Assembly (NCBI RefSeq): GCF_005435165.1
Contig: NZ_SGUC01000004.1
Coordinates: 62,001-126,000 of the forward strand
DNA: 64,000 nucleotides
DNA from: Halorubrum sp. GN11_10-6_MGM
GTDB taxonomy: Archaea; Halobacteriota; Halobacteria; Halobacteriales; Haloferacaceae
Direction: 5' to 3'
Positions 1 to 64,000 of the stretch are shown here, in pieces. Both the position numbers and the translations under genes were made by a program. How positions within the stretch are numbered: position 1 is the stretch's first letter; each line of letters starts with the position of its first letter. The notes beneath the pieces are model-generated. The model had not been told where the DNA came from and did not search any database. It was given only the letters and a program-made list of their open reading frames with translations.

Positions 1-868
1 CCGCCTCGTACCGCTCGATCAGCTCTTCGCGGGTCGGATACCCCTCGGAGGCGGTAAACGTCGACATCAGGTCGGGCATCGCCGGGTCCGGGTCCCCCTC
101 GTCGTACCAGAACAGCAGCAGCCAGCCGAGGTCGGCGAGGGGGTCTCCGAGCGTCGACAGCTCCCAGTCGAAGACGGCCACGACCTCCGGCGGCGTTCCG
201 GGGCCGTACATCACGTTGTCGAGCTTGAAATCGCCGTGGACGAGCGTCTCCGGGTGATCGTCCGGAACGTTGTCGGCGAGCCAGTCGCCGACGGCGACGA
301 GGTCCGGTACCGCTCTCACCGACTCGGTCGTCCCGAACGCCCACTCGAGCTGTTCCGTCCAGCGTTCGACCTGCCGGACCGTGTACCCATCCGGGCGACC
401 GAACTCGCCGAGGCCGATCGCCTCGTAGTCGACCGCGTGGATCGCCGCCAGCGTGTCGACGAGTTCGGCGCCGATTTGCTCGCGGGCGACCGGGTCGGCG
501 AACCGATCCGGCTCGGCGTCGCGTAGTACGTCGCCGTCGGTGCGTTCCATCACGTAGAAGTCGCTCCCGAGCACCGCGGCGTCGTCGCAGGCACGCAGCG
601 TCGGCGGAACCGGCACACCGGTGTCGCCGAGCGCGTCGACGACGCGGTACTCCCGGAGCACGTCGTGGGCCGTGTCGGCCGTCTCGCCGGGCGGCGGTCG
701 CCGGATCACCAGCTCGCGGTCGCCCCACGTGACGAACAGCGTCTCGTTCGAGTGGCCCTCGGCGTGGCGCTCGACGTCGAACGCGCCGGCCGGACCGAAC
801 GCGTCGGTCAGGTACGCACGGAGGGCGTCGGCGTCGACCAGCCGGTCGAGGTACTCGGGATCGCTCAT
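1..868 (-). CDS. APH-family phosphotransferase (ACAD10/11-type kinase domain), 3' end missing
   Basis: This is a protein-kinase-like small-molecule phosphotransferase of the aminoglycoside phosphotransferase family; 289 residues are visible before the window edge. It starts with ATG at 868. Around residue 211 it carries the catalytic loop HGDFKLDNVM, followed about 20 residues later by FDWELSTLGDPLADLGW, the magnesium-binding DxD-like region. That wording is typical of the kinase domains linked to acyl-CoA dehydrogenases in ACAD10/ACAD11 rather than of antibiotic-resistance enzymes. The next gene, transcribed divergently, is an acyl-CoA dehydrogenase of the same subgroup, which suggests a joint role in hydroxyacyl-CoA metabolism. 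The family is clear; the substrate is inferred. Confidence 0.85.
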   Translation of the reverse strand, partial: MSDPEYLDRLVDADALRAYLTDAFGPAGAFDVERHAEGHSNETLFVTWGDRELVIRRPPPGETADTAHDVLREYRVVDALGDTGVPVPPTLRACDDAAVLGSDFYVMERTDGDVLRDAEPDRFADPVAREQIGAELVDTLAAIHAVDYEAIGLGEFGRPDGYTVRQVERWTEQLEWAFGTTESVRAVPDLVAVGDWLADNVPDDHPETLVHGDFKLDNVMYGPGTPPEVVAVFDWELSTLGDPLADLGWLLLFWYDEGDPDPAMPDLMSTFTASEGYPTREELIERYEA

Positions 869-1155
869 CCGCGGCGGGCCCCCGGACGACTCGTCTCCGT
901 TCGTCGTCGTCTGAACGGGTGCGCCGCCGATCGGCTCGCCCCCGCTCGTCGTCCGGTGGGTCGGCCCCCGTCGACTCGGCGTTCTCCGAGGCGGACTGTC
1001 GCCGCTTCACCGTCCGAACGGATTTCGGTCACAGTCCCGAATATGGATAACATTGTAAATCTTTGTGCGCTACCCAAACGGTTATATTCGGGGCTTATAG
1101 CCTTTTGGGGAGGTCCGGACGGAAAATCTATTTACATTGCTAAATACGGGTGTGT
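869..1155. promoter_or_regulatory. Divergent promoter region between the kinase-like and acyl-CoA dehydrogenase genes
   Basis: This 287-nt spacer turns AT-rich from about 1039 to 1150, in contrast to its surroundings. A TATA-like CTATTTACATT at 1128-1138 lies about 22-28 nt before the ATG at 1156, which fits a leaderless transcript for the dehydrogenase. Further AT-rich candidates (around 1081-1089 and 1094-1099) may serve the divergent gene. No other gene is visible here. Confidence 0.5.
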
Positions 1156-2376
1156 ATGGAGTACGACGATATCGGGCGCGGACCCGCGGTCGCCGAATCG
1201 GTCAGGGAGTTCATCGAGGAGACGGTGCTCCCGGTCGAGCGCGAGTGGCTCGGGCGGGGACCGATCCCCCCCGCGGAGGTCGAGGCGCTCCGCGATGCCG
1301 CGCGCGACAGGGGGATCTACGCCCCGCAGGTCGACGAGGAGTACGGCGGGCTGGGACTCGGATTCCGCGAGATGCTCCCCGTCTTCGAGGAGGCGGGCCG
1401 CAGCCTGCTCGGGCCGACCGCGCTCCGGTGTGCGGCGCCCGACGAGGGGAACATGCACACGCTGGAGATCGCGGCGACGGACGACCAGAAGGAGCGCTGG
1501 CTCCGGCCGCTGGCGGCCGCCGAGATCGACTCCGGGTTCGCGATGACGGAGCCAATGCAGGGCGGCGGGTCGGACCCGAAGATGCTGGCGACGACCGCCG
1601 AGAAGGACGGCGACGAGTGGGTGATAAACGGCCACAAGTGGTGGACCACCGGCGGGCTGGACGCCGATCTCCTCTTGACGTTCGCGCGCACCGACCCGGA
1701 CGCGCACCCGTACGCCGGCTGTTCGGTGATCCTCGTCCCCGGCGACGCCGACGGCGTCGAGGTGATCCGGAACGTGCCGCACCTCGGCGAGGGGCTCGTC
1801 GGGACGACCCACGCCGAGATCCGGTTCGACGACGTGCGCGTCCCCGTCGAGAACACGCTCGGCGAGGAGAACGAGGGGTTCACGCTCGTGCAGCGTCGAC
1901 TCGGTCCGGCCCGCCTCACGCACTGTATGCGCTACGCCGGGATGGCCGACCGCGCGCTCGACATCGCGACCGCGTACCTCTCCGAGCGAGAGGGGTTCGG
2001 CGAGCCGCTCTCCGAGAAGCAGGGCCCGCGCTTCCGTATCGCCGACCGCCGGACCGAGCTCCACGCCGCTCGGACGATGGTCCGCCACGCCGCCGGCCGG
2101 ATCGCCGACGGTCACGAGGCCCGCATCGGGGTGGCGATGGCGAAGACGTTCGCGGCGAACGCCACGCAGGAGGCGATCGACGACGCGCTCCAGTTCTGCG
2201 GCGGCAACGGGATCGGCTACGACCTGCCGGTCGCGCGGTTCCACGAGAACGTCCGGCAGTTCCGGATCGTGGACGGCGCCGACGAGGTCCACCGCCGCAC
2301 GATCGCTCGCGACGCCTTCGAGGACCCGCCGACCGAGGAGCTGGAGCCGATCACGCGGTTCGGCGAGTTCGACTGA
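1156..2376 (+). CDS. Acyl-CoA dehydrogenase, ACAD10/11-like
   Basis: A 406-residue FAD-dependent acyl-CoA dehydrogenase of normal length. The N-terminal helical domain, a middle beta domain (FAMTEPMQGGGSDPKM region, residues about 126-140) and a C-terminal helical domain with CGGNGIGYDLPVARF are all present. Near the C terminus the sequence RIVDGADEVHRRTIAR replaces the YEGT motif that carries the catalytic Glu in medium-chain enzymes; Asp takes that position, as in ACAD10/11-type proteins. ATG at 1156 is preferred over an in-frame GTG six bases upstream because of its spacing to the TATA-like element. The divergent APH-like gene supports the ACAD10/11 assignment. The actual acyl substrate is not known. 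Confidence 0.88.
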   Translation: MEYDDIGRGPAVAESVREFIEETVLPVEREWLGRGPIPPAEVEALRDAARDRGIYAPQVDEEYGGLGLGFREMLPVFEEAGRSLLGPTALRCAAPDEGNMHTLEIAATDDQKERWLRPLAAAEIDSGFAMTEPMQGGGSDPKMLATTAEKDGDEWVINGHKWWTTGGLDADLLLTFARTDPDAHPYAGCSVILVPGDADGVEVIRNVPHLGEGLVGTTHAEIRFDDVRVPVENTLGEENEGFTLVQRRLGPARLTHCMRYAGMADRALDIATAYLSEREGFGEPLSEKQGPRFRIADRRTELHAARTMVRHAAGRIADGHEARIGVAMAKTFAANATQEAIDDALQFCGGNGIGYDLPVARFHENVRQFRIVDGADEVHRRTIARDAFEDPPTEELEPITRFGEFD

Positions 2377-2388
2377 GCGCGCCGCGAG

Positions 2389-2913
2389 TCACTCCTCGTC
2401 GTCTTCCTGAAACACCTCGAACAGCTCCGGGTCGGTGCCGAACTTGAGGACGTTCGTCACGACGGAGTTTCGGAGGTTGTTGACGAGCTCGCCGTACTCC
2501 TTGTAGAACTCGTGGATCCACTTCGACTCCTGTTCGCGGTCTTGGAACATCATGATGGTCTTCCACTGGTAGTCGCCGTCGGAGAGGAAGTACATGAACG
2601 TGTGACGGCTCGACCGGACGTGTTCGAGCGCGTCCCGCCAGTTCTCCTCGAACCCCTCGGGGTTGAACTGGAACTCGAAAAGCGAGAAGAACAGCTGCTC
2701 CTCGTTCGGCACCACCGCCTCGCGGAACACGCCCTCCTCGCGCATCCGTCGGATCGACTCGTTGACCGTGACGTGCGAGACGTCGATGTCGTGTTCCTCG
2801 GCGAGGAGGTCCCGGAGCTCCCGGGACGTGATCTGCGGATCGCGGGCGAGCTCTTGGAGGATGATCGTGTCCCGCTCCGAGAGGTTCCAGTCGGACGGTC
2901 GTGTCTCGGCCAT
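2389..2913 (-). CDS. Lrp/AsnC-type winged-helix transcriptional regulator
   Basis: This 174-residue protein begins with a winged helix (LSERDTIILQELARDPQITSRELRDLL, residues about 11-37) followed by a recognition segment HVTVNESIRRMREEGVFRE, the pattern of haloarchaeal Lrp-like regulators. The C-terminal half is rich in aromatic residues (FFSLFEFQFNPEGF, HTFMYFLSDGDYQWKTIMMF) and may be a ligand-binding or dimerisation domain. It ends 12 nt from the acyl-CoA dehydrogenase stop in convergent orientation. An AT-rich stretch at 2939-2955 on its strand could be its promoter. Its regulon is unknown; the adjacent fatty-acid genes are one candidate. Confidence 0.75.
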   Translation of the reverse strand: MAETRPSDWNLSERDTIILQELARDPQITSRELRDLLAEEHDIDVSHVTVNESIRRMREEGVFREAVVPNEEQLFFSLFEFQFNPEGFEENWRDALEHVRSSRHTFMYFLSDGDYQWKTIMMFQDREQESKWIHEFYKEYGELVNNLRNSVVTNVLKFGTDPELFEVFQEDDEE

Positions 2914-3159
2914 GCTCCGGTGAACGTGGAGGCGTCACGGTAATCAGTATTTGGACCGGACGCGCTCGCCCGAACCCGACGCCCGCGGCGCTCGGGAGTC
3001 TCGTCCCCGCTCTCGATGGCCTCGTCCTCGCCCTCGGTCGGTCGCTCCCTGCTCGACCGCGTGAGCGTCCACGGACGACCGGGACCCCGACCGGAACCGG
3101 AGGCGAACTCGAACCCGCGATCCCGGTGGTTTCACGGTGGACGCGCCCGTGGCGATCCC

Positions 3160-4719
3160 ATGGAGCTGTTCTGGCACCGACGGGACCTCAGAGTCGCGGA
3201 CAACGTCGGGCTCGCGGCCGCGACGGGAACCGCCGACGCCGACGCCGACGCGGACAGGGGGCCGGCCGCGCCCGTCTTCTTCTTCGATCCCGACGTCCTC
3301 GACCACGCGAGCGACGTGCGGGTCCGCCGCCTGCTCGACGGGCTCGCCGCGCTCCGTGACGACTACCGCGATCGCGGGAGCGACCTGCTCGTCGCGCGCG
3401 GCGACCCCGAGACCGTCCTCCCGCGCCTCGCCGACGCGCTCGGCGCCGAGCGCGTCGTCTGGAACCGCGACTACTCCGGGCTCGCCCGCGAGCGCGACGC
3501 CGGGGTGCGGCGCGCGCTCGACGCGGTCGACGTCGAACGCGAGGCGCACCACGACGCGGTCCTCCACGACCCGGACGCGATCCGGACGAATGCCGGCGAC
3601 CCGTACTCGGTGTACAGCTACTACTGGAAGAAGTGGACCGACCGCGCGAAAGAGGACCCGGCGCCGACGCCCGACGCCGAGGGGCTCGCCGCCTCCGACC
3701 GGCTCGCGGACGCGGTCGACGAGGCGGGCGCGACCGAGGGAACGCTCGCCGACGGCGGCGGGGCGACTGCGGACGCCCCCGCCGACGCCGGAGTCGTCGA
3801 CCTCGCGGTCGGCGACCTCCCGACGCCCGCCGACCTCGGGTTCGCGGAGCCGGACGCCGAGATCGGGGCGGCCGGGACCGCGGCCGCCCGCGAGCGCCTC
3901 GCCGACTTCCTCGACGAGGCGGTGTTCGCCTACGAGGCCGAGCGCGACTACCCCGCCCGGGAGGCGACCTCCCGGCTCTCGTCGTTCCTGAAGTACGGCG
4001 AGATCGGCGTCCGGGAGGCGTACGCGGCCACGGAGGAGGCGATGGCGGAAGCGGAGTCGGACGCGCGCCCGGACGACGCCCCCGAGCAGGTCGAGGAGTA
4101 CCAACAGCAGCTCGCGTGGCGCGAGTTCTACGCGCAGGTGCTCTTCCACAACCCCGAGGTCGTCGCCGAGAACTACAAGGCGTACGAGGAGGGGATCGAG
4201 TGGCGCGACGACCCCGACGAGATCACGGCGTGGAAGCGCGGCGAGACGGGATACCCCATCGTCGACGCCGGGATGCGCCAGCTCCGCGCGGAGGCGTTCA
4301 TGCACAACCGCGTGCGGATGATCGTCGCCTCCTTCCTCACGAAGGACCTGCTCGCGGACTGGCGCCACGGCTACGACCACTTCCGGGAGCGGCTGGCCGA
4401 CCACGACACCGCCAACGACAACGGCGGCTGGCAGTGGGCGGCCTCGACGGGGACCGACGCCCAGCCGTACTTCCGCATCTTCAACCCCATGACGCAGGGC
4501 GAGCGCTACGACCCGGACGCGGAGTACATCAAAGAACACGTCCCCGAACTCCGCGGGGTCGACGCCGACCTGATCCACGAGTGGCACGAGCTGTCGCCGA
4601 CCCAGCGCGCGAACGCCGCCCCCGACTACCCGGAGCCGATCGTCGACCACTCCGAGCGCCGCGAGGAAGCGCTGGCGATGTACAAGCGAGCGCGCGGCGA
4701 GGACCCCGAGGCGGACTGA
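3160..4719 (+). CDS. phr: Deoxyribodipyrimidine photolyase (class I CPD photolyase)
   Basis: A 519-residue FAD blue-light enzyme that splits pyrimidine dimers. The N-terminal photolyase fold starts MELFWHRRDLRVADN. The C-terminal FAD and DNA-binding domain contains SRLSSFLKYGEIGVRE, WREFYAQVLFHNPE, GYPIVDAGMRQL, MHNRVRMIVASFLTKDLL and WQWAASTGTDAQPYFRIFNP, all photolyase signatures. ATG at 3160 is chosen because the family starts with this strand; the frame is open further upstream. Low-complexity Ala/Asp insertions occur near residues 25-35 (DADADAD) and about 180-220, adding to the usual length of about 470 residues. DNA repair under strong sunlight is expected of a haloarchaeon. Confidence 0.93.
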   Translation: MELFWHRRDLRVADNVGLAAATGTADADADADRGPAAPVFFFDPDVLDHASDVRVRRLLDGLAALRDDYRDRGSDLLVARGDPETVLPRLADALGAERVVWNRDYSGLARERDAGVRRALDAVDVEREAHHDAVLHDPDAIRTNAGDPYSVYSYYWKKWTDRAKEDPAPTPDAEGLAASDRLADAVDEAGATEGTLADGGGATADAPADAGVVDLAVGDLPTPADLGFAEPDAEIGAAGTAAARERLADFLDEAVFAYEAERDYPAREATSRLSSFLKYGEIGVREAYAATEEAMAEAESDARPDDAPEQVEEYQQQLAWREFYAQVLFHNPEVVAENYKAYEEGIEWRDDPDEITAWKRGETGYPIVDAGMRQLRAEAFMHNRVRMIVASFLTKDLLADWRHGYDHFRERLADHDTANDNGGWQWAASTGTDAQPYFRIFNPMTQGERYDPDAEYIKEHVPELRGVDADLIHEWHELSPTQRANAAPDYPEPIVDHSERREEALAMYKRARGEDPEAD

Positions 4720-4732
4720 GCGGGACTCGGCG

Positions 4733-4826
4733 CGTCGCGGTCGCCGCCGGCGTCGCGGTCGCCGCCGGGGCTCGACCCGGTGCTCACGTCCGTTCCGGCG
4801 CTCACGTCTGACCCGGTGCTCACGTC
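4733..4826. repeat. Two adjacent 18-bp minisatellites
   Basis: CGTCGCGGTCGCCGCCGG occurs twice in exact tandem (4733-4750 and 4751-4768). It is followed by three copies of a second 18-bp unit ending GCTCACGTC (4774-4790, 4792-4808 and 4810-4826; the first and third share 17 identical bases). The repeats sit between the convergent photolyase and 120-residue protein genes. Because the period is a multiple of three they could once have been coding, but neither neighbour reads through them in its own frame. Confidence 0.8.
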
Positions 4827-4846
4827 CTGCCCGCCCGCCGAGCGCG

Positions 4847-5209
4847 TCACTCGTCGTCGCGTGCGGCGGTGACCGCGCTCACCAGACCGGTCACCGGGAA
4901 CGAGTCGTCGTAGTCGAACGACGCGAACACCGCGTCGTACCGGTCCGACGGGAAGAGGAACACCGCGAGGCCGTCGAAGAAGAGCGTCTGGGCTCGGTAC
5001 TCGCTCCGCCCCACGAGCCGCTTGAAGTCGTCGCCGGTGATCTGGTTCGACATCACCAGCTGGTACGCCTCGTCGAGGTCGGCGTCGGAGTAGCGGTCCG
5101 CCACGTCTTCGCGGACGTGTTCGATCTCGAACGAGACGCTCCGGAGGTCGGCGACGACGCGAGGCGTGGGCCCGTCGAACGCGAGGATCGCCTCGGCGAT
5201 CGGTGACAT
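4847..5209 (-). CDS. Conserved-looking haloarchaeal hypothetical protein
   Basis: A 120-residue acidic protein with no signal peptide or membrane segment, which I do not recognise. It alternates predicted helices and strands (SVSFEIEHVREDVADRY, AYQLVMSNQITGDDFKRLVG, QTLFFDGLAVFLFPSDRYDAVFASFDY) and looks like one compact alpha/beta domain, possibly a small sensor or adaptor fold. It has no cysteines or obvious catalytic motif. A TATA-like TTTATG lies on its strand at about 5235-5240. It is convergent with the photolyase and upstream of, and codirectional with, the decarboxylase gene's terminal side; no functional link is evident. Confidence 0.65.
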   Translation of the reverse strand: MSPIAEAILAFDGPTPRVVADLRSVSFEIEHVREDVADRYSDADLDEAYQLVMSNQITGDDFKRLVGRSEYRAQTLFFDGLAVFLFPSDRYDAVFASFDYDDSFPVTGLVSAVTAARDDE

Positions 5210-5272
5210 ACCGCCACCGTTCGCCGGCCGACCTCATAAATGGCTCCAACCGCGGCCGAGCGGGCTCGCCGG

Positions 5273-6271
5273 TCAGAACAGCGCCTCGCTCCCGTCGAGG
5301 ACGCGCGCCGGCCCGCCGACCTCCCAGACGTCGGTGTCGACGCCGATCTCCGCGATCCGGCCCTCGACCTCGTCGACGTGGTCCGCCAGCGTGTTGACGT
5401 ACACCGACGCGCCGGTGTCCGTCGAGAAGTAGACGGGGACGCCCGACTCCCGGAGTTCGCGCACCGCGTTGAACACGGCGATCGTCTCGGGCTGCCAGTA
5501 CACCCAGCCCGCCGGGCCGGTCATCGTCGTGGCCGTCAGCGACAGCGAGTCGTGTTCGGCGGTCTCGAAGATCCGGTCGAACTCGCCCGCGCGGAGCGCG
5601 TCGGTCATCTCGACCAGCTGGTCCTGGACGTGGGCGGTCCGCGCCTGCATCATGTGGCTCGCGGCGGCCTCGCGGTGGGCCTCCTCGGTCTCCTTGTACG
5701 CGGGGACGTGCGCGGCGACGATCCGGAGGTCCTCCTCGGGGTCGAACCCGTCCTCGCTCACGCCCGTGTCGAGCCGGTAGGAACGGCAGTCCTCGTCGTT
5801 GAGCCCGGCGTCGAGCCGTGAGTAGGCGCCCGTGACGGCGCGGGCCGCCGACGAGGAGCCGCGGCGGGCGACGGTCGAGACCTCCGGGAGCGTCATGTCG
5901 AGCCCCGCGGCCTCCACGAGGGCGAGCGCGGCGGCCGCGAACCCGGACGACGAGGAGCCGAAGCCAATGTTCGACGGGAAGGAGTTCTCGCTCTCCAGCC
6001 GCACGGCGGCGTCGACGCCGGCCAGCTCACGGACGTGGTCGACGACGGTGTCGATGCGTTCGGCCGCGCGCCCGTCCACTTCCTCATCGCCGATGACGTA
6101 GGCGTCCTCGCTCGCGTCGGGCTGCCACTCGACGGTGGTCGTCGTCGCGGTCGGGGCGGTACAGAGGCTGATGCTGTCGTGGTACGGGAGCCGAAGTTCC
6201 TCGTCGCGCATCCCGTGGTACTTGACGAGCCCCTGGATCGGGTGGGCTCGCGCGGTGGCCTTGCCTGTCAT
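5273..6271 (-). CDS. mvaD: Mevalonate-pathway decarboxylase (probably phosphomevalonate decarboxylase)
   Basis: A 332-residue GHMP-superfamily enzyme for isopentenyl precursor synthesis, needed for archaeal ether lipids and carotenoids. MTGKATARAHPIQGLVKYHG begins the protein and resembles the decarboxylase N terminus. The central FPSNIGFGSSSSGFAAAALAL is the phosphate loop and RRGSSSAARAVTGAYSRL is a family motif. FSTDTGASVYVN near residue 300 holds the Asp of the decarboxylation site. The ATG at 6271 is preferred although the frame is open to 6394. The Haloferax volcanii homologue was shown to act on mevalonate phosphate rather than diphosphate, so the same substrate is likely here. Confidence 0.88.
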   Translation of the reverse strand: MTGKATARAHPIQGLVKYHGMRDEELRLPYHDSISLCTAPTATTTTVEWQPDASEDAYVIGDEEVDGRAAERIDTVVDHVRELAGVDAAVRLESENSFPSNIGFGSSSSGFAAAALALVEAAGLDMTLPEVSTVARRGSSSAARAVTGAYSRLDAGLNDEDCRSYRLDTGVSEDGFDPEEDLRIVAAHVPAYKETEEAHREAAASHMMQARTAHVQDQLVEMTDALRAGEFDRIFETAEHDSLSLTATTMTGPAGWVYWQPETIAVFNAVRELRESGVPVYFSTDTGASVYVNTLADHVDEVEGRIAEIGVDTDVWEVGGPARVLDGSEALF

Positions 6272-6374
6272 ACCTCGGGAAGCGTCCGGCGGGGGATTAG
6301 TCGTTGCGATGGGCCGGCACCGGCAGGGGGTCGTGCCGAAGCGGCGCCGGGACGATACGAACGTTTGAAACAGT

Positions 6375-6380
6375 TTTATA
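6375..6380 (+). promoter_or_regulatory. TATA box of the LOV kinase gene
   Basis: TTTATA lies in an AT-rich stretch running to the ATG at 6409. The spacing of about 30 nt fits a leaderless or nearly leaderless haloarchaeal transcript. Confidence 0.55.
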
Positions 6381-6408
6381 CTCCCAAATCCCATTATTAA
6401 ATTGAAAA

Positions 6409-9400
6409 ATGATCGAGACGCGCTCGGACGACCTCCTCGACGCGGGCGAACGCCCGGTGCTCGTCGTCGGGGACGACGAGGAGGTCAGAGAGCGGCTTGG
6501 TCACGTTCTGAAGGCGGTCCGATCGTCGGACGCGGTGATCGCGGCCCATCCCTCCGAAGCGCCGGTCCCGGGCGAGGACGCCGAGGTCGCCGGGGTCGTC
6601 TACCTCACGCCCCCCGACGGCGGCACGTTCCCGTGGGACGAACTGGCGGCGCCGCGCGCGACGGACGGCGGCCCCGCGGGAGAGCGGGCGGTCCCGTTGC
6701 TCTCGGCGGCCGTCGACGCCGACCGCTGTCCGGTGGTCGTCGTCGGTCCCGACGTGGACGCGGCGGCGGCCTACGAGGCGGGCGCGACCGAGGTCGTTCC
6801 GCTCTCGGTGGCCGACCACGCCGAAGCGGTCGCCGAACAGATCGCCGAGACAGTCGACCGTCACCTGGACCGCGGGCTCGCGGGCGACCTGCTCGACGAG
6901 ACGAACGACGGGATGGTCGTCCACGACCCGGAGACGGCCGAGATCGTCGAAGCCAACGACCGCTTTTACGAGATGCTGGGGTACGACCCCGAAACGGCCG
7001 ACGTTCGCCTCGACGACCTCACCGGTCACGGCGAGTTCACGACCGATCGGGCGGTGTCCCGGATCCGGGACGCGGCCGACGGGTCGCCCTCCACCTTCGA
7101 GTGGAAGGATCCGACGAACGACGGCAGCGACCTCTGGGTCGAGGTCAACGTCGAGGCCGCGACGCTCGCGGGCGAGCGGTACGTCGTCTCGTCGGTTCGA
7201 GACATCAACGACCGGAAGGAGCGAAACCGTGAGCTGGAGGCGAGCCGCGAGCGGTTACGGCGGCTTCAGGAGATAACGAGCGACCCCGACAGCGACTTCG
7301 ACAAACAGCTGCAGTCGCTGTTCGAGTTCGGCGCGGAGCAGCTCGGCGTCGACATCGCGTACCTCGGCGAGGTCGACGAAGAGGGGGAGCGGTTCCGGGT
7401 CGCGCACGCGTACGGCGACCACCCGCTCCTCCGGGCCGGCGCCGAGAGCGACCTCGCGGAGACGTACTGCCGGTGGACCGTCGATTCGATCGGCGAGGCG
7501 ACGTACGCGACCGAGTCCGCGGAGGAGGCCGACGGCGTGCGCAACGCGGCCTACGAGCGGTGGGGGCTGGAGTGTTACCTCGGCGCGAGGATCACGGTCG
7601 ACGGGTCGCTGTACGGGACGCTCTGTTTCGCCGACGACGACCCGCGTACGGAGCCGTTCTCGGAGACCGAGCGCGCGCTGGTGGAGTACATGGCGCAGTG
7701 GCTCGAACAGGAGCTGGAGCGGCGGACGTACATCGAGGAGGTCGAGACCGCGGGGCGCCGCCTCGAAGACACGTTCGAGCGCGTGGCGGACGCCTTCTTC
7801 GGCGTCGACGAGGAGTGGCGGATCCAGTACGCCAACGAGGCCGGCGCGGAGGTGCTCCGGCAGGCGATGGGCGAGGAGTACGACGACGAGGAGCTGATCG
7901 GCAAGATCCTCTGGAAGGAGATCCCCGAGGTGGCCGACACCGAGTTCTACGACCGCTACCACGAGGCGATGCGTACGCAGGAGCCGGTGACGTTCGAGGA
8001 GCGATACGAGCCGATGGACACGTGGTTCGAGGTGCGCGCGTATCCGGACCCCGACGGGCTCTCCGTCTACTTCTCCGACGTGACGGACCGGAAGGAGCGC
8101 GAGCGCGAGCTGTACATCCTCGAACGGGCGATACAGGAGGCGTCGATCCCGATCGTGATGGCCGACCCCCACGAGCCCGACGCGCCGCTCGTCTTCGTCA
8201 ACGAGGCGTTCGAGGAGCTCACCGGGTACGACGCGAGCGAGGCCGTCGGCCGGAACTGCCGCTTCCTCCAGGGCCCGGACACGGATCCGGAGTCGGTGGC
8301 CGAACTCCGGGAGGCGATAGAAAACGAGGAGACCCTGGTAACGGAGATCCTGAACTACACGGCCGACGGCAGGCCGTTCTGGAACCGGATCGAGCTGACG
8401 CCGATCTACGACGAGGACGGCGAGCTCCTCCGGTACCTCGGCAGCCAGTACGACGTGACCGAACGGCGTCGGAACCGCGAGGTCAGGCGGCAACTGCTCG
8501 CGACGACCCGCGACCTGATGGACGCCTCTACGCCGGGCGAGATTGCGTCGATCGTCTCCGACGCCGCCGTCGAGGTCCTCGAACACGACCTCAACGCCGT
8601 CTACCTCTTCGAGGACGAAGAGCCGACGGGCCGGCCGGAGCCGACGGTCGTCTCCGAGGCGGTCACCGAGTCGCCCGCCGACCTCGCGGCGGGGGCCGAC
8701 CGTGGCCTCCTGCGGCGGGCGCTCGACGAGGGCGAGCCGGTCGTCGTCGACGACGTGGCCGAGCACGAGGACGTACCGACCGCGGCGGTCGCACCGGTGC
8801 GTTCGCTCCTGTTTTTACCCCTCGGGGAGAGGGGGGTCCTCGTCGTGGGCAGCGGCGACGTGTCGTCGTTCGACGCGGCCGAAACCGACCGGGCGGAGCT
8901 CCTGACGACGAACGCGGGACGGGCGCTCGACCGGACGGAGCGCCGCGCGGAGTTGGAACGGTACGAGACGCTGTTCGAGACCGTTCAGGACAAGCTGTAC
9001 GTCGCCGACGCGGACGGCTACGTCGAGATGGTCTCCGAGCCCCTCGCGGACGCCGTGGGGAAGCCGCCGGCGGACATCGTCGGCGACCACCTCTCGGAGT
9101 TCGTGACCGAGGACACGGTCGCCGAGGGGCAGGGACTGGTGTTCGACCTCCTCGTGACCCCCGACGCGACCAGCAGCGTGTACGAGGGGGCGCTCCGTCA
9201 CGTCGACGGCACGGAGCGACCGGTCGAGATCGAGATGTCGCTGCTGCCGTACGACGACGGGTTCCGCGGGACGGTCGGCGCCGTGAGAGACATCAGCGAA
9301 CGCCGGCGGCGCGAGGAGGAGCTCGACGTCTTCCAGCGGGCCATCGACGAGGCGGGGATCGGCGTCGCGGTGTACGACCGGAACGGTCGGTTCGAGTACG

Positions 9401-10335
9401 TCAACGAACACTACGCGCAGACGCTCGGAACGACGCGGGAGGCGCTCGAACGGACCCCGGTTTGGGAGGTCGTGAGCGACATCGACGCGGACGCGTTCGA
9501 CGCGTTCTGGTCGTCGTTCGCTCCCGACGAGACCCGTACCAACGAGACGGAGCACAGGCGGACCGACGGGTCGACCCTCCCCGTCGAAACCGTCACCACG
9601 GCGGTCGAGATCGACGGGGAGCGCCACCACGTCGTCACGGTCCGCGAGATCACCGGCCGACGCGAGCGGCGACAGCAGTCCGAGGTCCTCCACCGGATCA
9701 TCCGGCACAACCTCCGAAACGACCTGTCGGTCATCCTCGGCCACGCGGACATACTGACGTCGACGCTCGACGGCGACGCGGCGGACTCGGCGGCGACGAT
9801 CCTCGAGACGGCGGAGGACCTCCGCGGACTCACCGGCGCGGCGACCGACGCGGCGGATCTCATCGGCGGCGACATCGTCAGGAAACCGATCGACGCGGTC
9901 GAGGTGCTCCGTGAGGAAGTCGACCGGATCCGGGCCGACTCCGACGCCACGGTCCGGACCGACCTCCCCGAGGAGCGGTACGTGCTCGCCGACACCCCAC
10001 TCAAGATGGCGTTTCACCAGCTGCTCGCGAACGCCGTCGAACACAACGACGCGGAAGCGATCGAGATCGGCGTCCGCGTCTCGTCCGCCTCGGACCGCAC
10101 CGGCTGGTGTACGATCGAGATAACGGACAACGGGCCCGGGATCCCGGAGTACGAACTCAACGTGTTGACGGCGGGCGAGGAGACCTCGCTGAAACACGGA
10201 AGCGGGGTGGGACTCTGGATCGTCTACTGGGCGGTGACCCGATACGGGGGAGAACTCGACTTCGAGGAGTCGCCCTCCGGCGGCAGCACGGTCCGGATCG
10301 AACTCCCGGTGGCCGACCCCCCGGAGAACCGATGA
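6409..10335 (+). CDS. Multi-PAS/GAF histidine kinase with a LOV blue-light domain
   Basis: A 1308-residue soluble sensor kinase with no membrane segments. The visible order is a receiver-like N terminus (about 15-150) lacking a clear phosphoacceptor Asp, PAS (162-268), GAF (284-437), PAS (454-562), LOV-type PAS (568-685), GAF (695-845), PAS (851-964), PAS (971-1082), then phosphoacceptor His1100 in IIRHNLRNDLSVI and an HATPase domain (NAVEHN, DNGPGIP, GSGVGLWIV). The LOV domain contains GRNCRFLQG with Cys617, the residue that forms the flavin adduct in LOV photoreceptors. No output domain is present; the kinase and response regulator that follow are plausible partners. Confidence 0.9.
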   Translation: MIETRSDDLLDAGERPVLVVGDDEEVRERLGHVLKAVRSSDAVIAAHPSEAPVPGEDAEVAGVVYLTPPDGGTFPWDELAAPRATDGGPAGERAVPLLSAAVDADRCPVVVVGPDVDAAAAYEAGATEVVPLSVADHAEAVAEQIAETVDRHLDRGLAGDLLDETNDGMVVHDPETAEIVEANDRFYEMLGYDPETADVRLDDLTGHGEFTTDRAVSRIRDAADGSPSTFEWKDPTNDGSDLWVEVNVEAATLAGERYVVSSVRDINDRKERNRELEASRERLRRLQEITSDPDSDFDKQLQSLFEFGAEQLGVDIAYLGEVDEEGERFRVAHAYGDHPLLRAGAESDLAETYCRWTVDSIGEATYATESAEEADGVRNAAYERWGLECYLGARITVDGSLYGTLCFADDDPRTEPFSETERALVEYMAQWLEQELERRTYIEEVETAGRRLEDTFERVADAFFGVDEEWRIQYANEAGAEVLRQAMGEEYDDEELIGKILWKEIPEVADTEFYDRYHEAMRTQEPVTFEERYEPMDTWFEVRAYPDPDGLSVYFSDVTDRKERERELYILERAIQEASIPIVMADPHEPDAPLVFVNEAFEELTGYDASEAVGRNCRFLQGPDTDPESVAELREAIENEETLVTEILNYTADGRPFWNRIELTPIYDEDGELLRYLGSQYDVTERRRNREVRRQLLATTRDLMDASTPGEIASIVSDAAVEVLEHDLNAVYLFEDEEPTGRPEPTVVSEAVTESPADLAAGADRGLLRRALDEGEPVVVDDVAEHEDVPTAAVAPVRSLLFLPLGERGVLVVGSGDVSSFDAAETDRAELLTTNAGRALDRTERRAELERYETLFETVQDKLYVADADGYVEMVSEPLADAVGKPPADIVGDHLSEFVTEDTVAEGQGLVFDLLVTPDATSSVYEGALRHVDGTERPVEIEMSLLPYDDGFRGTVGAVRDISERRRREEELDVFQRAIDEAGIGVAVYDRNGRFEYVNEHYAQTLGTTREALERTPVWEVVSDIDADAFDAFWSSFAPDETRTNETEHRRTDGSTLPVETVTTAVEIDGERHHVVTVREITGRRERRQQSEVLHRIIRHNLRNDLSVILGHADILTSTLDGDAADSAATILETAEDLRGLTGAATDAADLIGGDIVRKPIDAVEVLREEVDRIRADSDATVRTDLPEERYVLADTPLKMAFHQLLANAVEHNDAEAIEIGVRVSSASDRTGWCTIEITDNGPGIPEYELNVLTAGEETSLKHGSGVGLWIVYWAVTRYGGELDFEESPSGGSTVRIELPVADPPENR

Positions 10336-10433
10336 CCGGCGGTCGAGGGGAGGCGATCGTCGCGGCCCGCCCGCCGGACTCACGTCCTCACCCGTCGTCA
10401 CGACTAAATATCGGGGCGGGATAGGGGGCCACC

Positions 10434-12449
10434 ATGGTTCTCCGAGAGCGGGTCACGTACGGTCACGGCCTGCTCGCCGTCAGCCTCGCTCTCCTCTGTG
10501 TCCCGCTTTTCGACATGTGGGACGACGTCGCCGTTCAGGGAGACACGGTGCTTTCGACCGTCCTCGAAAACTCCGTGTTCCTCGGGCTCTGCGTGCTGTT
10601 CGTGGGACTGAGCGCGTGGCTGCTGCGAAGCGACTGGGACGAGCGCTACGTCCGTATCGTCGCCCGTTGGTCCGCGCTCGGGACCCTGTCCGTCGCGGCC
10701 GTATACGCTTGGGTCCTCGGGTTTCAGGCGCTGGTCCAAGGCGAGCTGAAGCCGTACGTCATCGCCGCCGACGGGGTCGTCATCGGCGGTATCGTCCTGT
10801 TCGCCGCCGGCGTGTACAACGCCCGGAGCCGGATGGAGGGCGACGCCCTCGCGGTCGAGCGCGACCGCGTCGCCGCCCTGTTCGAGAACACCTCCGACGC
10901 CGTCGCCGCGGTCGCGCTCGACGGCGGAACCGCGACGGTGACGGAGGCGAACGACGCCTTCGCGACCGCGTTCAGGACCGACGCGGAGTCGGTCGTTGGC
11001 CGCCCCGTGACGGCGGTGCTCGCCGACGCGACGGCGCCGGTCGAGCGCGAGCGCGACGGCGACGCGCCGATCGGCGCCGACCGCGACGAGGCGCCCGTGG
11101 AACGGGTCGATGACGTCGTCGGCGACCCGGACGACCGCGCCGAGGTCCGGTTCGACATCGGCGGGACCACGCGGGACTTCATCGTGACCTACGTCCCGGT
11201 CGGGGAGCCGTCCGCCGCGGCGCGCAGCGCCTCCGGGTTCGTCATGTTCACCGAGATCACTGCCCAGAAGGAGAGGGAACGGCAGTTCGAGCGGATCGGA
11301 ACGGGGAGTGACGACCTCATCGAAACGCGGTCGGTCGACGACGCGCTCGGCGTCGTCCGGGAGATCACCGCCGACCTGTTCGACGGCGCGTTCGTCGGCG
11401 TCTGGGAGCACGACCGGTCGACAGACAGCTACCGGCCCCGACGCCAGACGGCGGCGGACGGCGGCGACGCGGAACCGGCGCTCCCGACCTTCGACGCGAG
11501 CGGGGGCGAGGTGGACCTGATCGGGGGAGTCGACGCCACGGACGGCGTCTCCGAGTTCGACCCCGACGAGCTGGCGACCGTCTTGGCGGAGCGTGGCCAC
11601 GCGGTCGAGACGACGCTCGTCAGGCGGATCACGGACCGGCACTTCCTCGTCGTCGCCCGCGCCGACGAGACGGTCTCGCAGACCGAGTCGTACCTGCTCG
11701 ACCTGCTCGTCGCCAACGCGCGGACGGTCGTCCAGCGTATCGACCGGGAGGACCGCCTCGAACGTCGGAACGACCAGCTGGAGTTCGTCAACAGCCTGCT
11801 CCGACACGACATCCAGAACTCGATGACGATCATCAACGCCCGGGGAGAGGTGTTGGCCGACGCGACGGAGGGGAAAGAGGCCGACTACGCGGACACGATC
11901 GTCGAACAGAGCGACGACGTCAGCGCGCTCATCGAACGGTTCCGGACGCTGTTGAACGTGTTAACGGAAGACGAGGTGGCGTTGGAGTCGGTCGCGGTCG
12001 GGCCGATCGTCGACGACCGGGCGAACGTGACGAGTTCGATGTATCCGGGGGCGACGATACGCGCCGAGGCGCCGGACGGCGTCTCGGTCCTCGCGAACGA
12101 GACGCTCGAGAACGTCCTCGACAACCTGATCCGGAACGCCGTCGAACACAACGACACGGACTCGCCCACCGTCGAGATATCGGTCACCGAGGCGGAACAC
12201 TCGGTCACGATCGAAGTCGCCGACGACGGTCCGGGCGTCCCTGAGGACGAGCGGGACGTGGTGTTCCGGCGCGGCAACCGCGGACTCAAGCAGGCCGGCA
12301 TCGGCTCCGGGTTCGGGCTCTTCTTCGCCGACACGCTCGTCGACGCGTACGGCGGGTCGATCGCGATCAGGGACAACGAGCCGCGGGGCGCGGTGTTCGC
12401 CGTGACGCTCCCGAAACCGGACGGGCCCAGTGGCGATTCGGCGTCCTGA
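10434..12449 (+). CDS. Membrane histidine kinase with PAS sensor
   Basis: A 671-residue protein with about four hydrophobic segments in residues 10-130 (LLAVSLALLCVPLF, SVFLGLCVLFVGLSAWLL, LGTLSVAAVYAWVL, GVVIGGIVLFAAGVY). A PAS domain (about 145-280) and a GAF-like segment (about 298-430) follow. The phosphoacceptor is His458 in LLRHDIQNSMTII, and the HATPase domain has NAVEHND, DDGPGVP and GSGFGLFF. It starts 98 nt after the LOV kinase, behind its own AT-rich element (CTAAATATC near 10404-10412). It is followed at once by a response regulator, so the pair probably works together. The signal is unknown. Confidence 0.88.
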   Translation: MVLRERVTYGHGLLAVSLALLCVPLFDMWDDVAVQGDTVLSTVLENSVFLGLCVLFVGLSAWLLRSDWDERYVRIVARWSALGTLSVAAVYAWVLGFQALVQGELKPYVIAADGVVIGGIVLFAAGVYNARSRMEGDALAVERDRVAALFENTSDAVAAVALDGGTATVTEANDAFATAFRTDAESVVGRPVTAVLADATAPVERERDGDAPIGADRDEAPVERVDDVVGDPDDRAEVRFDIGGTTRDFIVTYVPVGEPSAAARSASGFVMFTEITAQKERERQFERIGTGSDDLIETRSVDDALGVVREITADLFDGAFVGVWEHDRSTDSYRPRRQTAADGGDAEPALPTFDASGGEVDLIGGVDATDGVSEFDPDELATVLAERGHAVETTLVRRITDRHFLVVARADETVSQTESYLLDLLVANARTVVQRIDREDRLERRNDQLEFVNSLLRHDIQNSMTIINARGEVLADATEGKEADYADTIVEQSDDVSALIERFRTLLNVLTEDEVALESVAVGPIVDDRANVTSSMYPGATIRAEAPDGVSVLANETLENVLDNLIRNAVEHNDTDSPTVEISVTEAEHSVTIEVADDGPGVPEDERDVVFRRGNRGLKQAGIGSGFGLFFADTLVDAYGGSIAIRDNEPRGAVFAVTLPKPDGPSGDSAS

Positions 12450-12483
12450 CTTCCGGACGCGTGCCGCGGCTCGTTGTCGCCCG

Positions 12484-12492
12484 TTATATATA
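12484..12492 (+). promoter_or_regulatory. TATA box of the HalX response regulator
   Basis: TTATATATA stands out in GC-rich sequence about 43 nt before the ATG at 12535. It implies that the regulator and the overlapping downstream gene have their own promoter and a short 5' leader. Confidence 0.6.
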
Positions 12493-12534
12493 CCCGGCGC
12501 GAGAGGGTTTTCACGATCCGACAGGTGTTGCTCG

Positions 12535-13149
12535 ATGACAACTACTGAGCCCCCGGTCGTCCTCGCTGTCGACGACGACGAGAAGCTGCTGGAGACATAC
12601 GAGATCTGGCTGTCGGCCGACTACGACCTCCGGACCGCGACCGGGGGCGAAGAGGCCTTGGCGAAGCTGGACGAGGCGGTCGACGTGGTCCTCCTCGACC
12701 GGTTGATGCCCGACCTCTCGGGCGACGACCTCCTCGAAGCGATCCGGGACCGCGACGTCGACTGCCGGGTGGCGATGGTCACCGCGGTCGAGCCGGACCT
12801 CGACATCGTCGAGATGCCGTTCGACACGTACGTCGCCAAGGCGATAGACGAGTCGACGATCAGGGAGACGATCGAGCGCCTCCTCGCCCGGGCCGACCAC
12901 GACGACCGACTACGCGAGCACTACGCCGTCGCGGAGAAGCTGGCGACGCTCGAACGCCGGAAGCCGGAGTCGGAGCTCGCCGCCAGCGCCGAGTACCAGG
13001 ACCTGATCGACCGGTTCGAGGAGCTCGACTCGACACTGGCGGACACCGGGGAGTCGCTCGACAGGGACGACATCGTGAGCGAGATCGCACGGGCGGAGCC
13101 GGCGGATCGCATCGACGAGGCTGCGGACCACCCCGAGGACAAGCCATGA
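12535..13149 (+). CDS. HalX-type response regulator
   Basis: A 204-residue protein with an N-terminal receiver domain (VLAVDDDEKLLETYEIWL) and phosphoacceptor Asp55 in VVLLDRLMPD. Conserved T/K positions follow (AMVTAVEP, YVAKAID). The C-terminal half is helical (RLREHYAVAEKLATLERRKPE), as in the haloarchaeal HalX domain, which replaces a classical DNA-binding output domain. ATG at 12535 is used because the receiver begins directly after it and the TATA box lies upstream. The stop overlaps the next start by 4 nt (ATGA), so the two are probably translated together. It is likely phosphorylated by one of the two kinases upstream. Confidence 0.9.
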   Translation: MTTTEPPVVLAVDDDEKLLETYEIWLSADYDLRTATGGEEALAKLDEAVDVVLLDRLMPDLSGDDLLEAIRDRDVDCRVAMVTAVEPDLDIVEMPFDTYVAKAIDESTIRETIERLLARADHDDRLREHYAVAEKLATLERRKPESELAASAEYQDLIDRFEELDSTLADTGESLDRDDIVSEIARAEPADRIDEAADHPEDKP

Positions 13150-13829
13150 CCGACATCGCCGCGTCACGACCGTACGAACTGCTCGACGACGAAGACGGCG
13201 ACGCGCCGCTGACGATACCCGCGGGGAGCAGCGTGCTCGTCACCGCGTCCGGTCACGGCGGGCAGCGCTTCATCGAGGAGCAGCTGGGTCGCGGGGCCCG
13301 GAACGGCGAGCAGACGCTGGTCGTCACGACCGACGACGCCGCCGGGACCGTTTCCGACGCCGTCGCCGAGGCGGCGGGCGTCGAGCGGTCCGGCCTCGCC
13401 GAGCGCCTGCGCGTCATCGACTGTCAGACCGATCGGATCGCCGCCGACAGCGAGCCGATCGTCACCCAGAACGTCGACACGCCGCGAGCCCTGACCGACA
13501 TCGGCATCGGGTTCAAGGAGGCGTTCGACGAGTTCGAGGCGGCCGACCCGGACCGGATCAGGGTCGGACTCCTCTCGCTTTCCGTCGTGCTCTCCTACGT
13601 CGACCGCGAGACCGTCTACCGGTTCTGTCAGACGCTCTCCCGTGCGATCCGACAGGAGAACGCCGTCGGATTCTTCCTCCTCACCACCGCGGCCCACGAC
13701 GAGGAGACGGAGAACACCCTTCGGCGAGCGTTCGACGGGACCGTCGAGGTCCGGGACGAGGACGGCATCTCCGCGCGCGTCGTCGGCATCGACGGGGTCT
13801 CGGCCGACTGGCGTTCCGTCGACGACTGA
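13146..13829 (+). CDS. RecA/KaiC-like protein with degenerate ATP-binding loop
   Basis: A 227-residue protein with the layout of archaeal RAD55/KaiC-like ATPases: a first strand and loop (GSSVLVTASGHGGQRFIEEQL), a second strand (QTLVVTT) and later VGLLSLSVVLSYVDRETVYRFCQTL and AVGFFLLTT, resembling the Walker B strand. The phosphate loop lacks GKT/GKS, so ATP binding is doubtful. It overlaps the HalX regulator by 4 nt. Similar degenerate proteins occur beside haloarchaeal signalling genes and may bind or modulate the regulator. The function is not established; the fold assignment rests on pattern only. Confidence 0.7.
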   Translation: MTDIAASRPYELLDDEDGDAPLTIPAGSSVLVTASGHGGQRFIEEQLGRGARNGEQTLVVTTDDAAGTVSDAVAEAAGVERSGLAERLRVIDCQTDRIAADSEPIVTQNVDTPRALTDIGIGFKEAFDEFEAADPDRIRVGLLSLSVVLSYVDRETVYRFCQTLSRAIRQENAVGFFLLTTAAHDEETENTLRRAFDGTVEVRDEDGISARVVGIDGVSADWRSVDD

Positions 13830-13927
13830 GTGGCCTCGCCGCGGCGATCCGCCCCCGACTTCCGTCCCCGCGCGGGCGACGCGATCGAGGGGAACCCTTT
13901 TTGACGGGTCGGCGGGTACTCCGCGCT

Positions 13928-14269
13928 ATGACCGAGTACACCGTCGAGTTCGTCGGCACCGGCGAGACGATCGAGGTGGCCGACACGGAGACGATCCTCA
14001 GCGCCTGCTTCGAGGAGGGGATCGCCCAGGAGTACTCCTGCCGCGTCGGGATGTGTCTCGCCTGTTCCGCCGAGATAATCGAGGGCGAGGTGACCCAGCC
14101 CGCGGCCCGCGGGTTCACCGACGAGGAGGCGGAGAACTACGCGCTCACCTGTATGGCCCGCCCGCAGTCCGATCTGAAGCTCGACCGCGGGAAGTACCCG
14201 CCGAGCATCGAGGACGACGCGGCGACCGCGGCGGGCGAGGGCGACGGCGCGGCCGCGGACGACGACTGA
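13928..14269 (+). CDS. 2Fe-2S ferredoxin, plant/halobacterial type
   Basis: A 113-residue electron carrier with the CxxxxCxxC...C cluster: Cys38, Cys43 and Cys46 in YSCRVGMCLACSAEI, and Cys75 in YALTCMARP. The N-terminal beta strands (YTVEFVGTGETIEV) and the acidic tail rich in Ala/Asp are typical of haloarchaeal ferredoxins. It lacks the long inserted acidic domain of the major Halobacterium ferredoxin, so it may be a secondary ferredoxin. ATG at 13928 is chosen. A T-rich element (CCCTTTTTGACG) lies about 25 nt upstream. Redox partners cannot be told from the context. Confidence 0.88.
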   Translation: MTEYTVEFVGTGETIEVADTETILSACFEEGIAQEYSCRVGMCLACSAEIIEGEVTQPAARGFTDEEAENYALTCMARPQSDLKLDRGKYPPSIEDDAATAAGEGDGAAADDD

Positions 14270-14289
14270 CCGTTCGCCGATCGCTCCTC

Positions 14290-14607
14290 TTACTCGACGC
14301 GCTCGAACCGGTGTCGGACCACGTCGGCGTCGTCGTCCCACTCGAAGCTGCCGCCGTGCGCGCGGACCATGCGCTCCTTGTACGCCGAAAGCGACGGCGA
14401 CCCCTCGCGTTTGGCGTCTTTGTCGGTCATGTCGCCGAGCGTGCGCTCGGTTACCTCGGTCAGTTCGAAGGCGACGCCGTCGACCTCGAAGGTTTCACCC
14501 TCGCCGCCGTACCGGTTCCCCCGGTGGAGCTGTGTCACGTCCCCGTCGAGGGCGGCCTGCTTCACGCGGTCGTTCGGGAGCAGGTCGCTCGGATCGTTGT
14601 CGGACAT
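14290..14607 (-). CDS. ASCH-like domain protein
   Basis: A 105-residue soluble protein. The order VTQLHRGNRYGGEGETFEVDG, FELTEVTERTLGDMTDKDAKREG, LSAYKERM and the closing VVRHRFERV resembles the ASCH fold, a small beta-barrel related to PUA that binds RNA or modified nucleosides. A TATA-like CTTATAAATC lies on its strand at about 14630-14639, roughly 25 nt before the ATG at 14607. It is convergent with the ferredoxin gene. The domain call is by eye and the function is unknown. Confidence 0.6.
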   Translation of the reverse strand: MSDNDPSDLLPNDRVKQAALDGDVTQLHRGNRYGGEGETFEVDGVAFELTEVTERTLGDMTDKDAKREGSPSLSAYKERMVRAHGGSFEWDDDADVVRHRFERVE

Positions 14608-14794
14608 GGCCGACCGTTGGGTCCGGATCGATTTATAAGCGGGGACGCGGCCCGGGCGGCTCGGGAGCGTGCGAACGATCCCCGCGTTCTGCGAATCTCG
14701 AAACCGTCGGACACAGGGATGCGCACGGACGTGAACACCCGACTCGGCGGCCGAGCCGAGGGATTCAAGATACTGCCGGGTCCCATCTCAGACG

Positions 14795-15742
14795 ATGCGA
14801 CAGGACCACCTCATCACCGCGACCCAGCTCTCGCGGGATGACATCGAGGCCGTGCTCGACCGGGCCCGAGCGGTCGCCGACGACCCCGCCGCCTACGCGG
14901 ACCGGCACGCCGGGCGGGTGCTCGCGCTCTGTTTCTTCGAGCCGAGCACGCGCACGCGGATGAGCTTCGACAGCGCGGCGAAGCGCCTCGGCATGAACAC
15001 GGTCGGCATGGGCGACGTCGACTCCTCGTCCGTCTCGAAGGGGGAGTCGCTGTCCGACACCGTCCGCGTCATCGAGGGGTACGCCGATGCCCTCGTCCTC
15101 CGCCACCCCAGCGAGGGCGCCGCGACGCTCGCCGGCGAGCGCGTCGACGTCCCGGTCGTCAACGCGGGCGACGGCGCCGGGCAACACCCCTCTCAGACCC
15201 TCCTCGACCTCCACACGATCCGCGAGGACCACGGGCTCGACGACCTCACGATCGGGATCATGGGCGACCTGAAGTACGGGCGGACGGTCCACTCGCTGGC
15301 CGCCGCGCTCACGGAGTTCGACGCCAACCAACACTTCATCAGCCCCGAGTCGCTGCGGCTCCCGCGCTCCGTGCGCTTCGACCTCCACGAGACGGGCGCG
15401 CAGATACGCGAACACGAGGAGCTGGAGCCGGTCTTAGACGAGCTGGACGTGCTGTACGTCACCCGTATCCAGAAGGAGCGGTTCCCCGACGAGAACGAGT
15501 ACCACCGCGTCGCGGGCGAGTACCGGATCGACGCCGAGATGCTCGACGACGCGCCCGACGACCTCACCGTGATGCACCCGCTCCCGCGCGTCGACGAGAT
15601 CGCGCCCGAGGTCGACGAAACCGACCACGCGCGCTATTTCGAGCAGGCGCACAACGGGATTCCGGTGCGGATGGCGCTGCTCGACACGCTGTTGGAGAAC
15701 GCGAACGCCGCCGGCGACGAGGGGTCGGAGGTGGACCGATGA
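14795..15742 (+). CDS. pyrB: Aspartate carbamoyltransferase catalytic subunit
   Basis: A 315-residue enzyme that joins carbamoyl phosphate and aspartate, the committed step of pyrimidine synthesis. The carbamoyl-phosphate motif [11 protein letters not shown], the second-subunit loop region ([12 protein letters not shown]), [26 protein letters not shown] and the aspartate-domain segment [15 protein letters not shown] are all present, and the length is normal. The start [18 protein letters not shown] matches other archaeal PyrB. Its stop overlaps the pyrI start by 4 nt (ATGA), so the two subunits are translationally coupled and likely made in equal amounts. Confidence 0.96.
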
Positions 15743-16197
15743 GCGAACACGAGCTCCGGGTCTCGAAGATCCGCGACGGCACCGTCATCGACCACGTCGA
15801 GGCCGGACAGGCGCTCAACGTCCTCGCCATCCTCGGCATCGACGGCTCGGAGGGATTCGGGGTCTCCGTCGGGATGAACGTCCCCTCCGACCGGCTCGGC
15901 CGCAAGGACATCGTGAAGGTGGAGGATCGAGAGCTGTCGCAGTCCGAGGTCGACGTCCTCTCGCTCATCGCGCCCGAGGCGACGATCAACATCGTCCGCG
16001 AGTTCGAGGTCGTCGAGAAGAACCGCGTCACGCGTCCCGACAGCGTGACGGGGGTGCTTTCCTGTCCCAACCGCAACTGTATCACGAACGCCGGCGAGCC
16101 CGTCCAGACCCGGTTCGACGTGGTCACCGACGGCGTGCGCTGCGACTACTGCGCGACGATCCTGCGCGCCGACATCGCCGAGCACATCGACGTGTGA
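15739..16197 (+). CDS. pyrI: Aspartate carbamoyltransferase regulatory subunit
   Basis: A 152-residue subunit that binds nucleotides and controls PyrB allosterically. The N-terminal allosteric domain includes [20 protein letters not shown] and [20 protein letters not shown]. The C-terminal zinc domain has four cysteines as CPNRNC and CDYC, which clamp the regulatory subunit to the catalytic trimer. It is coupled to pyrB by a 4-nt overlap. Nothing is missing, so feedback-regulated holoenzyme is expected. Confidence 0.96.
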
Positions 16198-16291
16198 CGT
16201 CGGCGCCGGCGCGCCGTCTCGCCTTCCGATCCGCCGCCCGGACCGACCCCCGTCCGGTAGATTTTAGCGCCCGCCGCACGACGTGTCTCGT

Positions 16292-16387
16292 ATGAGCAAG
16301 AAAGCCAAGCTCGTCCTCGTGCTGTCGCTCGTCGCGCTCGCGTACTTCCTCTTCGCCGGCGACAAGCAGCCGGTCGAAGTCGAGTAA
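16292..16387 (+). CDS. 31-residue membrane microprotein
   Basis: An ATG at 16292 opens a 31-codon frame: a basic start (MSKKAK), one hydrophobic segment (LVLVLSLVALAYFLFA), then a short polar tail (GDKQPVEVE). That is the layout of a single-pass membrane peptide. A T-rich element (ATTTTAG) at 16261-16267 lies about 25-30 nt upstream, the normal promoter distance for a leaderless gene. It is flanked by pyrI and an unknown gene on the same strand. The sequence supports a real gene, but expression is unproven and the role unknown. Confidence 0.6.
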   Translation: MSKKAKLVLVLSLVALAYFLFAGDKQPVEVE

Positions 16388-16516
16388 CGCCGCCCGGCAA
16401 CGTTCGACTCGCCCCGTACCGAATCAGTCGCCGAACCGCACCGCTCCTCGGCGCGCCTCGCGCGTCGACGGCCGCGATACCCTCCGTTTTTACCGACCTG
16501 TCCCCTAGTCGGCTCC

Positions 16517-17377
16517 ATGTACGGGGTCGTCACGCGCAACGCCGACGAAGTCGCGATGGAGCCGTTCGACCTCGGGTTCTACGAGGTCAAAGACGTCACG
16601 GGGCGGGCGGCCGAACCCCTGCCGAACGCGGTGAACATGGTGTCGTGTTTCGGCGACAACGCCGCCGCGAGCGAGGACGACGACCTCGTCCCGGTCGACG
16701 AGCGCGGCGAGCCCGCGACCCGCGACCGCGAGTACTTCGACTGGGCGTACATCTGCCCGACGCACCCCGAGTACCGCGAGGGACTGCTGGAGATAATCGC
16801 CGACTGCGCCGCCGAGAGCGACGACGTCCGCCTCGACGACGTGGGATTCCCCCGCGAGGGGTTCTGTCACTGCGACCGCTGTGAGCGCCTGTTCGCCGAG
16901 AGCGACCGCGACGACTTCGCCGACTGGCGCGCCGACGTGATCAGCGACTTCGTCGCCGAGGCCGCGGAGCTGGTCCCCGGCCGCCTCCTGCTCACGCTGT
17001 ACCCCGACCCGTACCCGGACCACCTCTACGAGCGAGCCGGCCTCGACTTAGACCGGCTCGCCGAGTACGTCGACGAGTTCGTCGTCCCGCTGTACGACAC
17101 CGAGTATGCGACGACCTACTGGCTGGAGACTATCGCTCGCGGGTTCCGCTCGCGGCTCGGCGGCGACTACGACCTCCACGGCGCGCCGCCGGAGACGCCG
17201 TTCTCGCTGGAGCTGTACGCGGTCGAGGTCGACGTCGACGACCTGATCCACGCGACCGAGGTCGCCGAGACGTACGCCAAGGACGTGTTCTTCGGCTACG
17301 ACGCGAACAACGCCGCCGCCGCCGTCCGTCGGAAGGACGCCGACTCGCGCGACGGCGAGGTCCACCGGCCGGAGTAA
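16517..17377 (+). CDS. Unrecognised 286-residue protein with CxxC motif, possibly TIM-barrel-like
   Basis: A soluble protein whose repeated strand-helix elements (FDWAYICPTHPEYREGLLEII, VRLDDVGFPREGFCHCDRCERLF, RLLLTLYPDPYPDHLYERAGL, VDEFVVPLYDTEYATTYWLET, DVFFGYDANNAAAAV) suggest an (alpha/beta)8 barrel of the glycoside-hydrolase type. FCHCDRC near residue 119 could bind a metal. Acidic residues at strand ends (LDDVGFP, PLYDTEYAT) could be catalytic. I do not know the family and name no substrate. A T-rich element (CGTTTTTACC) at about 16488 precedes the ATG at 16517. Confidence 0.65.
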   Translation: MYGVVTRNADEVAMEPFDLGFYEVKDVTGRAAEPLPNAVNMVSCFGDNAAASEDDDLVPVDERGEPATRDREYFDWAYICPTHPEYREGLLEIIADCAAESDDVRLDDVGFPREGFCHCDRCERLFAESDRDDFADWRADVISDFVAEAAELVPGRLLLTLYPDPYPDHLYERAGLDLDRLAEYVDEFVVPLYDTEYATTYWLETIARGFRSRLGGDYDLHGAPPETPFSLELYAVEVDVDDLIHATEVAETYAKDVFFGYDANNAAAAVRRKDADSRDGEVHRPE

Positions 17378-17561
17378 GCGAGGGGTTTTATACCCGGACG
17401 GCCGACGCTTACTCGACCGGCCGCCGGCGTGCGACACACCGGTCGTCTCGCGTTCGCGCGAGGCGGTCGCCTTTCAACGTCCGCGCCGTAGCGGCGGTCG
17501 CTTCACATCCGTGAGCCGCCGGCTCGTCCGGGAGCAGCCGGCTTCCCCGAGAGGCGTGGAC

Positions 17562-19214
17562 TCACCTGTCGACCTCGCCCATGATCGTGTCCAGGCTCCC
17601 AAGCGACGCGATCAGGTCGGGGATCGCCTCGCCCTCGGCCATCTCCGGGAGCGCTTGGAGGTTCGAGAACGACGGGCCGCGGATCTTGAACCTGGCGGGC
17701 TGGTCCGTCCCGTCGGCGCGGACGTAGATGCCGAGCTCCCCCTTCGCGGCCTCGACGGCGCGGTAGATCTCCGTGTCGTCGTCCGGGCGGATCGTCCGCG
17801 GGACGTTCGCTTGGACCGTGCGCTCGGTTTCCGGCCAGTCTTCGAGCAGGTCGACGCACTGCTCGACGATCGTCGCGGACTCCTCGACCTCGCGCATCCT
17901 GACGAGCAGCCGGCTGTAGTTGTCGCAGCCGTCCTCGGTGACGACGTCCCAGTCGAGCTCGTCGTAGTAGCCGTACGGGTCGTCGCGGCGCAGGTCGTAG
18001 TCGACGCCCGAGCCCCGGAGGACCGGCCCGGTCGTCCCGTACTCCTTCGCGACCTCGGGTGGGAGGGTCCCGGTGTCGACCGTGCGGAGCTGGAGTATCT
18101 CGTTTCGCGTCAGGAGGTCGTGGTACTCCTCGATCCGACGCGGGAGGCCGTCGAGGTACTCGCGGACGCCCCGCAGGAATTCCTCGCGGGGTTCGGGGAG
18201 GTCCCACGCGACCCCGCCGAGCCGGAAGTAGTTGAACATCAGCCGCTGGCCCGTCAGATCCTCCAGGAGGTCCTGAACGCGCTCGCGCTCCTGGATGGCG
18301 TACATGAACGTCGCCGTGAAGTCGCCGATCACGTCGAGCGCGTACGCCCCCATCGCCAGCATGTGCGAGAGGATGCGACTGAACTCCGCGGCCATGGTGC
18401 GGATCACCTGCGCGTACTCGGGCACCTCGATCTCCGCGAGGTCCTCCGCGACGCGGGCGTACGCCCACTCGTTGAGCAGCCCCCCGCCGCCCCAGTCCCA
18501 GCGGTCCGGGTACGGCATGATCTGGTGGCGGTACGTCCCCGACTGGGCCATCTGCTCCTCGCAGCGGTGGATGTAGCCGATGTCCGGCTCCACGCCGACC
18601 ACGTCCTCGCCGTCGAGGGTCACCTGGAGGTGGAGGACGCCGTGGGTCGCCGGGTGGTGCGGCCCGATGTTGAGGAGCATCGTGTCGCTTCCGGCCGTCG
18701 TCGACCCGCCGGGCTCGACGGGCTCGTTCTCCGAGAGCGAGACGATCTGCGGCCGGTCCTTGTCGTAGTCCATCGACAGGGGGTGGCCCTGCCAGGTCTC
18801 CGGGAGGAGTATCCGCCGGAGGTCCGGATGGTCGTCGTACTCGATCCCGATGAGGTCGTACGCCTCGCGCTCGTGCCAGTCAGCCGTGCGGAACACCGGT
18901 GCGGCCGACTCGGAGACGGGGTCGTCCTTGTCCGCGGGGACGACGACGCTGACCTCCCGGGTCGGATCGTCGTACGAACGCAGGTGGTAGATCGACTCGT
19001 AGCGGTTCTCGTACTCCTGTGCGGTGACGCAGGCGAGGTGGTCGTACCCCGCCTCGCTCCGCAGCGTCGAGAGCGCCTCCTGTACCGCGTCGGGTCGAAC
19101 CCTGGCGGCCGGGGCGTTCAGGTGCTCCTCGCGCGCCGTGACGAGCCCGCGGATCGACGAGAACGGGTCCGCCGTCCCCTCGTCGTCGCGCTCGCGCAGC
19201 AGCTCGGTGGACAT
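17562..19214 (-). CDS. nuoCD: NADH dehydrogenase-like complex I subunit CD (fused), isolated copy
   Basis: This 550-residue fusion joins NuoC (residues about 1-150; HEREAYDLIGIEYDDHPDLRRILLP) to NuoD (about 180-550; NIGPHHPATHGVLHL, GYIHRCEEQM, NYFRLGGVAWDLP, RGSGVDYDLRRDDPYGYY, GSLDTIMGEVDR), the quinone-site arm of respiratory complex I. No other nuo gene lies beside it, although haloarchaea normally encode these subunits in one operon. In NuoD, the segment PDRWDWGGGG has Trp241 where complex I enzymes carry the quinone-hydrogen-bonding Tyr. It may be a second, specialised or decaying copy. It is divergent from a Bat-type regulator. Confidence 0.9.
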   Translation of the reverse strand: MSTELLRERDDEGTADPFSSIRGLVTAREEHLNAPAARVRPDAVQEALSTLRSEAGYDHLACVTAQEYENRYESIYHLRSYDDPTREVSVVVPADKDDPVSESAAPVFRTADWHEREAYDLIGIEYDDHPDLRRILLPETWQGHPLSMDYDKDRPQIVSLSENEPVEPGGSTTAGSDTMLLNIGPHHPATHGVLHLQVTLDGEDVVGVEPDIGYIHRCEEQMAQSGTYRHQIMPYPDRWDWGGGGLLNEWAYARVAEDLAEIEVPEYAQVIRTMAAEFSRILSHMLAMGAYALDVIGDFTATFMYAIQERERVQDLLEDLTGQRLMFNYFRLGGVAWDLPEPREEFLRGVREYLDGLPRRIEEYHDLLTRNEILQLRTVDTGTLPPEVAKEYGTTGPVLRGSGVDYDLRRDDPYGYYDELDWDVVTEDGCDNYSRLLVRMREVEESATIVEQCVDLLEDWPETERTVQANVPRTIRPDDDTEIYRAVEAAKGELGIYVRADGTDQPARFKIRGPSFSNLQALPEMAEGEAIPDLIASLGSLDTIMGEVDR

Positions 19215-19268
19215 AGATGAAGAGACGCGGGCTCGCGACCCGAGGCTTCTGCCGGCTCAGTGCGGGTA

Positions 19269-19276
19269 TTTATAAG
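19269..19276 (+). promoter_or_regulatory. TATA box of the Bat-type regulator
   Basis: TTTATAAG is centred about 27 nt before the GTG start at 19300. The 85-nt divergent spacer it shares with nuoCD is short enough for the regulator to act on both genes. Confidence 0.6.
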
Positions 19277-19299
19277 CGATCCGTCGCCATTGCTCGGGC

Positions 19300-19968
19300 G
19301 TGAAGTACCTCCGCCTCGAACTCCGGTACCCGCCGGCCCTCATCCACCCGATACACCGACTCGTCGACGAGTCCGACGCCGTCGAGCGGGACGTCCTCCT
19401 CCACGGCAGCCTCTTCGACGAGACGGCGGACACGTTCCTGTTCTACGTCGAGGGCGACGTCGACGTGTACGCCGACGCGCTGCGGTCGGTCGATCGCATC
19501 CGGGAGTTCGAGATCACCCGGATCGACGAGACCGGATTCTACGTCTTCCTCACGCAGCGACGCGACGCCGTCGACGAGGCGATGTTCGGGTCTCTCCGGC
19601 GGACCGGCGTGGTCGTCGTCCCGCCGATCGACTTCCGTCCCGACGGGGTCGCTCGCCTGACGGTCCTCGGGGAACAGGGGCCGCTTCGGGAGGCGCTCGC
19701 CGGGCTCCCCGACCGGATCGAGAGCGAGATCCTCCGGGTCGGCGAGTACGACTGGCGCCAGCACCTCTTCGACCCGGGGCTGACGGAGCGGCAGTTCGAC
19801 GCGCTCGCGGCGGCCGTCGACTGCGGGTACTACGAGTCCCCGCGGACTGCGTCCGTCGAGGAGGTCGCCGAGCGGATCGACGCCGCCCCCAGCACCGCGT
19901 CCGAACACCTCCGGAAGGCGGAGTCGGCGATGATGACCGCGTTCATGGAGCTGCGCGACGTGGCCTGA
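19300..19968 (+). CDS. Bacterio-opsin-activator-type HTH regulator
   Basis: A 222-residue regulator with GTG start. The N-terminal two-thirds (MKYLRLELRYPPALIHPIHRL ... LFYVEGDVDVYADALRSVDRI) is the sensory module common to short Bat-like proteins, without PAS or GAF. The C terminus LTERQFDALAAAVDCGYYESP ... SVEEVAERIDAAPSTASEHLRKAES is the HTH_10 DNA-binding domain. Proteins of this class often control a neighbouring gene, here most likely the divergent nuoCD. The ligand is unknown. Confidence 0.85.
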   Translation: MKYLRLELRYPPALIHPIHRLVDESDAVERDVLLHGSLFDETADTFLFYVEGDVDVYADALRSVDRIREFEITRIDETGFYVFLTQRRDAVDEAMFGSLRRTGVVVVPPIDFRPDGVARLTVLGEQGPLREALAGLPDRIESEILRVGEYDWRQHLFDPGLTERQFDALAAAVDCGYYESPRTASVEEVAERIDAAPSTASEHLRKAESAMMTAFMELRDVA

Positions 19969-20028
19969 TCGGGCGCACAGCGAGGCGACCGAGTGCGGGC
20001 GGGCCGGATCGCGCCCGGTCGACCCCGA

Positions 20029-20772
20029 TCAGTGTACCGTCCGGTCGTCGCTCGTGTCGATCGCCTCGATCGGCTCCGCGTTGCCGAACTCGGGCGCCGG
20101 GCCGTCGCCCGGTTCCGCCCACTCGACCGCGTTCCGAAGCACCTGCCGGACGTCGTCATCGTAGTAGATCGGATACGTCTCGTGGCCCGGGCGGAAGTAG
20201 AACACCTTCCCGTTCCCGCGGCGGTAACAGCAGCCGGAGCGGAACGTCTCGCCGCCCTCGAACCAGGAGGTGAAGACGAGCGTGTCGGGCGCGGGCACGT
20301 CGAACCGCTCGCCGTACATCTCGGTCTCCTCCAGCTCGATCCGCTCGCCGATCCCGTCCGCGATCGGATGGCTCGGCTCGATCGTCCAGAGCCGCTCGCG
20401 CTCGGCGGCCTCGCGCCACTTCAGCGAGCAGCTGGTTCCCATCAGCCGCTTGAATATCTTCGAGTAGTGCGCCGAGTGGAGGACGATGAGGCCGGTGCCG
20501 TCGAGGACGCGCTTGTGGACGCGGTCGACGACCGCGTCGCGCACCTCGTCGTGTGCGGCGTGACCCCACCAGACGAGGACGTCGGTGTCGTCGAGGACGG
20601 CCTCGGTGAGCCCGTGGTCCGGCCCCTCGTCGAGGGTCGCCGTCCGGACCTCGTGGCCGCCCTCCTGAAGCGCGTCCGCGACGACCGCGTGGATGCCGTC
20701 GGGGTACACCTCGGCGACGACGTCGCTCTCGCGCTCGTGTCGATGCTCGTTCCAGACCGTGACGCGTGCCAT
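20029..20772 (-). CDS. ThuA-like (trehalose utilisation) protein
   Basis: A 247-residue protein of the ThuA family, a class I glutamine-amidotransferase-like fold. It has [11 protein letters not shown] at the start, [31 protein letters not shown] in the middle, MYGERFDVP and [32 protein letters not shown] near the end, all typical of this family. ThuA was named in a rhizobial trehalose locus, and the biochemical role is poorly defined. The gene lies about 16 kb from the trehalase locus, so a link is only suggestive. ATG at 20772 is preferred over an open frame upstream. Confidence 0.85.
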
Positions 20773-20864
20773 ACGCGGCGTGTGGGGCGGAGCGACTTGA
20801 GCGCTCGCCACCGTGGCCGCGGATCGACCGGAAAATAGTCGTCGGTCGCGCGACAGGACGGGGT

Positions 20865-21080
20865 ATGGCAAGTCTCCGCCAACTGTACCGCCGCACCGAC
20901 GACTGGGCGCGCGGGCTCTCCAGAGTTCGGTACGCACTCCTCACCGGCGCGGTGGTGACGGCGTCGGTGCTCGCCGTCGGGGTCGCCCTCGGCACGTCGA
21001 AGACCCTTGAGGCCGTCACGATGGGCGTCACGATGGCCGCGCTCTATTACGCGTTCGACATGAACGCGATCGACGACTGA
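20865..21080 (+). CDS. Small membrane protein, 71 residues
   Basis: A short protein with a basic N terminus ([23 protein letters not shown]) and two hydrophobic segments ([19 protein letters not shown] and [19 protein letters not shown]), so probably a two-pass hairpin. The ATG at 20865 fits the basic-then-hydrophobic layout. It is divergent from the ThuA-like gene (92-nt spacer containing GAAAATAGTC) and convergent with the thioredoxin gene. Nothing indicates a function. Confidence 0.65.
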
Positions 21081-21109
21081 ACGGCAGAAGACTGTCCGCG
21101 AACGCGGAC

Positions 21110-21496
21110 TCAGGCGGTCGCCTCGACGTCCGAGAGCTGCCGCGCCAAGAACTCCGCGATGGAGACGTCTTCCTCCTCGACGAAGCGCGCGAGCTCCTCG
21201 CCCTCGGAGGATTCGACGACGACCGTCGGGATCAGCTCGACCCCGTACTCCTCGACCAGCTCGCCCTCCTTCCCGTTCGGCCCCTTCACGACGGGGTACG
21301 CCTCGATCCGGTCGTCCGGGACGCCGGCGGCCGCGAGCGCGGCGCCGAACTCGGGGAGCTGTCGCTGGCAGTCGCCGCACCAGTCGCCGCCCCACACCTT
21401 GAACACGTAGTCGTCGGCGCCGAGCGATGCGAGGACCGAGTCGTCGAACGCGTCCGCGTCGAGGTCGGTCGCGGGCGCGAGGGTTTCGAGCGTCAT
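21110..21496 (-). CDS. Thioredoxin-fold protein with CGDC active site
   Basis: A 128-residue cytosolic thioredoxin-like protein. The redox pair Cys40 and Cys43 is in VWGGDWCGDCQRQLPEF and the cis-Pro is in ELIPTVVV. The CGDC centre differs from the classical CGPC and should shift the redox potential. It lacks an export signal. The cysteine synthase gene lies beyond the next spacer, but in the opposite direction, so no operon link is implied. Confidence 0.85.
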   Translation of the reverse strand: MTLETLAPATDLDADAFDDSVLASLGADDYVFKVWGGDWCGDCQRQLPEFGAALAAAGVPDDRIEAYPVVKGPNGKEGELVEEYGVELIPTVVVESSEGEELARFVEEEDVSIAEFLARQLSDVEATA

Positions 21497-21932
21497 GGCG
21501 GCCTGTAGGTGGTCGGGGCACGTAAACCGCGCGCCGGTGGCAAGACGACGATGGGGTCGCTCGGCTGTACGTCTTCGTTAATAAATCGCTGAGCGACACG
21601 AACACCGCCTCGCGACTGCCCCTTCGAGTCCCGCCCCGCACTGCTCCGCACCGCGCCTCGCACCTCCCCAGCCTCGTTGCGGTCGCCTCCGCGTTGCTCC
21701 GGCGACCGCAACTCCCTCGCGCGTGCTGACTCGCGGCCTGTCGGCCGCTCGCAGGCACGCGCCACCGCGTCGGGTTCGGGTTTCGACCGATTTCGGTCGC
21801 GGATTTCGACTGTCTATTAATACGTATCGCGGGGCGTCGCGCCGCGGCTTATAAACCACTTTGACCGCCGCGGCCGACATCCCTTGCCGCAGTCCGCGGG
21901 GCCTTTGAGTCGCGGCCGCCTCGGTTCGGGTA
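21497..21932. other. 436-nt gene-free spacer before cysK
   Basis: No coding frame here looks real. It holds an AT-rich patch (GTTAATAAATCGC, about 21577-21589), a hairpin-rich repeat-like block (about 21600-21770), a second AT-rich patch (CTATTAATACGTAT, about 21813-21826) and the CTTATAAAC element at 21848-21856. The last may be the cysK promoter with a leader of about 55 nt. Confidence 0.55.
21600..21770. repeat. Hairpin-rich intergenic element
   Basis: Arms GTTGCGGTCGCC (21676-21687) and GGCGACCGCAAC (21701-21712) are perfectly complementary around a 13-nt loop. A second nested hairpin follows: GCGGCC (21733-21738) with GGCCGC (21743-21748), enclosed by GCGTGC (21721-21726) and GCACGC (21755-21760). 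Similar CTCGCGCGTGCTG-type text recurs between genes in Halorubrum and relatives, by my recollection; only one copy is in this window. Confidence 0.55.
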
Positions 21933-22862
<930 letters not shown>

Positions 22863-22917
22863 CTCCCGCGACCGCGGCCACCCGGGAGTTGATTAGCGTT
22901 CGGCGCGCAGATCGGCC

Positions 22918-23313
22918 GTGAACACGCGCGCTGAATCGGCGGCGTCGAACGAGGGTTCCGGGGACCGACCGGAGCCTCCAGACCGCCGGTTCGACGGGCC
23001 GTGGCTCACCGCGCTCGCGGCGACCGTGGCCCTCTGGACGCTCTTGTACGCGCTCGACCGGGCGTTTCTGACGCCCGGAACGCCGATCGGCGCGACGGTC
23101 GCGTTCGCGCACGGCTACCTGCTCGCGCCGCTGGCGACCGCGACCGTCCTGCTCGACGCGCTCTCCCTCGCCGAGCGGCGCGTCGTCGACCTCGGCGTTT
23201 TTAAATGGGTGTACGCGCTCGCCGCGCTCCCCGCGCCGCCGGTCGCCGTCCTCTACTACGCGCACCGCGAGTGGTTGAAGCCCGACGACGGGGAGCTCCT
23301 CGGGTGGCCGTGA
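22918..23313 (+). CDS. Membrane protein with three predicted helices
   Basis: A 131-residue protein with a GTG start. A polar N terminus of about 28 residues precedes hydrophobic segments LTALAATVALWTLLYAL, GATVAFAHGYLLAPLATATVLL and WVYALAALPAPPVAVLYYAH. It begins 55 nt after cysK, and its TGA overlaps the ATG of the MOSC gene by one base, so those two are probably cotranslated. I do not recognise the family. Confidence 0.65.
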   Translation: MNTRAESAASNEGSGDRPEPPDRRFDGPWLTALAATVALWTLLYALDRAFLTPGTPIGATVAFAHGYLLAPLATATVLLDALSLAERRVVDLGVFKWVYALAALPAPPVAVLYYAHREWLKPDDGELLGWP

Positions 23314-23888
23314 TGCCGGCCGACGACCCGCCGGAACCGTCCGAGGAGGCCGCCGGCCCGGGGGCGGTCGACGCGCTCGTCACGGCGCCGGAGAGCGGCG
23401 CGCCGCCCGTCCGCAGAGACGCGGTCGCGATCCGCCCCGACGGCGTCGAGGGCGACCGCTATCGCAGCGGCGACGGGCACTTCCAGCTCGACGGCTGCGC
23501 GGTCACCCTCGTCGCGGCCGAGGCGCTCGACGCGGTCCGCGAGGAGACCGGCATCGACGTGCGCGAGGGTCGCCACCGCCGGAACGTCGTCGTCGACGGG
23601 TTCGGCGCCGGGATGGACGCGCTGCTCGGCGCGACCGTCGCGGTCGGCGACGCCCTCCTGCGACCGACTCGCCGCCGCCCTCCCTGCGCCCGCGTCGAGG
23701 AGCTCGCCGGCGAGGGCGGACTCGCGTCCGCGCTGCGGAACCGCGGCGGGCTGTGCTGTGACGTGGTCGAGCCCGGACGCGTCGCGGTCGGCGACCCCGT
23801 GCGAATCCGCGAGGCCGACCCGCGGACCGCGGGTGCGGCCATCGCGGAGCGGCTCGCCGAGCGGGAACGGACCCCTGACCGAGAGTGA
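23313..23888 (+). CDS. MOSC-domain protein
   Basis: A 191-residue protein with the MOSC (molybdenum cofactor sulfurase C-terminal) fold. It shows RRDAVAIRPDGVEGDRYRSGDGHF near residue 40, EGRHRRNVVVDGF, LLGATVAVGDALLRPTRRRPPCARVEEL with the conserved Cys, and LCCDVVEPGRVAVGDPVRI. MOSC proteins handle sulfur or molybdenum cofactor chemistry and reduce N-hydroxylated compounds. The start ATG overlaps the preceding TGA. The nearby cysteine synthase hints at sulfur metabolism, but the substrate is unknown. Confidence 0.85.
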   Translation: MPADDPPEPSEEAAGPGAVDALVTAPESGAPPVRRDAVAIRPDGVEGDRYRSGDGHFQLDGCAVTLVAAEALDAVREETGIDVREGRHRRNVVVDGFGAGMDALLGATVAVGDALLRPTRRRPPCARVEELAGEGGLASALRNRGGLCCDVVEPGRVAVGDPVRIREADPRTAGAAIAERLAERERTPDRE

Positions 23889-23912
23889 ACCCCCGACGGC
23901 TCGCCGCGAGAG

Positions 23913-23929
23913 GACGGTTTATAACCGTC
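23913..23929. promoter_or_regulatory. 17-bp inverted repeat enclosing a TATA box
   Basis: GACGGTT and AACCGTC are perfectly complementary arms around TAT, and together they contain TTTATAA. A symmetric repressor site overlapping the TATA box of the downstream transporter is a natural reading. The expected transcription start is near 23947. Confidence 0.5.
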
Positions 23930-23952
23930 GCGCGCGACCCCAGAGACGAGAC

Positions 23953-24042
23953 GTGAACCGCGTAGTCGACGCCGTGAGCTCGCCGACCCACCAGATTTCG
24001 GCGCCGCCGAACCCGTCCGTCCGGAGGCGACGGTCCGCGTGA
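23953..24042 (+). CDS. Possible 29-residue leader peptide before the MFS gene
   Basis: A GTG at 23953, about 30 nt after the palindromic TATA element, opens 29 codons. The frame ends in four consecutive Arg codons (CGG AGG CGA CGG), then Ser-Ala and a TGA that overlaps the transporter's GTG start by 4 nt (GTGA). The spacing fits a leaderless message whose first cistron is this peptide, coupled to the transporter. It could equally be untranslated leader. Confidence 0.35.
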   Translation: MNRVVDAVSSPTHQISAPPNPSVRRRRSA

Positions 24043-25256
24043 ACTGGCGCTACCGGCACACGGTGTTGACGCTGTGTATGCTCGCCTTCTTCGTGACGTA
24101 CTTCGCGCGGCTGGCGATCAGCCCGGTCGTCCCCCTGATCATCGACGACTTCGGGGTCTCGAACACGGCGGTCGGCGTCGCGCTCTCGGGCATGTGGTTC
24201 GCCTACGGGTTCTCGCAGTTCCCGAGCGGCATCCTCGCCGACCGGTTCGGCGAGCGCCGGGTGATCCTCGTCGCGGTCGGCGGGACGACGGCGATGAGCC
24301 TCCTGCTCTCCGTCGCGCCCGTCTTCCCCGCCTTCGTGATCGCCGCGGTCCTGCTGGGGCTCGCGGCGGGGCTCCACTACGCGGTCGCCACCACGCTGCT
24401 CTCGCGGACGTTCGACGACCTCGGCACCGCCGTCGGGATCCACTCGCTCGGCGGGCCGCTGGCCGGACTGGTCGCGCCGGTCGCCGCGACGTGGGTCGGC
24501 GTCCGCTACGGGTGGCGCCCCGGGGTCGCGCTCGCGTCGCTGGTCGGCGTGCCGATATTCGCCCTGTTCGCCCGGCGCGTCCGCCCCACCGAGCCGCGGC
24601 GGCCCGATCAGCCGATTTCGGAGCGGCTCCGGATCGGACCGCTGCTCGAACTCGTTGGACGGCGCGAGATCCTCGTCCCGCTCGCCGTCGCGACGCTCGG
24701 GACGTACGTCGCGCAGGGCGTCATCTCCTTCCTGCCGACGTTCCTCGTCGAACTGCGGGGGTACTCGCCCGCGTTCGCCGGCGGCGTCTTCTCCGCGTTC
24801 TTCGTCGTCCGCGCCGGCGCGCAGGTCGGACTCGGTCGGCTGTCGGACCTAGCGGGCCGCGACGCGAGCATCGGGGCCTCACTCCTCTCCGGGGCGCTCG
24901 GCCTCGGCGGGCTGGTCGCGCTGCCCGACCTCGTCCGGCTCCCCGTCGCGGTCGGGCTGCCAGCGCTCCCGACGCTCGCCGGACTCGGGCTCGCGGTGTC
25001 CCTCGCGGGGCTCGGCTCCTCGTTCTTCTCGGCGATCGACCCCCGGTTCATGGACGCGCTCGGCGACGCGGAGCGCGGCGCGGGGTTCGGGCTGATCCGC
25101 ACCGTCTACACGGTGATCGGCTCGGCCGGCTCCGTCGGCGTCGGGCTCGTCGCGGACCTCTTCGGCTGGGCCGCCTCGTTCGCCGTCATCGCCGGCATGT
25201 CGGGCGTCGCGTTCCTCGTCATCTCGACGAACGCCCTCGTCGGCGAGGGCCGGTGA
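24039..25256 (+). CDS. Major facilitator superfamily transporter
   Basis: A 405-residue membrane carrier with about twelve hydrophobic segments. The MFS loop 2-3 signature is visible as GILADRFGERRVIL and its repeat in the second half as GRLSDLAGRDASIG. The N-terminal half (FFVTYFARLAISPVVPLIIDDFGVS) resembles anion or sugar-phosphate porters. The protein starts with GTG at 24039, overlapping a possible leader peptide. The substrate is not predictable. The following PHP gene is on the same strand 88 nt downstream. Confidence 0.88.
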   Translation: MNWRYRHTVLTLCMLAFFVTYFARLAISPVVPLIIDDFGVSNTAVGVALSGMWFAYGFSQFPSGILADRFGERRVILVAVGGTTAMSLLLSVAPVFPAFVIAAVLLGLAAGLHYAVATTLLSRTFDDLGTAVGIHSLGGPLAGLVAPVAATWVGVRYGWRPGVALASLVGVPIFALFARRVRPTEPRRPDQPISERLRIGPLLELVGRREILVPLAVATLGTYVAQGVISFLPTFLVELRGYSPAFAGGVFSAFFVVRAGAQVGLGRLSDLAGRDASIGASLLSGALGLGGLVALPDLVRLPVAVGLPALPTLAGLGLAVSLAGLGSSFFSAIDPRFMDALGDAERGAGFGLIRTVYTVIGSAGSVGVGLVADLFGWAASFAVIAGMSGVAFLVISTNALVGEGR

Positions 25257-25344
25257 CCGCGGCACCGGGGGTAGCGACGACGAGCGCGCGTCGACTCGCT
25301 CTGACGACCCGAACCTTCGAGTCGGATCGGAACGAAGGGAGCCC

Positions 25345-26130
25345 GTGTACGACTACCACGCCCACACGAACTACTCGGACGGGGCGTTCCTGCGCTGGAT
25401 GGTCGAGGCGGCCGCCGACGCCGGACTCGACGGGATCGGCTTCGCCGACCACTGTAACGTCTCGCCGGAGTCGAGCGCGCGGCGGTACAAGCGCGCGCTC
25501 GGGTTCAACCTCGATCTGACCTACGAGCGACGCCGCGAGGCGATCGAGGCGATCCGGGGCGACGCCGACGTCGCCGTGTTCGACGCCGTCGAGATGGACT
25601 ACGACCCCGCCCACGAGGACGCGGTCGCGGAGTTCCTCGACGAGGCGGCGTTCGACTACGCGGTCGGCAGCGTCCACGAACTCGACGGTGCGAACGTCCA
25701 CACGCGCTCGCACTTCGCGGACAAACCGGAGTCCGAGCGGCGAGAGCTGGTCGACCGCTACTTCGAGAAGCTGGTCGCCCTGATCGAGTCGGAGCTGTTC
25801 GCGATCGCCGCGCACCCGGACCTCATCGAGCGCAACCCGCACCTCCGCGGGTTCGCCACCGAGGACCACTACGCCGCGGTCGCCGACGCCCTCCGCGAGT
25901 CGCGGACCGTCCCGGAGATCAACGCCGGTCGGCTGCTCGACGACTACGGCGAGTTCCATCCGTCCCCCGCGTTCCTCGACCGGCTCGTCGACGCCGACGT
26001 CGACGTGACCGTCGGAACCGACAGCCACGAGCCGGACGAGATCGCGCCCCGGATACGCGAGGTCGAGGCCGAACTCGACCGCCGCGGGCTGGAGCCGGTC
26101 CGGCTCGACCACGTGGCGAACGCCGTCTGA
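25345..26130 (+). CDS. PHP-domain phosphoesterase (histidinol-phosphatase-like)
   Basis: A 261-residue metal-dependent hydrolase with GTG start. The PHP motifs are visible: HAHTNYSDG at the N terminus (metal-binding His5 and His7), GFADHCN, EMDYDPAHED, GSVHEL, IAAHPDLIERN and GTDSHEPDEIA. This resembles the HisK-type histidinol phosphatases, so a step in histidine synthesis is possible, but PHP proteins also cleave other phosphates and no his gene is nearby. Length and motifs are intact. Confidence 0.83.
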   Translation: MYDYHAHTNYSDGAFLRWMVEAAADAGLDGIGFADHCNVSPESSARRYKRALGFNLDLTYERRREAIEAIRGDADVAVFDAVEMDYDPAHEDAVAEFLDEAAFDYAVGSVHELDGANVHTRSHFADKPESERRELVDRYFEKLVALIESELFAIAAHPDLIERNPHLRGFATEDHYAAVADALRESRTVPEINAGRLLDDYGEFHPSPAFLDRLVDADVDVTVGTDSHEPDEIAPRIREVEAELDRRGLEPVRLDHVANAV

Positions 26131-26419
26131 CGAGACCGTTTACCGAGCCCATCGAACTTCGCTTCGTCAGCCGACGCGGTTCCGGTGAAATCCGCAGAGA
26201 CGGACGGACGCCGATCGCCGAATACGGGACCCCATTTGACGCGTCGTGATACGAGCGTGACACGGACAGCAGCGACGGCGGAAGCTGCCGACGACGGGCT
26301 TCTCGACGATCTTGTGTGAAGTTGAGCTGCTCGGTTCACGACCATATTCGCAGTGGTTTCCCACCTCGGACATGTCAGCGTGTGAAACTTTTTATGGGCT
26401 AAATTGCGATACGATCTGT
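26131..26419. promoter_or_regulatory. Spacer and promoter of the AT-rich gene
   Basis: The 289-nt spacer falls from high GC to clearly AT-rich from about 26340. CTTTTTATG at 26388-26396 lies about 26-30 nt before the ATG at 26420 and fits a TATA box for a leaderless gene. No convincing coding frame, inverted terminal repeat or attachment site is visible. Confidence 0.45.
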
Positions 26420-27478
26420 ATGGCTCGTTCGGACAGAGCGGATTATTCGTTGATCGGGGATTTCCTGTACTGGTTGGGGTATGACCGGCTTGAAGACAGG
26501 TTTTCGTTTATGCCCCACCCAGTGATCTTCTACGGTTTACTGGTCGTCCTCACCGCGCTCGTCGGCGTTCAGGGTTCGAGAGTGCTGATGGGCTATCAGT
26601 TGGTTTATTTAACTAACCCGTCGGCCCTTATAAATCCGTCATTGAGTCTGGTCGCACCGTTCGTAATTGTTTATCTCCATAGGCGTTACCGGCAGGTCCT
26701 GGATCATATCGACGTGGAGTCTCGTACTTCTAACCCTGAGGCTTTCGACGACTTGGCTCCCAAATGGATTCAACTCGGCCTGTACTCACTCTTCATACTA
26801 AACGCCGTCTACCAGTTCGTGATAAATCAAGGAATAGAGAAGGTTCTTCAGACTGGTGGCGTATCTGAACTGTTCGGCGTACTTGTACTGCTTCCCTTGG
26901 GCCACGGCGTACTCATCTCCGAATTCCTGGCGACCTACGCCGGAATACTCCTGTTCTTCCCGCGAAAAATTAGAAAGACCGACTTCAGGATCAACTTCCT
27001 CGACCCCGAAGGATTAGGCGGTTTAAGACCTGTGGGAGAGCTGATGAAATCTGCGTACTACTTCTTAATGCTCGGACTGATTGCCTCCGCAGTAGCACTG
27101 TATGGTCCGAGTATACTTACCGGCGTGTCAAGTTCGCAGTACGGCATTTGATCTGTACAGCGATTTCTGTTTACTCTCGCCTGGTTACTGGCGATCGGTC
27201 TCATTGGTTACGGGTTGGCCCAGATTCACTGGTTCATGAAGCGAGAGAAGCGAAAGGAGTTGACTAAACTGGATAAGAGAGCCCGGGATCTGGTTGATAA
27301 ACCGTTTGAAATACAGGATCTGGAAATAAGTGACGAAGAAAAATACGAGGAGCTCAGAATGAGAATGGACTACATAAACAACACCAGAGAGTATCCTACC
27401 ACGTTCACAATGTGGGCACAGCTCTCGATAGGAGTAATACTTCCAAAAGCGATTCAAATGCTGCTCTCAGCGGTATGA
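26420..27478 (+). pseudogene. AT-rich membrane protein gene interrupted by one in-frame TGA
   Basis: From the ATG at 26420 a 243-residue membrane protein (several hydrophobic segments, for example PHPVIFYGLLVVLTALVGV, LYSLFILNAVYQFVI, VLVLLPLGHGVLISEFLATYAGILLFF) stops at a TGA at 27149-27151. The same frame then continues without another stop through a further hydrophobic segment (RFLFTLAWLLAIGLIGYGL) and a charged tail to 27478. This shows one original reading frame of about 352 codons. Base and codon use (A/T-ending codons) differ sharply from all neighbours, which indicates transfer. Alternatives are a truncated but functional protein, two split proteins, or a base-call error. Confidence 0.7.
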
Positions 27479-27484
27479 ATCCCT

Positions 27485-28723
27485 TTATTGCTCGTCGAAC
27501 AACGTCTCGCCGTCGACCATGTGCGCCTCGACGGCATCCATGTCGAGGGTGACGCCGAGGCCGGGCTTCTCCGGCACCTCGATGTAGCCGTCCTCGATGA
27601 CGTCCTCCTCGACGAGGTCCTCCCACCAGCCGAGCTCGTAGGAGTGGTACTCGATGGCGAGCGAGTTCGGGATCGAGGTGCCGACGTGGGCCGCCGCCAT
27701 CGTCGCGATCGGCGAGGCGACGTTGTGCATCGCGACCGGGACGTAGTACTGGTTCGCGACGTCCGCGATCTTGCGGGTCTCGCGCATCCCGCCGACCTTC
27801 GGCAGGTCGGGGGCGACGATGTCGACCGCCTGGTTCTCGATGAGGCGGCGCAGCTCGGTGACGCGGTAGCGGTTCTCGCCGACCGTGATCGGCGTGGTCG
27901 TGTTCTTCGTGACCTCCTCTTGGACTTCGAGGTTCTCCGGCGGCACGGGGTCTTCGAGCCACCAGACGTCGTACTCCTCGATGGCGTCCGCGAGGCGCTT
28001 CGCCGAGCCGCCCGAGAACGTCCAGTGGCAGTCGAAGGAGACGTCGGCCTTGTCTTTCACGCGCTCGGTGACCTTCTCGACGATCTCCGCCTTGTGGCGG
28101 ATCTCGCCGGGCCGGAGGTGACGGTTCGCGCGGTCCTTCTCGTAGCCCGAGGGGACGTCGAGGTCGAACTTCAGGGCGTCGTAGCCGAGCTCGTCGACGA
28201 CGCGCTCGGCCTCGTCCGCGCAGGCCTCGGGGTCCGCCTCGTCTTCGGTGTGGCAGTCGCAGTAGACCCGCATCTCGTCGCGGTACTTCCCCCCGAGCAG
28301 CTGGTAGGCCGGCACGTCGAGGATCTTCCCGGCGAGGTCGTGGAGCGCGACCTCGATGCCGGAGATGGCCGTGACGGTGACGCCCTCGACGGAGCCCTCG
28401 CCGGACATCTTCTGGATGAGGTGTTCGTAGAGCCGGTCGATGTCGAGCGGGTTCTCGCCGATCACGAACGGCTTCATGCGCTCGATGAGTTCGGGCACGC
28501 CGGCGCCCCAGTACGCCTCGCCGGTCCCGACGACGCCGGCGTCGGTGTAGACGCGGACGAGCGTCCACGGGAAGTTCCCGTCGACCATCGTCGTCTGGAC
28601 GTCCGTGATCTCGACGTCGCGGCCGCCGCCGCGCGTTCCCGTGGTCCCCATGGTCTCGGCGGAGAGCTCCCGCATCGTGTACTCCGCGTTCGGGTCGTGA
28701 AGCGACTCGTAGTTCCGGCTCAT
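27485..28723 (-). CDS. Sugar-acid dehydratase, enolase superfamily (gluconate or xylonate/arabinonate type)
   Basis: A 412-residue enzyme of the mandelate racemase/muconate lactonizing group. It has an N-terminal capping domain (PWTLVRVYTDAGVVGTGEAYWG) and a barrel with KFDLDVPSG, FDCHWTFSGG (metal Asp), WWLEDPVPPENLE (metal Glu) and TVGENRYRVTELRRL (metal Glu); MHNVASPIATMAAAHVG holds the conserved His-Asn. Sequences nearly like this are known in Haloferax as the gluconate dehydratase of the semiphosphorylative Entner-Doudoroff route and the xylonate/arabinonate dehydratase. I cannot separate these two from sequence alone. ATG at 28723 follows a TATA-like inverted repeat. Confidence 0.87.
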   Translation of the reverse strand: MSRNYESLHDPNAEYTMRELSAETMGTTGTRGGGRDVEITDVQTTMVDGNFPWTLVRVYTDAGVVGTGEAYWGAGVPELIERMKPFVIGENPLDIDRLYEHLIQKMSGEGSVEGVTVTAISGIEVALHDLAGKILDVPAYQLLGGKYRDEMRVYCDCHTEDEADPEACADEAERVVDELGYDALKFDLDVPSGYEKDRANRHLRPGEIRHKAEIVEKVTERVKDKADVSFDCHWTFSGGSAKRLADAIEEYDVWWLEDPVPPENLEVQEEVTKNTTTPITVGENRYRVTELRRLIENQAVDIVAPDLPKVGGMRETRKIADVANQYYVPVAMHNVASPIATMAAAHVGTSIPNSLAIEYHSYELGWWEDLVEEDVIEDGYIEVPEKPGLGVTLDMDAVEAHMVDGETLFDEQ

Positions 28724-28746
28724 ACCCCCCGGTTCATTCGGAACAG

Positions 28747-28760
28747 GGTAAATGTTTACC
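28747..28760. promoter_or_regulatory. Inverted repeat at the dehydratase promoter
   Basis: GGTAAA (28747-28752) and TTTACC (28755-28760) form complementary arms around TG. On the minus strand the AT-rich core AAACATTTA is about 24-34 nt before the dehydratase ATG, the place of a TATA box, so this may be a promoter with an overlapping operator. Confidence 0.45.
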
Positions 28761-28819
28761 TTCGCACGCCGCACGCGTCGAACAGGTGGCTTTTCATCCC
28801 CGTACGCGCAATAGCGGCC

Positions 28820-29305
28820 ATGGTCGAGATCACTGATTCTCTCGCGTGCCTGTACACGGGTCGGGTGGAGTCGCGCGGCGACGACTACGTCGTCACGGTT
28901 CCCGCCTCGGAGATCGAACACGGAAGCGTCAGCGTCGGGGAGACGTACCGGATCGCCGTCTTGGACCGGACCGCTCCCGACGAGGAGGAGTCGGCGTCGG
29001 CCGCCGACGGCGACGCCGTGTCCGCGCCCGACGCGAACGGCTCCGCGGGCGGGACGCCCGCAGACGACGACCAGCGGCCGACCTCTCGCGGCGCCGCCGG
29101 CGCGGTCCAGCCGGACCCGCCCGTCTCGGAGGGCGAGGTGCGCGAGGTGACGATCGAGACTCTCGGCGACAAAGGCGACGGCATCGCGAAGATCGAGCGA
29201 GGCTACGTCGTCATCGTCCCCGACGCCGAGCCGGGAGAGGAACCCACGGTCGAGATCACGAGCGTCCGCGAGAACGTCTCGTTCGCGAACGTCGTCGAGG
29301 AGTAG
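28820..29305 (+). CDS. TRAM-domain protein
   Basis: A 161-residue protein. The C terminus (about 105-161; VREVTIETLGDKGDGIAKIERGYVVIVPDAEPGEEPTVEITSVRENVSFANVV) is a TRAM domain, a small beta-barrel that binds RNA. The N terminus (YTGRVESRGDDYVVTVPASEIEHGSVSVGETYRIAVL) is a separate beta-rich unit. The two are joined by a long disordered Ala/Asp/Gly linker. Archaeal TRAM proteins are thought to act as RNA chaperones or translation factors. It is divergent from the dehydratase gene. Confidence 0.85.
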   Translation: MVEITDSLACLYTGRVESRGDDYVVTVPASEIEHGSVSVGETYRIAVLDRTAPDEEESASAADGDAVSAPDANGSAGGTPADDDQRPTSRGAAGAVQPDPPVSEGEVREVTIETLGDKGDGIAKIERGYVVIVPDAEPGEEPTVEITSVRENVSFANVVEE

Positions 29306-29374
29306 CGGTCGCAGCCCCCACGTCTTTCAACCGCTGCGTCTCTCAGTCACCGCTCCGTCCAGTCGCCGCGTTTC

Positions 29375-30496
29375 TCAGTCGCCGCGCCCCTTTCCTTCGG
29401 GCGGGCTTCCCCGCGAGAACAGCGACCGCAGGTTCGACGCCGAGAAGAACGAGGAGGGCTCGTCCATGTGGACGCCGATCTCGCCCGACAGCGCACGCAA
29501 CCCGACCCGCTGAACGGGCCTCGGGAGCGAGTAACACCGCCGGATCGCCTTTCCGAGTCGGATCTCGGTCGCCAGCTCGTCGCGCCAGCCCGACTCGTAG
29601 GCGTCGAGCGTCGTCGGGTCCTCCGGGTCGACGACGCTGGCAGCGACGTCGGCCGCGCGCATCCCGTAGAGGATGCCGCCGCCGGTGAACGGCTTCGTCT
29701 GCGCGGCCGCGTCGCCGATCAGGAAGCCGCGGTCGCTCGTCGTCCGTGCCGGCGGCCCCACCGGGATCGCCCCCGAGCAGCGCCGGTCGGTGGTCGCGCC
29801 GTACGCGTCGGTGAGTCGATCGAACGCCCCAGAGACGTCCTCGCTCGGCGGCGCGGCCAGCCCGTACTCGACGCCGGCGTCGCCGCGGGGGATCCGCCAC
29901 GCGAAGAACGTCGGCGCGGTGAGGTGGACGTCGACAAAGTCGCTCGCGTCCGACTCGGGGTCGAATCCGAGAACTCCGTGGAGCAGTTCGTCCGGCTCCG
30001 GAAGGTCGAGCGCGCGGCGCACTCGCGAGGTCGGCCCGTCGCAGCCGGCGACCATCCGCGCCTCGAACCGCTCCGTCTCGCCGCCGTCTCCGAGGCTGGC
30101 CTCGACGACGACCCGGTCGTCGCGCTCGTCGACCGAGACGACGGTGTGGCCCTCGCGGAGATCCGCGCCCGCCTCCGCCGCGAAGTCGGCCAGCGTCCGG
30201 TCGAGCCCGACCCGGTCGATCACGTTCGACACCGGTTCTCGCTTATAAAACGGGTAGCTCCGAGAGCCGGGGCCGTCGACGTGGAACCGCGCGCCGTAAA
30301 CCCGGTTCTGTCGGAGCCGCGCTACCGCCTCGTCGTCGACGTACTCCCAGATGTCGGTCGAGACGTGCCCGGAGCAGGCCAGCGGCTCGCCGACGGTCCC
30401 CGACTCCAAGAGGAGGACCTCGCGGCCCGCCTCGGCGGCCCGGCGCGCGAACCGCGATCCGGCCGGCCCCGCTCCGACGACGACGAAGTCGTACAC
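29375..30496 (-). CDS. Geranylgeranyl reductase family FAD oxidoreductase
   Basis: A 373-residue flavoprotein. The dinucleotide-binding loop is VVVGAGPAGSRFARRAAEAG at the N terminus, followed by ESGTVGEPLACSGHVS with a Cys typical of geranylgeranyl reductases. ARMVAGCDGPTSRVRRAL and the second FAD motif GFLIGDAAAQTKPFTGGGILYGM complete the fold. The family saturates geranylgeranyl chains of archaeal lipids or menaquinones. The GTG start at 30496 lies at the beginning of the FAD fold. Its partner substrate is unknown, and other archaeal oxidoreductases share the fold. Confidence 0.82.
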   Translation of the reverse strand: MYDFVVVGAGPAGSRFARRAAEAGREVLLLESGTVGEPLACSGHVSTDIWEYVDDEAVARLRQNRVYGARFHVDGPGSRSYPFYKREPVSNVIDRVGLDRTLADFAAEAGADLREGHTVVSVDERDDRVVVEASLGDGGETERFEARMVAGCDGPTSRVRRALDLPEPDELLHGVLGFDPESDASDFVDVHLTAPTFFAWRIPRGDAGVEYGLAAPPSEDVSGAFDRLTDAYGATTDRRCSGAIPVGPPARTTSDRGFLIGDAAAQTKPFTGGGILYGMRAADVAASVVDPEDPTTLDAYESGWRDELATEIRLGKAIRRCYSLPRPVQRVGLRALSGEIGVHMDEPSSFFSASNLRSLFSRGSPPEGKGRGD

Positions 30497-30553
30497 GCTC
30501 GAAGTAACCGGGTCGGGATATATAAACGCTGCCGGCTCTCGACCGACTCGGCG

Positions 30554-32821
30554 TCACTCCCCGTCGCCGAGCCACCCGAGCGCGGCGTCGAGGTCCGTCC
30601 GCGGCGGCGAGCAGGCGAACCCCTCGCAGACGTAGGCGGTCGGCTCGCCGTCGACCGCGTCGCGGTCGGCCCATATCGGCGGCGCCTCGGCCATCCCGAG
30701 GCGGTCGAGCCACTCGTCGAGGCCCGCCGCGGTCGCCGGACGCGGCGCCACGAGGGCGCCCGGCAGGTACCGCTCGCCGAGCGTCTCGCGCCACTCGTCG
30801 GGGACCTCGTCGGCGGCGATCGTCACCTCGATCCCGCCGGTCTCGACCAGATCCGCCGCGCGCACGAGCGAGGCGTGTTCCAGCGGCCCCCCGCGGATCC
30901 GGTCGGCGTGCGTCGTCACGACGCGCGCGGCGATCTCCCGGAACTCCCCGTCGGTCCGGAAGCCGTCGAGGAGCGCGAGCGTCTCGACCGCGACGCCGAG
31001 ACTCGACGGCGTCGACCGGTCGGTGAACTCCTGCGGCCGCGCGATGAGGGGGCCGGTGTCCCCGCCTTCGCCCGCGCCTCCGCTTCCGTCTGCGCTCCCG
31101 CCTTCGCCCGCGCCTCCGCTTCCGTCCCCGTCGAGCGCTCGGGTGAAGTAGATGGTCCCGTCGTCGGCGTCGTGGAACTCGTCGACGAGCGCGTCGGCCA
31201 GATCCAAGGCGAACCCGAGCGGCTCGGGGTCGCCGGTCGCGGCGTAGACGTCGAGCGCGCCGCGCGCGAGGAACGCGTAGTCGTCGAGGTACCCCGGCCC
31301 GCGCACGTCGCCGTCGAGCCAGCGGCGGGCGAGCGCGCCGGTCTCGCTGTCGGCGTCGTAGAGCCGGTCGCGGCAGAAGTCGAGCGCCTCGCGGGCGATC
31401 TCGGCGTACGGTTCACCGAGCGCGTTCCCGGCCCGCGCGAACGCCGAGATCGCCCGCCCGTTCCACGCGGCCAGCACCTTCTCGTCGCGGGCGGGTCGCG
31501 GCCGCGACTCCCGGGCGTCGAACAGCACCGTCCGCGCCTCCGTCAGCGCCTCGCGGACCGCCTCCGTCGACAGGTCGCGGTCGGCGGCCAACTCCTCGAC
31601 CGACGCCGCGATCGTCGGGACGGTCGTGCCGCGCTCGAAGTTCCCGCCGGGACGGATCCCGTAGCGCTCCTTCGCCAGCGACGCCGCCGGCTCGTCGAGG
31701 ACCACGTCGACCTCCTCGGGCGTCCAGACGTAGAAGGCGCCCTCGACGTCCCCGTCCCCGTCGGACTCTCCCCCGTCGCGGCGACTTTCCGGGAGCCGGC
31801 TCCGCGCGTCGAGGGTGCTGAAGAAGCCGCCGTCGTCGTGGCGGAGCTCGCGGTCGAGGAACGCGAGCGACTCGCTCGCGACGCGGGCGTACGCGGAGTC
31901 GCCGGTTAGCCGGTAGCCGTCGAGGTACGCCATCGGCAGCTCGGCGTTGTCGTACAGCATCTTCTCGAAGTGGGGGACCGTCCACTCGCGGTCGACCGCG
32001 TAGCGGTGGAACCCGCCGCCGATCTGGTCGTACATCCCGCCGCGGGCCATCCCGTCGAGGGTGCCCGTCGCCGCCGACAGCAGCGCGTCGCGACCGCGGG
32101 CCGCGTACGCGCGCATGAGGAGGTCGACCCGGCCCGGCATCGGGAACTTCGCGCCGCCGCTCCCGAAGCCGCCGTACTCCTCGTCGTAGCCGCGCAGCGC
32201 CGCCGCGGCCGCGGTGTCGAGCAGGTCGTCTCCGGCCGGACCGGCGGCGCCCTCCCCGTCCGAGTCCGTCGCGGCGGCGGTCGAATCCGGCACCGACTCC
32301 AGTTCGTCGCGCGCGCTCTCGGCCCACTGGTCGGCGCGTCGCTTCATCTCCTCGCGCTGCTCGGGGTCGCTCCACGAGTCGGCGATCCGCTCACAGAGGT
32401 CGCGGAAGCCGGGCTGGTTCCGCCGCGGCTCGGGCGGGAAGTAGGTCCCGATGTAGAAGGGCTTCCCCTCGGGCGTACACCACGCCGAGAGGGGCCACCC
32501 GCCGCCGCCGGTGACGAGCTGGCAGACGGTCATGAACGTGCTGTCGACGTCCGGGCGCTCCTCTCGGTCGACCTTGATCGGGACGAACGACTCGTTCACG
32601 ACGCTCGCGACCGACTCGTCCTCGAAGCTCTCCTCGGCCATGACGTGACACCAGTGACACGAGGAGTAGCCGATGGAGACGAACACCGGGACGTCGTGTT
32701 CGCGGGCGCGCTCGAACGCCTCGTCGCCCCACGGCTGCCAGTTGACGGGGTTGTCCGCGTGCTGCCGGAGGTAGGGACTCGCCTCGCCGTCGAGGCGGTT
32801 CCGCTCGGTCGGCTGTGACAT
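30554..32821 (-). CDS. DUF255 / SSP411-like protein with thioredoxin domain
   Basis: A 755-residue protein of the YyaL/SPATA20 family. The N terminus is a thioredoxin-like domain with Cys55 and Cys58 in GYSSCHWCHVMAEESFED and KVDREERPDVD. The rest is an alpha/alpha six-hairpin barrel resembling sugar-processing enzymes (MYDQIGGGFHRYAVDREWTVPHFEKMLYDNAEL, LAAWNGRAISAFARAG). The role is unresolved in any organism; redox or sugar-modifying functions have been suggested. A glycine-rich insertion near residues 565-590 is encoded by a DNA tandem repeat. Confidence 0.88.
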   Translation of the reverse strand: MSQPTERNRLDGEASPYLRQHADNPVNWQPWGDEAFERAREHDVPVFVSIGYSSCHWCHVMAEESFEDESVASVVNESFVPIKVDREERPDVDSTFMTVCQLVTGGGGWPLSAWCTPEGKPFYIGTYFPPEPRRNQPGFRDLCERIADSWSDPEQREEMKRRADQWAESARDELESVPDSTAAATDSDGEGAAGPAGDDLLDTAAAAALRGYDEEYGGFGSGGAKFPMPGRVDLLMRAYAARGRDALLSAATGTLDGMARGGMYDQIGGGFHRYAVDREWTVPHFEKMLYDNAELPMAYLDGYRLTGDSAYARVASESLAFLDRELRHDDGGFFSTLDARSRLPESRRDGGESDGDGDVEGAFYVWTPEEVDVVLDEPAASLAKERYGIRPGGNFERGTTVPTIAASVEELAADRDLSTEAVREALTEARTVLFDARESRPRPARDEKVLAAWNGRAISAFARAGNALGEPYAEIAREALDFCRDRLYDADSETGALARRWLDGDVRGPGYLDDYAFLARGALDVYAATGDPEPLGFALDLADALVDEFHDADDGTIYFTRALDGDGSGGAGEGGSADGSGGAGEGGDTGPLIARPQEFTDRSTPSSLGVAVETLALLDGFRTDGEFREIAARVVTTHADRIRGGPLEHASLVRAADLVETGGIEVTIAADEVPDEWRETLGERYLPGALVAPRPATAAGLDEWLDRLGMAEAPPIWADRDAVDGEPTAYVCEGFACSPPRTDLDAALGWLGDGE
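31061..31126. repeat. 30-bp perfect direct repeat, 36-bp period, inside the DUF255 gene
   Basis: The same 30 bases (beginning CCCGCCTTCGCC) occur at 31061-31090 and 31097-31126. They encode two copies of GSGGAGEGG-type text, a 12-codon in-frame duplication between two domain helices. Confidence 0.85.
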
Positions 32822-32973
32822 ACGCCCGGTTCGATCCGGCGCGGCAAAAGGCGTCCGGGCCGCGACGAGCGTCCCACCGCCGACGTTGACTCGCCACTAT
32901 TTACCCATGAACTCGCATATATCTTCCCGGTGAGAGAGTAAGGTTTACACTACCGTGCGGACACCCGTCGGGC

Positions 32974-34257
32974 ATGACGGAGACCGTACTCCTAGTGGGG
33001 GGCGGCGGCCGCGAACACGCGATCGCCCGGGCGGTGGCGGACGACTGCGCGCTGTACGCCTGCGCGAGCGTCCGGAACCCGGGAATCCGACGGCTCGCCG
33101 ACGGGTTCGAGACGATAGACGAGACCGACGCCGCCGCGGTCGCCGACTACGCGACGGCGGTCGGCGCCGACCTGGCGGTCATCGGCCCGGAGTCGGCGCT
33201 CGAAGCCGGGGTCGCGGACGCGCTCGACGACGCCGGCGTCTACGCGTTCGGCCCCCGCGCCGCGGAGGCGCGTCTGGAGACGGACAAGGCGTTCCAGCGG
33301 GAGTTCATGGAGGAGCACGCGATCCCGGGCTGTCCCGACTACGCGGTGTTCGACGACACCGAGGCGGCCTGCGAGTACATCGACGACTACGACGGTGACC
33401 TCGCCGTCAAGCCCGCCGGTCTCACCGGCGGGAAGGGCGTGAAGGTCATCGGCGATCAGGTGACCGCGGAGGAGGCCAAGGCGTACCTCCGAGACTCGGA
33501 GTACGACCGCGTCGTCCTCGAAGAGCGGCTCGTCGGCGAGGAGTTCACGGTTCAGGCGTTCGTCGCGAACAGGGACGTGCGGACGACGCCGGCGGTCCAG
33601 GACCACAAGCGAGCCTACGAGGGCGACGAGGGGCCGAACACCGGCGGGATGGGGTCGTACACGGACACCGGGCTCTCGCTGCCGTTCATGGCCGAGGGCG
33701 ACTACGAGGCTGCTACCGACGTGCTGGAGGCGGTCGTCGACGCGCTCCCCGACTACAAGGGCGTCCTCTACGGGCAGTTCATGCTCACCGACGCGGGGCC
33801 GAAGGTGGTGGAGTTCAACGCGCGCTTCGGCGACCCGGAAGCGATGAACACGCTGCCCGTCCTCGACACGCCGTTCGTCGACGTGCTCGTCGCCGCGCGC
33901 GACGGCGAGTCGCTCCCCGAACTCGCGTTCTCGGGCGAGGCGACCGTCTGCAAGTACGCGGTGCCGGACGGCTACCCCACCGACCCCGACGCGGGCGCGG
34001 AGATCGCGGTCGACGAGGAGAGCGCCGGTGACGCCCTCCTCTACTACGCCAGCGTCGACGAGCGCGACGGCCGCTTGTACACGACCACCTCGCGGTCGTT
34101 CGCGGTCGTCGGCCGCGGCGATTCCATCCCGGCCGCGGAGGCGCAGGCCGAGGACGCGCTGTCGGCCGCGGGCGACCGCGTCCGGATCCGCCACGACATC
34201 GGCACCGCCGACCTCGTCCAGCGCCGGATCGACCACATGGACGAGCTCCGGGACTGA
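32974..34257 (+). CDS. purD: Phosphoribosylamine-glycine ligase
   Basis: A 427-residue ATP-grasp enzyme for the second step of purine synthesis. The start MTETVLLVGGGGREHAIARAV is the family's N-terminal motif. Other landmarks are GPESALEAGVADAL, AVKPAGLTGGKGVKV (ATP loop), EEFTVQAFV, NTGGMGSYTDTG and VEFNARFGDPEAMNTLPVL (metal binding). The length is complete. AT-rich elements upstream (CATATATC at about 32915 and GTTTACAC at about 32943) can serve as promoter. It is not in a purine operon here. Confidence 0.95.
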   Translation: MTETVLLVGGGGREHAIARAVADDCALYACASVRNPGIRRLADGFETIDETDAAAVADYATAVGADLAVIGPESALEAGVADALDDAGVYAFGPRAAEARLETDKAFQREFMEEHAIPGCPDYAVFDDTEAACEYIDDYDGDLAVKPAGLTGGKGVKVIGDQVTAEEAKAYLRDSEYDRVVLEERLVGEEFTVQAFVANRDVRTTPAVQDHKRAYEGDEGPNTGGMGSYTDTGLSLPFMAEGDYEAATDVLEAVVDALPDYKGVLYGQFMLTDAGPKVVEFNARFGDPEAMNTLPVLDTPFVDVLVAARDGESLPELAFSGEATVCKYAVPDGYPTDPDAGAEIAVDEESAGDALLYYASVDERDGRLYTTTSRSFAVVGRGDSIPAAEAQAEDALSAAGDRVRIRHDIGTADLVQRRIDHMDELRD

Positions 34258-34345
34258 GACCGCGGGCCCGGAGGACCGCGGCCGCGAACTCTCGCACCCG
34301 CGACCGGGAGCGACCCTTTTATCCCCGCCGTCCGAACCGGGAGGC

Positions 34346-34963
34346 GTGAGCCACGACGACGCGGACGCGACCGAGGCGGACGCGACCGAGGCGAGCGCGA
34401 CCCGCGAGCCAGACGCGACCGAGGCGAGCGCGACCCCACACGGCCCCGATTCCCCGCGACGCGACGGGCTCGACCGGTTCCCGACGCCCGGTCCCCGGAA
34501 CTCCCTGTGGTCGTGGCCGGACGCGAAGTCCCCGCTCGCGGTCGTCCGCAACTACGTCGTGATCGTCCTCGCGCGGATCTGTCCGAGCCTCCGGCTGAAA
34601 AACTGGCTGCTGCGGCGGATCGGCGTCACGGTCGGGACCGGCGTCGCGTGGGGACTCGAATCGACGCCGGACGTGTTCTGGCCGGAGCGGATCCGCGTCG
34701 ACGACGACGCAATAATCGGGTACGACGCCACCCTCCTCTGCCACGAGTTCCTCCACGAGGAGTACCGGCTCGGCGACGTCGTCGTCGAGGAGGCGGCGAT
34801 GATCGGCGCGGGCGCGGTCGTGCTCCCCGGCGTCACCGTCGGCGAGGGCGCGCGCGTCGCCGCGAACTCGCTCGTCGCCGAGGACGTGCCGCCGGGTGCG
34901 ACGGTCGCGGGCGTCCCCGCAGAGGTCGTCTCGCGGGCTGACGCGGCGGCGAGCGACGACTGA
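34346..34963 (+). CDS. Left-handed beta-helix acyltransferase
   Basis: A 205-residue protein with a GTG start about 30 nt after CTTTTATCC. The N-terminal 35 residues are a low-complexity repeat of Asp-Ala-Thr-Glu-Ala, encoded by 15-bp near repeats (GCGGACGCGACCGAG). Then come a hydrophobic segment (VVRNYVVIVLARICPSL) and hexapeptide repeats: VFWPERIRVDDDAIIGYDATLLCHEF, DVVVEEAAMIGAGAVVLPGVTVGEGARVAANSLVAEDVPPGATVAGVPAEVV. This is the acetyltransferase beta-helix, probably membrane-associated. The acceptor is unknown. Confidence 0.82.
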   Translation: MSHDDADATEADATEASATREPDATEASATPHGPDSPRRDGLDRFPTPGPRNSLWSWPDAKSPLAVVRNYVVIVLARICPSLRLKNWLLRRIGVTVGTGVAWGLESTPDVFWPERIRVDDDAIIGYDATLLCHEFLHEEYRLGDVVVEEAAMIGAGAVVLPGVTVGEGARVAANSLVAEDVPPGATVAGVPAEVVSRADAAASDD

Positions 34964-34984
34964 CGAGGCGGTTCGTCGTCGGGC

Positions 34985-35290
34985 TCAGGCGCCGCCGCTC
35001 CCGTCGTCGCTGGTGTCGCCGTCGCCATCGCTCGCCGATTCCTCGGCGTCGGTGATGTGCGCCTCGGTGCTCACGCGCTGTAGGTCGACGCCCACCTCCT
35101 CGGCGACGGCGTCGAGGACGGCCCGCTGCTCGGCCATCTCGTTTTCGAGCCGCTGGACGCGCTCTGAGGTGTCTATCACCGTCTCCTGCGTCTCGTCTAC
35201 CTCGTCGCGGAGCTCGCTGATCTTCTTGTAAGTGCGCTCCGCGCGGTCGGCCAGCGTCTGGATCTTCTTGGCGGTGTCCCCGAATCCCAT
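34985..35290 (-). CDS. Small coiled-coil protein (DUF5798-like)
   Basis: A 101-residue protein that is almost all heptad-patterned helix (AKKIQTLADRAERTYKKISELRDEVDETQETVIDTSERVQRLENEMAEQRAVLDAVAEEV), with an acidic disordered tail. This suggests a dimeric or oligomeric coiled coil. It belongs to a haloarchaeal family of unknown function as far as I recall. It is convergent with the acyltransferase and divergent from surE. Confidence 0.75.
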   Translation of the reverse strand: MGFGDTAKKIQTLADRAERTYKKISELRDEVDETQETVIDTSERVQRLENEMAEQRAVLDAVAEEVGVDLQRVSTEAHITDAEESASDGDGDTSDDGSGGA

Positions 35291-35432
35291 GTCGGGTGGT
35301 CGGCCCGACGACACGTGTGCTTTTCCGTTCGGTTCGGCGTCATCGGCCGGTTCTCCTCCGGTCGGCACGCGCCGGCGGAGAGCGCGCCCCGACCGACGGT
35401 GGACTTTTGCCCGACTCGCCCGTGATACGGGT

Positions 35433-36227
35433 ATGAGCGTCGACCGCATCCTGCTAACCAACGACGACGGCGTCGACGCCGCGGGGATGCGCGCGCTGTA
35501 CGACGCGCTCGCCGACGAGTACGCGGTGACGGTCGTCGCCCCGGCCGAGGACCAGTCGTCAGTCGGTCGGCTCCTCTCCGAGGACGCCGCCGTCGAGGAC
35601 CACGAGCTGGGGTACGTCGTCGAGGGTACCCCCGTCGACTGCGTCGTCGCGGGCCTCGACGAACTCGTCCCCGACGCCGACGCGGTCGTCGCCGGCTGTA
35701 ACGAGGGGGCGAACCTCGGCGCGTACACGCTCGGCCGGTCCGGCACCGTCTCCGCGGCGGTCGAGGCGGCGTTCTTCGGCGTGCCCGCGGTGGCGACCTC
35801 GATGTACGTGCCCGGCGGCGACGACTGGTGGAAGCGCGAGTTCGAGGGTTCGGACTTCGCGCACGCCGCCCGCGCGACCCGGTTCCTCCTCGATGAGGCG
35901 GTCGGGGCCGGCGTGTTCGACCGCGTGGACTACCTCAACGTCAACGCGCCGATAGCGGACGCGGACCGCGCGCCGCTCCGCGTCACGACCCCCTCGACGT
36001 GGTACGGGCTGCGCGCGGAGCGGAACGGCGACGGGCGCGTCGGGTTCTCGGACCCGATCTGGGGCCGGATGAACGAGGACGACGTGCCGGACCCCGTGGG
36101 GACCGACCGGCGGGCCGTGGTCGACGGCGAGGTGTCGGTCTCGCCGCTCTCGGTCCCCCACGCGGCCGAACCGGACGCGGGCCTCGACGAGCTGATCGAC
36201 GCCTACGAGGCGGCGATTCGGTCGTAA
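35433..36227 (+). CDS. surE: 5'-nucleotidase SurE
   Basis: A 264-residue metal-dependent phosphatase for nucleoside monophosphates. The start MSVDRILLTNDDGVDAAGMRAL carries the DD metal site, AEDQSSVG the conserved Ser, and VVAGCNEGANLGAYTLGRSGTVSAAVEAAFFGVPAVATSM the Asn and the rest of the active site. ATG at 35433 is fixed by the conserved N-terminal strand. It probably recycles nucleotides. It is convergent with grpE. Confidence 0.93.
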   Translation: MSVDRILLTNDDGVDAAGMRALYDALADEYAVTVVAPAEDQSSVGRLLSEDAAVEDHELGYVVEGTPVDCVVAGLDELVPDADAVVAGCNEGANLGAYTLGRSGTVSAAVEAAFFGVPAVATSMYVPGGDDWWKREFEGSDFAHAARATRFLLDEAVGAGVFDRVDYLNVNAPIADADRAPLRVTTPSTWYGLRAERNGDGRVGFSDPIWGRMNEDDVPDPVGTDRRAVVDGEVSVSPLSVPHAAEPDAGLDELIDAYEAAIRS

Positions 36228-36252
36228 AAGCGGTTCTCGCGACGCGTCTCGC

Positions 36253-36936
36253 CTACGCTCCGTCGCCCGTGCTCACGGTCACTTTCGCCTCGCTGAGCAC
36301 GCGGTCGCCCATCTCGTAGCCCGGCTCGTACACCTCGTGGATGACGCCCTCCGGGCGGTCGCTGTCGACGCGGAGCATCACCTGATGGCGCGCGGGGTCG
36401 ACCGCCTCGCCCGGCTCGGGGTCGATCGATTCGACGCCCTCGTCGGCGAGCACCTCGTCGAACTTCTCCAGCGTCGACTCGACGCCCGGCCGGAGGTCGC
36501 TCCCCTCCTCCTGATCGAGCGCGCGGAGGAGGTCGTTCCGGACCGGCGTGAGCCGCTCGACGAGCGCCTCGGAGGCGCGCTCGCGGATCTCCTCTTGCTT
36601 CCGCTTCGCGCGCTCCTTGTAGTTGCTGAAGTCCGCCTTCACGCGGGCCAGCTTGCTCGTCAGCTCCTCGACCTCCTCGTCGCGCTCGCGGAGCTCCTCC
36701 CGGGTCTCGGCGAGCTCCGCCTCCAGCGCGGCGACCTCTCGGGAGAGCGCCTCGTCGTGTTCGGCGACGGCCGCGGCGAGCGCCTCCCCCTCGTCGCCGG
36801 CGCCGCCCGCCGATCCGTCGTCGGCCGCTTCGGCGGTCGCTTCCTCGCCGGTCGCCTCCGCCGTGCCGTTCGCTCTCGTCGCGTCGCCCTCGGACTCGTC
36901 GGGGGACTCGACATCGACGGCGTCGTCGTCGCTCAT
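36253..36936 (-). CDS. grpE: GrpE nucleotide exchange factor
   Basis: A 227-residue cochaperone that releases ADP from DnaK. The N-terminal 60 residues are disordered and acidic. A long coiled coil follows (EVAALEAELAETREELRERDEEVEELTSKLARVKADFSNYKERAKRKQE), then the beta domain with LVERLTPVRNDLLRALDQ, LEKFDEVLADEGVESIDPEPGEAVDPARHQVMLRV and VYEPGYEMGDRVLSEAKVTVS. It is complete. No dnaK or dnaJ is adjacent, though they often lie together in haloarchaea. Confidence 0.94.
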   Translation of the reverse strand: MSDDDAVDVESPDESEGDATRANGTAEATGEEATAEAADDGSAGGAGDEGEALAAAVAEHDEALSREVAALEAELAETREELRERDEEVEELTSKLARVKADFSNYKERAKRKQEEIRERASEALVERLTPVRNDLLRALDQEEGSDLRPGVESTLEKFDEVLADEGVESIDPEPGEAVDPARHQVMLRVDSDRPEGVIHEVYEPGYEMGDRVLSEAKVTVSTGDGA

Positions 36937-37012
36937 ACCCGATCGAAGTCGGTCGTCGGGGATAAGCGTTCAGAAGCGCGACGCGGCGAACCCGGCGGCG
37001 TCCGAAAGCCGA

Positions 37013-38536
37013 CTACTCCCGGGCCGACAGCGCCGTGACGACGCCGTTGGTCCAGCCGAATCCGTACTGGGGATCGTACTCCCCCAGATCGGTCGTTTCG
37101 CCGACAGTGCGGACGTCGTACTTCTCCGCCATGCGCCCGGTCTCCTCGAATGAACGCCGCGCGAGGTCGACCCATCGACCCGCGATCTCGTCGGCCAGGT
37201 CGTCGTGACCGTACCGGCGGAGGCCGGTGACCGCCATCCAGTGGAGGGGGGCCCAGCCGCTCGGCGCGTCCCACTGCTCGCCGGTGGCTTCGAGCGTGGT
37301 CACGAGTCCGCCGGGGCGGAGGAAGTCCCGGCGGAGGCGGTCGGCGACCGCGGCCGCTCGGTCCTCGGTCGCCGCCCCGGTGAAGAGCGGCGCGACCGCG
37401 GCGAGCGTGCGGCGGTCGGACCGCCGCTCGTCGGCCCACGAGTAGTCGACGTAGAACTCCGCGTCGGGGTCCCAGCAGTACCGGTTGATCGCCTCCCGGC
37501 GGGCGGCGGCCGCGTCGGCGTACCGCTCGCCGGCCTCGGTCCGGCCGACCCGAGGGAGCCACTCCCCGAGGGCGGACTCCATGCCGTAGAGGACGGCGTT
37601 GAGGTCCACCGGCACCAGGTCCGTGGTGCGGATCGTGGTGAGGTCGTCGCCCGCCAGCCACCGCGAGCTGAAGTCCCACCCGGACTCGCAGGCGGCCCGG
37701 ACGTCCCGGAACAGCTCGGGACGGTCGTCGACCGGGACGCGCTCGGCGAGCCGCCGGTCCTCGTGGTACGACTCAGGCCGCGGGCGGGCGCGGTCGTCCC
37801 AGTACCGGTTGAGGATCGTCCCGTCCGCGAGGCCGACGACACGTCGTTGCGCCGCCGAATCGCCCGCCTCGGCGACCCGGTCGGATCCGTCCATCCAGAA
37901 TTCGTGTTCCGTCACGAGCGCCTCCACGTGGGCGGCGATCGCCTCGAACCCCTCCGCGCGCTCCAGCACGCGGAGCATCCGGTAGAACAGCGGGACCTGC
38001 GACCGGCTGTCGTAGTACGCCCGGTTCCCGAGCGGGACGAAGCCGAAGCGGTCCAGAAGCGACGCAATGTTCCCGACCATCCCGGCGATCAGGTCGGTTC
38101 GATCGGTCGCCGCCAGCCCCTCGGCGGTGAAGTAGCTGTCCCAGTAGTACATCTCGCGGAAGCGTCCGCCCGGGACGACGTGCGGGTTCGGGAGAGAGAC
38201 GAGGGTCGAACCCGCCGCGTCGGCGTCGTCGAACGTCCGAGTCAACGCCCCCCACAGCGAGGAGACGTGGTCCTCCATCGACCGCGACGCGGCGAGGTCG
38301 GGCGACGCCGCGACCGGCTCTGGCAGCCGGAACTGGGTCTCGACGAACGACGCTAGGTCGAAGTCGGGCCGGTCGCGCCCCGACAGGTACCGTTCGAACA
38401 CGAGGTCGGGGGAGACGCGCGGCTCTGCGTCGACGAACCGCTTGTCGTCGTCGAAGAGGTCCCTGCGCTGGACGGTTCTGAAGAGCTCGCCGGAGATCTG
38501 CGGAAAACGGGTGTAATCGAAGAGGCCGGAACTCAT
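37013..38536 (-). CDS. treA: Trehalase, glycoside hydrolase family 37, cytosolic
   Basis: A 507-residue GH37 enzyme that splits alpha,alpha-trehalose into two glucose units. The first family signature PGGRFREMYYWDSYF is at residues 122-136 and the second, QWDAPSGWAP, near 420-430. The catalytic acid region ESGWDFSSRW and the base region RMAEKYDV are both present, so it should be active. There is no signal peptide, placing it in the cytosol. ATG at 38536 is preferred over a GTG nine bases upstream. It is divergent from a sugar ABC importer across an AT-rich spacer, and a sulfatase and a sugar regulator lie in the same locus. Confidence 0.9.
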   Translation of the reverse strand: MSSGLFDYTRFPQISGELFRTVQRRDLFDDDKRFVDAEPRVSPDLVFERYLSGRDRPDFDLASFVETQFRLPEPVAASPDLAASRSMEDHVSSLWGALTRTFDDADAAGSTLVSLPNPHVVPGGRFREMYYWDSYFTAEGLAATDRTDLIAGMVGNIASLLDRFGFVPLGNRAYYDSRSQVPLFYRMLRVLERAEGFEAIAAHVEALVTEHEFWMDGSDRVAEAGDSAAQRRVVGLADGTILNRYWDDRARPRPESYHEDRRLAERVPVDDRPELFRDVRAACESGWDFSSRWLAGDDLTTIRTTDLVPVDLNAVLYGMESALGEWLPRVGRTEAGERYADAAAARREAINRYCWDPDAEFYVDYSWADERRSDRRTLAAVAPLFTGAATEDRAAAVADRLRRDFLRPGGLVTTLEATGEQWDAPSGWAPLHWMAVTGLRRYGHDDLADEIAGRWVDLARRSFEETGRMAEKYDVRTVGETTDLGEYDPQYGFGWTNGVVTALSARE

Positions 38537-38677
38537 CTCCCCCACGTAGTGAAAGGATTGCTAAGTAATTATTGAATTGTCCGGAAAGAGAACTGATACT
38601 CCACGGCGGCGGCCGTCCTCTTATCCATGGTCTATGATTAATTATAAGTGTAATAAATGAATACGGGCGGGTAGTTG
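38537..38677. promoter_or_regulatory. Divergent promoters of trehalase and ABC importer
   Basis: This AT-rich spacer holds AAGTAATTATTGAATTG (38563-38579), whose reverse strand supplies a TATA-like AATAATTAC for the trehalase. ATTAATTATAAGTG (38637-38650) lies about 28-40 nt before the importer ATG at 38678. A TrmB-type regulator encoded about 7 kb away is the natural candidate to bind here; I could not find a convincing full palindrome of the published TrmB type. Confidence 0.5.
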
Positions 38678-39742
38678 ATGACCCGCATTAGCATGCGATC
38701 GGTGAGCAAGTACTTCGACGGGGGTGACACGGTCGCCAACTACAAGCTGGACATGGAGGTTGACGACGGTGAGTTCGTGGTGTTCCTCGGGCCGTCCGGC
38801 TGCGGAAAGACGACCGCGCTCCGGATGATCGCGGGGTTGGAGGACCCCTCCGAGGGGGAGATATACTTCGACGACGACCGGGTCGACGGGACGCCGCCCG
38901 CCGATCGCAACGTCGCGATGGTGTTCCAGAACTACGCGCTGTACCCCCACATGACCGTGCGGGAGAACATCGAGTACCCGCTGAAGGTCAGGGGCGTTCC
39001 GCCGGAGGAGCGCGACGAGCGGGTCGCGCAGGTCGCCGAGCTGCTCCACATCGAAGACCAGATGGAGAGCGACCCGGGCGAGATATCGGGCGGCCAGCGC
39101 CAGCGGACCTCGCTCGCGCGGGCGATCGTCCGAGAGCCGTCGGTGTTCCTGCTCGACGAGCCGCTCAGCAACCTCGACGCGAAGCTCCGCTTGGAGATGC
39201 GCTCGGAGCTCAAGCGCATCCAGAACGAGCTCGGGATCACGACCGTCTACGTCACGCACAACCAGGAGGAGGCGATGAGCATGGGCGACAAGATCGTCGT
39301 GTTGAACGACGGGACGATCCGGCAGGTCGCCGACCCGGAGGAGCTGTACCAGCGGCCGCGGACCACGTGGGTCGCGAAGTTCATCGGGTCGCCCCCGATG
39401 AACCTCTTCGAGGGCGAGAACCGCGACGGGCGCGTCCAGCTCGCCGAGGGGAACACTCTCCCGATGCCGGCGGAGACGTCGTCGCAGACCGTCTCGGTCG
39501 GGGTCCGCCCCGAGGACATCGACGTGTCGACCGACGCGCCCGACACGGAGTGGACGGTGCCGGGCACGGTGAAGACGGTCGAACCGCTCGGAGAGTACGT
39601 GCTTGTCAACGTCGAGGTGGGCGGTTCAGTGGTGAACGTCAAGGTCCCGCACACCAACGCGGTCGCCGGCGACCCGATCCACCTCACGTTCGACCCGACC
39701 GACGCGTACCTCTACGACGGAGACGGGGAGCTGGTGGCCTGA
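38678..39742 (+). CDS. Carbohydrate ABC importer ATPase (MalK/UgpC type)
   Basis: A 354-residue ATPase. The Walker A motif GPSGCGKTT is at residues 38-46, the Q loop in VFQNYALYPHMTV, the signature ISGGQRQRTSLARAI and Walker B VFLLDEPLSNLDAKLR, with the switch His in VYVTHNQEEAMSM. The C-terminal regulatory OB domain (VSVGVRPEDIDVS ... VNVKVPHTNAVAGDPIHLTFDPTDAYLYDGDG) marks it as a MalK/UgpC-class sugar importer subunit. ATG at 38678 follows a TTG that is also open. It is first in a three-gene run with 4- and 6-nt gaps. Confidence 0.93.
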   Translation: MTRISMRSVSKYFDGGDTVANYKLDMEVDDGEFVVFLGPSGCGKTTALRMIAGLEDPSEGEIYFDDDRVDGTPPADRNVAMVFQNYALYPHMTVRENIEYPLKVRGVPPEERDERVAQVAELLHIEDQMESDPGEISGGQRQRTSLARAIVREPSVFLLDEPLSNLDAKLRLEMRSELKRIQNELGITTVYVTHNQEEAMSMGDKIVVLNDGTIRQVADPEELYQRPRTTWVAKFIGSPPMNLFEGENRDGRVQLAEGNTLPMPAETSSQTVSVGVRPEDIDVSTDAPDTEWTVPGTVKTVEPLGEYVLVNVEVGGSVVNVKVPHTNAVAGDPIHLTFDPTDAYLYDGDGELVA

Positions 39743-39746
39743 TACC

Positions 39747-40685
39747 ATGTCCGTCGGATCGTACCTCGAAGACAGGCTCGACCGCGACGTGGACGGAGAG
39801 AAGCTCACGGCGATCCTCGTGTTCATGCTCCCCGGCCTCACGCTGTTCGGGATCTTCTCCGTCGGCCCGATGCTCTACTCGGCCGTCGGGAGCTTCTTCA
39901 CCTGGGACGGGTTCACGATCGGGCAGTTCGCCGGGTTCGAGACGTGGATCGCGACGCTCAACGACGACGCGATCATCAACTGGGACAACCTCCTCGCCTT
40001 AGAGTACCCGATGGGGGCGCTCCCGCAGAACATCATCTGGATGTTCGTCCACGTCCCGCTTAGCACCTTCCTCGGGCTCGGCCTCGCGCTGCTCTTCTCC
40101 GACCTGCGCGGCCGGAGCGTTCTCCGGTCGATGGTGTTCCTCGCGTTCACGACGCCCACCGTCGTCATCGGGCTCGTGCTGCTGTTCGTCTACGACCCGC
40201 AGGCCGGGATCTTCAACGAGCTGCTCCGGGTTATCGGACTGGAGGGACAGGTCCGAAACTGGACTCAGGAGCCGCAGATCGCGATCTACGCACTCATCGT
40301 CGGCGGCGTCTGGGTCCAGACCGGATTCAGCATGCTGCTGTACAGCTCCGCGCTCGCGGGGATCGACCCCGCGCTGCTGGAGTCCGCGCGCGTCGACGGC
40401 GCGGGACGGTTCCGTCGGTTCAAGGACATCATCTGGCCGCTGGTCAAGCCAGTGACGGCGGTCGTCGTGATCATGAGCATGATCTGGGTGATCCGGATCT
40501 TCGCCATCGTCTACGCGGCCGGGGGGCCGTCCGGCGGCCCAGGCGGGGCGTTCTCCGTACTCGGACTGGAGGTGTATCAGGCCGCATTCTCGGTCCCGAT
40601 CGAGTACAGCAAGGCGATGGTCGTCGCGCTCATCGAGCTGGTGATCGCGCTCCCGATGGCGTGGTACATCGCGTCCATGGACTAA
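39747..40685 (+). CDS. Carbohydrate ABC importer permease 1 (MalF type)
   Basis: A 312-residue membrane protein with about six hydrophobic segments (ILVFMLPGLTLFGIFSVGPML, FLGLGLALLFSDL, MVFLAFTTPTVVIGLVLLFVY, VVVIMSMIWVIRIFAIVY and others). The cytoplasmic EAA loop that docks the ATPase reads SARVDGAGRFRRFKDIIWPLV. It sits 4 nt after the ATPase gene, so the genes form an operon. It should form the importer's translocation pore with the next gene product. Confidence 0.92.
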   Translation: MSVGSYLEDRLDRDVDGEKLTAILVFMLPGLTLFGIFSVGPMLYSAVGSFFTWDGFTIGQFAGFETWIATLNDDAIINWDNLLALEYPMGALPQNIIWMFVHVPLSTFLGLGLALLFSDLRGRSVLRSMVFLAFTTPTVVIGLVLLFVYDPQAGIFNELLRVIGLEGQVRNWTQEPQIAIYALIVGGVWVQTGFSMLLYSSALAGIDPALLESARVDGAGRFRRFKDIIWPLVKPVTAVVVIMSMIWVIRIFAIVYAAGGPSGGPGGAFSVLGLEVYQAAFSVPIEYSKAMVVALIELVIALPMAWYIASMD

Positions 40686-40691
40686 CCGACA

Positions 40692-41702
40692 ATGACTGAC
40701 ACACACAACGCAGACGGCTCGACCGACACGCACCGCCGAGACGACCCGACCGACGCCGAGCGCGGGACCGACGCCGACGGCGACCCGAAGACCGACGGCG
40801 GGCGCGTGTACCACGAGCCGCCGGAGACGGCACCGCTCTCCGACCGGAGCGCCCTCGAACGCGCCCGCGCGGCGGTTCCGAGCGGGCCGCGCGCGCTGCG
40901 GTACGCGGTCGCGATCGGCGTGGCGCTGCTGTGGCTCGTCCCGCTCGTCGGGCTGTTCATGGCCTCCGTCCGCCCGCTGGACCAGATCATTCAGGGCTGG
41001 TGGACGCTGGAGGGGATGACAGTCACCTTCGAGAACTACGCCCGCGCGTGGACGTTCCAGTCCGGGCCGATGCGGCAGGCGATGTACAACACGGCGATCG
41101 TCACGGTCCCGTCGGTGCTCGCCGTGACGCTGCTCGGGACGATGGTCGCGTACCCGTTCGCCCGGTTCGACTTCCCGCTGAAGACCGGGCTGTTCTTCCT
41201 GCTCATCGTCGTCATGGCCGCGCCGCCGGAGCTGGTGGCGATGGGCAACTACAACACGCTGCGGACGACCGGGCTGTTCGACACGTACATGGGGCTCATC
41301 CTCGTCCACATCGGCTGGGGGATGGGGTGGGTCGTCATGTTCCTCCGGAACTTCCTCCTCGGGCTCCCCGAGGAACTTGAGGAGGCGGCGCGGATCGACG
41401 GCGCCTCGCGCTACCAGATCTTCAAGTCGATCGTGTTGCCGTACTCCGCGCCGGCGCTCGTCTCGGTCGCGGTCATCCAGTTCACGTGGGTGTGGAACTC
41501 CTTCTTCTTCCCCCTCGTGTTCATGCGGTCCCGCGAGAACCAGCTCGCGCCGCAGGTGCTGCCGCTGATGAAGGGGCGCCTCCAGATCGACTGGGCGCTC
41601 GTCGCGGCCGGCTCGGTGCTGACGATGATCGTCCCGATCCTCCTGTTCGTCACGCTTCAGCGGTACTACAAGCAGGGGATGGTTGCTGCGGTCGCGGACT
41701 GA
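40692..41702 (+). CDS. Carbohydrate ABC importer permease 2 (MalG type)
   Basis: A 336-residue membrane protein. A polar, Asp/Thr-rich N-terminal extension of about 70 residues, longer than usual for MalG, precedes six hydrophobic segments beginning AVAIGVALLWLVPLVGLFMASV. The EAA loop is EEAARIDGASRYQIFKSIVLP. It closes the operon, 6 nt after its partner. The substrate is most likely a disaccharide or sulfated disaccharide, given the trehalase and sulfatase around it. Confidence 0.92.
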   Translation: MTDTHNADGSTDTHRRDDPTDAERGTDADGDPKTDGGRVYHEPPETAPLSDRSALERARAAVPSGPRALRYAVAIGVALLWLVPLVGLFMASVRPLDQIIQGWWTLEGMTVTFENYARAWTFQSGPMRQAMYNTAIVTVPSVLAVTLLGTMVAYPFARFDFPLKTGLFFLLIVVMAAPPELVAMGNYNTLRTTGLFDTYMGLILVHIGWGMGWVVMFLRNFLLGLPEELEEAARIDGASRYQIFKSIVLPYSAPALVSVAVIQFTWVWNSFFFPLVFMRSRENQLAPQVLPLMKGRLQIDWALVAAGSVLTMIVPILLFVTLQRYYKQGMVAAVAD

Positions 41703-41846
41703 CGCGGTCGCCGACTGCCGCGGTCGCAGCCGTTCGGACGGTTCGCGGTCGACGGTTCCGGACGGTTCGCGGTCGACGAGACGGTGACGACCCGCCCGGG
41801 CTCGTCGAGGAACGGCTTTTTTACGTTCCGGCTTCTGCGGCCGTTC

Positions 41847-42077
41847 ATGCCGGGACGCTACGGTGATCTGAACTATCCGAAACTCACGAAACAGAGCTTC
41901 CTGTTCGGCGTCGGGCTGTTCGCGATCGGGGCGGCCGGCGAGCTGGCACTCTCGGCCAGCGGAGCGTCGGTGCCGGGATGGGAGCAGGCGCTGTTGCTCG
42001 ACGCGGAACTGGTGGGCGTGGCAATCGCGTTGCTCGCTCCGTTCGTCTTCGGGATCTTCCTCCCGCTGACGGAGTAG
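41847..42077 (+). CDS. Small two-helix membrane protein (76 residues)
   Basis: The protein has a polar start MPGRYGDLNYPKLTKQSF and hydrophobic segments LFGVGLFAIGAAGELALS and LVGVAIALLAPFVFGIFLPL. ATG at 41847 follows a run of six or seven T (GGCTTTTTTACG) about 28 nt upstream, so it has its own promoter. It lies between the importer operon and the convergent binding-protein operon. No family is recognised; an accessory role in the importer locus is only positional. Confidence 0.65.
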   Translation: MPGRYGDLNYPKLTKQSFLFGVGLFAIGAAGELALSASGASVPGWEQALLLDAELVGVAIALLAPFVFGIFLPLTE

Positions 42078-42116
42078 CGGGAAACCCGAACCGAAAGCGC
42101 GGTGAAAAACGCCGTC

Positions 42117-42422
42117 TCAGTACGGCAGCACGCCGGTCACCGTGCCGAGCAGCGACACGCCGATCGCGAGTACCTGCGCGACGAAGAAGGCCTTCGAGGA
42201 GGCCCATCCGAAGTACAGCAGCGCCGCCATCGGAATCGCGCCGATGGCCGCCGGCCACGTACCCATGGTGAACAGGATCGCGAGGAGGCCGGTCGTCGCG
42301 AGGATGAGGACGTCCATCCCGAGCGAGACGAGGTTTCGGCGCCGCAGCTCCTCGGGGTCGAACATCCGCGCCAGCGACCCGCGCCGGTCGCTCCGGTCGT
42401 CCGCGGTCGACGTCGACTCCAT
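42117..42422 (-). CDS. Three-helix membrane protein cotranscribed with the binding protein
   Basis: A 101-residue protein: a charged N terminus (MFDPEELRRRNLVSL) and three hydrophobic segments (LGMDVLILATTGLLAILF, AAIGAIPMAALLYFGWA, AFFVAQVLAIGVSLLGTV). Its start lies 2 nt after the stop of the substrate-binding-protein gene, so the two share a transcript. This suggests a membrane accessory factor of the sugar importer, perhaps anchoring or assembling it. The family is not recognised. Confidence 0.7.
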   Translation of the reverse strand: MESTSTADDRSDRRGSLARMFDPEELRRRNLVSLGMDVLILATTGLLAILFTMGTWPAAIGAIPMAALLYFGWASSKAFFVAQVLAIGVSLLGTVTGVLPY

Positions 42423-42424
42423 CG

Positions 42425-43735
42425 TCAGTTACTCAGCGTCGACTCGTGGGCGTCGTCGAGCGCGCCGACGATGTCTTCGGTCGGCGTGTCGGGCGAGGCC
42501 CACAGGCCCTTGAGCTGCGACCAGAACTCCTCTTGGAACGGGTTCCCGAGCGCGTCGTCGAGGTCCGGCACGACCGTCACCTCGGCCGCGAGGTCGGGCA
42601 GGTTCGCCATGACCTCGATATCGTAGGCGTCGTCCGGGACCTGCGTGTTGGAGGCGATGAAGCCGCCCTCCTCGACCCACACCTGCTGGCCCTCGGCGGA
42701 GACGAACGAGCTCAGCGCGTCGCGGGCCGCGTCGACGTTGTCCGAGTACGTCGGCACGGTGAACCAGTTGACCGACGAGGAGATGCCGTCGACGCCGGGC
42801 AGGCGGAAGACGCCGAGGTCCGAGGGGTCCTGGACCGCGTCCTGCGCGGGCGTGAACGAGCCCATGAAGTACAGCGGAAGACTGTTGTCCCAGAAGTACT
42901 CGTACTGGACGCCGAAGTCGCGAGTCTGGCTGAAGTACCCCTCGTCGTGGAGCATCTTGATCTCGTCGAACGCCGCCGCGACTCGGTCGTCGGTCATGGA
43001 GGCGTCGCCGTCGATGAGCCCCTGCTGGAGTGCGGCGCCGTCCTCCTGCCGCATGAAGAAGCCCTCGGTGATGTCGCTGAGCGGCCAGCCGGTGCCGTTC
43101 CCGGAGGCGATGGGCGCGTCGACGCCCTCGATCGCGGCGATGTCGTCGAGCAGCGTCATGAACTCGTCCCAGCTCTCGGGCTCCGAGAGGCCGTGCTCCT
43201 CGAAGAACGACTGACGGTACCAGAAGCCGGGCTTGAGGTCCATTTTGAACGGCGCGGCGTACACGTCGCCGTCGACGGTCACCCGCGACGGGTCGACCGC
43301 GAAGTTCTCCGCGTCCCACGCGTCGCCGACCGGGGCGAGGTGGCCGTTCTGGGCGTCGGAGATGATCCGTGCCGGCGAGGGCATCACGACGATGTCCGCC
43401 GACGCGACGCCGGACTCGTAGTCCATCAGGGTGCCGGTGAGGAGGCTGTCGGTGTCGCGCGGGAAGTACTCCATGCTCATCCCGGTGTCCTCCTCCACGA
43501 AGCTCATCACGTTGCTGAACGACTCCTGCTCGCCGCCCGACCAGACGCCCGTGATCTCGAGGCTGTTCCCGCTCCCGCCGTCGCTCCCGTCTGACCCGTC
43601 GGACCCGTCGGACCCGTCACCGCCGTCCCCGCCGTTACCGGAACACCCGGCGAGTGCGACGCTGCCGAGCACCGACGCGGTGCCGGTCGTCTTCAGTACG
43701 CTCCGCCGCGTAGTACAGGATCGATCATCGGACAT
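42425..43735 (-). CDS. Carbohydrate ABC importer substrate-binding lipoprotein (Tat-exported)
   Basis: A 436-residue extracellular solute-binding protein of family 1. The signal peptide has twin Arg10-Arg11 in TTRRSVLKTTG and lipobox ALAGC with Cys31 as the lipidated residue, the usual haloarchaeal Tat lipoprotein route. A linker of repeated Ser-Asp-Gly follows, encoded by 9-bp repeats at about 43594-43620. The mature part shows FSNVMSFVEEDTGMSMEYF, GNGTGWPLSDITEGFF and ALSSFVSAEGQQVWVEEGGFIASN. It is encoded opposite and convergent to the permease operon. The ligand is unknown. Confidence 0.92.
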   Translation of the reverse strand: MSDDRSCTTRRSVLKTTGTASVLGSVALAGCSGNGGDGGDGSDGSDGSDGSDGGSGNSLEITGVWSGGEQESFSNVMSFVEEDTGMSMEYFPRDTDSLLTGTLMDYESGVASADIVVMPSPARIISDAQNGHLAPVGDAWDAENFAVDPSRVTVDGDVYAAPFKMDLKPGFWYRQSFFEEHGLSEPESWDEFMTLLDDIAAIEGVDAPIASGNGTGWPLSDITEGFFMRQEDGAALQQGLIDGDASMTDDRVAAAFDEIKMLHDEGYFSQTRDFGVQYEYFWDNSLPLYFMGSFTPAQDAVQDPSDLGVFRLPGVDGISSSVNWFTVPTYSDNVDAARDALSSFVSAEGQQVWVEEGGFIASNTQVPDDAYDIEVMANLPDLAAEVTVVPDLDDALGNPFQEEFWSQLKGLWASPDTPTEDIVGALDDAHESTLSN

Positions 43736-43866
43736 GTCGTCCCCAACGAGTTGGGCCACTTACTTCAAATTTTCTTATTAATTACCGCTATAGTTACTAA
43801 TCACAATCGGACGGTTCCGAAACGCGATCACGGCTATTTATGGGCGTATCGGGGGGTAGTGGGTGT
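43736..43866. promoter_or_regulatory. Divergent promoters of binding protein and sulfatase
   Basis: An AT-rich stretch at 43767-43806 includes TTATTAATTACC, whose reverse strand gives a TATA-like AATTAATAAG, 30-45 nt before the binding-protein start. GGCTATTTATGG (43832-43843) lies about 25-35 nt before the sulfatase ATG at 43867. Common control of transport and desulfation from this spacer is plausible. Confidence 0.5.
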
Positions 43867-45222
43867 ATGACGGACGGCGCCGACTCCACTCCCAACTCGT
43901 CGAACCGCCCGAATCTCGTCCTCGTTCACTGTCACGATCTCGGACAGCACCTCGGCTGTTACGGGGCCGACGTCGACACGCCGAACATCGACCGGATCGC
44001 GGCCGACGGGGCGCGGCTGGCGAACAGCTTCTGTTCGGCCCCGCAGTGTTCGCCGAGCCGGTCCAGCATGATGACCGGCCACTACCCGCACGAGAACGGC
44101 GTCATGGGGCTCGCACACATGGGCTGGGCGCTCGGTGACGACTGGGAGACCCTCCCGAAACGCCTCCGGAGGTCCGGGTACGAGACAGCCCTGCTCGGCT
44201 TCCAGCACGAGGTGCCCGACGAGCCCGAGCGGCTCGGGTACGAGTACGTCGACAGCGGGACGAAGCGCGCGCTCGAACTCGTCGACGTCGTCGACGACTT
44301 CCTCGCCGAGCGCGCGGACGCCGACGGCCCCTTCTTCGTCTCGATCGGTATCGAGGAGCCCCACCGCCCGTTCCGCCGGGAGTACCTCGACGACGAGACG
44401 TACGACGCGTACGACCCCGAGGAGGTCCCGCTCGACGACTTCCCGTACCTCCCGGACGCGCCCGGCGTCCGCGAGGACGTCGCCGACCTCCGGTCGGTCA
44501 TCTCGGAGGTGCTCGACCCGGCGGTGGGTCGGTACCGCGAGTCGCTCGCCGACGCCGGGCTGGCCGAGGAGACCGTCTTCGTGTTCACGACCGACCACGG
44601 GCTGGCGATCCCCCGCGCGAAGGGCACCTGCTACGACCCCGGGATCGAGACGGCGCTCCTCGTCCACCAGCCGGGCGTCGTCGAGGGGGGCGACGTCCAC
44701 GAGTCGCTCGTCACCAACGTCGACTTCACCCCGACGATGCTGGACCTGCTCGGCGTCGAGCCGCCGGCGGACGTCTCGGGCGAGTCGTTCGCGCCGCTGC
44801 TCCGCGGGGACCCCCACGACGGTCGCGACCGGCTGTTCGCCGAGATGACGTGGCACGACCGGTACAACCCGATCCGCGCGATTCGGACGGAGCGGTACAA
44901 GTACGTGCGAAACTTCTCGCTGCTGCCGGAGGTGTTCGTCCCGATGGACGTCGCGCCGACGGCCTCGGGCCGCGAGGTCCACGAGGAGTTCCACGTCCCG
45001 CAGCGTCCGACGGAGGAGCTGTACGACCTCGAAGCCGACCCGAGCGAGTCAGTGAACCTCGCCTCGGACAGGAAGCCGTTCGAGGCGGCGGCCGAGGCGA
45101 GCGAGCCGGACCCGGCCCACGCCGACGCCCTCGACCGGTTGCGCGACGAGCTGGAGGCGTGGATGGAGGCGTCCGACGACCCCCTCCTCGACGGCCCGGT
45201 CCCCTACCCCGACGTCGAGTGA
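43867..45222 (+). CDS. Type I sulfatase, cytosolic, formylglycine-dependent
   Basis: A 451-residue sulfatase. Metal-binding and fold motifs are LVLVHCHDLGQHLGCYG at the N terminus. The modification motif CSPSR has Cys61, to be oxidised to formylglycine. MMTGHYPHENGVMG and the later metal site VFTTDHGLAIPRAKGTCYDPGIETALLV complete the pattern, resembling N-sulfoglucosamine sulfohydrolase-like enzymes. There is no signal peptide, so the substrate must be inside the cell. It is divergent from the sugar-binding protein and followed by a TrmB regulator, which points to a sulfated sugar. No formylglycine-generating enzyme is seen in the window. Confidence 0.9.
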   Translation: MTDGADSTPNSSNRPNLVLVHCHDLGQHLGCYGADVDTPNIDRIAADGARLANSFCSAPQCSPSRSSMMTGHYPHENGVMGLAHMGWALGDDWETLPKRLRRSGYETALLGFQHEVPDEPERLGYEYVDSGTKRALELVDVVDDFLAERADADGPFFVSIGIEEPHRPFRREYLDDETYDAYDPEEVPLDDFPYLPDAPGVREDVADLRSVISEVLDPAVGRYRESLADAGLAEETVFVFTTDHGLAIPRAKGTCYDPGIETALLVHQPGVVEGGDVHESLVTNVDFTPTMLDLLGVEPPADVSGESFAPLLRGDPHDGRDRLFAEMTWHDRYNPIRAIRTERYKYVRNFSLLPEVFVPMDVAPTASGREVHEEFHVPQRPTEELYDLEADPSESVNLASDRKPFEAAAEASEPDPAHADALDRLRDELEAWMEASDDPLLDGPVPYPDVE

Positions 45223-45299
45223 GGCGCCCGGCGCGTCGTCGGCGGACGCGTCGGTCCGACTCGGTGATTTTTATACACCGACGTAGTTAATCGATCGTC

Positions 45300-46397
45300 A
45301 TGGACACCGAGGAACTCCTGGAGACGCTCCAGGCGGCGGACCTCTCTTACTATCAGGCGAACGCGTACGTCACGCTGCTCGAACTGGGGACCGCCTCCGC
45401 GACGGAGGTCGCGCAGGCCAGCGACGTGCCCGACGCGCGGATCTACGACGTGCTCCGCGACCTCGACGACTTCGGATACGTGGAGCTGTACGAGCAGGAG
45501 ACGTTCCAGGCACGCGCGACCGACCCCGAGACGATCGTCTCCGGGCTCACCGACCGCGCGACCGCCCTCGAATCGGCGGCCGAGGAGATCGAGGAGCGCT
45601 ACGAGCGGCCGACCCTCGACACCCAGACGGTCAGCATCGTCAAGCGGTTCGACACCGTCCTCGAAGCGGCCCGGACGTTCGTGCGCGACGCCGAGACGCA
45701 GGTCCACGCGACGCTCACCCGCGACCAGTTCGAGGCGCTGCGCGGCGACCTCGTCGACGCCCGGAACCGCGGCGTCACGGTCAACGTCACCGTTCTCGCT
45801 CGCGAGGGCGACGAGCCGCTCGCGGACGCCGATTACGAGGGTGCCGTGAGCGCCGCACACCGCATCTCGCGGCCGGCCCCGTTCGTGCTCACCTCCGACC
45901 TCCGGCGCACGGCGTTCGCGCCGAACCCTGCCGCGGTCGAGGACTACGGGCTCATCCTCCGCAACCGGTCGTTCACGTACGTCTTCTTCTGGCATTTCCT
46001 GCTTTTCACCTGGCTCCCCTCTCCGGTCGTGTACGAGGCCGCCGCGGCCGGTCCGGAGCGGTACGCGGACATTCGACAGTTCCTGTTGGAGAACCGCGAC
46101 CGGATCCGCGGCGACGAGCCCCTCCGCGTCGAGATCGAGGGTCGCGAGACCGAGAGCGACGGGTCCGTGACCATCTCCGGCGAGGTCGTCGACGCCGAAC
46201 ACCTCTCGGAGGTCGACCGCGGGGACGACCGCGCCCCGAGCGTGATGGCGCTGACCGGCACCGCCTCCATGGTCGTCGACGACGGGGAGACGCGGTGGAC
46301 CGTCGGCGGCTGGGGCGCGACGTACGAGGACGTGGAGGCCGACCGGATCGAGGTGACGGGCGCCTCGACCGTGAACGAGGCCGAACCGGCCGAGTGA
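45300..46397 (+). CDS. TrmB-family sugar-responsive regulator
   Basis: A 365-residue regulator. The N-terminal winged helix LSYYQANAYVTLLELGTASATEVAQASDVPDARIYDVLRDLDDFGYVEL is the TrmB DNA-binding domain. A coiled linker and an effector domain follow (VHATLTRDQFEALRGDLVDARNRGVTVNVTVLA), then a C-terminal beta-rich domain of the TrmB sugar-binding type. GATTTTTATAC at about 45267-45277 lies 25-30 nt before the ATG. TrmB proteins in Thermococcus and Halobacterium control sugar import and central carbon genes. Here the likely targets are the two divergent promoter regions of this locus. Confidence 0.9.
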   Translation: MDTEELLETLQAADLSYYQANAYVTLLELGTASATEVAQASDVPDARIYDVLRDLDDFGYVELYEQETFQARATDPETIVSGLTDRATALESAAEEIEERYERPTLDTQTVSIVKRFDTVLEAARTFVRDAETQVHATLTRDQFEALRGDLVDARNRGVTVNVTVLAREGDEPLADADYEGAVSAAHRISRPAPFVLTSDLRRTAFAPNPAAVEDYGLILRNRSFTYVFFWHFLLFTWLPSPVVYEAAAAGPERYADIRQFLLENRDRIRGDEPLRVEIEGRETESDGSVTISGEVVDAEHLSEVDRGDDRAPSVMALTGTASMVVDDGETRWTVGGWGATYEDVEADRIEVTGASTVNEAEPAE

Positions 46398-46482
46398 GGT
46401 CGACCCGACCCGATCCCGAACCGGTTCGAACCGCGCCGGACCGGGCCGGTCGACTTTTGCCCCTCCGCGCCCGAGCGAGCCC

Positions 46483-46806
46483 ATGTCAATCGAACCCGAC
46501 GAGGTCGCGGATCTCATCGAAGGGAACCTCCCGGACGCGGTCGCCCGAGTCACCGCTCCCCGTATCCACGACGACGAAGCGGAGGACGCCCACTTCGCGG
46601 CGGTCGTCGTCTCGCCCGCGTTCGAGGGCGAGTCGCTCGTCGACCAGCATCAGCTCGTGTACGACGCGGTCGGCGACCACATGACGCGGTCGGTCCACGC
46701 GCTGGAGATCAAGACGTACACGCCCGAGGCGTACGCCGAACACGGCGACGGCACCCTCGACGCCGACCTCCGGGAGGCCGGGCTGTTCCCGGTCGACGAG
46801 GCCTGA
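46483..46806 (+). CDS. BolA-family protein
   Basis: A 107-residue protein with the BolA pattern: HFAAVVVSPAFEGESLVDQHQLVYDAVGDHMTRSVHALEIKTYTPEAY, where the H-x-x-V-Y segment and the following helix are family hallmarks. In other organisms BolA proteins pair with monothiol glutaredoxins in iron-sulfur handling. The usual partner is not in this window. Complete, with a T-rich element (CTTTTGCCC) about 30 nt upstream. Confidence 0.85.
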   Translation: MSIEPDEVADLIEGNLPDAVARVTAPRIHDDEAEDAHFAAVVVSPAFEGESLVDQHQLVYDAVGDHMTRSVHALEIKTYTPEAYAEHGDGTLDADLREAGLFPVDEA

Positions 46807-46848
46807 GCGCCGGATTCGACTCGGCACTTCCACGAACCCTCCACACCG

Positions 46849-47388
46849 ATGCGCTCCGCCATCGCTCGCGCCCTCCGCGGGACCCTCGCCGCAGTCTCGC
46901 TGCTGGCGTTCGTCGGCCTCTTTCTCGCCCTCGAGGCGCGCGTCACGTCCCCTCCCGTCCTCGGCGGACTCCTCGCTGTCGGCACCGGCGCGCTGCTCGC
47001 GGCCGGCGGCCGGCCAGCGCTCCGACGGCTTCTCGGTCGCGCCGGTCGCGGCGACGACGCCGAAACCGCCCGCGACGACGATACCGGACCGGCCGGCGAC
47101 GCGTGGCTCGACGAGGCCGACGACGACACGCCGTGGACCGACCGGTCCGATCGCGCGGGAGACGTCCCGGAGGCCGACTGGGCGCCCGCGCGGCTCGAAC
47201 CCGCGCTCGGCGACGCGTGGAACCGATGGTCGGACGTCACGCTGACCGTCGGGCTGGCCGCGCTCGGCGTCGGATCGTTCGCGCTGCTCGCCGCCTATCC
47301 GGGAGAGAATCCCCCGCTCGGACTGCTGGTAACGGGGCTGTTCGGGATCAACGGGGCGCTCGTGTCGCTCGCGTTCGTATTTAAGTAA
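46849..47388 (+). CDS. Membrane protein with four predicted helices
   Basis: A 179-residue protein with two N-terminal hydrophobic segments (TLAAVSLLAFVGLFLAL, LGGLLAVGTGALLAAGG), a long acidic cytosolic loop of about 60 residues, and two C-terminal segments (VTLTVGLAALGVGSFALLAAY, GLLVTGLFGINGALVSLAFVF). It begins 42 nt after the BolA gene on the same strand and ends 7 nt from the convergent membrane gene. Not recognised beyond being haloarchaeal in composition. Confidence 0.65.
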   Translation: MRSAIARALRGTLAAVSLLAFVGLFLALEARVTSPPVLGGLLAVGTGALLAAGGRPALRRLLGRAGRGDDAETARDDDTGPAGDAWLDEADDDTPWTDRSDRAGDVPEADWAPARLEPALGDAWNRWSDVTLTVGLAALGVGSFALLAAYPGENPPLGLLVTGLFGINGALVSLAFVFK

Positions 47389-47395
47389 GAGCCGT

Positions 47396-48016
47396 TTAAT
47401 CGGACCGCCGGTCAGCGTCGTCTCCCGTCTCGCCTTCGGCCGTTTCGTCCGGATCACGTGCGGAGTCGTCGCCAACAGCGCCGTCGTCGACCGAAACGCG
47501 GTCGGCCACCGCGTCGGCCAGCGGGTCGACGGTGACGGTCAGGCGGGCGACGAGGAACACCGCCGGGACGAGCGCGACGAACAGGAAGGCGGCGTCGTAC
47601 GCCCACGCGCCGCCGCCGAGGAGCGGCGTCGCCACGCCCGCGAGCCCGCGGTACGCGACGAGGACGGCCCCGAAGGCGACGAGCCAGTAGGCGATCCCGC
47701 CGGCGTTCTCGGCGATTCGGTTCGACGGTGCGTCGCCGTCGGCGCGGGCTTCGCGCCCGCCGAGCGCGAGTCGCGTCAGCAGCGCGAACTTCGGGGCGGC
47801 GTACAGGAGGACGCCCGCCACCGCGAGCGCGACGACGGCGGTCGCGACCGCGGCGAACGTCACGGGCGCGAACGGGACGAGCCGGTCGACACCCGGCAGC
47901 AACGTGACGACCGCGAGGACCCCGACGACCGCCAGCGCGCCGATTAGGAGTCTGCTCGCGGACCGCACCGCGTCGCGGTCGAGTGCGCTTCCGATCGCTG
48001 CGTCGTTCGAGCTCAT
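47396..48016 (-). CDS. Membrane protein with four predicted helices and acidic tail
   Basis: A 206-residue protein with hydrophobic segments LLIGALAVVGVLAVVTLL, VTFAAVATAVVALAVAGVLLY, AGGIAYWLVAFGAVLVAYRGL and YDAAFLFVALVPAVFLVARL, then a disordered Asp/Glu-rich tail of about 40 residues. ATG at 48016 is chosen because the upstream open frame is Arg/Pro-rich and unlike coding sequence. A CTTATAAG element on its strand at about 48046 supports this start. Function unknown. Confidence 0.65.
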   Translation of the reverse strand: MSSNDAAIGSALDRDAVRSASRLLIGALAVVGVLAVVTLLPGVDRLVPFAPVTFAAVATAVVALAVAGVLLYAAPKFALLTRLALGGREARADGDAPSNRIAENAGGIAYWLVAFGAVLVAYRGLAGVATPLLGGGAWAYDAAFLFVALVPAVFLVARLTVTVDPLADAVADRVSVDDGAVGDDSARDPDETAEGETGDDADRRSD

Positions 48017-48210
48017 GTGCGCCCGGTCGTTGGCGACTGCCGGCCTTATAAGCGGGAAGCCGTTGTCCCGATTTTCGGCCGTTTCGCCCGATTTTCGTGT
48101 CGGCTCCGCGATCGGTGGTTGGTACCGAATAACTTGGTTGCGAATCACACGATTTTGCGGCGTTGACGGCTTCCAGTACCTTTTACAGCGTCTCGCGGGA
48201 AGGTTGGCGC

Positions 48211-49620
48211 ATGGGTGACGACTACCGCACGGAGGAGGACAGCCTCGGCGAGATGCAGGTGCCGGCGGACGCCTACTGGGGCGCACAGACCCAGCGCGCC
48301 GTCGAGAACTTCCCGATTTCGGGGATTCCGATGAGCCGACGGTTCATCCGCGCGCTCGGCGTCGTGAAGAAGGCGGCCGCGCAGGCGAACCGCGATCTGG
48401 ACCTCATCGAGGAGGACACCGCGGACGCGATCGTCGCGGCCGCCGACGAGGTGATCGCGGGCGAACACGACGACCAGTTCCCGGTCGACGTGTTCCAGAC
48501 CGGCTCGGGGACCTCCTCGAACATGAACGCCAACGAGGTGATCGCCAACCGCGCCGCCGAGATCGCGGGCGCGGAGATCGGCGACCGCGTCGTCCACCCC
48601 AACGACCACGTCAACTACGGCCAGTCGTCGAACGACGTGATCCCCACGGCAATGCACGTCGCCGCGCTGGAGGCCGTCGAGAAGGACCTCGTGCCGGCCT
48701 TAGAGACGCTCCACGCGGAGCTGGAGGCGAAGGAGGCCGAGTTCGACGGCGTCGTCAAGACCGGCCGGACGCACCTCCAGGACGCGACCCCGATCCGGCT
48801 CGGGCAGGAGTTCGGCGGCTACCGGACGCAGGTCGCGAAGGGGATCGAGCGCGCCGAGGGCGTCCAGTCGAACCTCCGCGAGCTCGCCCTCGGCGGCACC
48901 GCGGTCGGGACGGGGCTCAACACCCACCCCGAGTTCCCCGAGCTGGCCGCGGAGTACATCTCCGACGAGACGAACACGACCTTCCGCGAGGCCGACAACC
49001 ACTTCGAGGCGCAGGCCGCCCACGACGCGATGGCGGAGGGCCACGGCGCGCTCCGCACGATCGCCGGCAGCCTCAACAAGATGGCCAACGACCTGCGCCT
49101 GCTCGCCTCCGGCCCGCGCAACGGGCTCGGCGAGGTCGAACAGCCGGAGAACCAGCCCGGCTCCTCGATCATGCCCGGGAAGATCAATCCGGTCGTCGCC
49201 GAATCGGTCAACCAGGTCCACAAGCAGGTCGTGGGCAACGACGCCGCGGTCTCCGCGGGCGCCGCGCGCGGCGAGATCGACCTGAACCTGTACAAACCCG
49301 TCATCGCGCACAACTTCCTCGAATCGGCGGAGCTGCTCTCGAACGTCGCGGAGACGTTCGGCGAGCGCTTCGTCGGGAAGCTGGAGGCCAACGAGGAGTT
49401 CGCCCGCGAGCGCGTCGAGCAGTCGATGGCGCTGGCGACCGCGCTCAACCCCGCCATCGGCTACGACAAGGCCTCGAAGGTGGCGAAGAAGGCGCTCGCG
49501 GAGGGGAAATCGGTCAAGGAGGTCGCCGTGAGCGAGGGGTACCTCACCGAGGCGGAGGCCGAAGAGGTGCTCGACCCCGAGGCGATGACCCACCGCGTCA
49601 TCCTCGGCGACGAGGACTGA
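48211..49620 (+). CDS. fumC: Fumarate hydratase class II
   Basis: A 469-residue TCA-cycle enzyme that interconverts fumarate and malate. Family landmarks are GEMQVPADAYWGAQTQRAVENFPISG, FQTGSGTSSNMNANEVIANRA, VHPNDHVNYGQSSNDVIPTAMH, KTGRTHLQDATPIRLGQEFGGY and the signature GSSIMPGKINPV. ATG at 48211 is fixed by the start of homology. It is oxygen-stable and iron-free by family. Succinyl-CoA synthetase genes follow about 0.7 kb downstream. Confidence 0.96.
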   Translation: MGDDYRTEEDSLGEMQVPADAYWGAQTQRAVENFPISGIPMSRRFIRALGVVKKAAAQANRDLDLIEEDTADAIVAAADEVIAGEHDDQFPVDVFQTGSGTSSNMNANEVIANRAAEIAGAEIGDRVVHPNDHVNYGQSSNDVIPTAMHVAALEAVEKDLVPALETLHAELEAKEAEFDGVVKTGRTHLQDATPIRLGQEFGGYRTQVAKGIERAEGVQSNLRELALGGTAVGTGLNTHPEFPELAAEYISDETNTTFREADNHFEAQAAHDAMAEGHGALRTIAGSLNKMANDLRLLASGPRNGLGEVEQPENQPGSSIMPGKINPVVAESVNQVHKQVVGNDAAVSAGAARGEIDLNLYKPVIAHNFLESAELLSNVAETFGERFVGKLEANEEFARERVEQSMALATALNPAIGYDKASKVAKKALAEGKSVKEVAVSEGYLTEAEAEEVLDPEAMTHRVILGDED

Positions 49621-49701
49621 GACGGCCGCGAGCGAGGCACTATCGGAATCCCCGATCGAAGCCGGCAGAACGTTTTTTGCGGGCGCGTGTGAGTGCCGGG
49701 C

Positions 49702-50208
49702 ATGGCTGAGAGTGACTTACAGTCCGAGCAGGAGCCGCTGAAAAAGGAGTACGAGAAGAACCCCGAGGCGGCGCAGATCACGCTGTCGGCGACCGGCGAA
49801 GAGCAGGGCGACGCCCGGTCGTGTAGCGTCGACATCGGCCGAGCGATCTACGAGGCGGAGCTCCACGAGGGGGCCGGCGGCCCCGGCGGAGGGGCCTGCT
49901 CGGGCGACCTCCTGCTCGGCGCGCTGGCCGCCTGCTCCCAACTGACCGCGCAGGCCGTCGCCGAGAGCTTCGGGATCGACGCGGAGGTCAGCGTCGAGGC
50001 CAGCGGCGACCTCGACCTCCGCGGGACGATGGGCGTCGACGACGAGGCGCCAGTCGGGTTCGAGGACCTCCGCCTCGACGTCAGCGTCGACGGCGACGTC
50101 GACGAGGACACCCGCGCGGCGCTCAAAAAGTACACCGAGAAGTACTGCGTCGTCTACCAGACGCTGGCGGATCCGCCGGACGTCGAGACGACGTGGACGT
50201 TCGACTGA
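49702..50208 (+). CDS. OsmC-family peroxiredoxin-like protein
   Basis: A 168-residue protein of the OsmC/Ohr family, which reduces organic hydroperoxides with two cysteines. One Cys pair region is GGACSGDLLLGALAACSQLTAQAV, where the CSQ cysteine heads the central helix. The second is KYTEKYCVVYQTL near the C terminus. The spacing matches the peroxidatic and resolving positions. ATG at 49702 follows a T-rich run (GTTTTTTGCG) about 28 nt upstream. Confidence 0.87.
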   Translation: MAESDLQSEQEPLKKEYEKNPEAAQITLSATGEEQGDARSCSVDIGRAIYEAELHEGAGGPGGGACSGDLLLGALAACSQLTAQAVAESFGIDAEVSVEASGDLDLRGTMGVDDEAPVGFEDLRLDVSVDGDVDEDTRAALKKYTEKYCVVYQTLADPPDVETTWTFD

Positions 50209-50305
50209 CTGAGGCGCCGCGCTCGACGCCGCGGCGACCGCGCGGCCGCGCCGTTCGCGCCGAATCGGAACCATTTAAGCCGCAGTCCGTACCGATCCCA
50301 CACGG

Positions 50306-51451
50306 ATGAAACTTCACGAGTATCAAGCGAAGTCTATCTTCGCGGACGCCGGGATCCCGGTTCCGGACTCCCGGCTCGCGACGAGCGTCGACGAGGCGCT
50401 CGACGCCGTCGACGAGATCGGCTACCCGGCCGCGATCAAGGCGCAGGTCCACGTGGGGGGCCGCGGCAAGGCCGGCGGCATCAAGATCGCGACGGACCGC
50501 GAGGAGGCCGAGCAGTACGCCGACGAGATCCTCGGGATGGACCTCAAGGGGTACACCGTCGATCAGGTCCTCGTCGAGGCGGGCGTCGACTTCGTCGACG
50601 AGCTGTACGTCGGCGTCACGATGGACCGCGGCGAGGGGAAGCCGGTCCTGATGGTGTCGACCGAGGGCGGCGTGAACATCGAGGAGGTCGCCGAGGAGAA
50701 TCCCGACGCCATCGCGCGCGAGCACGTCGACCCCGCGTTCGGGCTCCACCCGTACCAGGCCCGGAAGGTCGTCTACGAGGCCGGCGTCGACGCCGACGTC
50801 GCGCTCGACGTGGCCTCGATCCTCTCGACGCTGTACGACCTCTACGAGGAGAACGACGCCTCCGAGATCGAGGTCAACCCCGTCATGATCACGGGCGACC
50901 GCGACGTGGTCGCGGCCGACGCCGTGATGAACATCGACGAGGACGCGCTGTTCCGCCAGCCCGACCTCGCCGAGATGGCCGAGGCGTCCTACGAGGACGA
51001 CCTCGAACGCAAGGCCGGCGAGTACGGCTTCGACTACGTCCGGCTGTCGGGCAACGTCGGCATCATCGGCAACGGCGCCGGGCTCGTGATGACGACGCTC
51101 GACCTCGTGGACTACTACGGCGGCGCGCCCGCCAACTTCCTCGACATCGGGGGCGGCGCGAAGGCCGAGCGCGTCGCGAACGCGCTCGACATGGTGTTCT
51201 CCGACGACAACGTCGACGCGGTCGTCTTCAACATCTTCGGCGGGATCACCCGCGGCGACGAGGTCGCCAAGGGGATCAACGAGGCCTTAGAGCAGTTCGA
51301 CGAGATCCCGAAGAAGGTGGTCGTCCGGCTCGCCGGCACGAACGCCGAGGAGGGGATGGAGATCTTGAACACCGACCTCGTCGAGGTCGAGAAGACGCTG
51401 GAGGACGCGGTCCAGCGCGCTGTCGCGAACGCCGAGGAGGTGACCCAATGA
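50306..51451 (+). CDS. sucC: Succinyl-CoA synthetase beta subunit
   Basis: A 381-residue ATP-grasp subunit. [20 protein letters not shown] starts the protein, with [18 protein letters not shown] as nucleotide loop, [17 protein letters not shown]-type metal site near residue 195 and [16 protein letters not shown] plus [17 protein letters not shown] in the CoA-ligase fold. Its stop overlaps the sucD start by 4 nt. CATTTAAG at 50271-50278 is a TATA-like box about 30 nt before the ATG. Confidence 0.96.
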
Positions 51452-52317
51452 GTATTTTCGTCGACGACGACACCAGAGTAGTTGTCCAAGGTATCACCGG
51501 CGGGGAAGGGAAGTTCCACGCCGGCCAGATGATCGAGTACGGCACGAACGTCGTCGCGGGCGCGGTGCCCGGCAAGGGCGGTCAGGAGGTCGACGGCGTC
51601 CCCGTCTACGACACCGTCGACGAGGCCGTCGACGCCGAGGACGCCGACGCCTCCGTCATCTTCGTGCCGCCGGCGTTCGCCGCGGACGCGATCTTCGAGT
51701 CGCTCGACACCGACCTCGATCTGGCGGTCGCGATCACCGAGGGGATCCCGACGCAGGACATGGCGAAGGTGAACAAGCGGCTGAGCGAGACCGACACCCG
51801 CCTCATCGGGCCGAACTGTCCCGGCATCATCACGCCCGGCGAGGCGAAGCTCGGCATCCTGCCGGGGAACATCTTCTCGGAGGGTAACGTCGGGCTCGTC
51901 TCCCGCTCCGGCACGCTCACCTACCAGGTCGTCGACAACCTCACCGAGCGCGGCCTCGGCCAGTCGACCGCGATCGGTATCGGCGGCGACCCGATCATCG
52001 GCACCTCCTTCGTCGACGCCCTGGAGGCGTTCGAGGCGGACCCCGACACCGACGCCGTCGTGATGTGCGGGGAGATCGGCGGGGAGGACGAGGAGCAGGC
52101 CGCCCGCTTCATCGGTGAGCACATGGACACGCCGGTCGCCGGCTTCATCGCCGGCCGCACGGCGCCGCCGGGCAAGCGCATGGGCCACGCGGGCGCCATC
52201 GTCTCCGGTTCCGGCACCGGCACGGCGCAGTCGAAGATCGACGCGCTGAACGACGCGGGCGTCCCCGTCGGCGACACTCCCGAGGAGGTCGCCGACCACG
52301 TCGAGGACTTCCTGTAG
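51448..52317 (+). CDS. sucD: Succinyl-CoA synthetase alpha subunit
   Basis: A 289-residue subunit with CoA-binding Rossmann fold ([28 protein letters not shown]), [19 protein letters not shown] and the phosphohistidine motif [16 protein letters not shown]. It is coupled to sucC by a 4-nt overlap (ATGA). The pair makes ATP or GTP from succinyl-CoA in the TCA cycle. Complete and ordinary. Confidence 0.96.
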
Positions 52318-52420
52318 GCGCTCGCGCACCGCGGTCGCGGGCCGACCTCCGACGGTTCCCGATTTTCAATTTCGGTACCCGAAGCGAAAGCTAAAATTAC
52401 CGGTAGGGAAACACACGCAC

Positions 52421-54997
52421 ATGAATTCCGGTCCCGACGACTCGCAGTCCGATGCCGGTGCGGCCGCACGCGACGCGTCGGGATCGCTAGTGACCGCGAG
52501 TCGCATCCTGTTCGTCGACGACGAACCGGGGGCGGCGGACCTCGCCGCGACCCACGTCGAGCGGCTCGTGGACGGGATCGAGACCGTGACGCGGCTGTCG
52601 CCGGACGAGGGGCTGGACGTAGTCTGCGAGGGGTGCGTCGACTGCGTCGTCAGCGACTTCGACATGCCGGGGTCCAACGGGCTCGAATTCCTCGAATCGG
52701 TCCGCGAGGTCGACCCCGAACTTCCCTTCGTGCTGTTCACCGGGAAGGGGAGCGAGGAGATCGCGAGCGAGGCCATCTCCGCCGGCGTCACGGACTACCT
52801 CCAGAAGGGCGCCGGCCGCGACCGATACGAGATGCTCGCCAACAGCGTCGCGAACGCGCTCGGTCGCCGTCGGGCCGAGCGCGACCTCCGCGAGGTGAAC
52901 GCGAAGGTGACGGCGATCCACGAGTTCGCGACGGAGCTGGCGTCGGTGACCGATATCGAGACGGTGTTCGATCGCACGGTCGACGCGGCCGAGGAGATAC
53001 TGGAGTTCGACCGGTGCGTCACCGCGCGCCGCTGCGGCGACCGGGTCGTCCCGGTCGTCCTCTCCGAGAGCGTCACCGAGGACGAGGTCCGGACGTTCGA
53101 CGTCGGCGAGGGGGTCGTCGGGACGACGGTCGCCGAGGAGGAGACGATAGTGGTAGACAATCTCAGCGTCGACCCCGCGGACCCGGACGACTTGGAGGAC
53201 CCCGCCTCCCCGGGTCGGACGTCGACCCGAGCGAACCGGCGGGAGGGGTCGGCGGTGGCGGACCCGGTCGCCGACGACATCCGGTCGGCGATCAGCGTCC
53301 CGATCGGCTCTCACGGCGTACTCCAGGCCGTCTCGAACGGCTACGCCGCGTTCGACGAGCACGACGTCGAGGTCGCCGAGCTGCTGGCGGCCCACGCGGC
53401 CAACGCCATCGAACAGATCGAGACCGAGAACGCGCTTCGGCGGGAGCGCGACCGGCTGACCGCGCTGTTCCACGACCTCCCGCTTCCGGCGGTTCGAACC
53501 GTCCCGACGGCCGAGGGCGGGCGTCGCCTCGACGCCGCCAACGAGGCGTTCGAGGAGACGTTCGGATACGGCGCAGACAGTGAGTACGAAGCGGTCCGCG
53601 ACGAGATCATCCCCGACGGCGCCGACCGGCTCCACCCGGGGCCGGTGCTCGAACGCGACGAACCCGAGCGGCTCGAGGTGCGCCGCCGGACCCCCGACGG
53701 GATGCGCGACTTCATCCTTCACGTCATCCCGGTCAAGCAGTCGGACGAGACCGTCATCTACAGCGTCTACGCCGACATCGACGACCAGAAACGCGTCGAG
53801 CGGACGCTGCGCCGGCTCCACGCGACGACCCGCGAGATGTTCGGCGGCGAGGACCGCGAGGAAATCGCCGCGGTGGCGACGCGCGCGGCGATCGACATCC
53901 TGGAGTTCCCGAGCAGCGGCGTCCGGCTGTACGACCCCGAGACGAACGTCCTGCTCCCGACCGCCATAAGCGAGGAGGCGACCGCGGCGCTCGGCGAGCG
54001 GCCCGCCTTCGGTCCGGGCGACGGACGGGTCTGGGAGGCGTTCGAGTCCGGACAGCCGATCGTGGTCGACGACCTCGACGCGGTCGACACCGCGGTCGGA
54101 TACGGCGAGCATCGGAGCCTCCTCGCGGTCCCGCTCGGCGAGCACGGCGTGATGCCATTAGGCTCGCGCAAGCCGGGGTTCTTCGACGAGACGGACGTCC
54201 AGCTCGCCCGCGTGCTCGCCGCGAACGTCACGGTGGCGCTCGACCACGCCCAACGGACCGAACAGCTGCGCGACCGCGACGCCGCGCTTCAGCGGGAGAT
54301 CGACCGGTTAGAGAAGTTCGCCGGCCTCGTCTCTCACGACCTCCGGAACCCCCTCAACGTCGCCGCCGGCCGGACCGAACTGGCCGCGTCGCTGACCGAC
54401 GACCCGGCCGTCCTCGACGAGCTCGACCGGGTCAAGGACGCGCACGAGCGGATGACACAACTGATAGACGACCTCCTCGCGCTGGCGCGACAGGGCCGGA
54501 CGGTCGACGAGATCGCGTCCGTCCCGCTGGACGAGGCCGCCGAGCGCGCGTGGCGCACCGTCGACACCGGGGACGCGACGCTCGACGTCTCGGCGGCGAC
54601 GTCCGCGGTCGAGGCGGACCCGGAGCGACTCCGCACCCTGTTCGAGAATCTGTTTACGAACAGTGTCGAGCACGGCTCGACTAGCAGCCGGACTTCGTCC
54701 GGCGACAGCGTGGAACACGGCTCGGACCGAGACGACGACGCCCGGACGGCCGGGGATCTCACCGTCACCGTCGGGTCGCTCCCGGACGGGTTCTACGTCG
54801 CGGACGACGGGAGCGGCTTCGACATCGATCCGGACGAGGCGACGGAGTACGGGCGTTCGAGCACGGCGGACGGGACGGGGTTCGGTCTCGCGATCGTGCG
54901 CGAGATAACGGCCGCACACGGCTGGGAGCTGTCGATCGACGGGGGCGACGCCGACGGCGCGGACGGCGCTCGGTTCGAGTTCCGGGGGCAGAACTGA
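52421..54997 (+). CDS. Histidine kinase with receiver, GAF and PAS domains
   Basis: An 858-residue soluble kinase: receiver (about 25-150, phosphoacceptor Asp79 in VVSDFDMPG), GAF (158-343), PAS (346-460), GAF (465-613), phosphoacceptor His639 in LVSHDLRNPLN and an HATPase domain. The ATPase N box NSVEHGS is followed by an insertion that ends in a second SVEHGS, so part of the N box is duplicated; DDGSGF and GTGFGLAIV follow. A TATA-like CTAAAATTA lies about 27 nt before the ATG at 52421. No response regulator is adjacent. Confidence 0.9.
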   Translation: MNSGPDDSQSDAGAAARDASGSLVTASRILFVDDEPGAADLAATHVERLVDGIETVTRLSPDEGLDVVCEGCVDCVVSDFDMPGSNGLEFLESVREVDPELPFVLFTGKGSEEIASEAISAGVTDYLQKGAGRDRYEMLANSVANALGRRRAERDLREVNAKVTAIHEFATELASVTDIETVFDRTVDAAEEILEFDRCVTARRCGDRVVPVVLSESVTEDEVRTFDVGEGVVGTTVAEEETIVVDNLSVDPADPDDLEDPASPGRTSTRANRREGSAVADPVADDIRSAISVPIGSHGVLQAVSNGYAAFDEHDVEVAELLAAHAANAIEQIETENALRRERDRLTALFHDLPLPAVRTVPTAEGGRRLDAANEAFEETFGYGADSEYEAVRDEIIPDGADRLHPGPVLERDEPERLEVRRRTPDGMRDFILHVIPVKQSDETVIYSVYADIDDQKRVERTLRRLHATTREMFGGEDREEIAAVATRAAIDILEFPSSGVRLYDPETNVLLPTAISEEATAALGERPAFGPGDGRVWEAFESGQPIVVDDLDAVDTAVGYGEHRSLLAVPLGEHGVMPLGSRKPGFFDETDVQLARVLAANVTVALDHAQRTEQLRDRDAALQREIDRLEKFAGLVSHDLRNPLNVAAGRTELAASLTDDPAVLDELDRVKDAHERMTQLIDDLLALARQGRTVDEIASVPLDEAAERAWRTVDTGDATLDVSAATSAVEADPERLRTLFENLFTNSVEHGSTSSRTSSGDSVEHGSDRDDDARTAGDLTVTVGSLPDGFYVADDGSGFDIDPDEATEYGRSSTADGTGFGLAIVREITAAHGWELSIDGGDADGADGARFEFRGQN
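54660..54724 (+). repeat. In-frame stem-loop duplication in the kinase ATP-binding domain
   Basis: Two 20-bp near-identical copies (54660-54679 and 54705-54724, both reading ACAG.GT.GA.CACGGCTCG with three differences) flank a perfect hairpin, GCCGGAC-TTC-GTCCGGC (54687-54703). The protein reads NSVEHGS-TSSRTSSGD-SVEHGS, a 15-residue in-frame gain directly after the N box. Confidence 0.8.
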
Positions 54998-55005
54998 TAT
55001 ATAAA
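54998..55005 (+). promoter_or_regulatory. TATA box before the winged-helix gene
   Basis: TATATAAA follows directly after the kinase stop and lies about 75 nt before the ATG at 55078, which would leave a leader of roughly 50 nt. Confidence 0.5.
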
Positions 55006-55077
55006 AACCCGGTTGGCGTGCGCAGGTGGCGCACAGGCGGGCCACGGTTATGCGCGATTCGCCCCTTCGGATGAGGT

Positions 55078-55398
55078 ATGGACGAAGGAACCCGCGAGCT
55101 GCTCGAACCGCTCCCGCCGAGCGCCAAGCTGGTCTACTACGTGCTCGACGCCGAGGGACGGTTCGACCAGACCGGCCTCGCCGAGGAGACCCGCCTCTCG
55201 ACCCGTACCGTTCGGTTCGCGGTCGAGAAGCTCACCGAGGTCGGCCTCGTCGAGGAGGGGCTGTGCCCCCGGGACGCCCGCCGGTCCGTCTACCAAGCGG
55301 TACCGCCCGCGGAGCGCGAGGCGGTCGACGAAGCGGAGGCGACCGCCGACTCGGCCGCCGAGGCCGACGCGCCGACCGCCGCGGTCGCCGAGGACTGA
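55078..55398 (+). CDS. Small winged-helix DNA-binding protein
   Basis: A 106-residue protein whose first 75 residues form a MarR/ArsR-like winged helix: LLEPLPPSAKLVYYVLDAEGRFDQTGLAEETRLSTRTVRFAVEKLTEVGLVEEGLCPRDARRSVYQAV. The Ala/Glu-rich tail is disordered. It is a small haloarchaeal regulator of a common type; it has no ligand domain. It lies between the kinase and the tRNA-modification gene on the same strand. Targets unknown. Confidence 0.8.
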   Translation: MDEGTRELLEPLPPSAKLVYYVLDAEGRFDQTGLAEETRLSTRTVRFAVEKLTEVGLVEEGLCPRDARRSVYQAVPPAEREAVDEAEATADSAAEADAPTAAVAED

Positions 55399-55490
55399 GC
55401 CGGTCGGAACCCGTCTCGACACGCCGTCGACTCGCCGACGTCCCGATCCGTCGCGTTTTTGCCCGCGGGACCGGTAGTGAGCGCACTCCG

Positions 55491-56801
55491 ATGGCGACGT
55501 ACCACATCGAAACCTACGGCTGTAGCTCGAACCGGGGCGAGAGCCGGGAGATCGAGCGCGCCCTCCGCGACGGGGGGCACCGCCCGGCCGACGGCCCGGA
55601 AGACGCGGACGTCGCCATCCTCAACACCTGTACCGTCGTCGAGAAGACCGAGCGGAACATGCTCCGCCGCGCCGAGGAGCTGGCGGAGACGACCGCCGAA
55701 CTCGTCGTCACCGGCTGTATGGCGCTCGCGCAGGGGGAGGCGTTCGCCGACGCGGACGTCGACGCCGAGATACTCCACTGGGACGAGGTCCCCCAGTACG
55801 TGCTCAACGGCGAGTGCCCGACGGTCACTCCCGACGCGGAGCCGGTCCTCGACGGCGTCGTCGGCATCCTCCCCATCGCCCGCGGCTGTATGAGCAACTG
55901 CTCGTACTGTATCACCAAGTTCGCCACCGGGCGGGTCGACTCCCCGTCGGTCGAGGAGAACGTCGAGAAGGCTCGGGCGCTGGTCCACGCGGGCGCGAAG
56001 GAAATCCGCGTCACCGGGCAGGACACCGGCGTCTACGGCTGGGACAACGGGGATCGAAAGCTCCCCGAGCTGCTCGACCGCATCTGCGACATCGACGGCG
56101 AGTTCCGAGTCCGGCTGGGGATGGCGAACCCCGGCGGGATCCACGGGATCCACGAGGAGCTGGCGGACGTGTTCGCCGAGAACGAGGAGCTGTACGACTT
56201 CATCCACGCGCCGGTCCAGTCCGGCTCCGACGACGTGCTCGAAGCCATGCGCCGCCAGCACCGCGTCGACAAGTTCCGCGAGGTCGTCGAGACATTCGAC
56301 GACCGGCTCGACCACTGGACGCTCTCGACCGACTTCATCGTCGGGTTCCCCACGGAGACCGACGCCGACCACGAGCGGTCGATGGACCTCCTCGCCGAGG
56401 TCCGCCCGGAGAAGATCAACGTCACCCGCTTCTCGAAGCGCCCCGGCACCGACGCGGCCGAGATGAAGGGACTCGGCGGGACCGTCAAGAAGGAGCGCTC
56501 GAAGGCGATGTCGGAGCTGAAGATGGAGGTCGTCGGCGAGGCGTACGAGTCCATGGTGGGCGAGGCGTTCGAGGTGCTCGTCGTCGAGGAGGGGACCGGC
56601 GACTCCGTGAAGTGCCGCGACTCCGCGTACCGACAGATCATCGTCCAGAACGCGACGGATCGCGGCGTCGAGGTCGGCGACTTCCTCACGGTCGAGGTGA
56701 CCGGCCACAACACCGTCTACGCGTTCGGCGAACCGACCGAGGGGACCGCCTCCGACGCCGCGAGCGTCGACGACCCCGGCAGAGTGCCGGGAGACGACTG
56801 A
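55491..56801 (+). CDS. tRNA t6A37 methylthiotransferase (MtaB/CDKAL1 type)
   Basis: A 436-residue radical-SAM enzyme that adds a methylthio group to threonylcarbamoyl-adenosine 37 of tRNA. The N-terminal domain binds one iron-sulfur cluster through Cys11, Cys47 and Cys76. The radical-SAM cluster is Cys133, Cys137 and Cys140 in RGCMSNCSYC. The C-terminal TRAM domain (about 375-420) binds tRNA. Archaeal and eukaryotic members share this layout. ATG at 55491 is fixed by the conserved start. The gene ends one base from the convergent acyl-CoA synthetase gene. Confidence 0.92.
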   Translation: MATYHIETYGCSSNRGESREIERALRDGGHRPADGPEDADVAILNTCTVVEKTERNMLRRAEELAETTAELVVTGCMALAQGEAFADADVDAEILHWDEVPQYVLNGECPTVTPDAEPVLDGVVGILPIARGCMSNCSYCITKFATGRVDSPSVEENVEKARALVHAGAKEIRVTGQDTGVYGWDNGDRKLPELLDRICDIDGEFRVRLGMANPGGIHGIHEELADVFAENEELYDFIHAPVQSGSDDVLEAMRRQHRVDKFREVVETFDDRLDHWTLSTDFIVGFPTETDADHERSMDLLAEVRPEKINVTRFSKRPGTDAAEMKGLGGTVKKERSKAMSELKMEVVGEAYESMVGEAFEVLVVEEGTGDSVKCRDSAYRQIIVQNATDRGVEVGDFLTVEVTGHNTVYAFGEPTEGTASDAASVDDPGRVPGDD

Positions 56802-56802
56802 C

Positions 56803-58860
56803 TCAGTTCTCGTAGATCATCTCGACCTCGTCGGCGAACCGGTCCAAGATGTTCCGCCGCTTCTTCTTCATCGTCGGCGTGAGGAGGTCGTTCGCCTCTG
56901 TGAACTCCTCCTCGACGATCCGGAACCGCTTGATCCGCTCGTAGGACTCGAACTCCTCGTTCACGCGGTCGACCTCCGATTGGATCCGCTCGCGAACGCG
57001 GTCGTCGCGACAGACGTCGGCCGGGTCCTCGGACAGGTCGATCCCCTCGGCGTCGGCCCACGCCGCGACCTTCTCGAAATTGGGGACGATAAGCGCGGAG
57101 ACGAACTTCCGGCCGTCGCCGAGGACCACGCACTGCTCGACGAACTCGTTGGCGGCGAACCGGTCTTCGATCGGGCCGGGCGCGACGTTCTTCCCGGTCG
57201 AGAGCACGAGCAGTTGCTTGGCGCGCTCGCGGAAGGCGACGTAGCCGTCCGGCCGGAGCTGGACGATGTCGCCCGTGCGGAACCACGGTGCTTCTTCGGC
57301 CGCCGCGCCGTCGGGTCCGTCCCCGTCGGCGCCAACGCGCTCGGCGGCCGGGGTGCCGGCGGTCACGGCGTCCGCGGGGAGGTCGTCCGCGTCGACGAAC
57401 GCCTCCGCGGTCGCGTCCGGGCGGTTCCAGTAGCCGTCCGTCACCTGCGGCCCGCGGACGAGCAGTTCGCCGACGTCGCCGGGCAGGTCCGCGACCTCTT
57501 GGCCGACGACGGAGCCGTCGATCGCGATCTCGGTGTCGACGACCGGCGGGCCGATCGTCCCGACCTTCGGCTCCTCCGGCGGGTTGACGCTGATGACGGG
57601 CGAGGTCTCCGTCAGGCCGTACCCCTCCAGAATCGGCAGGTCCATCGCGTGGTACAGCGCGCACAGCTCCGCCGACAGCGACCCGCCGCCCGAGATGAAG
57701 AAGTCGACGTTGCCGCCGATCGCCTCGCGGACCGACGAGAAGACGAGGCGGTCGGCGAGCGCGCGCTTGGCGTCGAGTAAGGCGCCGGGGTTGTCGGCCT
57801 CGTGGTGGGACCGCCCCACGCTGACCGCCCACTCGAAGATGCGCTCTTTCACCGGCGACTCGCTCGCCTGCTCGCGGATCGCGTCGTACAGCTTCTCGTA
57901 GACGCGCGGGACGCTCGTCGTCGTCGTCGGGCGGACGAGCCCGAAGTCCTCGCGGAGCGTGTCGGGGCTCTCCGCGTACGCGACCGTCGCGCCCGCCGCG
58001 AACATCATGTAGTGGCCGGCCATCCGCTCGAAGACGTGCGCGAGCGGCAGGAACGAGAGCGTGGTCGTCTCCGCGGAGATCCCCGGCACGTCCGGGTCGC
58101 GGTCGGGCCGGTCGGCGAACCGCCGGTAACATTGCGAGACGTTGTCGCGGAAGTTCGCGTGGGTGAGTTGGACCCCCTTCGGTTTCCCGGTCGTGCCGGA
58201 GGTGTAGATCAGGCTGGCGAGGTCGTCGACGCCGACCGCGTCGATCCACGCCTCGTAGGTCGCCTCGTCGAACGCGTCGGCCCCGCGCTCGTGGACCTCG
58301 CCGAGGGTGTACACGTCGTCGCCGCCGTCTCCGAGGTCGTCCGGGTCGACGTCGTCGACGGTCACGATCGCGTCGAGGTCGTGATCGAGGTCGTTCCGCA
58401 CCGCGAGCACGTCGTCGAGCATCTCGCGGTTCTCGACGACGACGACGGTCGCCGCCGGGTCCTCCAAGAGGTAGCGCAGCTGGCTCGGCGACGACGAGGC
58501 GTACACGGTCGTCACGACCGCGCCCGCGGCCAGCACCGCGAAGTCCGTCTGCGCCCACTCCATCCGGGTCTGCGAGTACATCGCGACCCGCGTGTCACCG
58601 TCAACGCCCAGATCGCGGAGCCCCGCCGCGAGGTTCCGAACGATTCCGCGGGTCTCGGCGTACGTCAGGTCGGCGTACTCGCCGGCGGGCGCCTCGGGGA
58701 CCACCCCCGCGGCGACGAGCGACCGGTCGTGGATACCGCCCTTGTACCGCTGTGCGACCCGATCGGCGTGTCGCTCCGCGGTGCGCTCGAACATCTCGGG
58801 AAGGGTCTCTCGGGCGATCGCGTCGTCCGCGAACGCTCGCTCTGCCGCTTGCCAACTCAT
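56803..58860 (-). CDS. Long-chain acyl-CoA synthetase (AMP-forming)
   Basis: A 685-residue ANL-superfamily ligase that activates fatty acids with ATP and CoA. The AMP-binding signature LIYTSGTTGKPKGVQLTH lies near residue 220. SLSAELCALYHAMDLPILEGYGLTETSP marks the long-chain (LACS/FadD15) subgroup, and the adenylate Asp region is WFRTGDIVQLRPDGYVAFRERAKQLLVLSTGKNVAPGPIED. A polar insertion of about 30 residues occurs before WFRTGD. It may supply acyl-CoA for the dehydrogenase encoded at 1156-2376, though far away. Confidence 0.92.
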   Translation of the reverse strand: MSWQAAERAFADDAIARETLPEMFERTAERHADRVAQRYKGGIHDRSLVAAGVVPEAPAGEYADLTYAETRGIVRNLAAGLRDLGVDGDTRVAMYSQTRMEWAQTDFAVLAAGAVVTTVYASSSPSQLRYLLEDPAATVVVVENREMLDDVLAVRNDLDHDLDAIVTVDDVDPDDLGDGGDDVYTLGEVHERGADAFDEATYEAWIDAVGVDDLASLIYTSGTTGKPKGVQLTHANFRDNVSQCYRRFADRPDRDPDVPGISAETTTLSFLPLAHVFERMAGHYMMFAAGATVAYAESPDTLREDFGLVRPTTTTSVPRVYEKLYDAIREQASESPVKERIFEWAVSVGRSHHEADNPGALLDAKRALADRLVFSSVREAIGGNVDFFISGGGSLSAELCALYHAMDLPILEGYGLTETSPVISVNPPEEPKVGTIGPPVVDTEIAIDGSVVGQEVADLPGDVGELLVRGPQVTDGYWNRPDATAEAFVDADDLPADAVTAGTPAAERVGADGDGPDGAAAEEAPWFRTGDIVQLRPDGYVAFRERAKQLLVLSTGKNVAPGPIEDRFAANEFVEQCVVLGDGRKFVSALIVPNFEKVAAWADAEGIDLSEDPADVCRDDRVRERIQSEVDRVNEEFESYERIKRFRIVEEEFTEANDLLTPTMKKKRRNILDRFADEVEMIYEN

Positions 58861-58939
58861 ACACGCTCAGTCCCGCCCTACCTTCATAAACAATCCGGTA
58901 GTTTTGAGTTTCCACCCGACGGGCGCGTCTCCCGAGCGG

Positions 58940-59923
58940 TCAGCCGTCGAACGCGATACGCCTGCCGACGCGCTCCCTGTCCGCGCGTATCCCGTCGGCG
59001 ACCTCCGCGATCTGCGCCAACACCGGGTAGCGAGGCCCGTCCGTGGGGCCGTAGAGGTAGTCGTAGAAGGGTCGCTCGCGGTCGCCGTCGACCCCCGATT
59101 CGGGGGTCAGCGGGGGATCGTCCAGCGAGCGCTGCCGCTCGGCGGCGAGTTCGTCGCACTCCCGTTCGAGTTCGGTCAGCCGGTTCCAGACGTCTATCGC
59201 CGCGTCGGTGCCGCGTCCGGACCGGATCCCGTCCAAGTGACCGAGCAACCGACGTCGGCGGCGGTCGATCGACGATAGCGTCGCCTCCCGGTCGCCCAGC
59301 TCGCCGATCTCCTCGCCTATCGCGTCGGCGAGCCGGTCGCGCGCGTCGGCAGCGCGCCGGCTCCGCTCGACGAGCGCCGACCGGGCGCCCCGCGACAGCC
59401 CGCCGTCGGAGGCCAACGCGGTCGCGGCGTCCGGGCCGAGTTCGGCGGCCAGACTCTCCGCGGCCGTCTCGTCGTAGTCGGTCCGGTAGTGCGGCAGCGA
59501 CAGCACGGTGTCGTGGTACGCGGTCATCACCCGCCTGAGGGTGACGCTGCCGCCGTCTGGGTCGCTTCCGGGTCGCCGTCCGCCCCCGGGAGAGCCTATT
59601 CGGCGGAGCCCGCCGACCGGCACGCCCGTCGAGGTCGCGTCCCTCGCGACGGAGACGGTGTCTATCTGTGCCACCCGATCGGCGAACGACTCGAACGCGT
59701 CCCGCTCGTCGAGGACGCGGCGTCGCTCGCGCCGGCACGCGGACTCGGCGTCGCGAACGTGCGCGAACGCCAGCAGCGCGAGGAGCCCGACGAGCGCGAT
59801 CGCCGTGACGACCCCCGGTTCGGTTGCCAGTGCGCCCAGGTCACACCAGACGCTCGAACACCCCGCCGTCACCCCTTGTTCGGGGATCTGAAAGACCGCC
59901 GTCGAACCCTGCTGAACGCTCAT
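58940..59923 (-). CDS. Haloarchaeal hypothetical protein with one membrane segment and coiled coil
   Basis: A 327-residue protein. One hydrophobic segment (VVTAIALVGLLALLAFAHV, about residues 37-55) precedes helical, coiled-coil-prone stretches (CRRERRRVLDERDAFESFADRVAQI, ELGDREATLSSIDRRRRRLLGHLDGI, RLTELERECDELAAERQRSL), ending in a short conserved-looking block (YDYLYGPTDGPRYPVLAQIAEVADGIRADRERVG). Two cysteines (SSVW region) lie before the membrane segment. It resembles a family often seen in haloarchaea without known function. Confidence 0.7.
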   Translation of the reverse strand: MSVQQGSTAVFQIPEQGVTAGCSSVWCDLGALATEPGVVTAIALVGLLALLAFAHVRDAESACRRERRRVLDERDAFESFADRVAQIDTVSVARDATSTGVPVGGLRRIGSPGGGRRPGSDPDGGSVTLRRVMTAYHDTVLSLPHYRTDYDETAAESLAAELGPDAATALASDGGLSRGARSALVERSRRAADARDRLADAIGEEIGELGDREATLSSIDRRRRRLLGHLDGIRSGRGTDAAIDVWNRLTELERECDELAAERQRSLDDPPLTPESGVDGDRERPFYDYLYGPTDGPRYPVLAQIAEVADGIRADRERVGRRIAFDG

Positions 59924-60012
59924 TGTGCCTGTTAACACGGTTCACGCACAAAGCGCTTTGGGCGATCGGCGGCGTTGCCCCGGTTCCGACCGGTTGTGTG
60001 TGGGTTCCGGGG

Positions 60013-60855
60013 TCAGTTCTGAACCCCGTCGTCGGTGATCACGGTGTCGATCATGCCGATCGGCGTGGCGTCGTAGCTGGGGTTCTCGATCTCGACGTCT
60101 TCGACGGGCTCGCGCATCACCTCGACGGCGTCGCGGAACTCGTTTTCGAACCTGAACTCCTCGATGGTCTTGGCGCCCGAGCCGACCGCGGTGACGGGGA
60201 CGCCGAGCTCGCGGGCCGTGACGACCAGGGGGAAGGTACCGATCCGGTTGTAGTAGGTGCCGCCGGTGATACAGGTGATACCGAGCAGGACGCGGTCGCA
60301 GTCGCGGAGCGCGTAGCCCATCGCGCTGTCGACGACCATCCGCGTCTCGACCCGGGACATCCCGGCGAGGACGCGCGCCGTCTTGCGGCCGAGGGTGCGC
60401 GGGCGCGCCTCGGTGACGTAGACGGTGAGGTGCGCGCCGTCGCGCGCGGCGTTCTCGATCGCCTCCAGCACCGTCGTCGAGTAGTCGTGGACGAGCAGCG
60501 TGTCGCCGTCCTCGATGCGCTCGGCGGCGTTCGCGGCCGCCTCGCCCTTCGCCGTCTCGATGTCGTCGGCGACGCGGGCGATCACGTCCTCCAACAGCTG
60601 CTTCGCGCCCTCGACGCTCGTCGCCTCGCCGACGATGGAGCGCTCGACCTCTCGCATCGCGTTGTGGAGCGCGGCGTGGGAGGGGTTCGACCGGCGCAAC
60701 ACGCCCGCGTTGTGTTCGAGGTCGCGCTCGAACTCGTCGACCGCGACGTACTCGCGGTCGAGCAGGTCCGCGAGCGCCCGCGTCGCCTTCACGGCCACCG
60801 CCGACGTGCTGTGGGTCCGCATCGCTCGGATCTCGGCGACGGTCTCGTCGATCAT
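60013..60855 (-). CDS. eIF-2B / ribose-1,5-bisphosphate isomerase family protein
   Basis: A 280-residue protein of the family that includes eIF-2B alpha/beta/delta, methylthioribose-1-phosphate isomerase and archaeal ribose-1,5-bisphosphate isomerase. A helical N-terminal domain precedes the Rossmann-like half with VTEARPRTLGRKTARVLAG, VDSAMGYALRDCDRVLLG and YYNRIGTFPLVVTARELGVPV. Isomerases of the family have a catalytic Cys after strand one (HCN-like); here that place reads VHDYSTTV with no Cys. It is therefore more likely a regulatory or divergent member. Complete in length for a short form. Confidence 0.75.
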   Translation of the reverse strand: MIDETVAEIRAMRTHSTSAVAVKATRALADLLDREYVAVDEFERDLEHNAGVLRRSNPSHAALHNAMREVERSIVGEATSVEGAKQLLEDVIARVADDIETAKGEAAANAAERIEDGDTLLVHDYSTTVLEAIENAARDGAHLTVYVTEARPRTLGRKTARVLAGMSRVETRMVVDSAMGYALRDCDRVLLGITCITGGTYYNRIGTFPLVVTARELGVPVTAVGSGAKTIEEFRFENEFRDAVEVMREPVEDVEIENPSYDATPIGMIDTVITDDGVQN

Positions 60856-60939
60856 GCCCGAACGGTCGACCGCGCCGGTAAAAGGGGTTCCGGGGACGAG
60901 TCGGGCGCGGCGCGTTCCGGGACGAGCCGTGCCGGCGGA

Positions 60940-61833
60940 CTACTCGAACCCGATCCGGTCGGCCGCGCGCGGTAGACAGCCCTCCTCCGGTTCGAGGTAC
61001 GAGTAGTGGTCCGCGACGAGATCCGTGACGTCGACGTCCGCGTAGCCGTCGGGCGCGGTCGCCCCGTTCGGGAGTCCGCCGTGGCCGACCGCCCGCGTCC
61101 GGTCCGACGCGCGGTACACCCAGCCGAGGACGCGGTCGTTCCGACTGTGGAAGTTGTAGACGGGGGCGTCCAGCGCCGCGATCGCGTCGCCGTACCGGCC
61201 GTCGGCCGCGGCGCTGTCGTCCGGGACCGCGCCGCCGAACAGCGAGGCCGACGCGAGGACGCCCGTCCGCTCTCGGGCGGCGAGCTCGCGGAGCGCCGCC
61301 CCCGTCACGCGGGCGCCGAGCGAGTGGGCGAACAGGTGGACCGTTCGCCCGTCGTCGTCCGCCCACGCCGTCAGCCAGTCGGCGAGGGGTTCGCCGTTGG
61401 CGTCGGCGGTCTCCTTGGCCGCGCCCCAGTCGACGTTCGACGCCCACGAGTAGCCGATCACGGGCGGCGCGTCGCCCTCCCCGACCGCCTCGTCGAGGGC
61501 CAGCCGAGCCGTGTACGCCTGATCGCGCGCCGACCCGGCGTCCGCGCCGAGGCCGTGGACGTACAGGACGACGGCGTCGGCGCCGTCGAAGCCCCACATC
61601 CCGGTCCGTTCGGTCGGGTCCGACTCGTCGAGACGGCCCCGAGTGGTCACGACCGGCTGCGCTTCGGGGGCCTCGTACCCGCCGAAATCGCCGTCCAGCT
61701 CGTTCGCGACGTAGAGGCCGCCGCCCCCGAGGAGGCCGATCGCGCCGGCGGCGCCGTACAGCAGCCGCCGGCGGGTGACGAGCCCGGAGGGATCGTCGTC
61801 GGTGGAGGTGTCCGGTGAGATGTCGGATCCACG
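60940..61833 (-). CDS. Tat-exported alpha/beta hydrolase, start codon unclear
   Basis: About 297 residues. The N terminus holds a Tat signal (TRRRLLYGAAGAIGLLGGGGLYVA), then an alpha/beta hydrolase with VVLYVHGLGADAGSARDQ (oxyanion region), nucleophile Ser in HLFAHSLGARVTG, and later NFHSRNDRVLG and VADHYSYLEP (Asp and His candidates). It should act outside the membrane as an esterase or lipase-like enzyme. Between the TATA element at 61869-61878 and the Tat signal there is no ATG, GTG or TTG in this frame; TTG (61847) and GTG (61832) exist one frame away. A one-base error, a frameshift mutation or a rare start is possible. Confidence 0.72.
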   Translation of the reverse strand, partial: RGSDISPDTSTDDDPSGLVTRRRLLYGAAGAIGLLGGGGLYVANELDGDFGGYEAPEAQPVVTTRGRLDESDPTERTGMWGFDGADAVVLYVHGLGADAGSARDQAYTARLALDEAVGEGDAPPVIGYSWASNVDWGAAKETADANGEPLADWLTAWADDDGRTVHLFAHSLGARVTGAALRELAARERTGVLASASLFGGAVPDDSAAADGRYGDAIAALDAPVYNFHSRNDRVLGWVYRASDRTRAVGHGGLPNGATAPDGYADVDVTDLVADHYSYLEPEEGCLPRAADRIGFE

Positions 61834-61868
61834 GTCCGGACGATCAAATAGCTGACGCGGCGACGGCT

Positions 61869-61878
61869 GTTTATAAAC
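61869..61878. promoter_or_regulatory. Palindromic TATA box shared by divergent genes
   Basis: GTTTATAAAC is a perfect palindrome. It is about 20-28 nt before the ATG at 61897 on the plus strand and about 25 nt from candidate starts on the minus strand. One element may therefore direct transcription both ways. Confidence 0.55.
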
Positions 61879-61896
61879 TGACCCCGTAGATCGGGT

Positions 61897-62373
61897 ATGA
61901 GCTACCCGGTCACGTACTACTGTCCGCACTGCGGGACGCTCGTCGCGCTCGAACGCGAGGGATACCTCGCGGACAAGTCGGTGACGCCGTACCCGCTGGA
62001 GGGGTGGACGTACGTCGCGCCGACGGCGCCGTTCGACGCGGAGGAGGGTGAGGGTGACGGGGGCGCGGTCGAAGGCGACGCGGTCGAGGCCGACGGCGTC
62101 CGGTTCGTCTGCGGCGAGAGCGACGGCGTCGAGTGGGACCCCCACGACGGCGTGCGCGGCACCGACGTGGGCGGCGACGAGCCGTACCGGGAGCCGGACG
62201 CCGAGGGCGTCGGCTGCGGCGAGGCCTTCTACCTCTCCTTCGTCCGCTACGACGAGGGGCGCGAGATCGACCCGCGCGCGGAGTCCGAGCCCGTCGAGAT
62301 CAACCCCGATCCGCGGCCGAGCGGCCCGCGGGGACCGAGCGGTCCCGGAAACGCCGACGACGGTTTCTGGTGA
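61897..62373 (+). CDS. Zinc-ribbon-like haloarchaeal protein
   Basis: A 158-residue protein beginning SYPVTYYCPHCGTLVALEREGYLADKSVTPYPLEGWTYV, where CPHC forms half of a zinc ribbon; VRFVCGES and GVGCGEAFYLSFVRYDEGREI supply further cysteines. The middle is an acidic low-complexity loop and the tail is Pro/Gly-rich. I do not recognise the family beyond its haloarchaeal style. It shares a palindromic TATA box with the hydrolase gene. Confidence 0.7.
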   Translation: MSYPVTYYCPHCGTLVALEREGYLADKSVTPYPLEGWTYVAPTAPFDAEEGEGDGGAVEGDAVEADGVRFVCGESDGVEWDPHDGVRGTDVGGDEPYREPDAEGVGCGEAFYLSFVRYDEGREIDPRAESEPVEINPDPRPSGPRGPSGPGNADDGFW

Positions 62374-62452
62374 CGGTCGGATCGTCTCCCTCCCGGACGG
62401 CCACAGCGGTGGCGCCGGAAGATACTTTACTTGAACGTCGGAACCGCCGCAC

Positions 62453-62665
62453 ATGCCCGGCAGTCGATCGAACTCCCCGCTCGGCAGCGCCGTCGGCGCG
62501 GCCGCCGCCCTCCTCGCGGTCGCTCTCCTCGCGTTGAACCGCTGGACCGACCTGAACGTCCCGTACGGCTACGATTCGGGTAGTACCGCACTGTTCCTCG
62601 TCGGGGCGGTCGCGGCCGTCGTCGCGGTCGCCGTCGTCGGATACCGCTACGTCGCGGCCGAGTGA
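62453..62665 (+). CDS. Two-helix membrane protein (70 residues)
   Basis: The protein has hydrophobic segments LGSAVGAAAALLAVALLAL and STALFLVGAVAAVVAVAVVGYRYVA joined by a short polar loop (NRWTDLNVPYGYDSG). ATACTTTAC at about 62421-62429 is a TATA-like element 25-30 nt before the ATG. It lies 63 nt upstream of mch on the same strand. No family is recognised. Confidence 0.65.
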   Translation: MPGSRSNSPLGSAVGAAAALLAVALLALNRWTDLNVPYGYDSGSTALFLVGAVAAVVAVAVVGYRYVAAE

Positions 62666-62727
62666 GTGCTCGCGGCGCTCGGGACGAACAGCCAAACCCC
62701 TTAAACGGGGAGCGAGTAGCCTCGCGC

Positions 62728-63666
62728 ATGGAAAGCATCAACCGGACCGCGATCGAGCTGGTCGACGAGGCGCTCGACTTCGCCGGCGAGCTGGACGTCG
62801 TCGGCTACGAGCTGGACAACGGCGCCACGGTCGTCGACTTCGGGGTCGACGCGGCCGGCGGCGTCGAGGCGGGACTGCTGCTCGCCGAGATACAGACGGC
62901 CGGGCTGGCGAACCTCCGGACCCGGATGGGCGAGCTCGCCGGCGCGCCGCGCCAGTACGTCGAGCTGTCGACCGACCACCCCGCCGTCGCCCTGCTCTGC
63001 TCGCAGAAGGCCGGCTGGGAAGTGACCACGGAGAGCGGCTTCGAGGGGCTCGGCTCGGGGCCGGCCCGGGCCTTGGTCGGCCGCGAGACCGAGTTCGAAC
63101 GGGTCGGCTACTACGACTCCGCCGAGTTCGCCACGCTCGCGATCGAGTCGACGGCGCTGCCAGACGAGGAAGTCGCCGAACAGGTCGCCGAGCTGGCCGA
63201 GGTCGACGCCGAGGGCGTGTTCCTCCCGACCTTCGCCACCGGCTCGACCGCCGGCTCCGTCACCACCGCGGCCCGCGCCGCCGAACTCGCGGTCTTCCGC
63301 CTGCTGGAGGTCGGCTACGAGCCCACGGACGTGCTCCACGCGTCCGGGTCCGCGCCGATCGCGCCCCCGACCCGCGACGAGACGGAGGCGATGGGCCGAA
63401 CGAACGACGCCCTCGCGTACGGGGGCGAGGTCCACCTCCAAGTCGCGCGCGACGACGACCGCTTCGACGAGATCGTCTCGACCGCGGGCGAGGAGTACGG
63501 CACTCCCTTCGTCGAGGTGTTCGAGGACGCCGACTGGGACTTCTACGACGTCCCCGAGAGCGTGTTCGCCCCCGCGCAGGTCACCGTCGACGTCGTCGAC
63601 GGCCCGGTCTACACCGTCGGCGAGACGAACGAGGAACTGCTCGCGGAGTCGTTCGGCTACCGCTGA
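62728..63666 (+). CDS. mch: Methenyltetrahydromethanopterin cyclohydrolase
   Basis: A 312-residue enzyme converting methenyl- to formyl-tetrahydropterin. The start MESINRTAIELVDEALDFA, ELDNGATVVDFGVDAAGGVEAGLLLAEI, STDHPAVALLCSQKAGWEV, SGPARALVGRE and VLHASGSAPIAPPTRDETEAMGRTNDALAYGGEV match the archaeal family closely. Haloarchaea are not methanogens, so it most likely serves one-carbon transfer with a folate or methanopterin carrier. CCCCTTAAACGG at about 62696-62707 is about 25 nt before the ATG. Confidence 0.93.
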   Translation: MESINRTAIELVDEALDFAGELDVVGYELDNGATVVDFGVDAAGGVEAGLLLAEIQTAGLANLRTRMGELAGAPRQYVELSTDHPAVALLCSQKAGWEVTTESGFEGLGSGPARALVGRETEFERVGYYDSAEFATLAIESTALPDEEVAEQVAELAEVDAEGVFLPTFATGSTAGSVTTAARAAELAVFRLLEVGYEPTDVLHASGSAPIAPPTRDETEAMGRTNDALAYGGEVHLQVARDDDRFDEIVSTAGEEYGTPFVEVFEDADWDFYDVPESVFAPAQVTVDVVDGPVYTVGETNEELLAESFGYR

Positions 63667-63693
63667 ACGCGTTTCACGACACCGACCGCACCG

Positions 63694-64000
63694 ATGCGAC
63701 TCAAACCCGTCCCCGAACCGCCGGCCGACCTCGACGCGCTCCGCGAGTTCCAACGCGCGGTTCCGCTCGTCCCCGGCGACACCGACGACTGCTGCGCCCG
63801 GCTCGTGCGGCGCTGTGACCTCCCCGACCGCCAGACCGCGAACGACTGGCTCGCGTTCCTGCGCGCGCTCGGGCTGGCCGATGAGACCTCGCGGGGGTTC
63901 GTCCGCGCCGACGCCGAGCCGACCCCCGAGCGCGTCCGCGAGGGCCTCCGGGAAGCCGTCCTGTTCGTCCCGGAAGCGCTAGACGCCCTCCGCGCCGCCA
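63694..64000 (+). CDS. Unknown haloarchaeal protein, 3' end beyond window
   Basis: The first 102 codons from ATG at 63694 are visible. The text is helical (LDALREFQRAVPLVPGDTDDCCARLVRRCDLPDRQTANDWLAFLRALGLADETSRGFVRADAEP) and could contain a winged-helix unit, with a CC pair at residues about 33-34. It starts 27 nt after mch on the same strand and could be cotranscribed with it. The family is not recognised. Confidence 0.6.
   Translation, partial: MRLKPVPEPPADLDALREFQRAVPLVPGDTDDCCARLVRRCDLPDRQTANDWLAFLRALGLADETSRGFVRADAEPTPERVREGLREAVLFVPEALDALRAA

Follow-up and report, generated by a model that had tools for sequence, protein, structure and literature searches.

Rickettsia palindromic elements (RPE; Ogata et al. 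2000, as summarized in PMC10969869 and PMC2996958) are short palindromic sequences, put at ~150 bp, that lie in frame in unrelated housekeeping genes and are read as extra peptide. In archaea, palindromic coding repeats that have become part of protein genes are known from M. jannaschii through a 2005 report cited in PMC2996958 and PMC2229807. From Allomyces mitochondria, Paquin et al. (2000, as cited in PMC7218506) described double-hairpin elements with two hairpins per short unit and evidence for mobility. REP, BIME and REPIN sequences with RAYT (PMC3733652, PMC2817692, PMC3116915) are short dispersed palindromes that form arrays and have intergenic copies. PARCEL repeats (PMC2996958) are palindromic coding repeats in tandem arrays; they are amphipathic, 25 residues long, and, according to their authors, were absent from the archaeal genomes then available. 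Among the haloarchaea, Haloquadratum walsbyi has the transposase-free mobile repeats called MITE, PATE and SMR. In the account of these (PMC3119063), palindromes occur close to the ends of PATEs, neither PATEs nor SMRs duplicate their target, and the 80-bp SMR HqIRS41 is termed exceedingly short.

Here we describe a feature in a histidine kinase of Halorubrum sp. GN11_10-6_MGM that is very likely a copy of a non-autonomous double-hairpin element dispersed in the Halobacteriales, the left end of which nearly spells the end of the kinase N box. The element works like RPEs and the M. jannaschii in-frame repeats, a likeness in mode of action. Compared with RPEs as summarized in the sources above, it is 42 bp long, has two separate hairpins and GAC on both sides, is archaeal, and forms tandem arrays; it also seems to re-create a catalytic motif. 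The M. jannaschii repeats belong to another lineage and the Allomyces elements to fungal mitochondria, and both are set beside the haloarchaeal element by description; the latter has two hairpins joined through a short spacer in one short dispersed unit. REPs are by definition mostly extragenic, whereas in-frame genic copies of the haloarchaeal element are common beside intergenic ones, and two genomes with many copies lack the Y1 transposase. None of the Haloquadratum repeats is described, in the passages of PMC3119063 consulted, as a 42-bp in-frame coding unit. The GAC on both sides of the LeuC inserts (see below) would argue against the PATE class, and inspection by eye found no long inverted repeat at the element ends, AGC...GGC. 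Unlike PARCEL repeats, the haloarchaeal units have 15-17 residues and encode a polar Ser/Gly/Arg/Asp peptide. We found no published description of the element in our searches of an open-access library.

The kinase unit and its relatives at other N boxes

Within the window, the whole 64,000-nucleotide stretch of DNA analysed here, a 45-bp in-frame unit at 54660-54724 duplicates SVEHGS behind the N-box Asn of the kinase (Table 1). The earlier note had reported a 20-nt direct repeat, a 7-bp hairpin and a duplicated SVEHGS in the N box, and all three are present. The direct repeats (54660-54679 and 54705-54724) are 20 nt each, 17/20 identical and spaced by 45, and lie at the C-terminal end of the N-box helix. 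That reading overlooked that the first repeat copy runs on into CTCGAC, which gives a perfect 7-bp palindrome. The first copy is itself a hairpin, and therefore the 45-nt unit is a double hairpin. We used two covariance models, R1 of N-box units and R2 of generic units; the sole clear R2 match in the window is at 54659-54709 (52.8 bits, E = 6.8e-13).

Table 1. Host gene and parts of the copy in the window.
Feature	Position	Strand	Basis
Host gene: response regulator-GAF-GAF-HisKA-HATPase_c histidine kinase, 858 aa	52421..54997	+	Pfam Response_reg, GAF_2/GAF, HisKA, HATPase_c
AAC, the N-box Asn codon, in place of the GAC target codon of other sites	54659..54661	+	Analogy with LeuC empty site
42-bp double-hairpin element AGT...GGC, encoding SVEHGSTSSRTSSG	54662..54703	+	R2 match; boundaries by LeuC analogy
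Hairpin a, GTCGAGC-ACG-GCTCGAC, encoding VEHGST; 5' arm and loop double as N-box end	54665..54681	+	
Spacer TAGCA; family consensus NGGCA	54682..54686	+	
Hairpin b, GCCGGAC-TTC-GTCCGGC	54687..54703	+	Perfect 7-bp stem
GAC; this codon recurs at the right end of inserts	54704..54706	+	LeuC comparison
Downstream N-box-end copy, AGC GTG GAA CAC GGC TCG; degenerate in many orthologues	54707..54724	+	

An AlphaFold2 fragment model (mean pLDDT 72) places the N-box helix at fragment residues 113-131 and a strand from residue 160, with low confidence at residues 133-156, which correspond to the insert. On this model the insert would form a surface loop, probably disordered, behind an intact N-box helix. 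By itself the window copy has an unexceptional folding energy (z = -1.8), and an Rfam scan of loci that included the window returned tRNAs only. The weight against chance rests on sequence comparison, that is, on a second kinase with the unit at the same site, on matches across the order and on covariation in the stems.

A search of haloarchaeal genomes for the repeat at kinase N boxes, which the earlier note had proposed, returned such matches. The second kinase, in the same genome, carries a near-identical unit at its N box (NSVEHGSTGSRTESGDSVEHGG). The duplicated-VEHG DNA pattern matched 16 of the 52 genomes of the genus Halorubrum and 120 of 392 Halobacteriales genomes (43 of 95 genera), counts that include a few matches plainly not the element (e.g. 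L040-L042); the reversed pattern, used as a control, gave 0 matches. A stricter unit pattern, applied to one genome per bacterial or archaeal species, matched 74 stretches, all of them haloarchaeal by record title. In IMG/VR, 103 viral contigs fit the duplicated-VEHG pattern, and none of the in-frame ones, which were inspected, is the element.

Units in N boxes are 45, 48 or 51 nt long, and tandem arrays occur. In the 48-nt class the stem CCTNNN...NNNAGG encloses a loop resembling TCGCAGGCTC, and the three inner stem pairs change together; in the N-box arrays L065, L079 and L080, units of this class (CCTNNN, 10-nt loop, NNNAGG) alternate with units of 45 and 51 nt within one array. Thirty orthologues of the window kinase hold 0 to 3 units each. 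On the kinase tree, presence or absence changed at least 4 times and unit number, which was taken from a regular expression and is approximate, at least 11 times. Decayed copies are still present in some orthologues (L089, L090, L105). In the genome of the window, a further HATPase, that of the C88:57640 kinase (L017, ~1550-1660), lacks the double hairpin but has a different tandem repeat behind NAIEHG in this loop, TTPDASATPDDAP.

Generic copies, in-frame inserts and empty sites

The generic unit reads (GAC)AGC, then GAGGGAC, GAGGCGC or GTGGCGC with its complement, then NGGCA, then GCCGG..CCGGC, and ends in GAC. The 42-bp element has two 7-bp hairpins with 3-nt loops and NGGCA between them. 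At E <= 0.01, R1 matched all 52/52 genomes of the genus, and the closed genome G042 has at least 5 dispersed copies with equal R1 scores. At E <= 1e-4, R2 matched at least 224 of 293 Halobacteriales genomes, from at least 70 of 87 genera. It had no match outside the order in a 148-genome sample of the phylum, where 19 of 19 positive genomes were Halobacteriales.

Copies are found both in genes, in frame, and in intergenic hairpin arrays. The intergenic arrays of alternating hairpins in G042 (L360-L364 and L371-L387) lie inside longer recurrent sequence, some of them closing with GGCGACTGCCCCTTTGAGTCCC, and are often close to TTTATAA-like motifs. The draft genome G005 has several matches less than 300 bases from the start of a contig (C2, C11, C22, C24, C29 and C37), which suggests that assemblies break at these repeats.

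The palindromic DNA repeat is read in frame within unrelated conserved genes; by hand count, about 20 distinct non-kinase genes contain such an insert. Ten hosts are backed by Pfam: Aconitase (LeuC type), adh_short, AFOR, Ribosomal_L2_C, CBS, PNP_UDP_1, E1-E2_ATPase, tRNA-synt_1 with the leucyl editing domain (LeuRS), Beta-Casp and CobN; dihydrolipoamide dehydrogenase is a further supported host. Against Haloarcula L2 (1s72), the insert in ribosomal protein L2 (uL2) is one clean 15-residue gap. All genic inserts inspected, which came from the best-scoring copies, share one frame, roughly D-S-E/V-x-x-x-S/T-G-S/N-R-x-x-x-G/D-D. Frame calls by third-position GC were set aside, as they counted many copies twice (both strands, one-base offsets) and took some intergenic arrays for genes. 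In three genomes of different families, a beta-CASP-type protein (L444, L445, L446) has an insert at nearly the same turn (HVLVD/DG), one of the three being shifted by one Asp codon.

Orthologues with empty sites were found for LeuC and for the window kinase. Within the genus, three leuC genes (G000, G004 and G018) are 45 bases longer; in 30 other orthologues, each at least 90% identical, the matched region is 45-48 bases shorter. The empty LeuC site reads TTCGAGGAC directly followed by GACCCC, and the filled site reads TTCGAGGAC-AGCGAGGCGC...GTCCGGC-GAC-GACCCC, with flanking codons that vary slightly (14 matched loci: 3 filled, 11 empty). By this comparison the LeuC insert is the 42-bp element with GAC on both sides, +45 bp in total, and GAC recurs as the left and right flank at many further genic sites. 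By a script criterion, 15 distinct 39-mers are identical in differing flanks, fewer than 15 of them independent, as several are neighbouring array units or come from the same kinase. The clearest are those shared by L423 and L426, which are different genes from two families of the order, and by intergenic copies of G042.

The Y1 transposase (PF01797, IS200/RAYT type) had no match in G015 or G029, which carry at least 36 and at least 38 copies; totals given here come from capped searches, and per-genome counts are lower bounds because a limited number of candidates was scored in each genome. Therefore, a resident enzyme of the IS200/RAYT type is not needed at present, and mobilisation by a resident RAYT/IS200 is not supported. 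The element is best read as dispersed, transposase-less and, from comparison of one genome per species, probably mobile.

The earlier note had proposed a small expandable, mobile coding element that tolerates one specific site. The first part agrees with the 0 to 3 units of the orthologues and, for mobility with the qualification just given, with the empty sites and the identical units in unrelated genes. The second part does not hold, as the same element stands in frame in ~20 other genes and in intergenic arrays. Nor is the feature just a divergent loop of one protein, with neither length variation nor DNA-level similarity among kinases; the data contradict that on both counts.

The N-box end and the source of its copies

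The left end of the generic element, GACAGCGAGGGACACGG, encodes DSEGHG, and the N-box end, AACAGCGTGGAACACGG, encodes NSVEHG. The generic left end agrees with NS-type N-box DNA (NS-VEH) at 14 of 17 positions, and agreement of at least 14/17 has a frequency of 8e-6 in the window; other N-box codon choices give 11-12/17 only. N boxes would thus be a favoured surviving site because the left end of the element nearly spells the N-box end. We then compared the first and last N-box copies in 21 related orthologues with units. The His is kept in 21/21 first copies and in 12/21 last copies (p = 0.0013), and VEHG is intact in 19 first and 10 last copies (p = 0.006). On our reading, the element in histidine kinases seems to give back part of the ATP-binding motif into which it is inserted.

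The duplication of the N-box motif makes the insertion point ambiguous, since insertion after VEHG aligns equally well. In N boxes the target codon is AAC instead of GAC, and the Ala/Ser codon in front is likewise common to the units and the host site; these copies could therefore come from gene conversion among kinases or from a longer target duplication. That gene conversion among kinase paralogues, after one or a few original insertions, was the main route for the N-box copies is a serious possibility, though one that we favour less than its opposite. It would account for the identical 39-mers in different kinase contexts and for the host Ala/Ser codon matched on both sides of the units, and N-box DNA is in itself shared homology; generic hairpins within N-box arrays (L114, L366), however, also point to fresh insertion.

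Pairing in the stems and the proposed history of the element

In 163 units that continue with Ser-Thr, Val and Ser have complementary wobble bases (G-C 74, C-G 71, A-T 3, T-A 2), as do Glu and Gly in 155 units (A-T 82, G-C 73; GAA/GAG with GGT/GGC). All of these changes are synonymous. The terminal VEHG copy of each array, which lies outside any hairpin, has no pairing link (A-C 24, A-T 8, G-C 25). Over 14 stem pairs in 42 units, a set that includes two L114 rows chosen for hairpins with a different peptide, 96.9% of cells were paired compared to 83.3% after shuffling, absolute percentages that are inflated because the searches demanded VEHG and one of them also part of stem b; this upward bias spares the free wobble positions. 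Ten pairs had both bases changed, and none of the 500 shuffles attained any of the observed measures. The N-box array of L114 contains intact hairpins GAGGGAC-ACA-GTCCCTC (EGHSPS) and GAGGCGC-TAC-GCGCCTC (EALRAS). The palindrome is retained in some units that have lost the peptide, indicating that the constraint acts on the nucleic acid.

This covariation could stem in part from hairpin template switching instead of selection. A history in which template-switch correction during replication produced it neutrally, with no selection on a mobile form, is rather unlikely in our judgement: it fits the multi-base paired changes between copies (GAGGGAC, GAGGCGC and GTGGCGC with matching arms) and the few wobble intermediates, but it leaves the dispersal unexplained, and decayed copies persist in the orthologues named above. 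Selection of the hairpins as mRNA elements, for transcript stability, pausing or protein binding, is very unlikely. Within genes the double hairpins hold to a single orientation and frame, as such a role would have it, yet orthologues differ in presence and intergenic copies exist. A helix functioning in mRNA is expected to put up with G-U. Among 123 distinct 45-nt units, the stem mismatches summed over pairs are 20 G-T and 17 A-C, with G-U not above A-C, and therefore we read the paired form as a DNA palindrome and infer that it looks like DNA rather than mRNA.

Slippage or tandem duplication of the kinase N box, with the hairpin incidental, is improbable in the extreme. N boxes do have tandem arrays of variable copy number, but the same double hairpin stands in unrelated genes and intergenic DNA, LeuC shows the whole unit cleanly inserted, and the non-kinase copies contradict slippage as the sole explanation; local expansion after insertion is probably real, without explaining the origin. 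Least probable of all is that the VEHGST repeat is a functional kinase extension whose DNA likeness reflects protein selection and ancestry, for although the first copy conserves VEHG, synonymous sites covary pairwise, hairpins outlast the peptide, last copies decay and some orthologues have no unit.

For the dispersed double-hairpin element, we propose the following history. A copy would insert at a GAC-like codon and leave GAC on both sides, which lengthens the sequence by 45 bp (15 codons) without shifting the frame. Movement or recombination of copies may proceed through DNA hairpins, either single-stranded or cruciform. The survivors would be inserts read as flexible acidic D-S-E-x-x-x-S-G-S-R-x-x-x-G-D peptides, and only these would survive because the other frames yield basic or hydrophobic peptides. 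A copy landing behind the N-box Asn would re-create the displaced motif, with small paired changes in both arms turning EGHGPS into VEHGST. The first copy could then serve as the N-box end, and the displaced downstream copy could degenerate or grow into arrays.

For us, the evidence is evenly balanced on the full account, in which a 42-bp selfish element was repeatedly inserted in the histidine-kinase N box and now encodes the functional end of the motif, the original copy being free to decay, and in which core proteins across the Halobacteriales, a ribosomal protein among them, gained surface loops from the same element. If its mobility is true, this would be a very small (42 bp) mobile family that writes itself in frame into proteins across at least 70 sampled Halobacteriales genera. 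It would generate variation in the surface loops of essential proteins, and its inserts would form a natural map of insertion-tolerant protein sites. The N-box case, if true, would give a concrete instance of a catalytic motif furnished in part by a mobile element.
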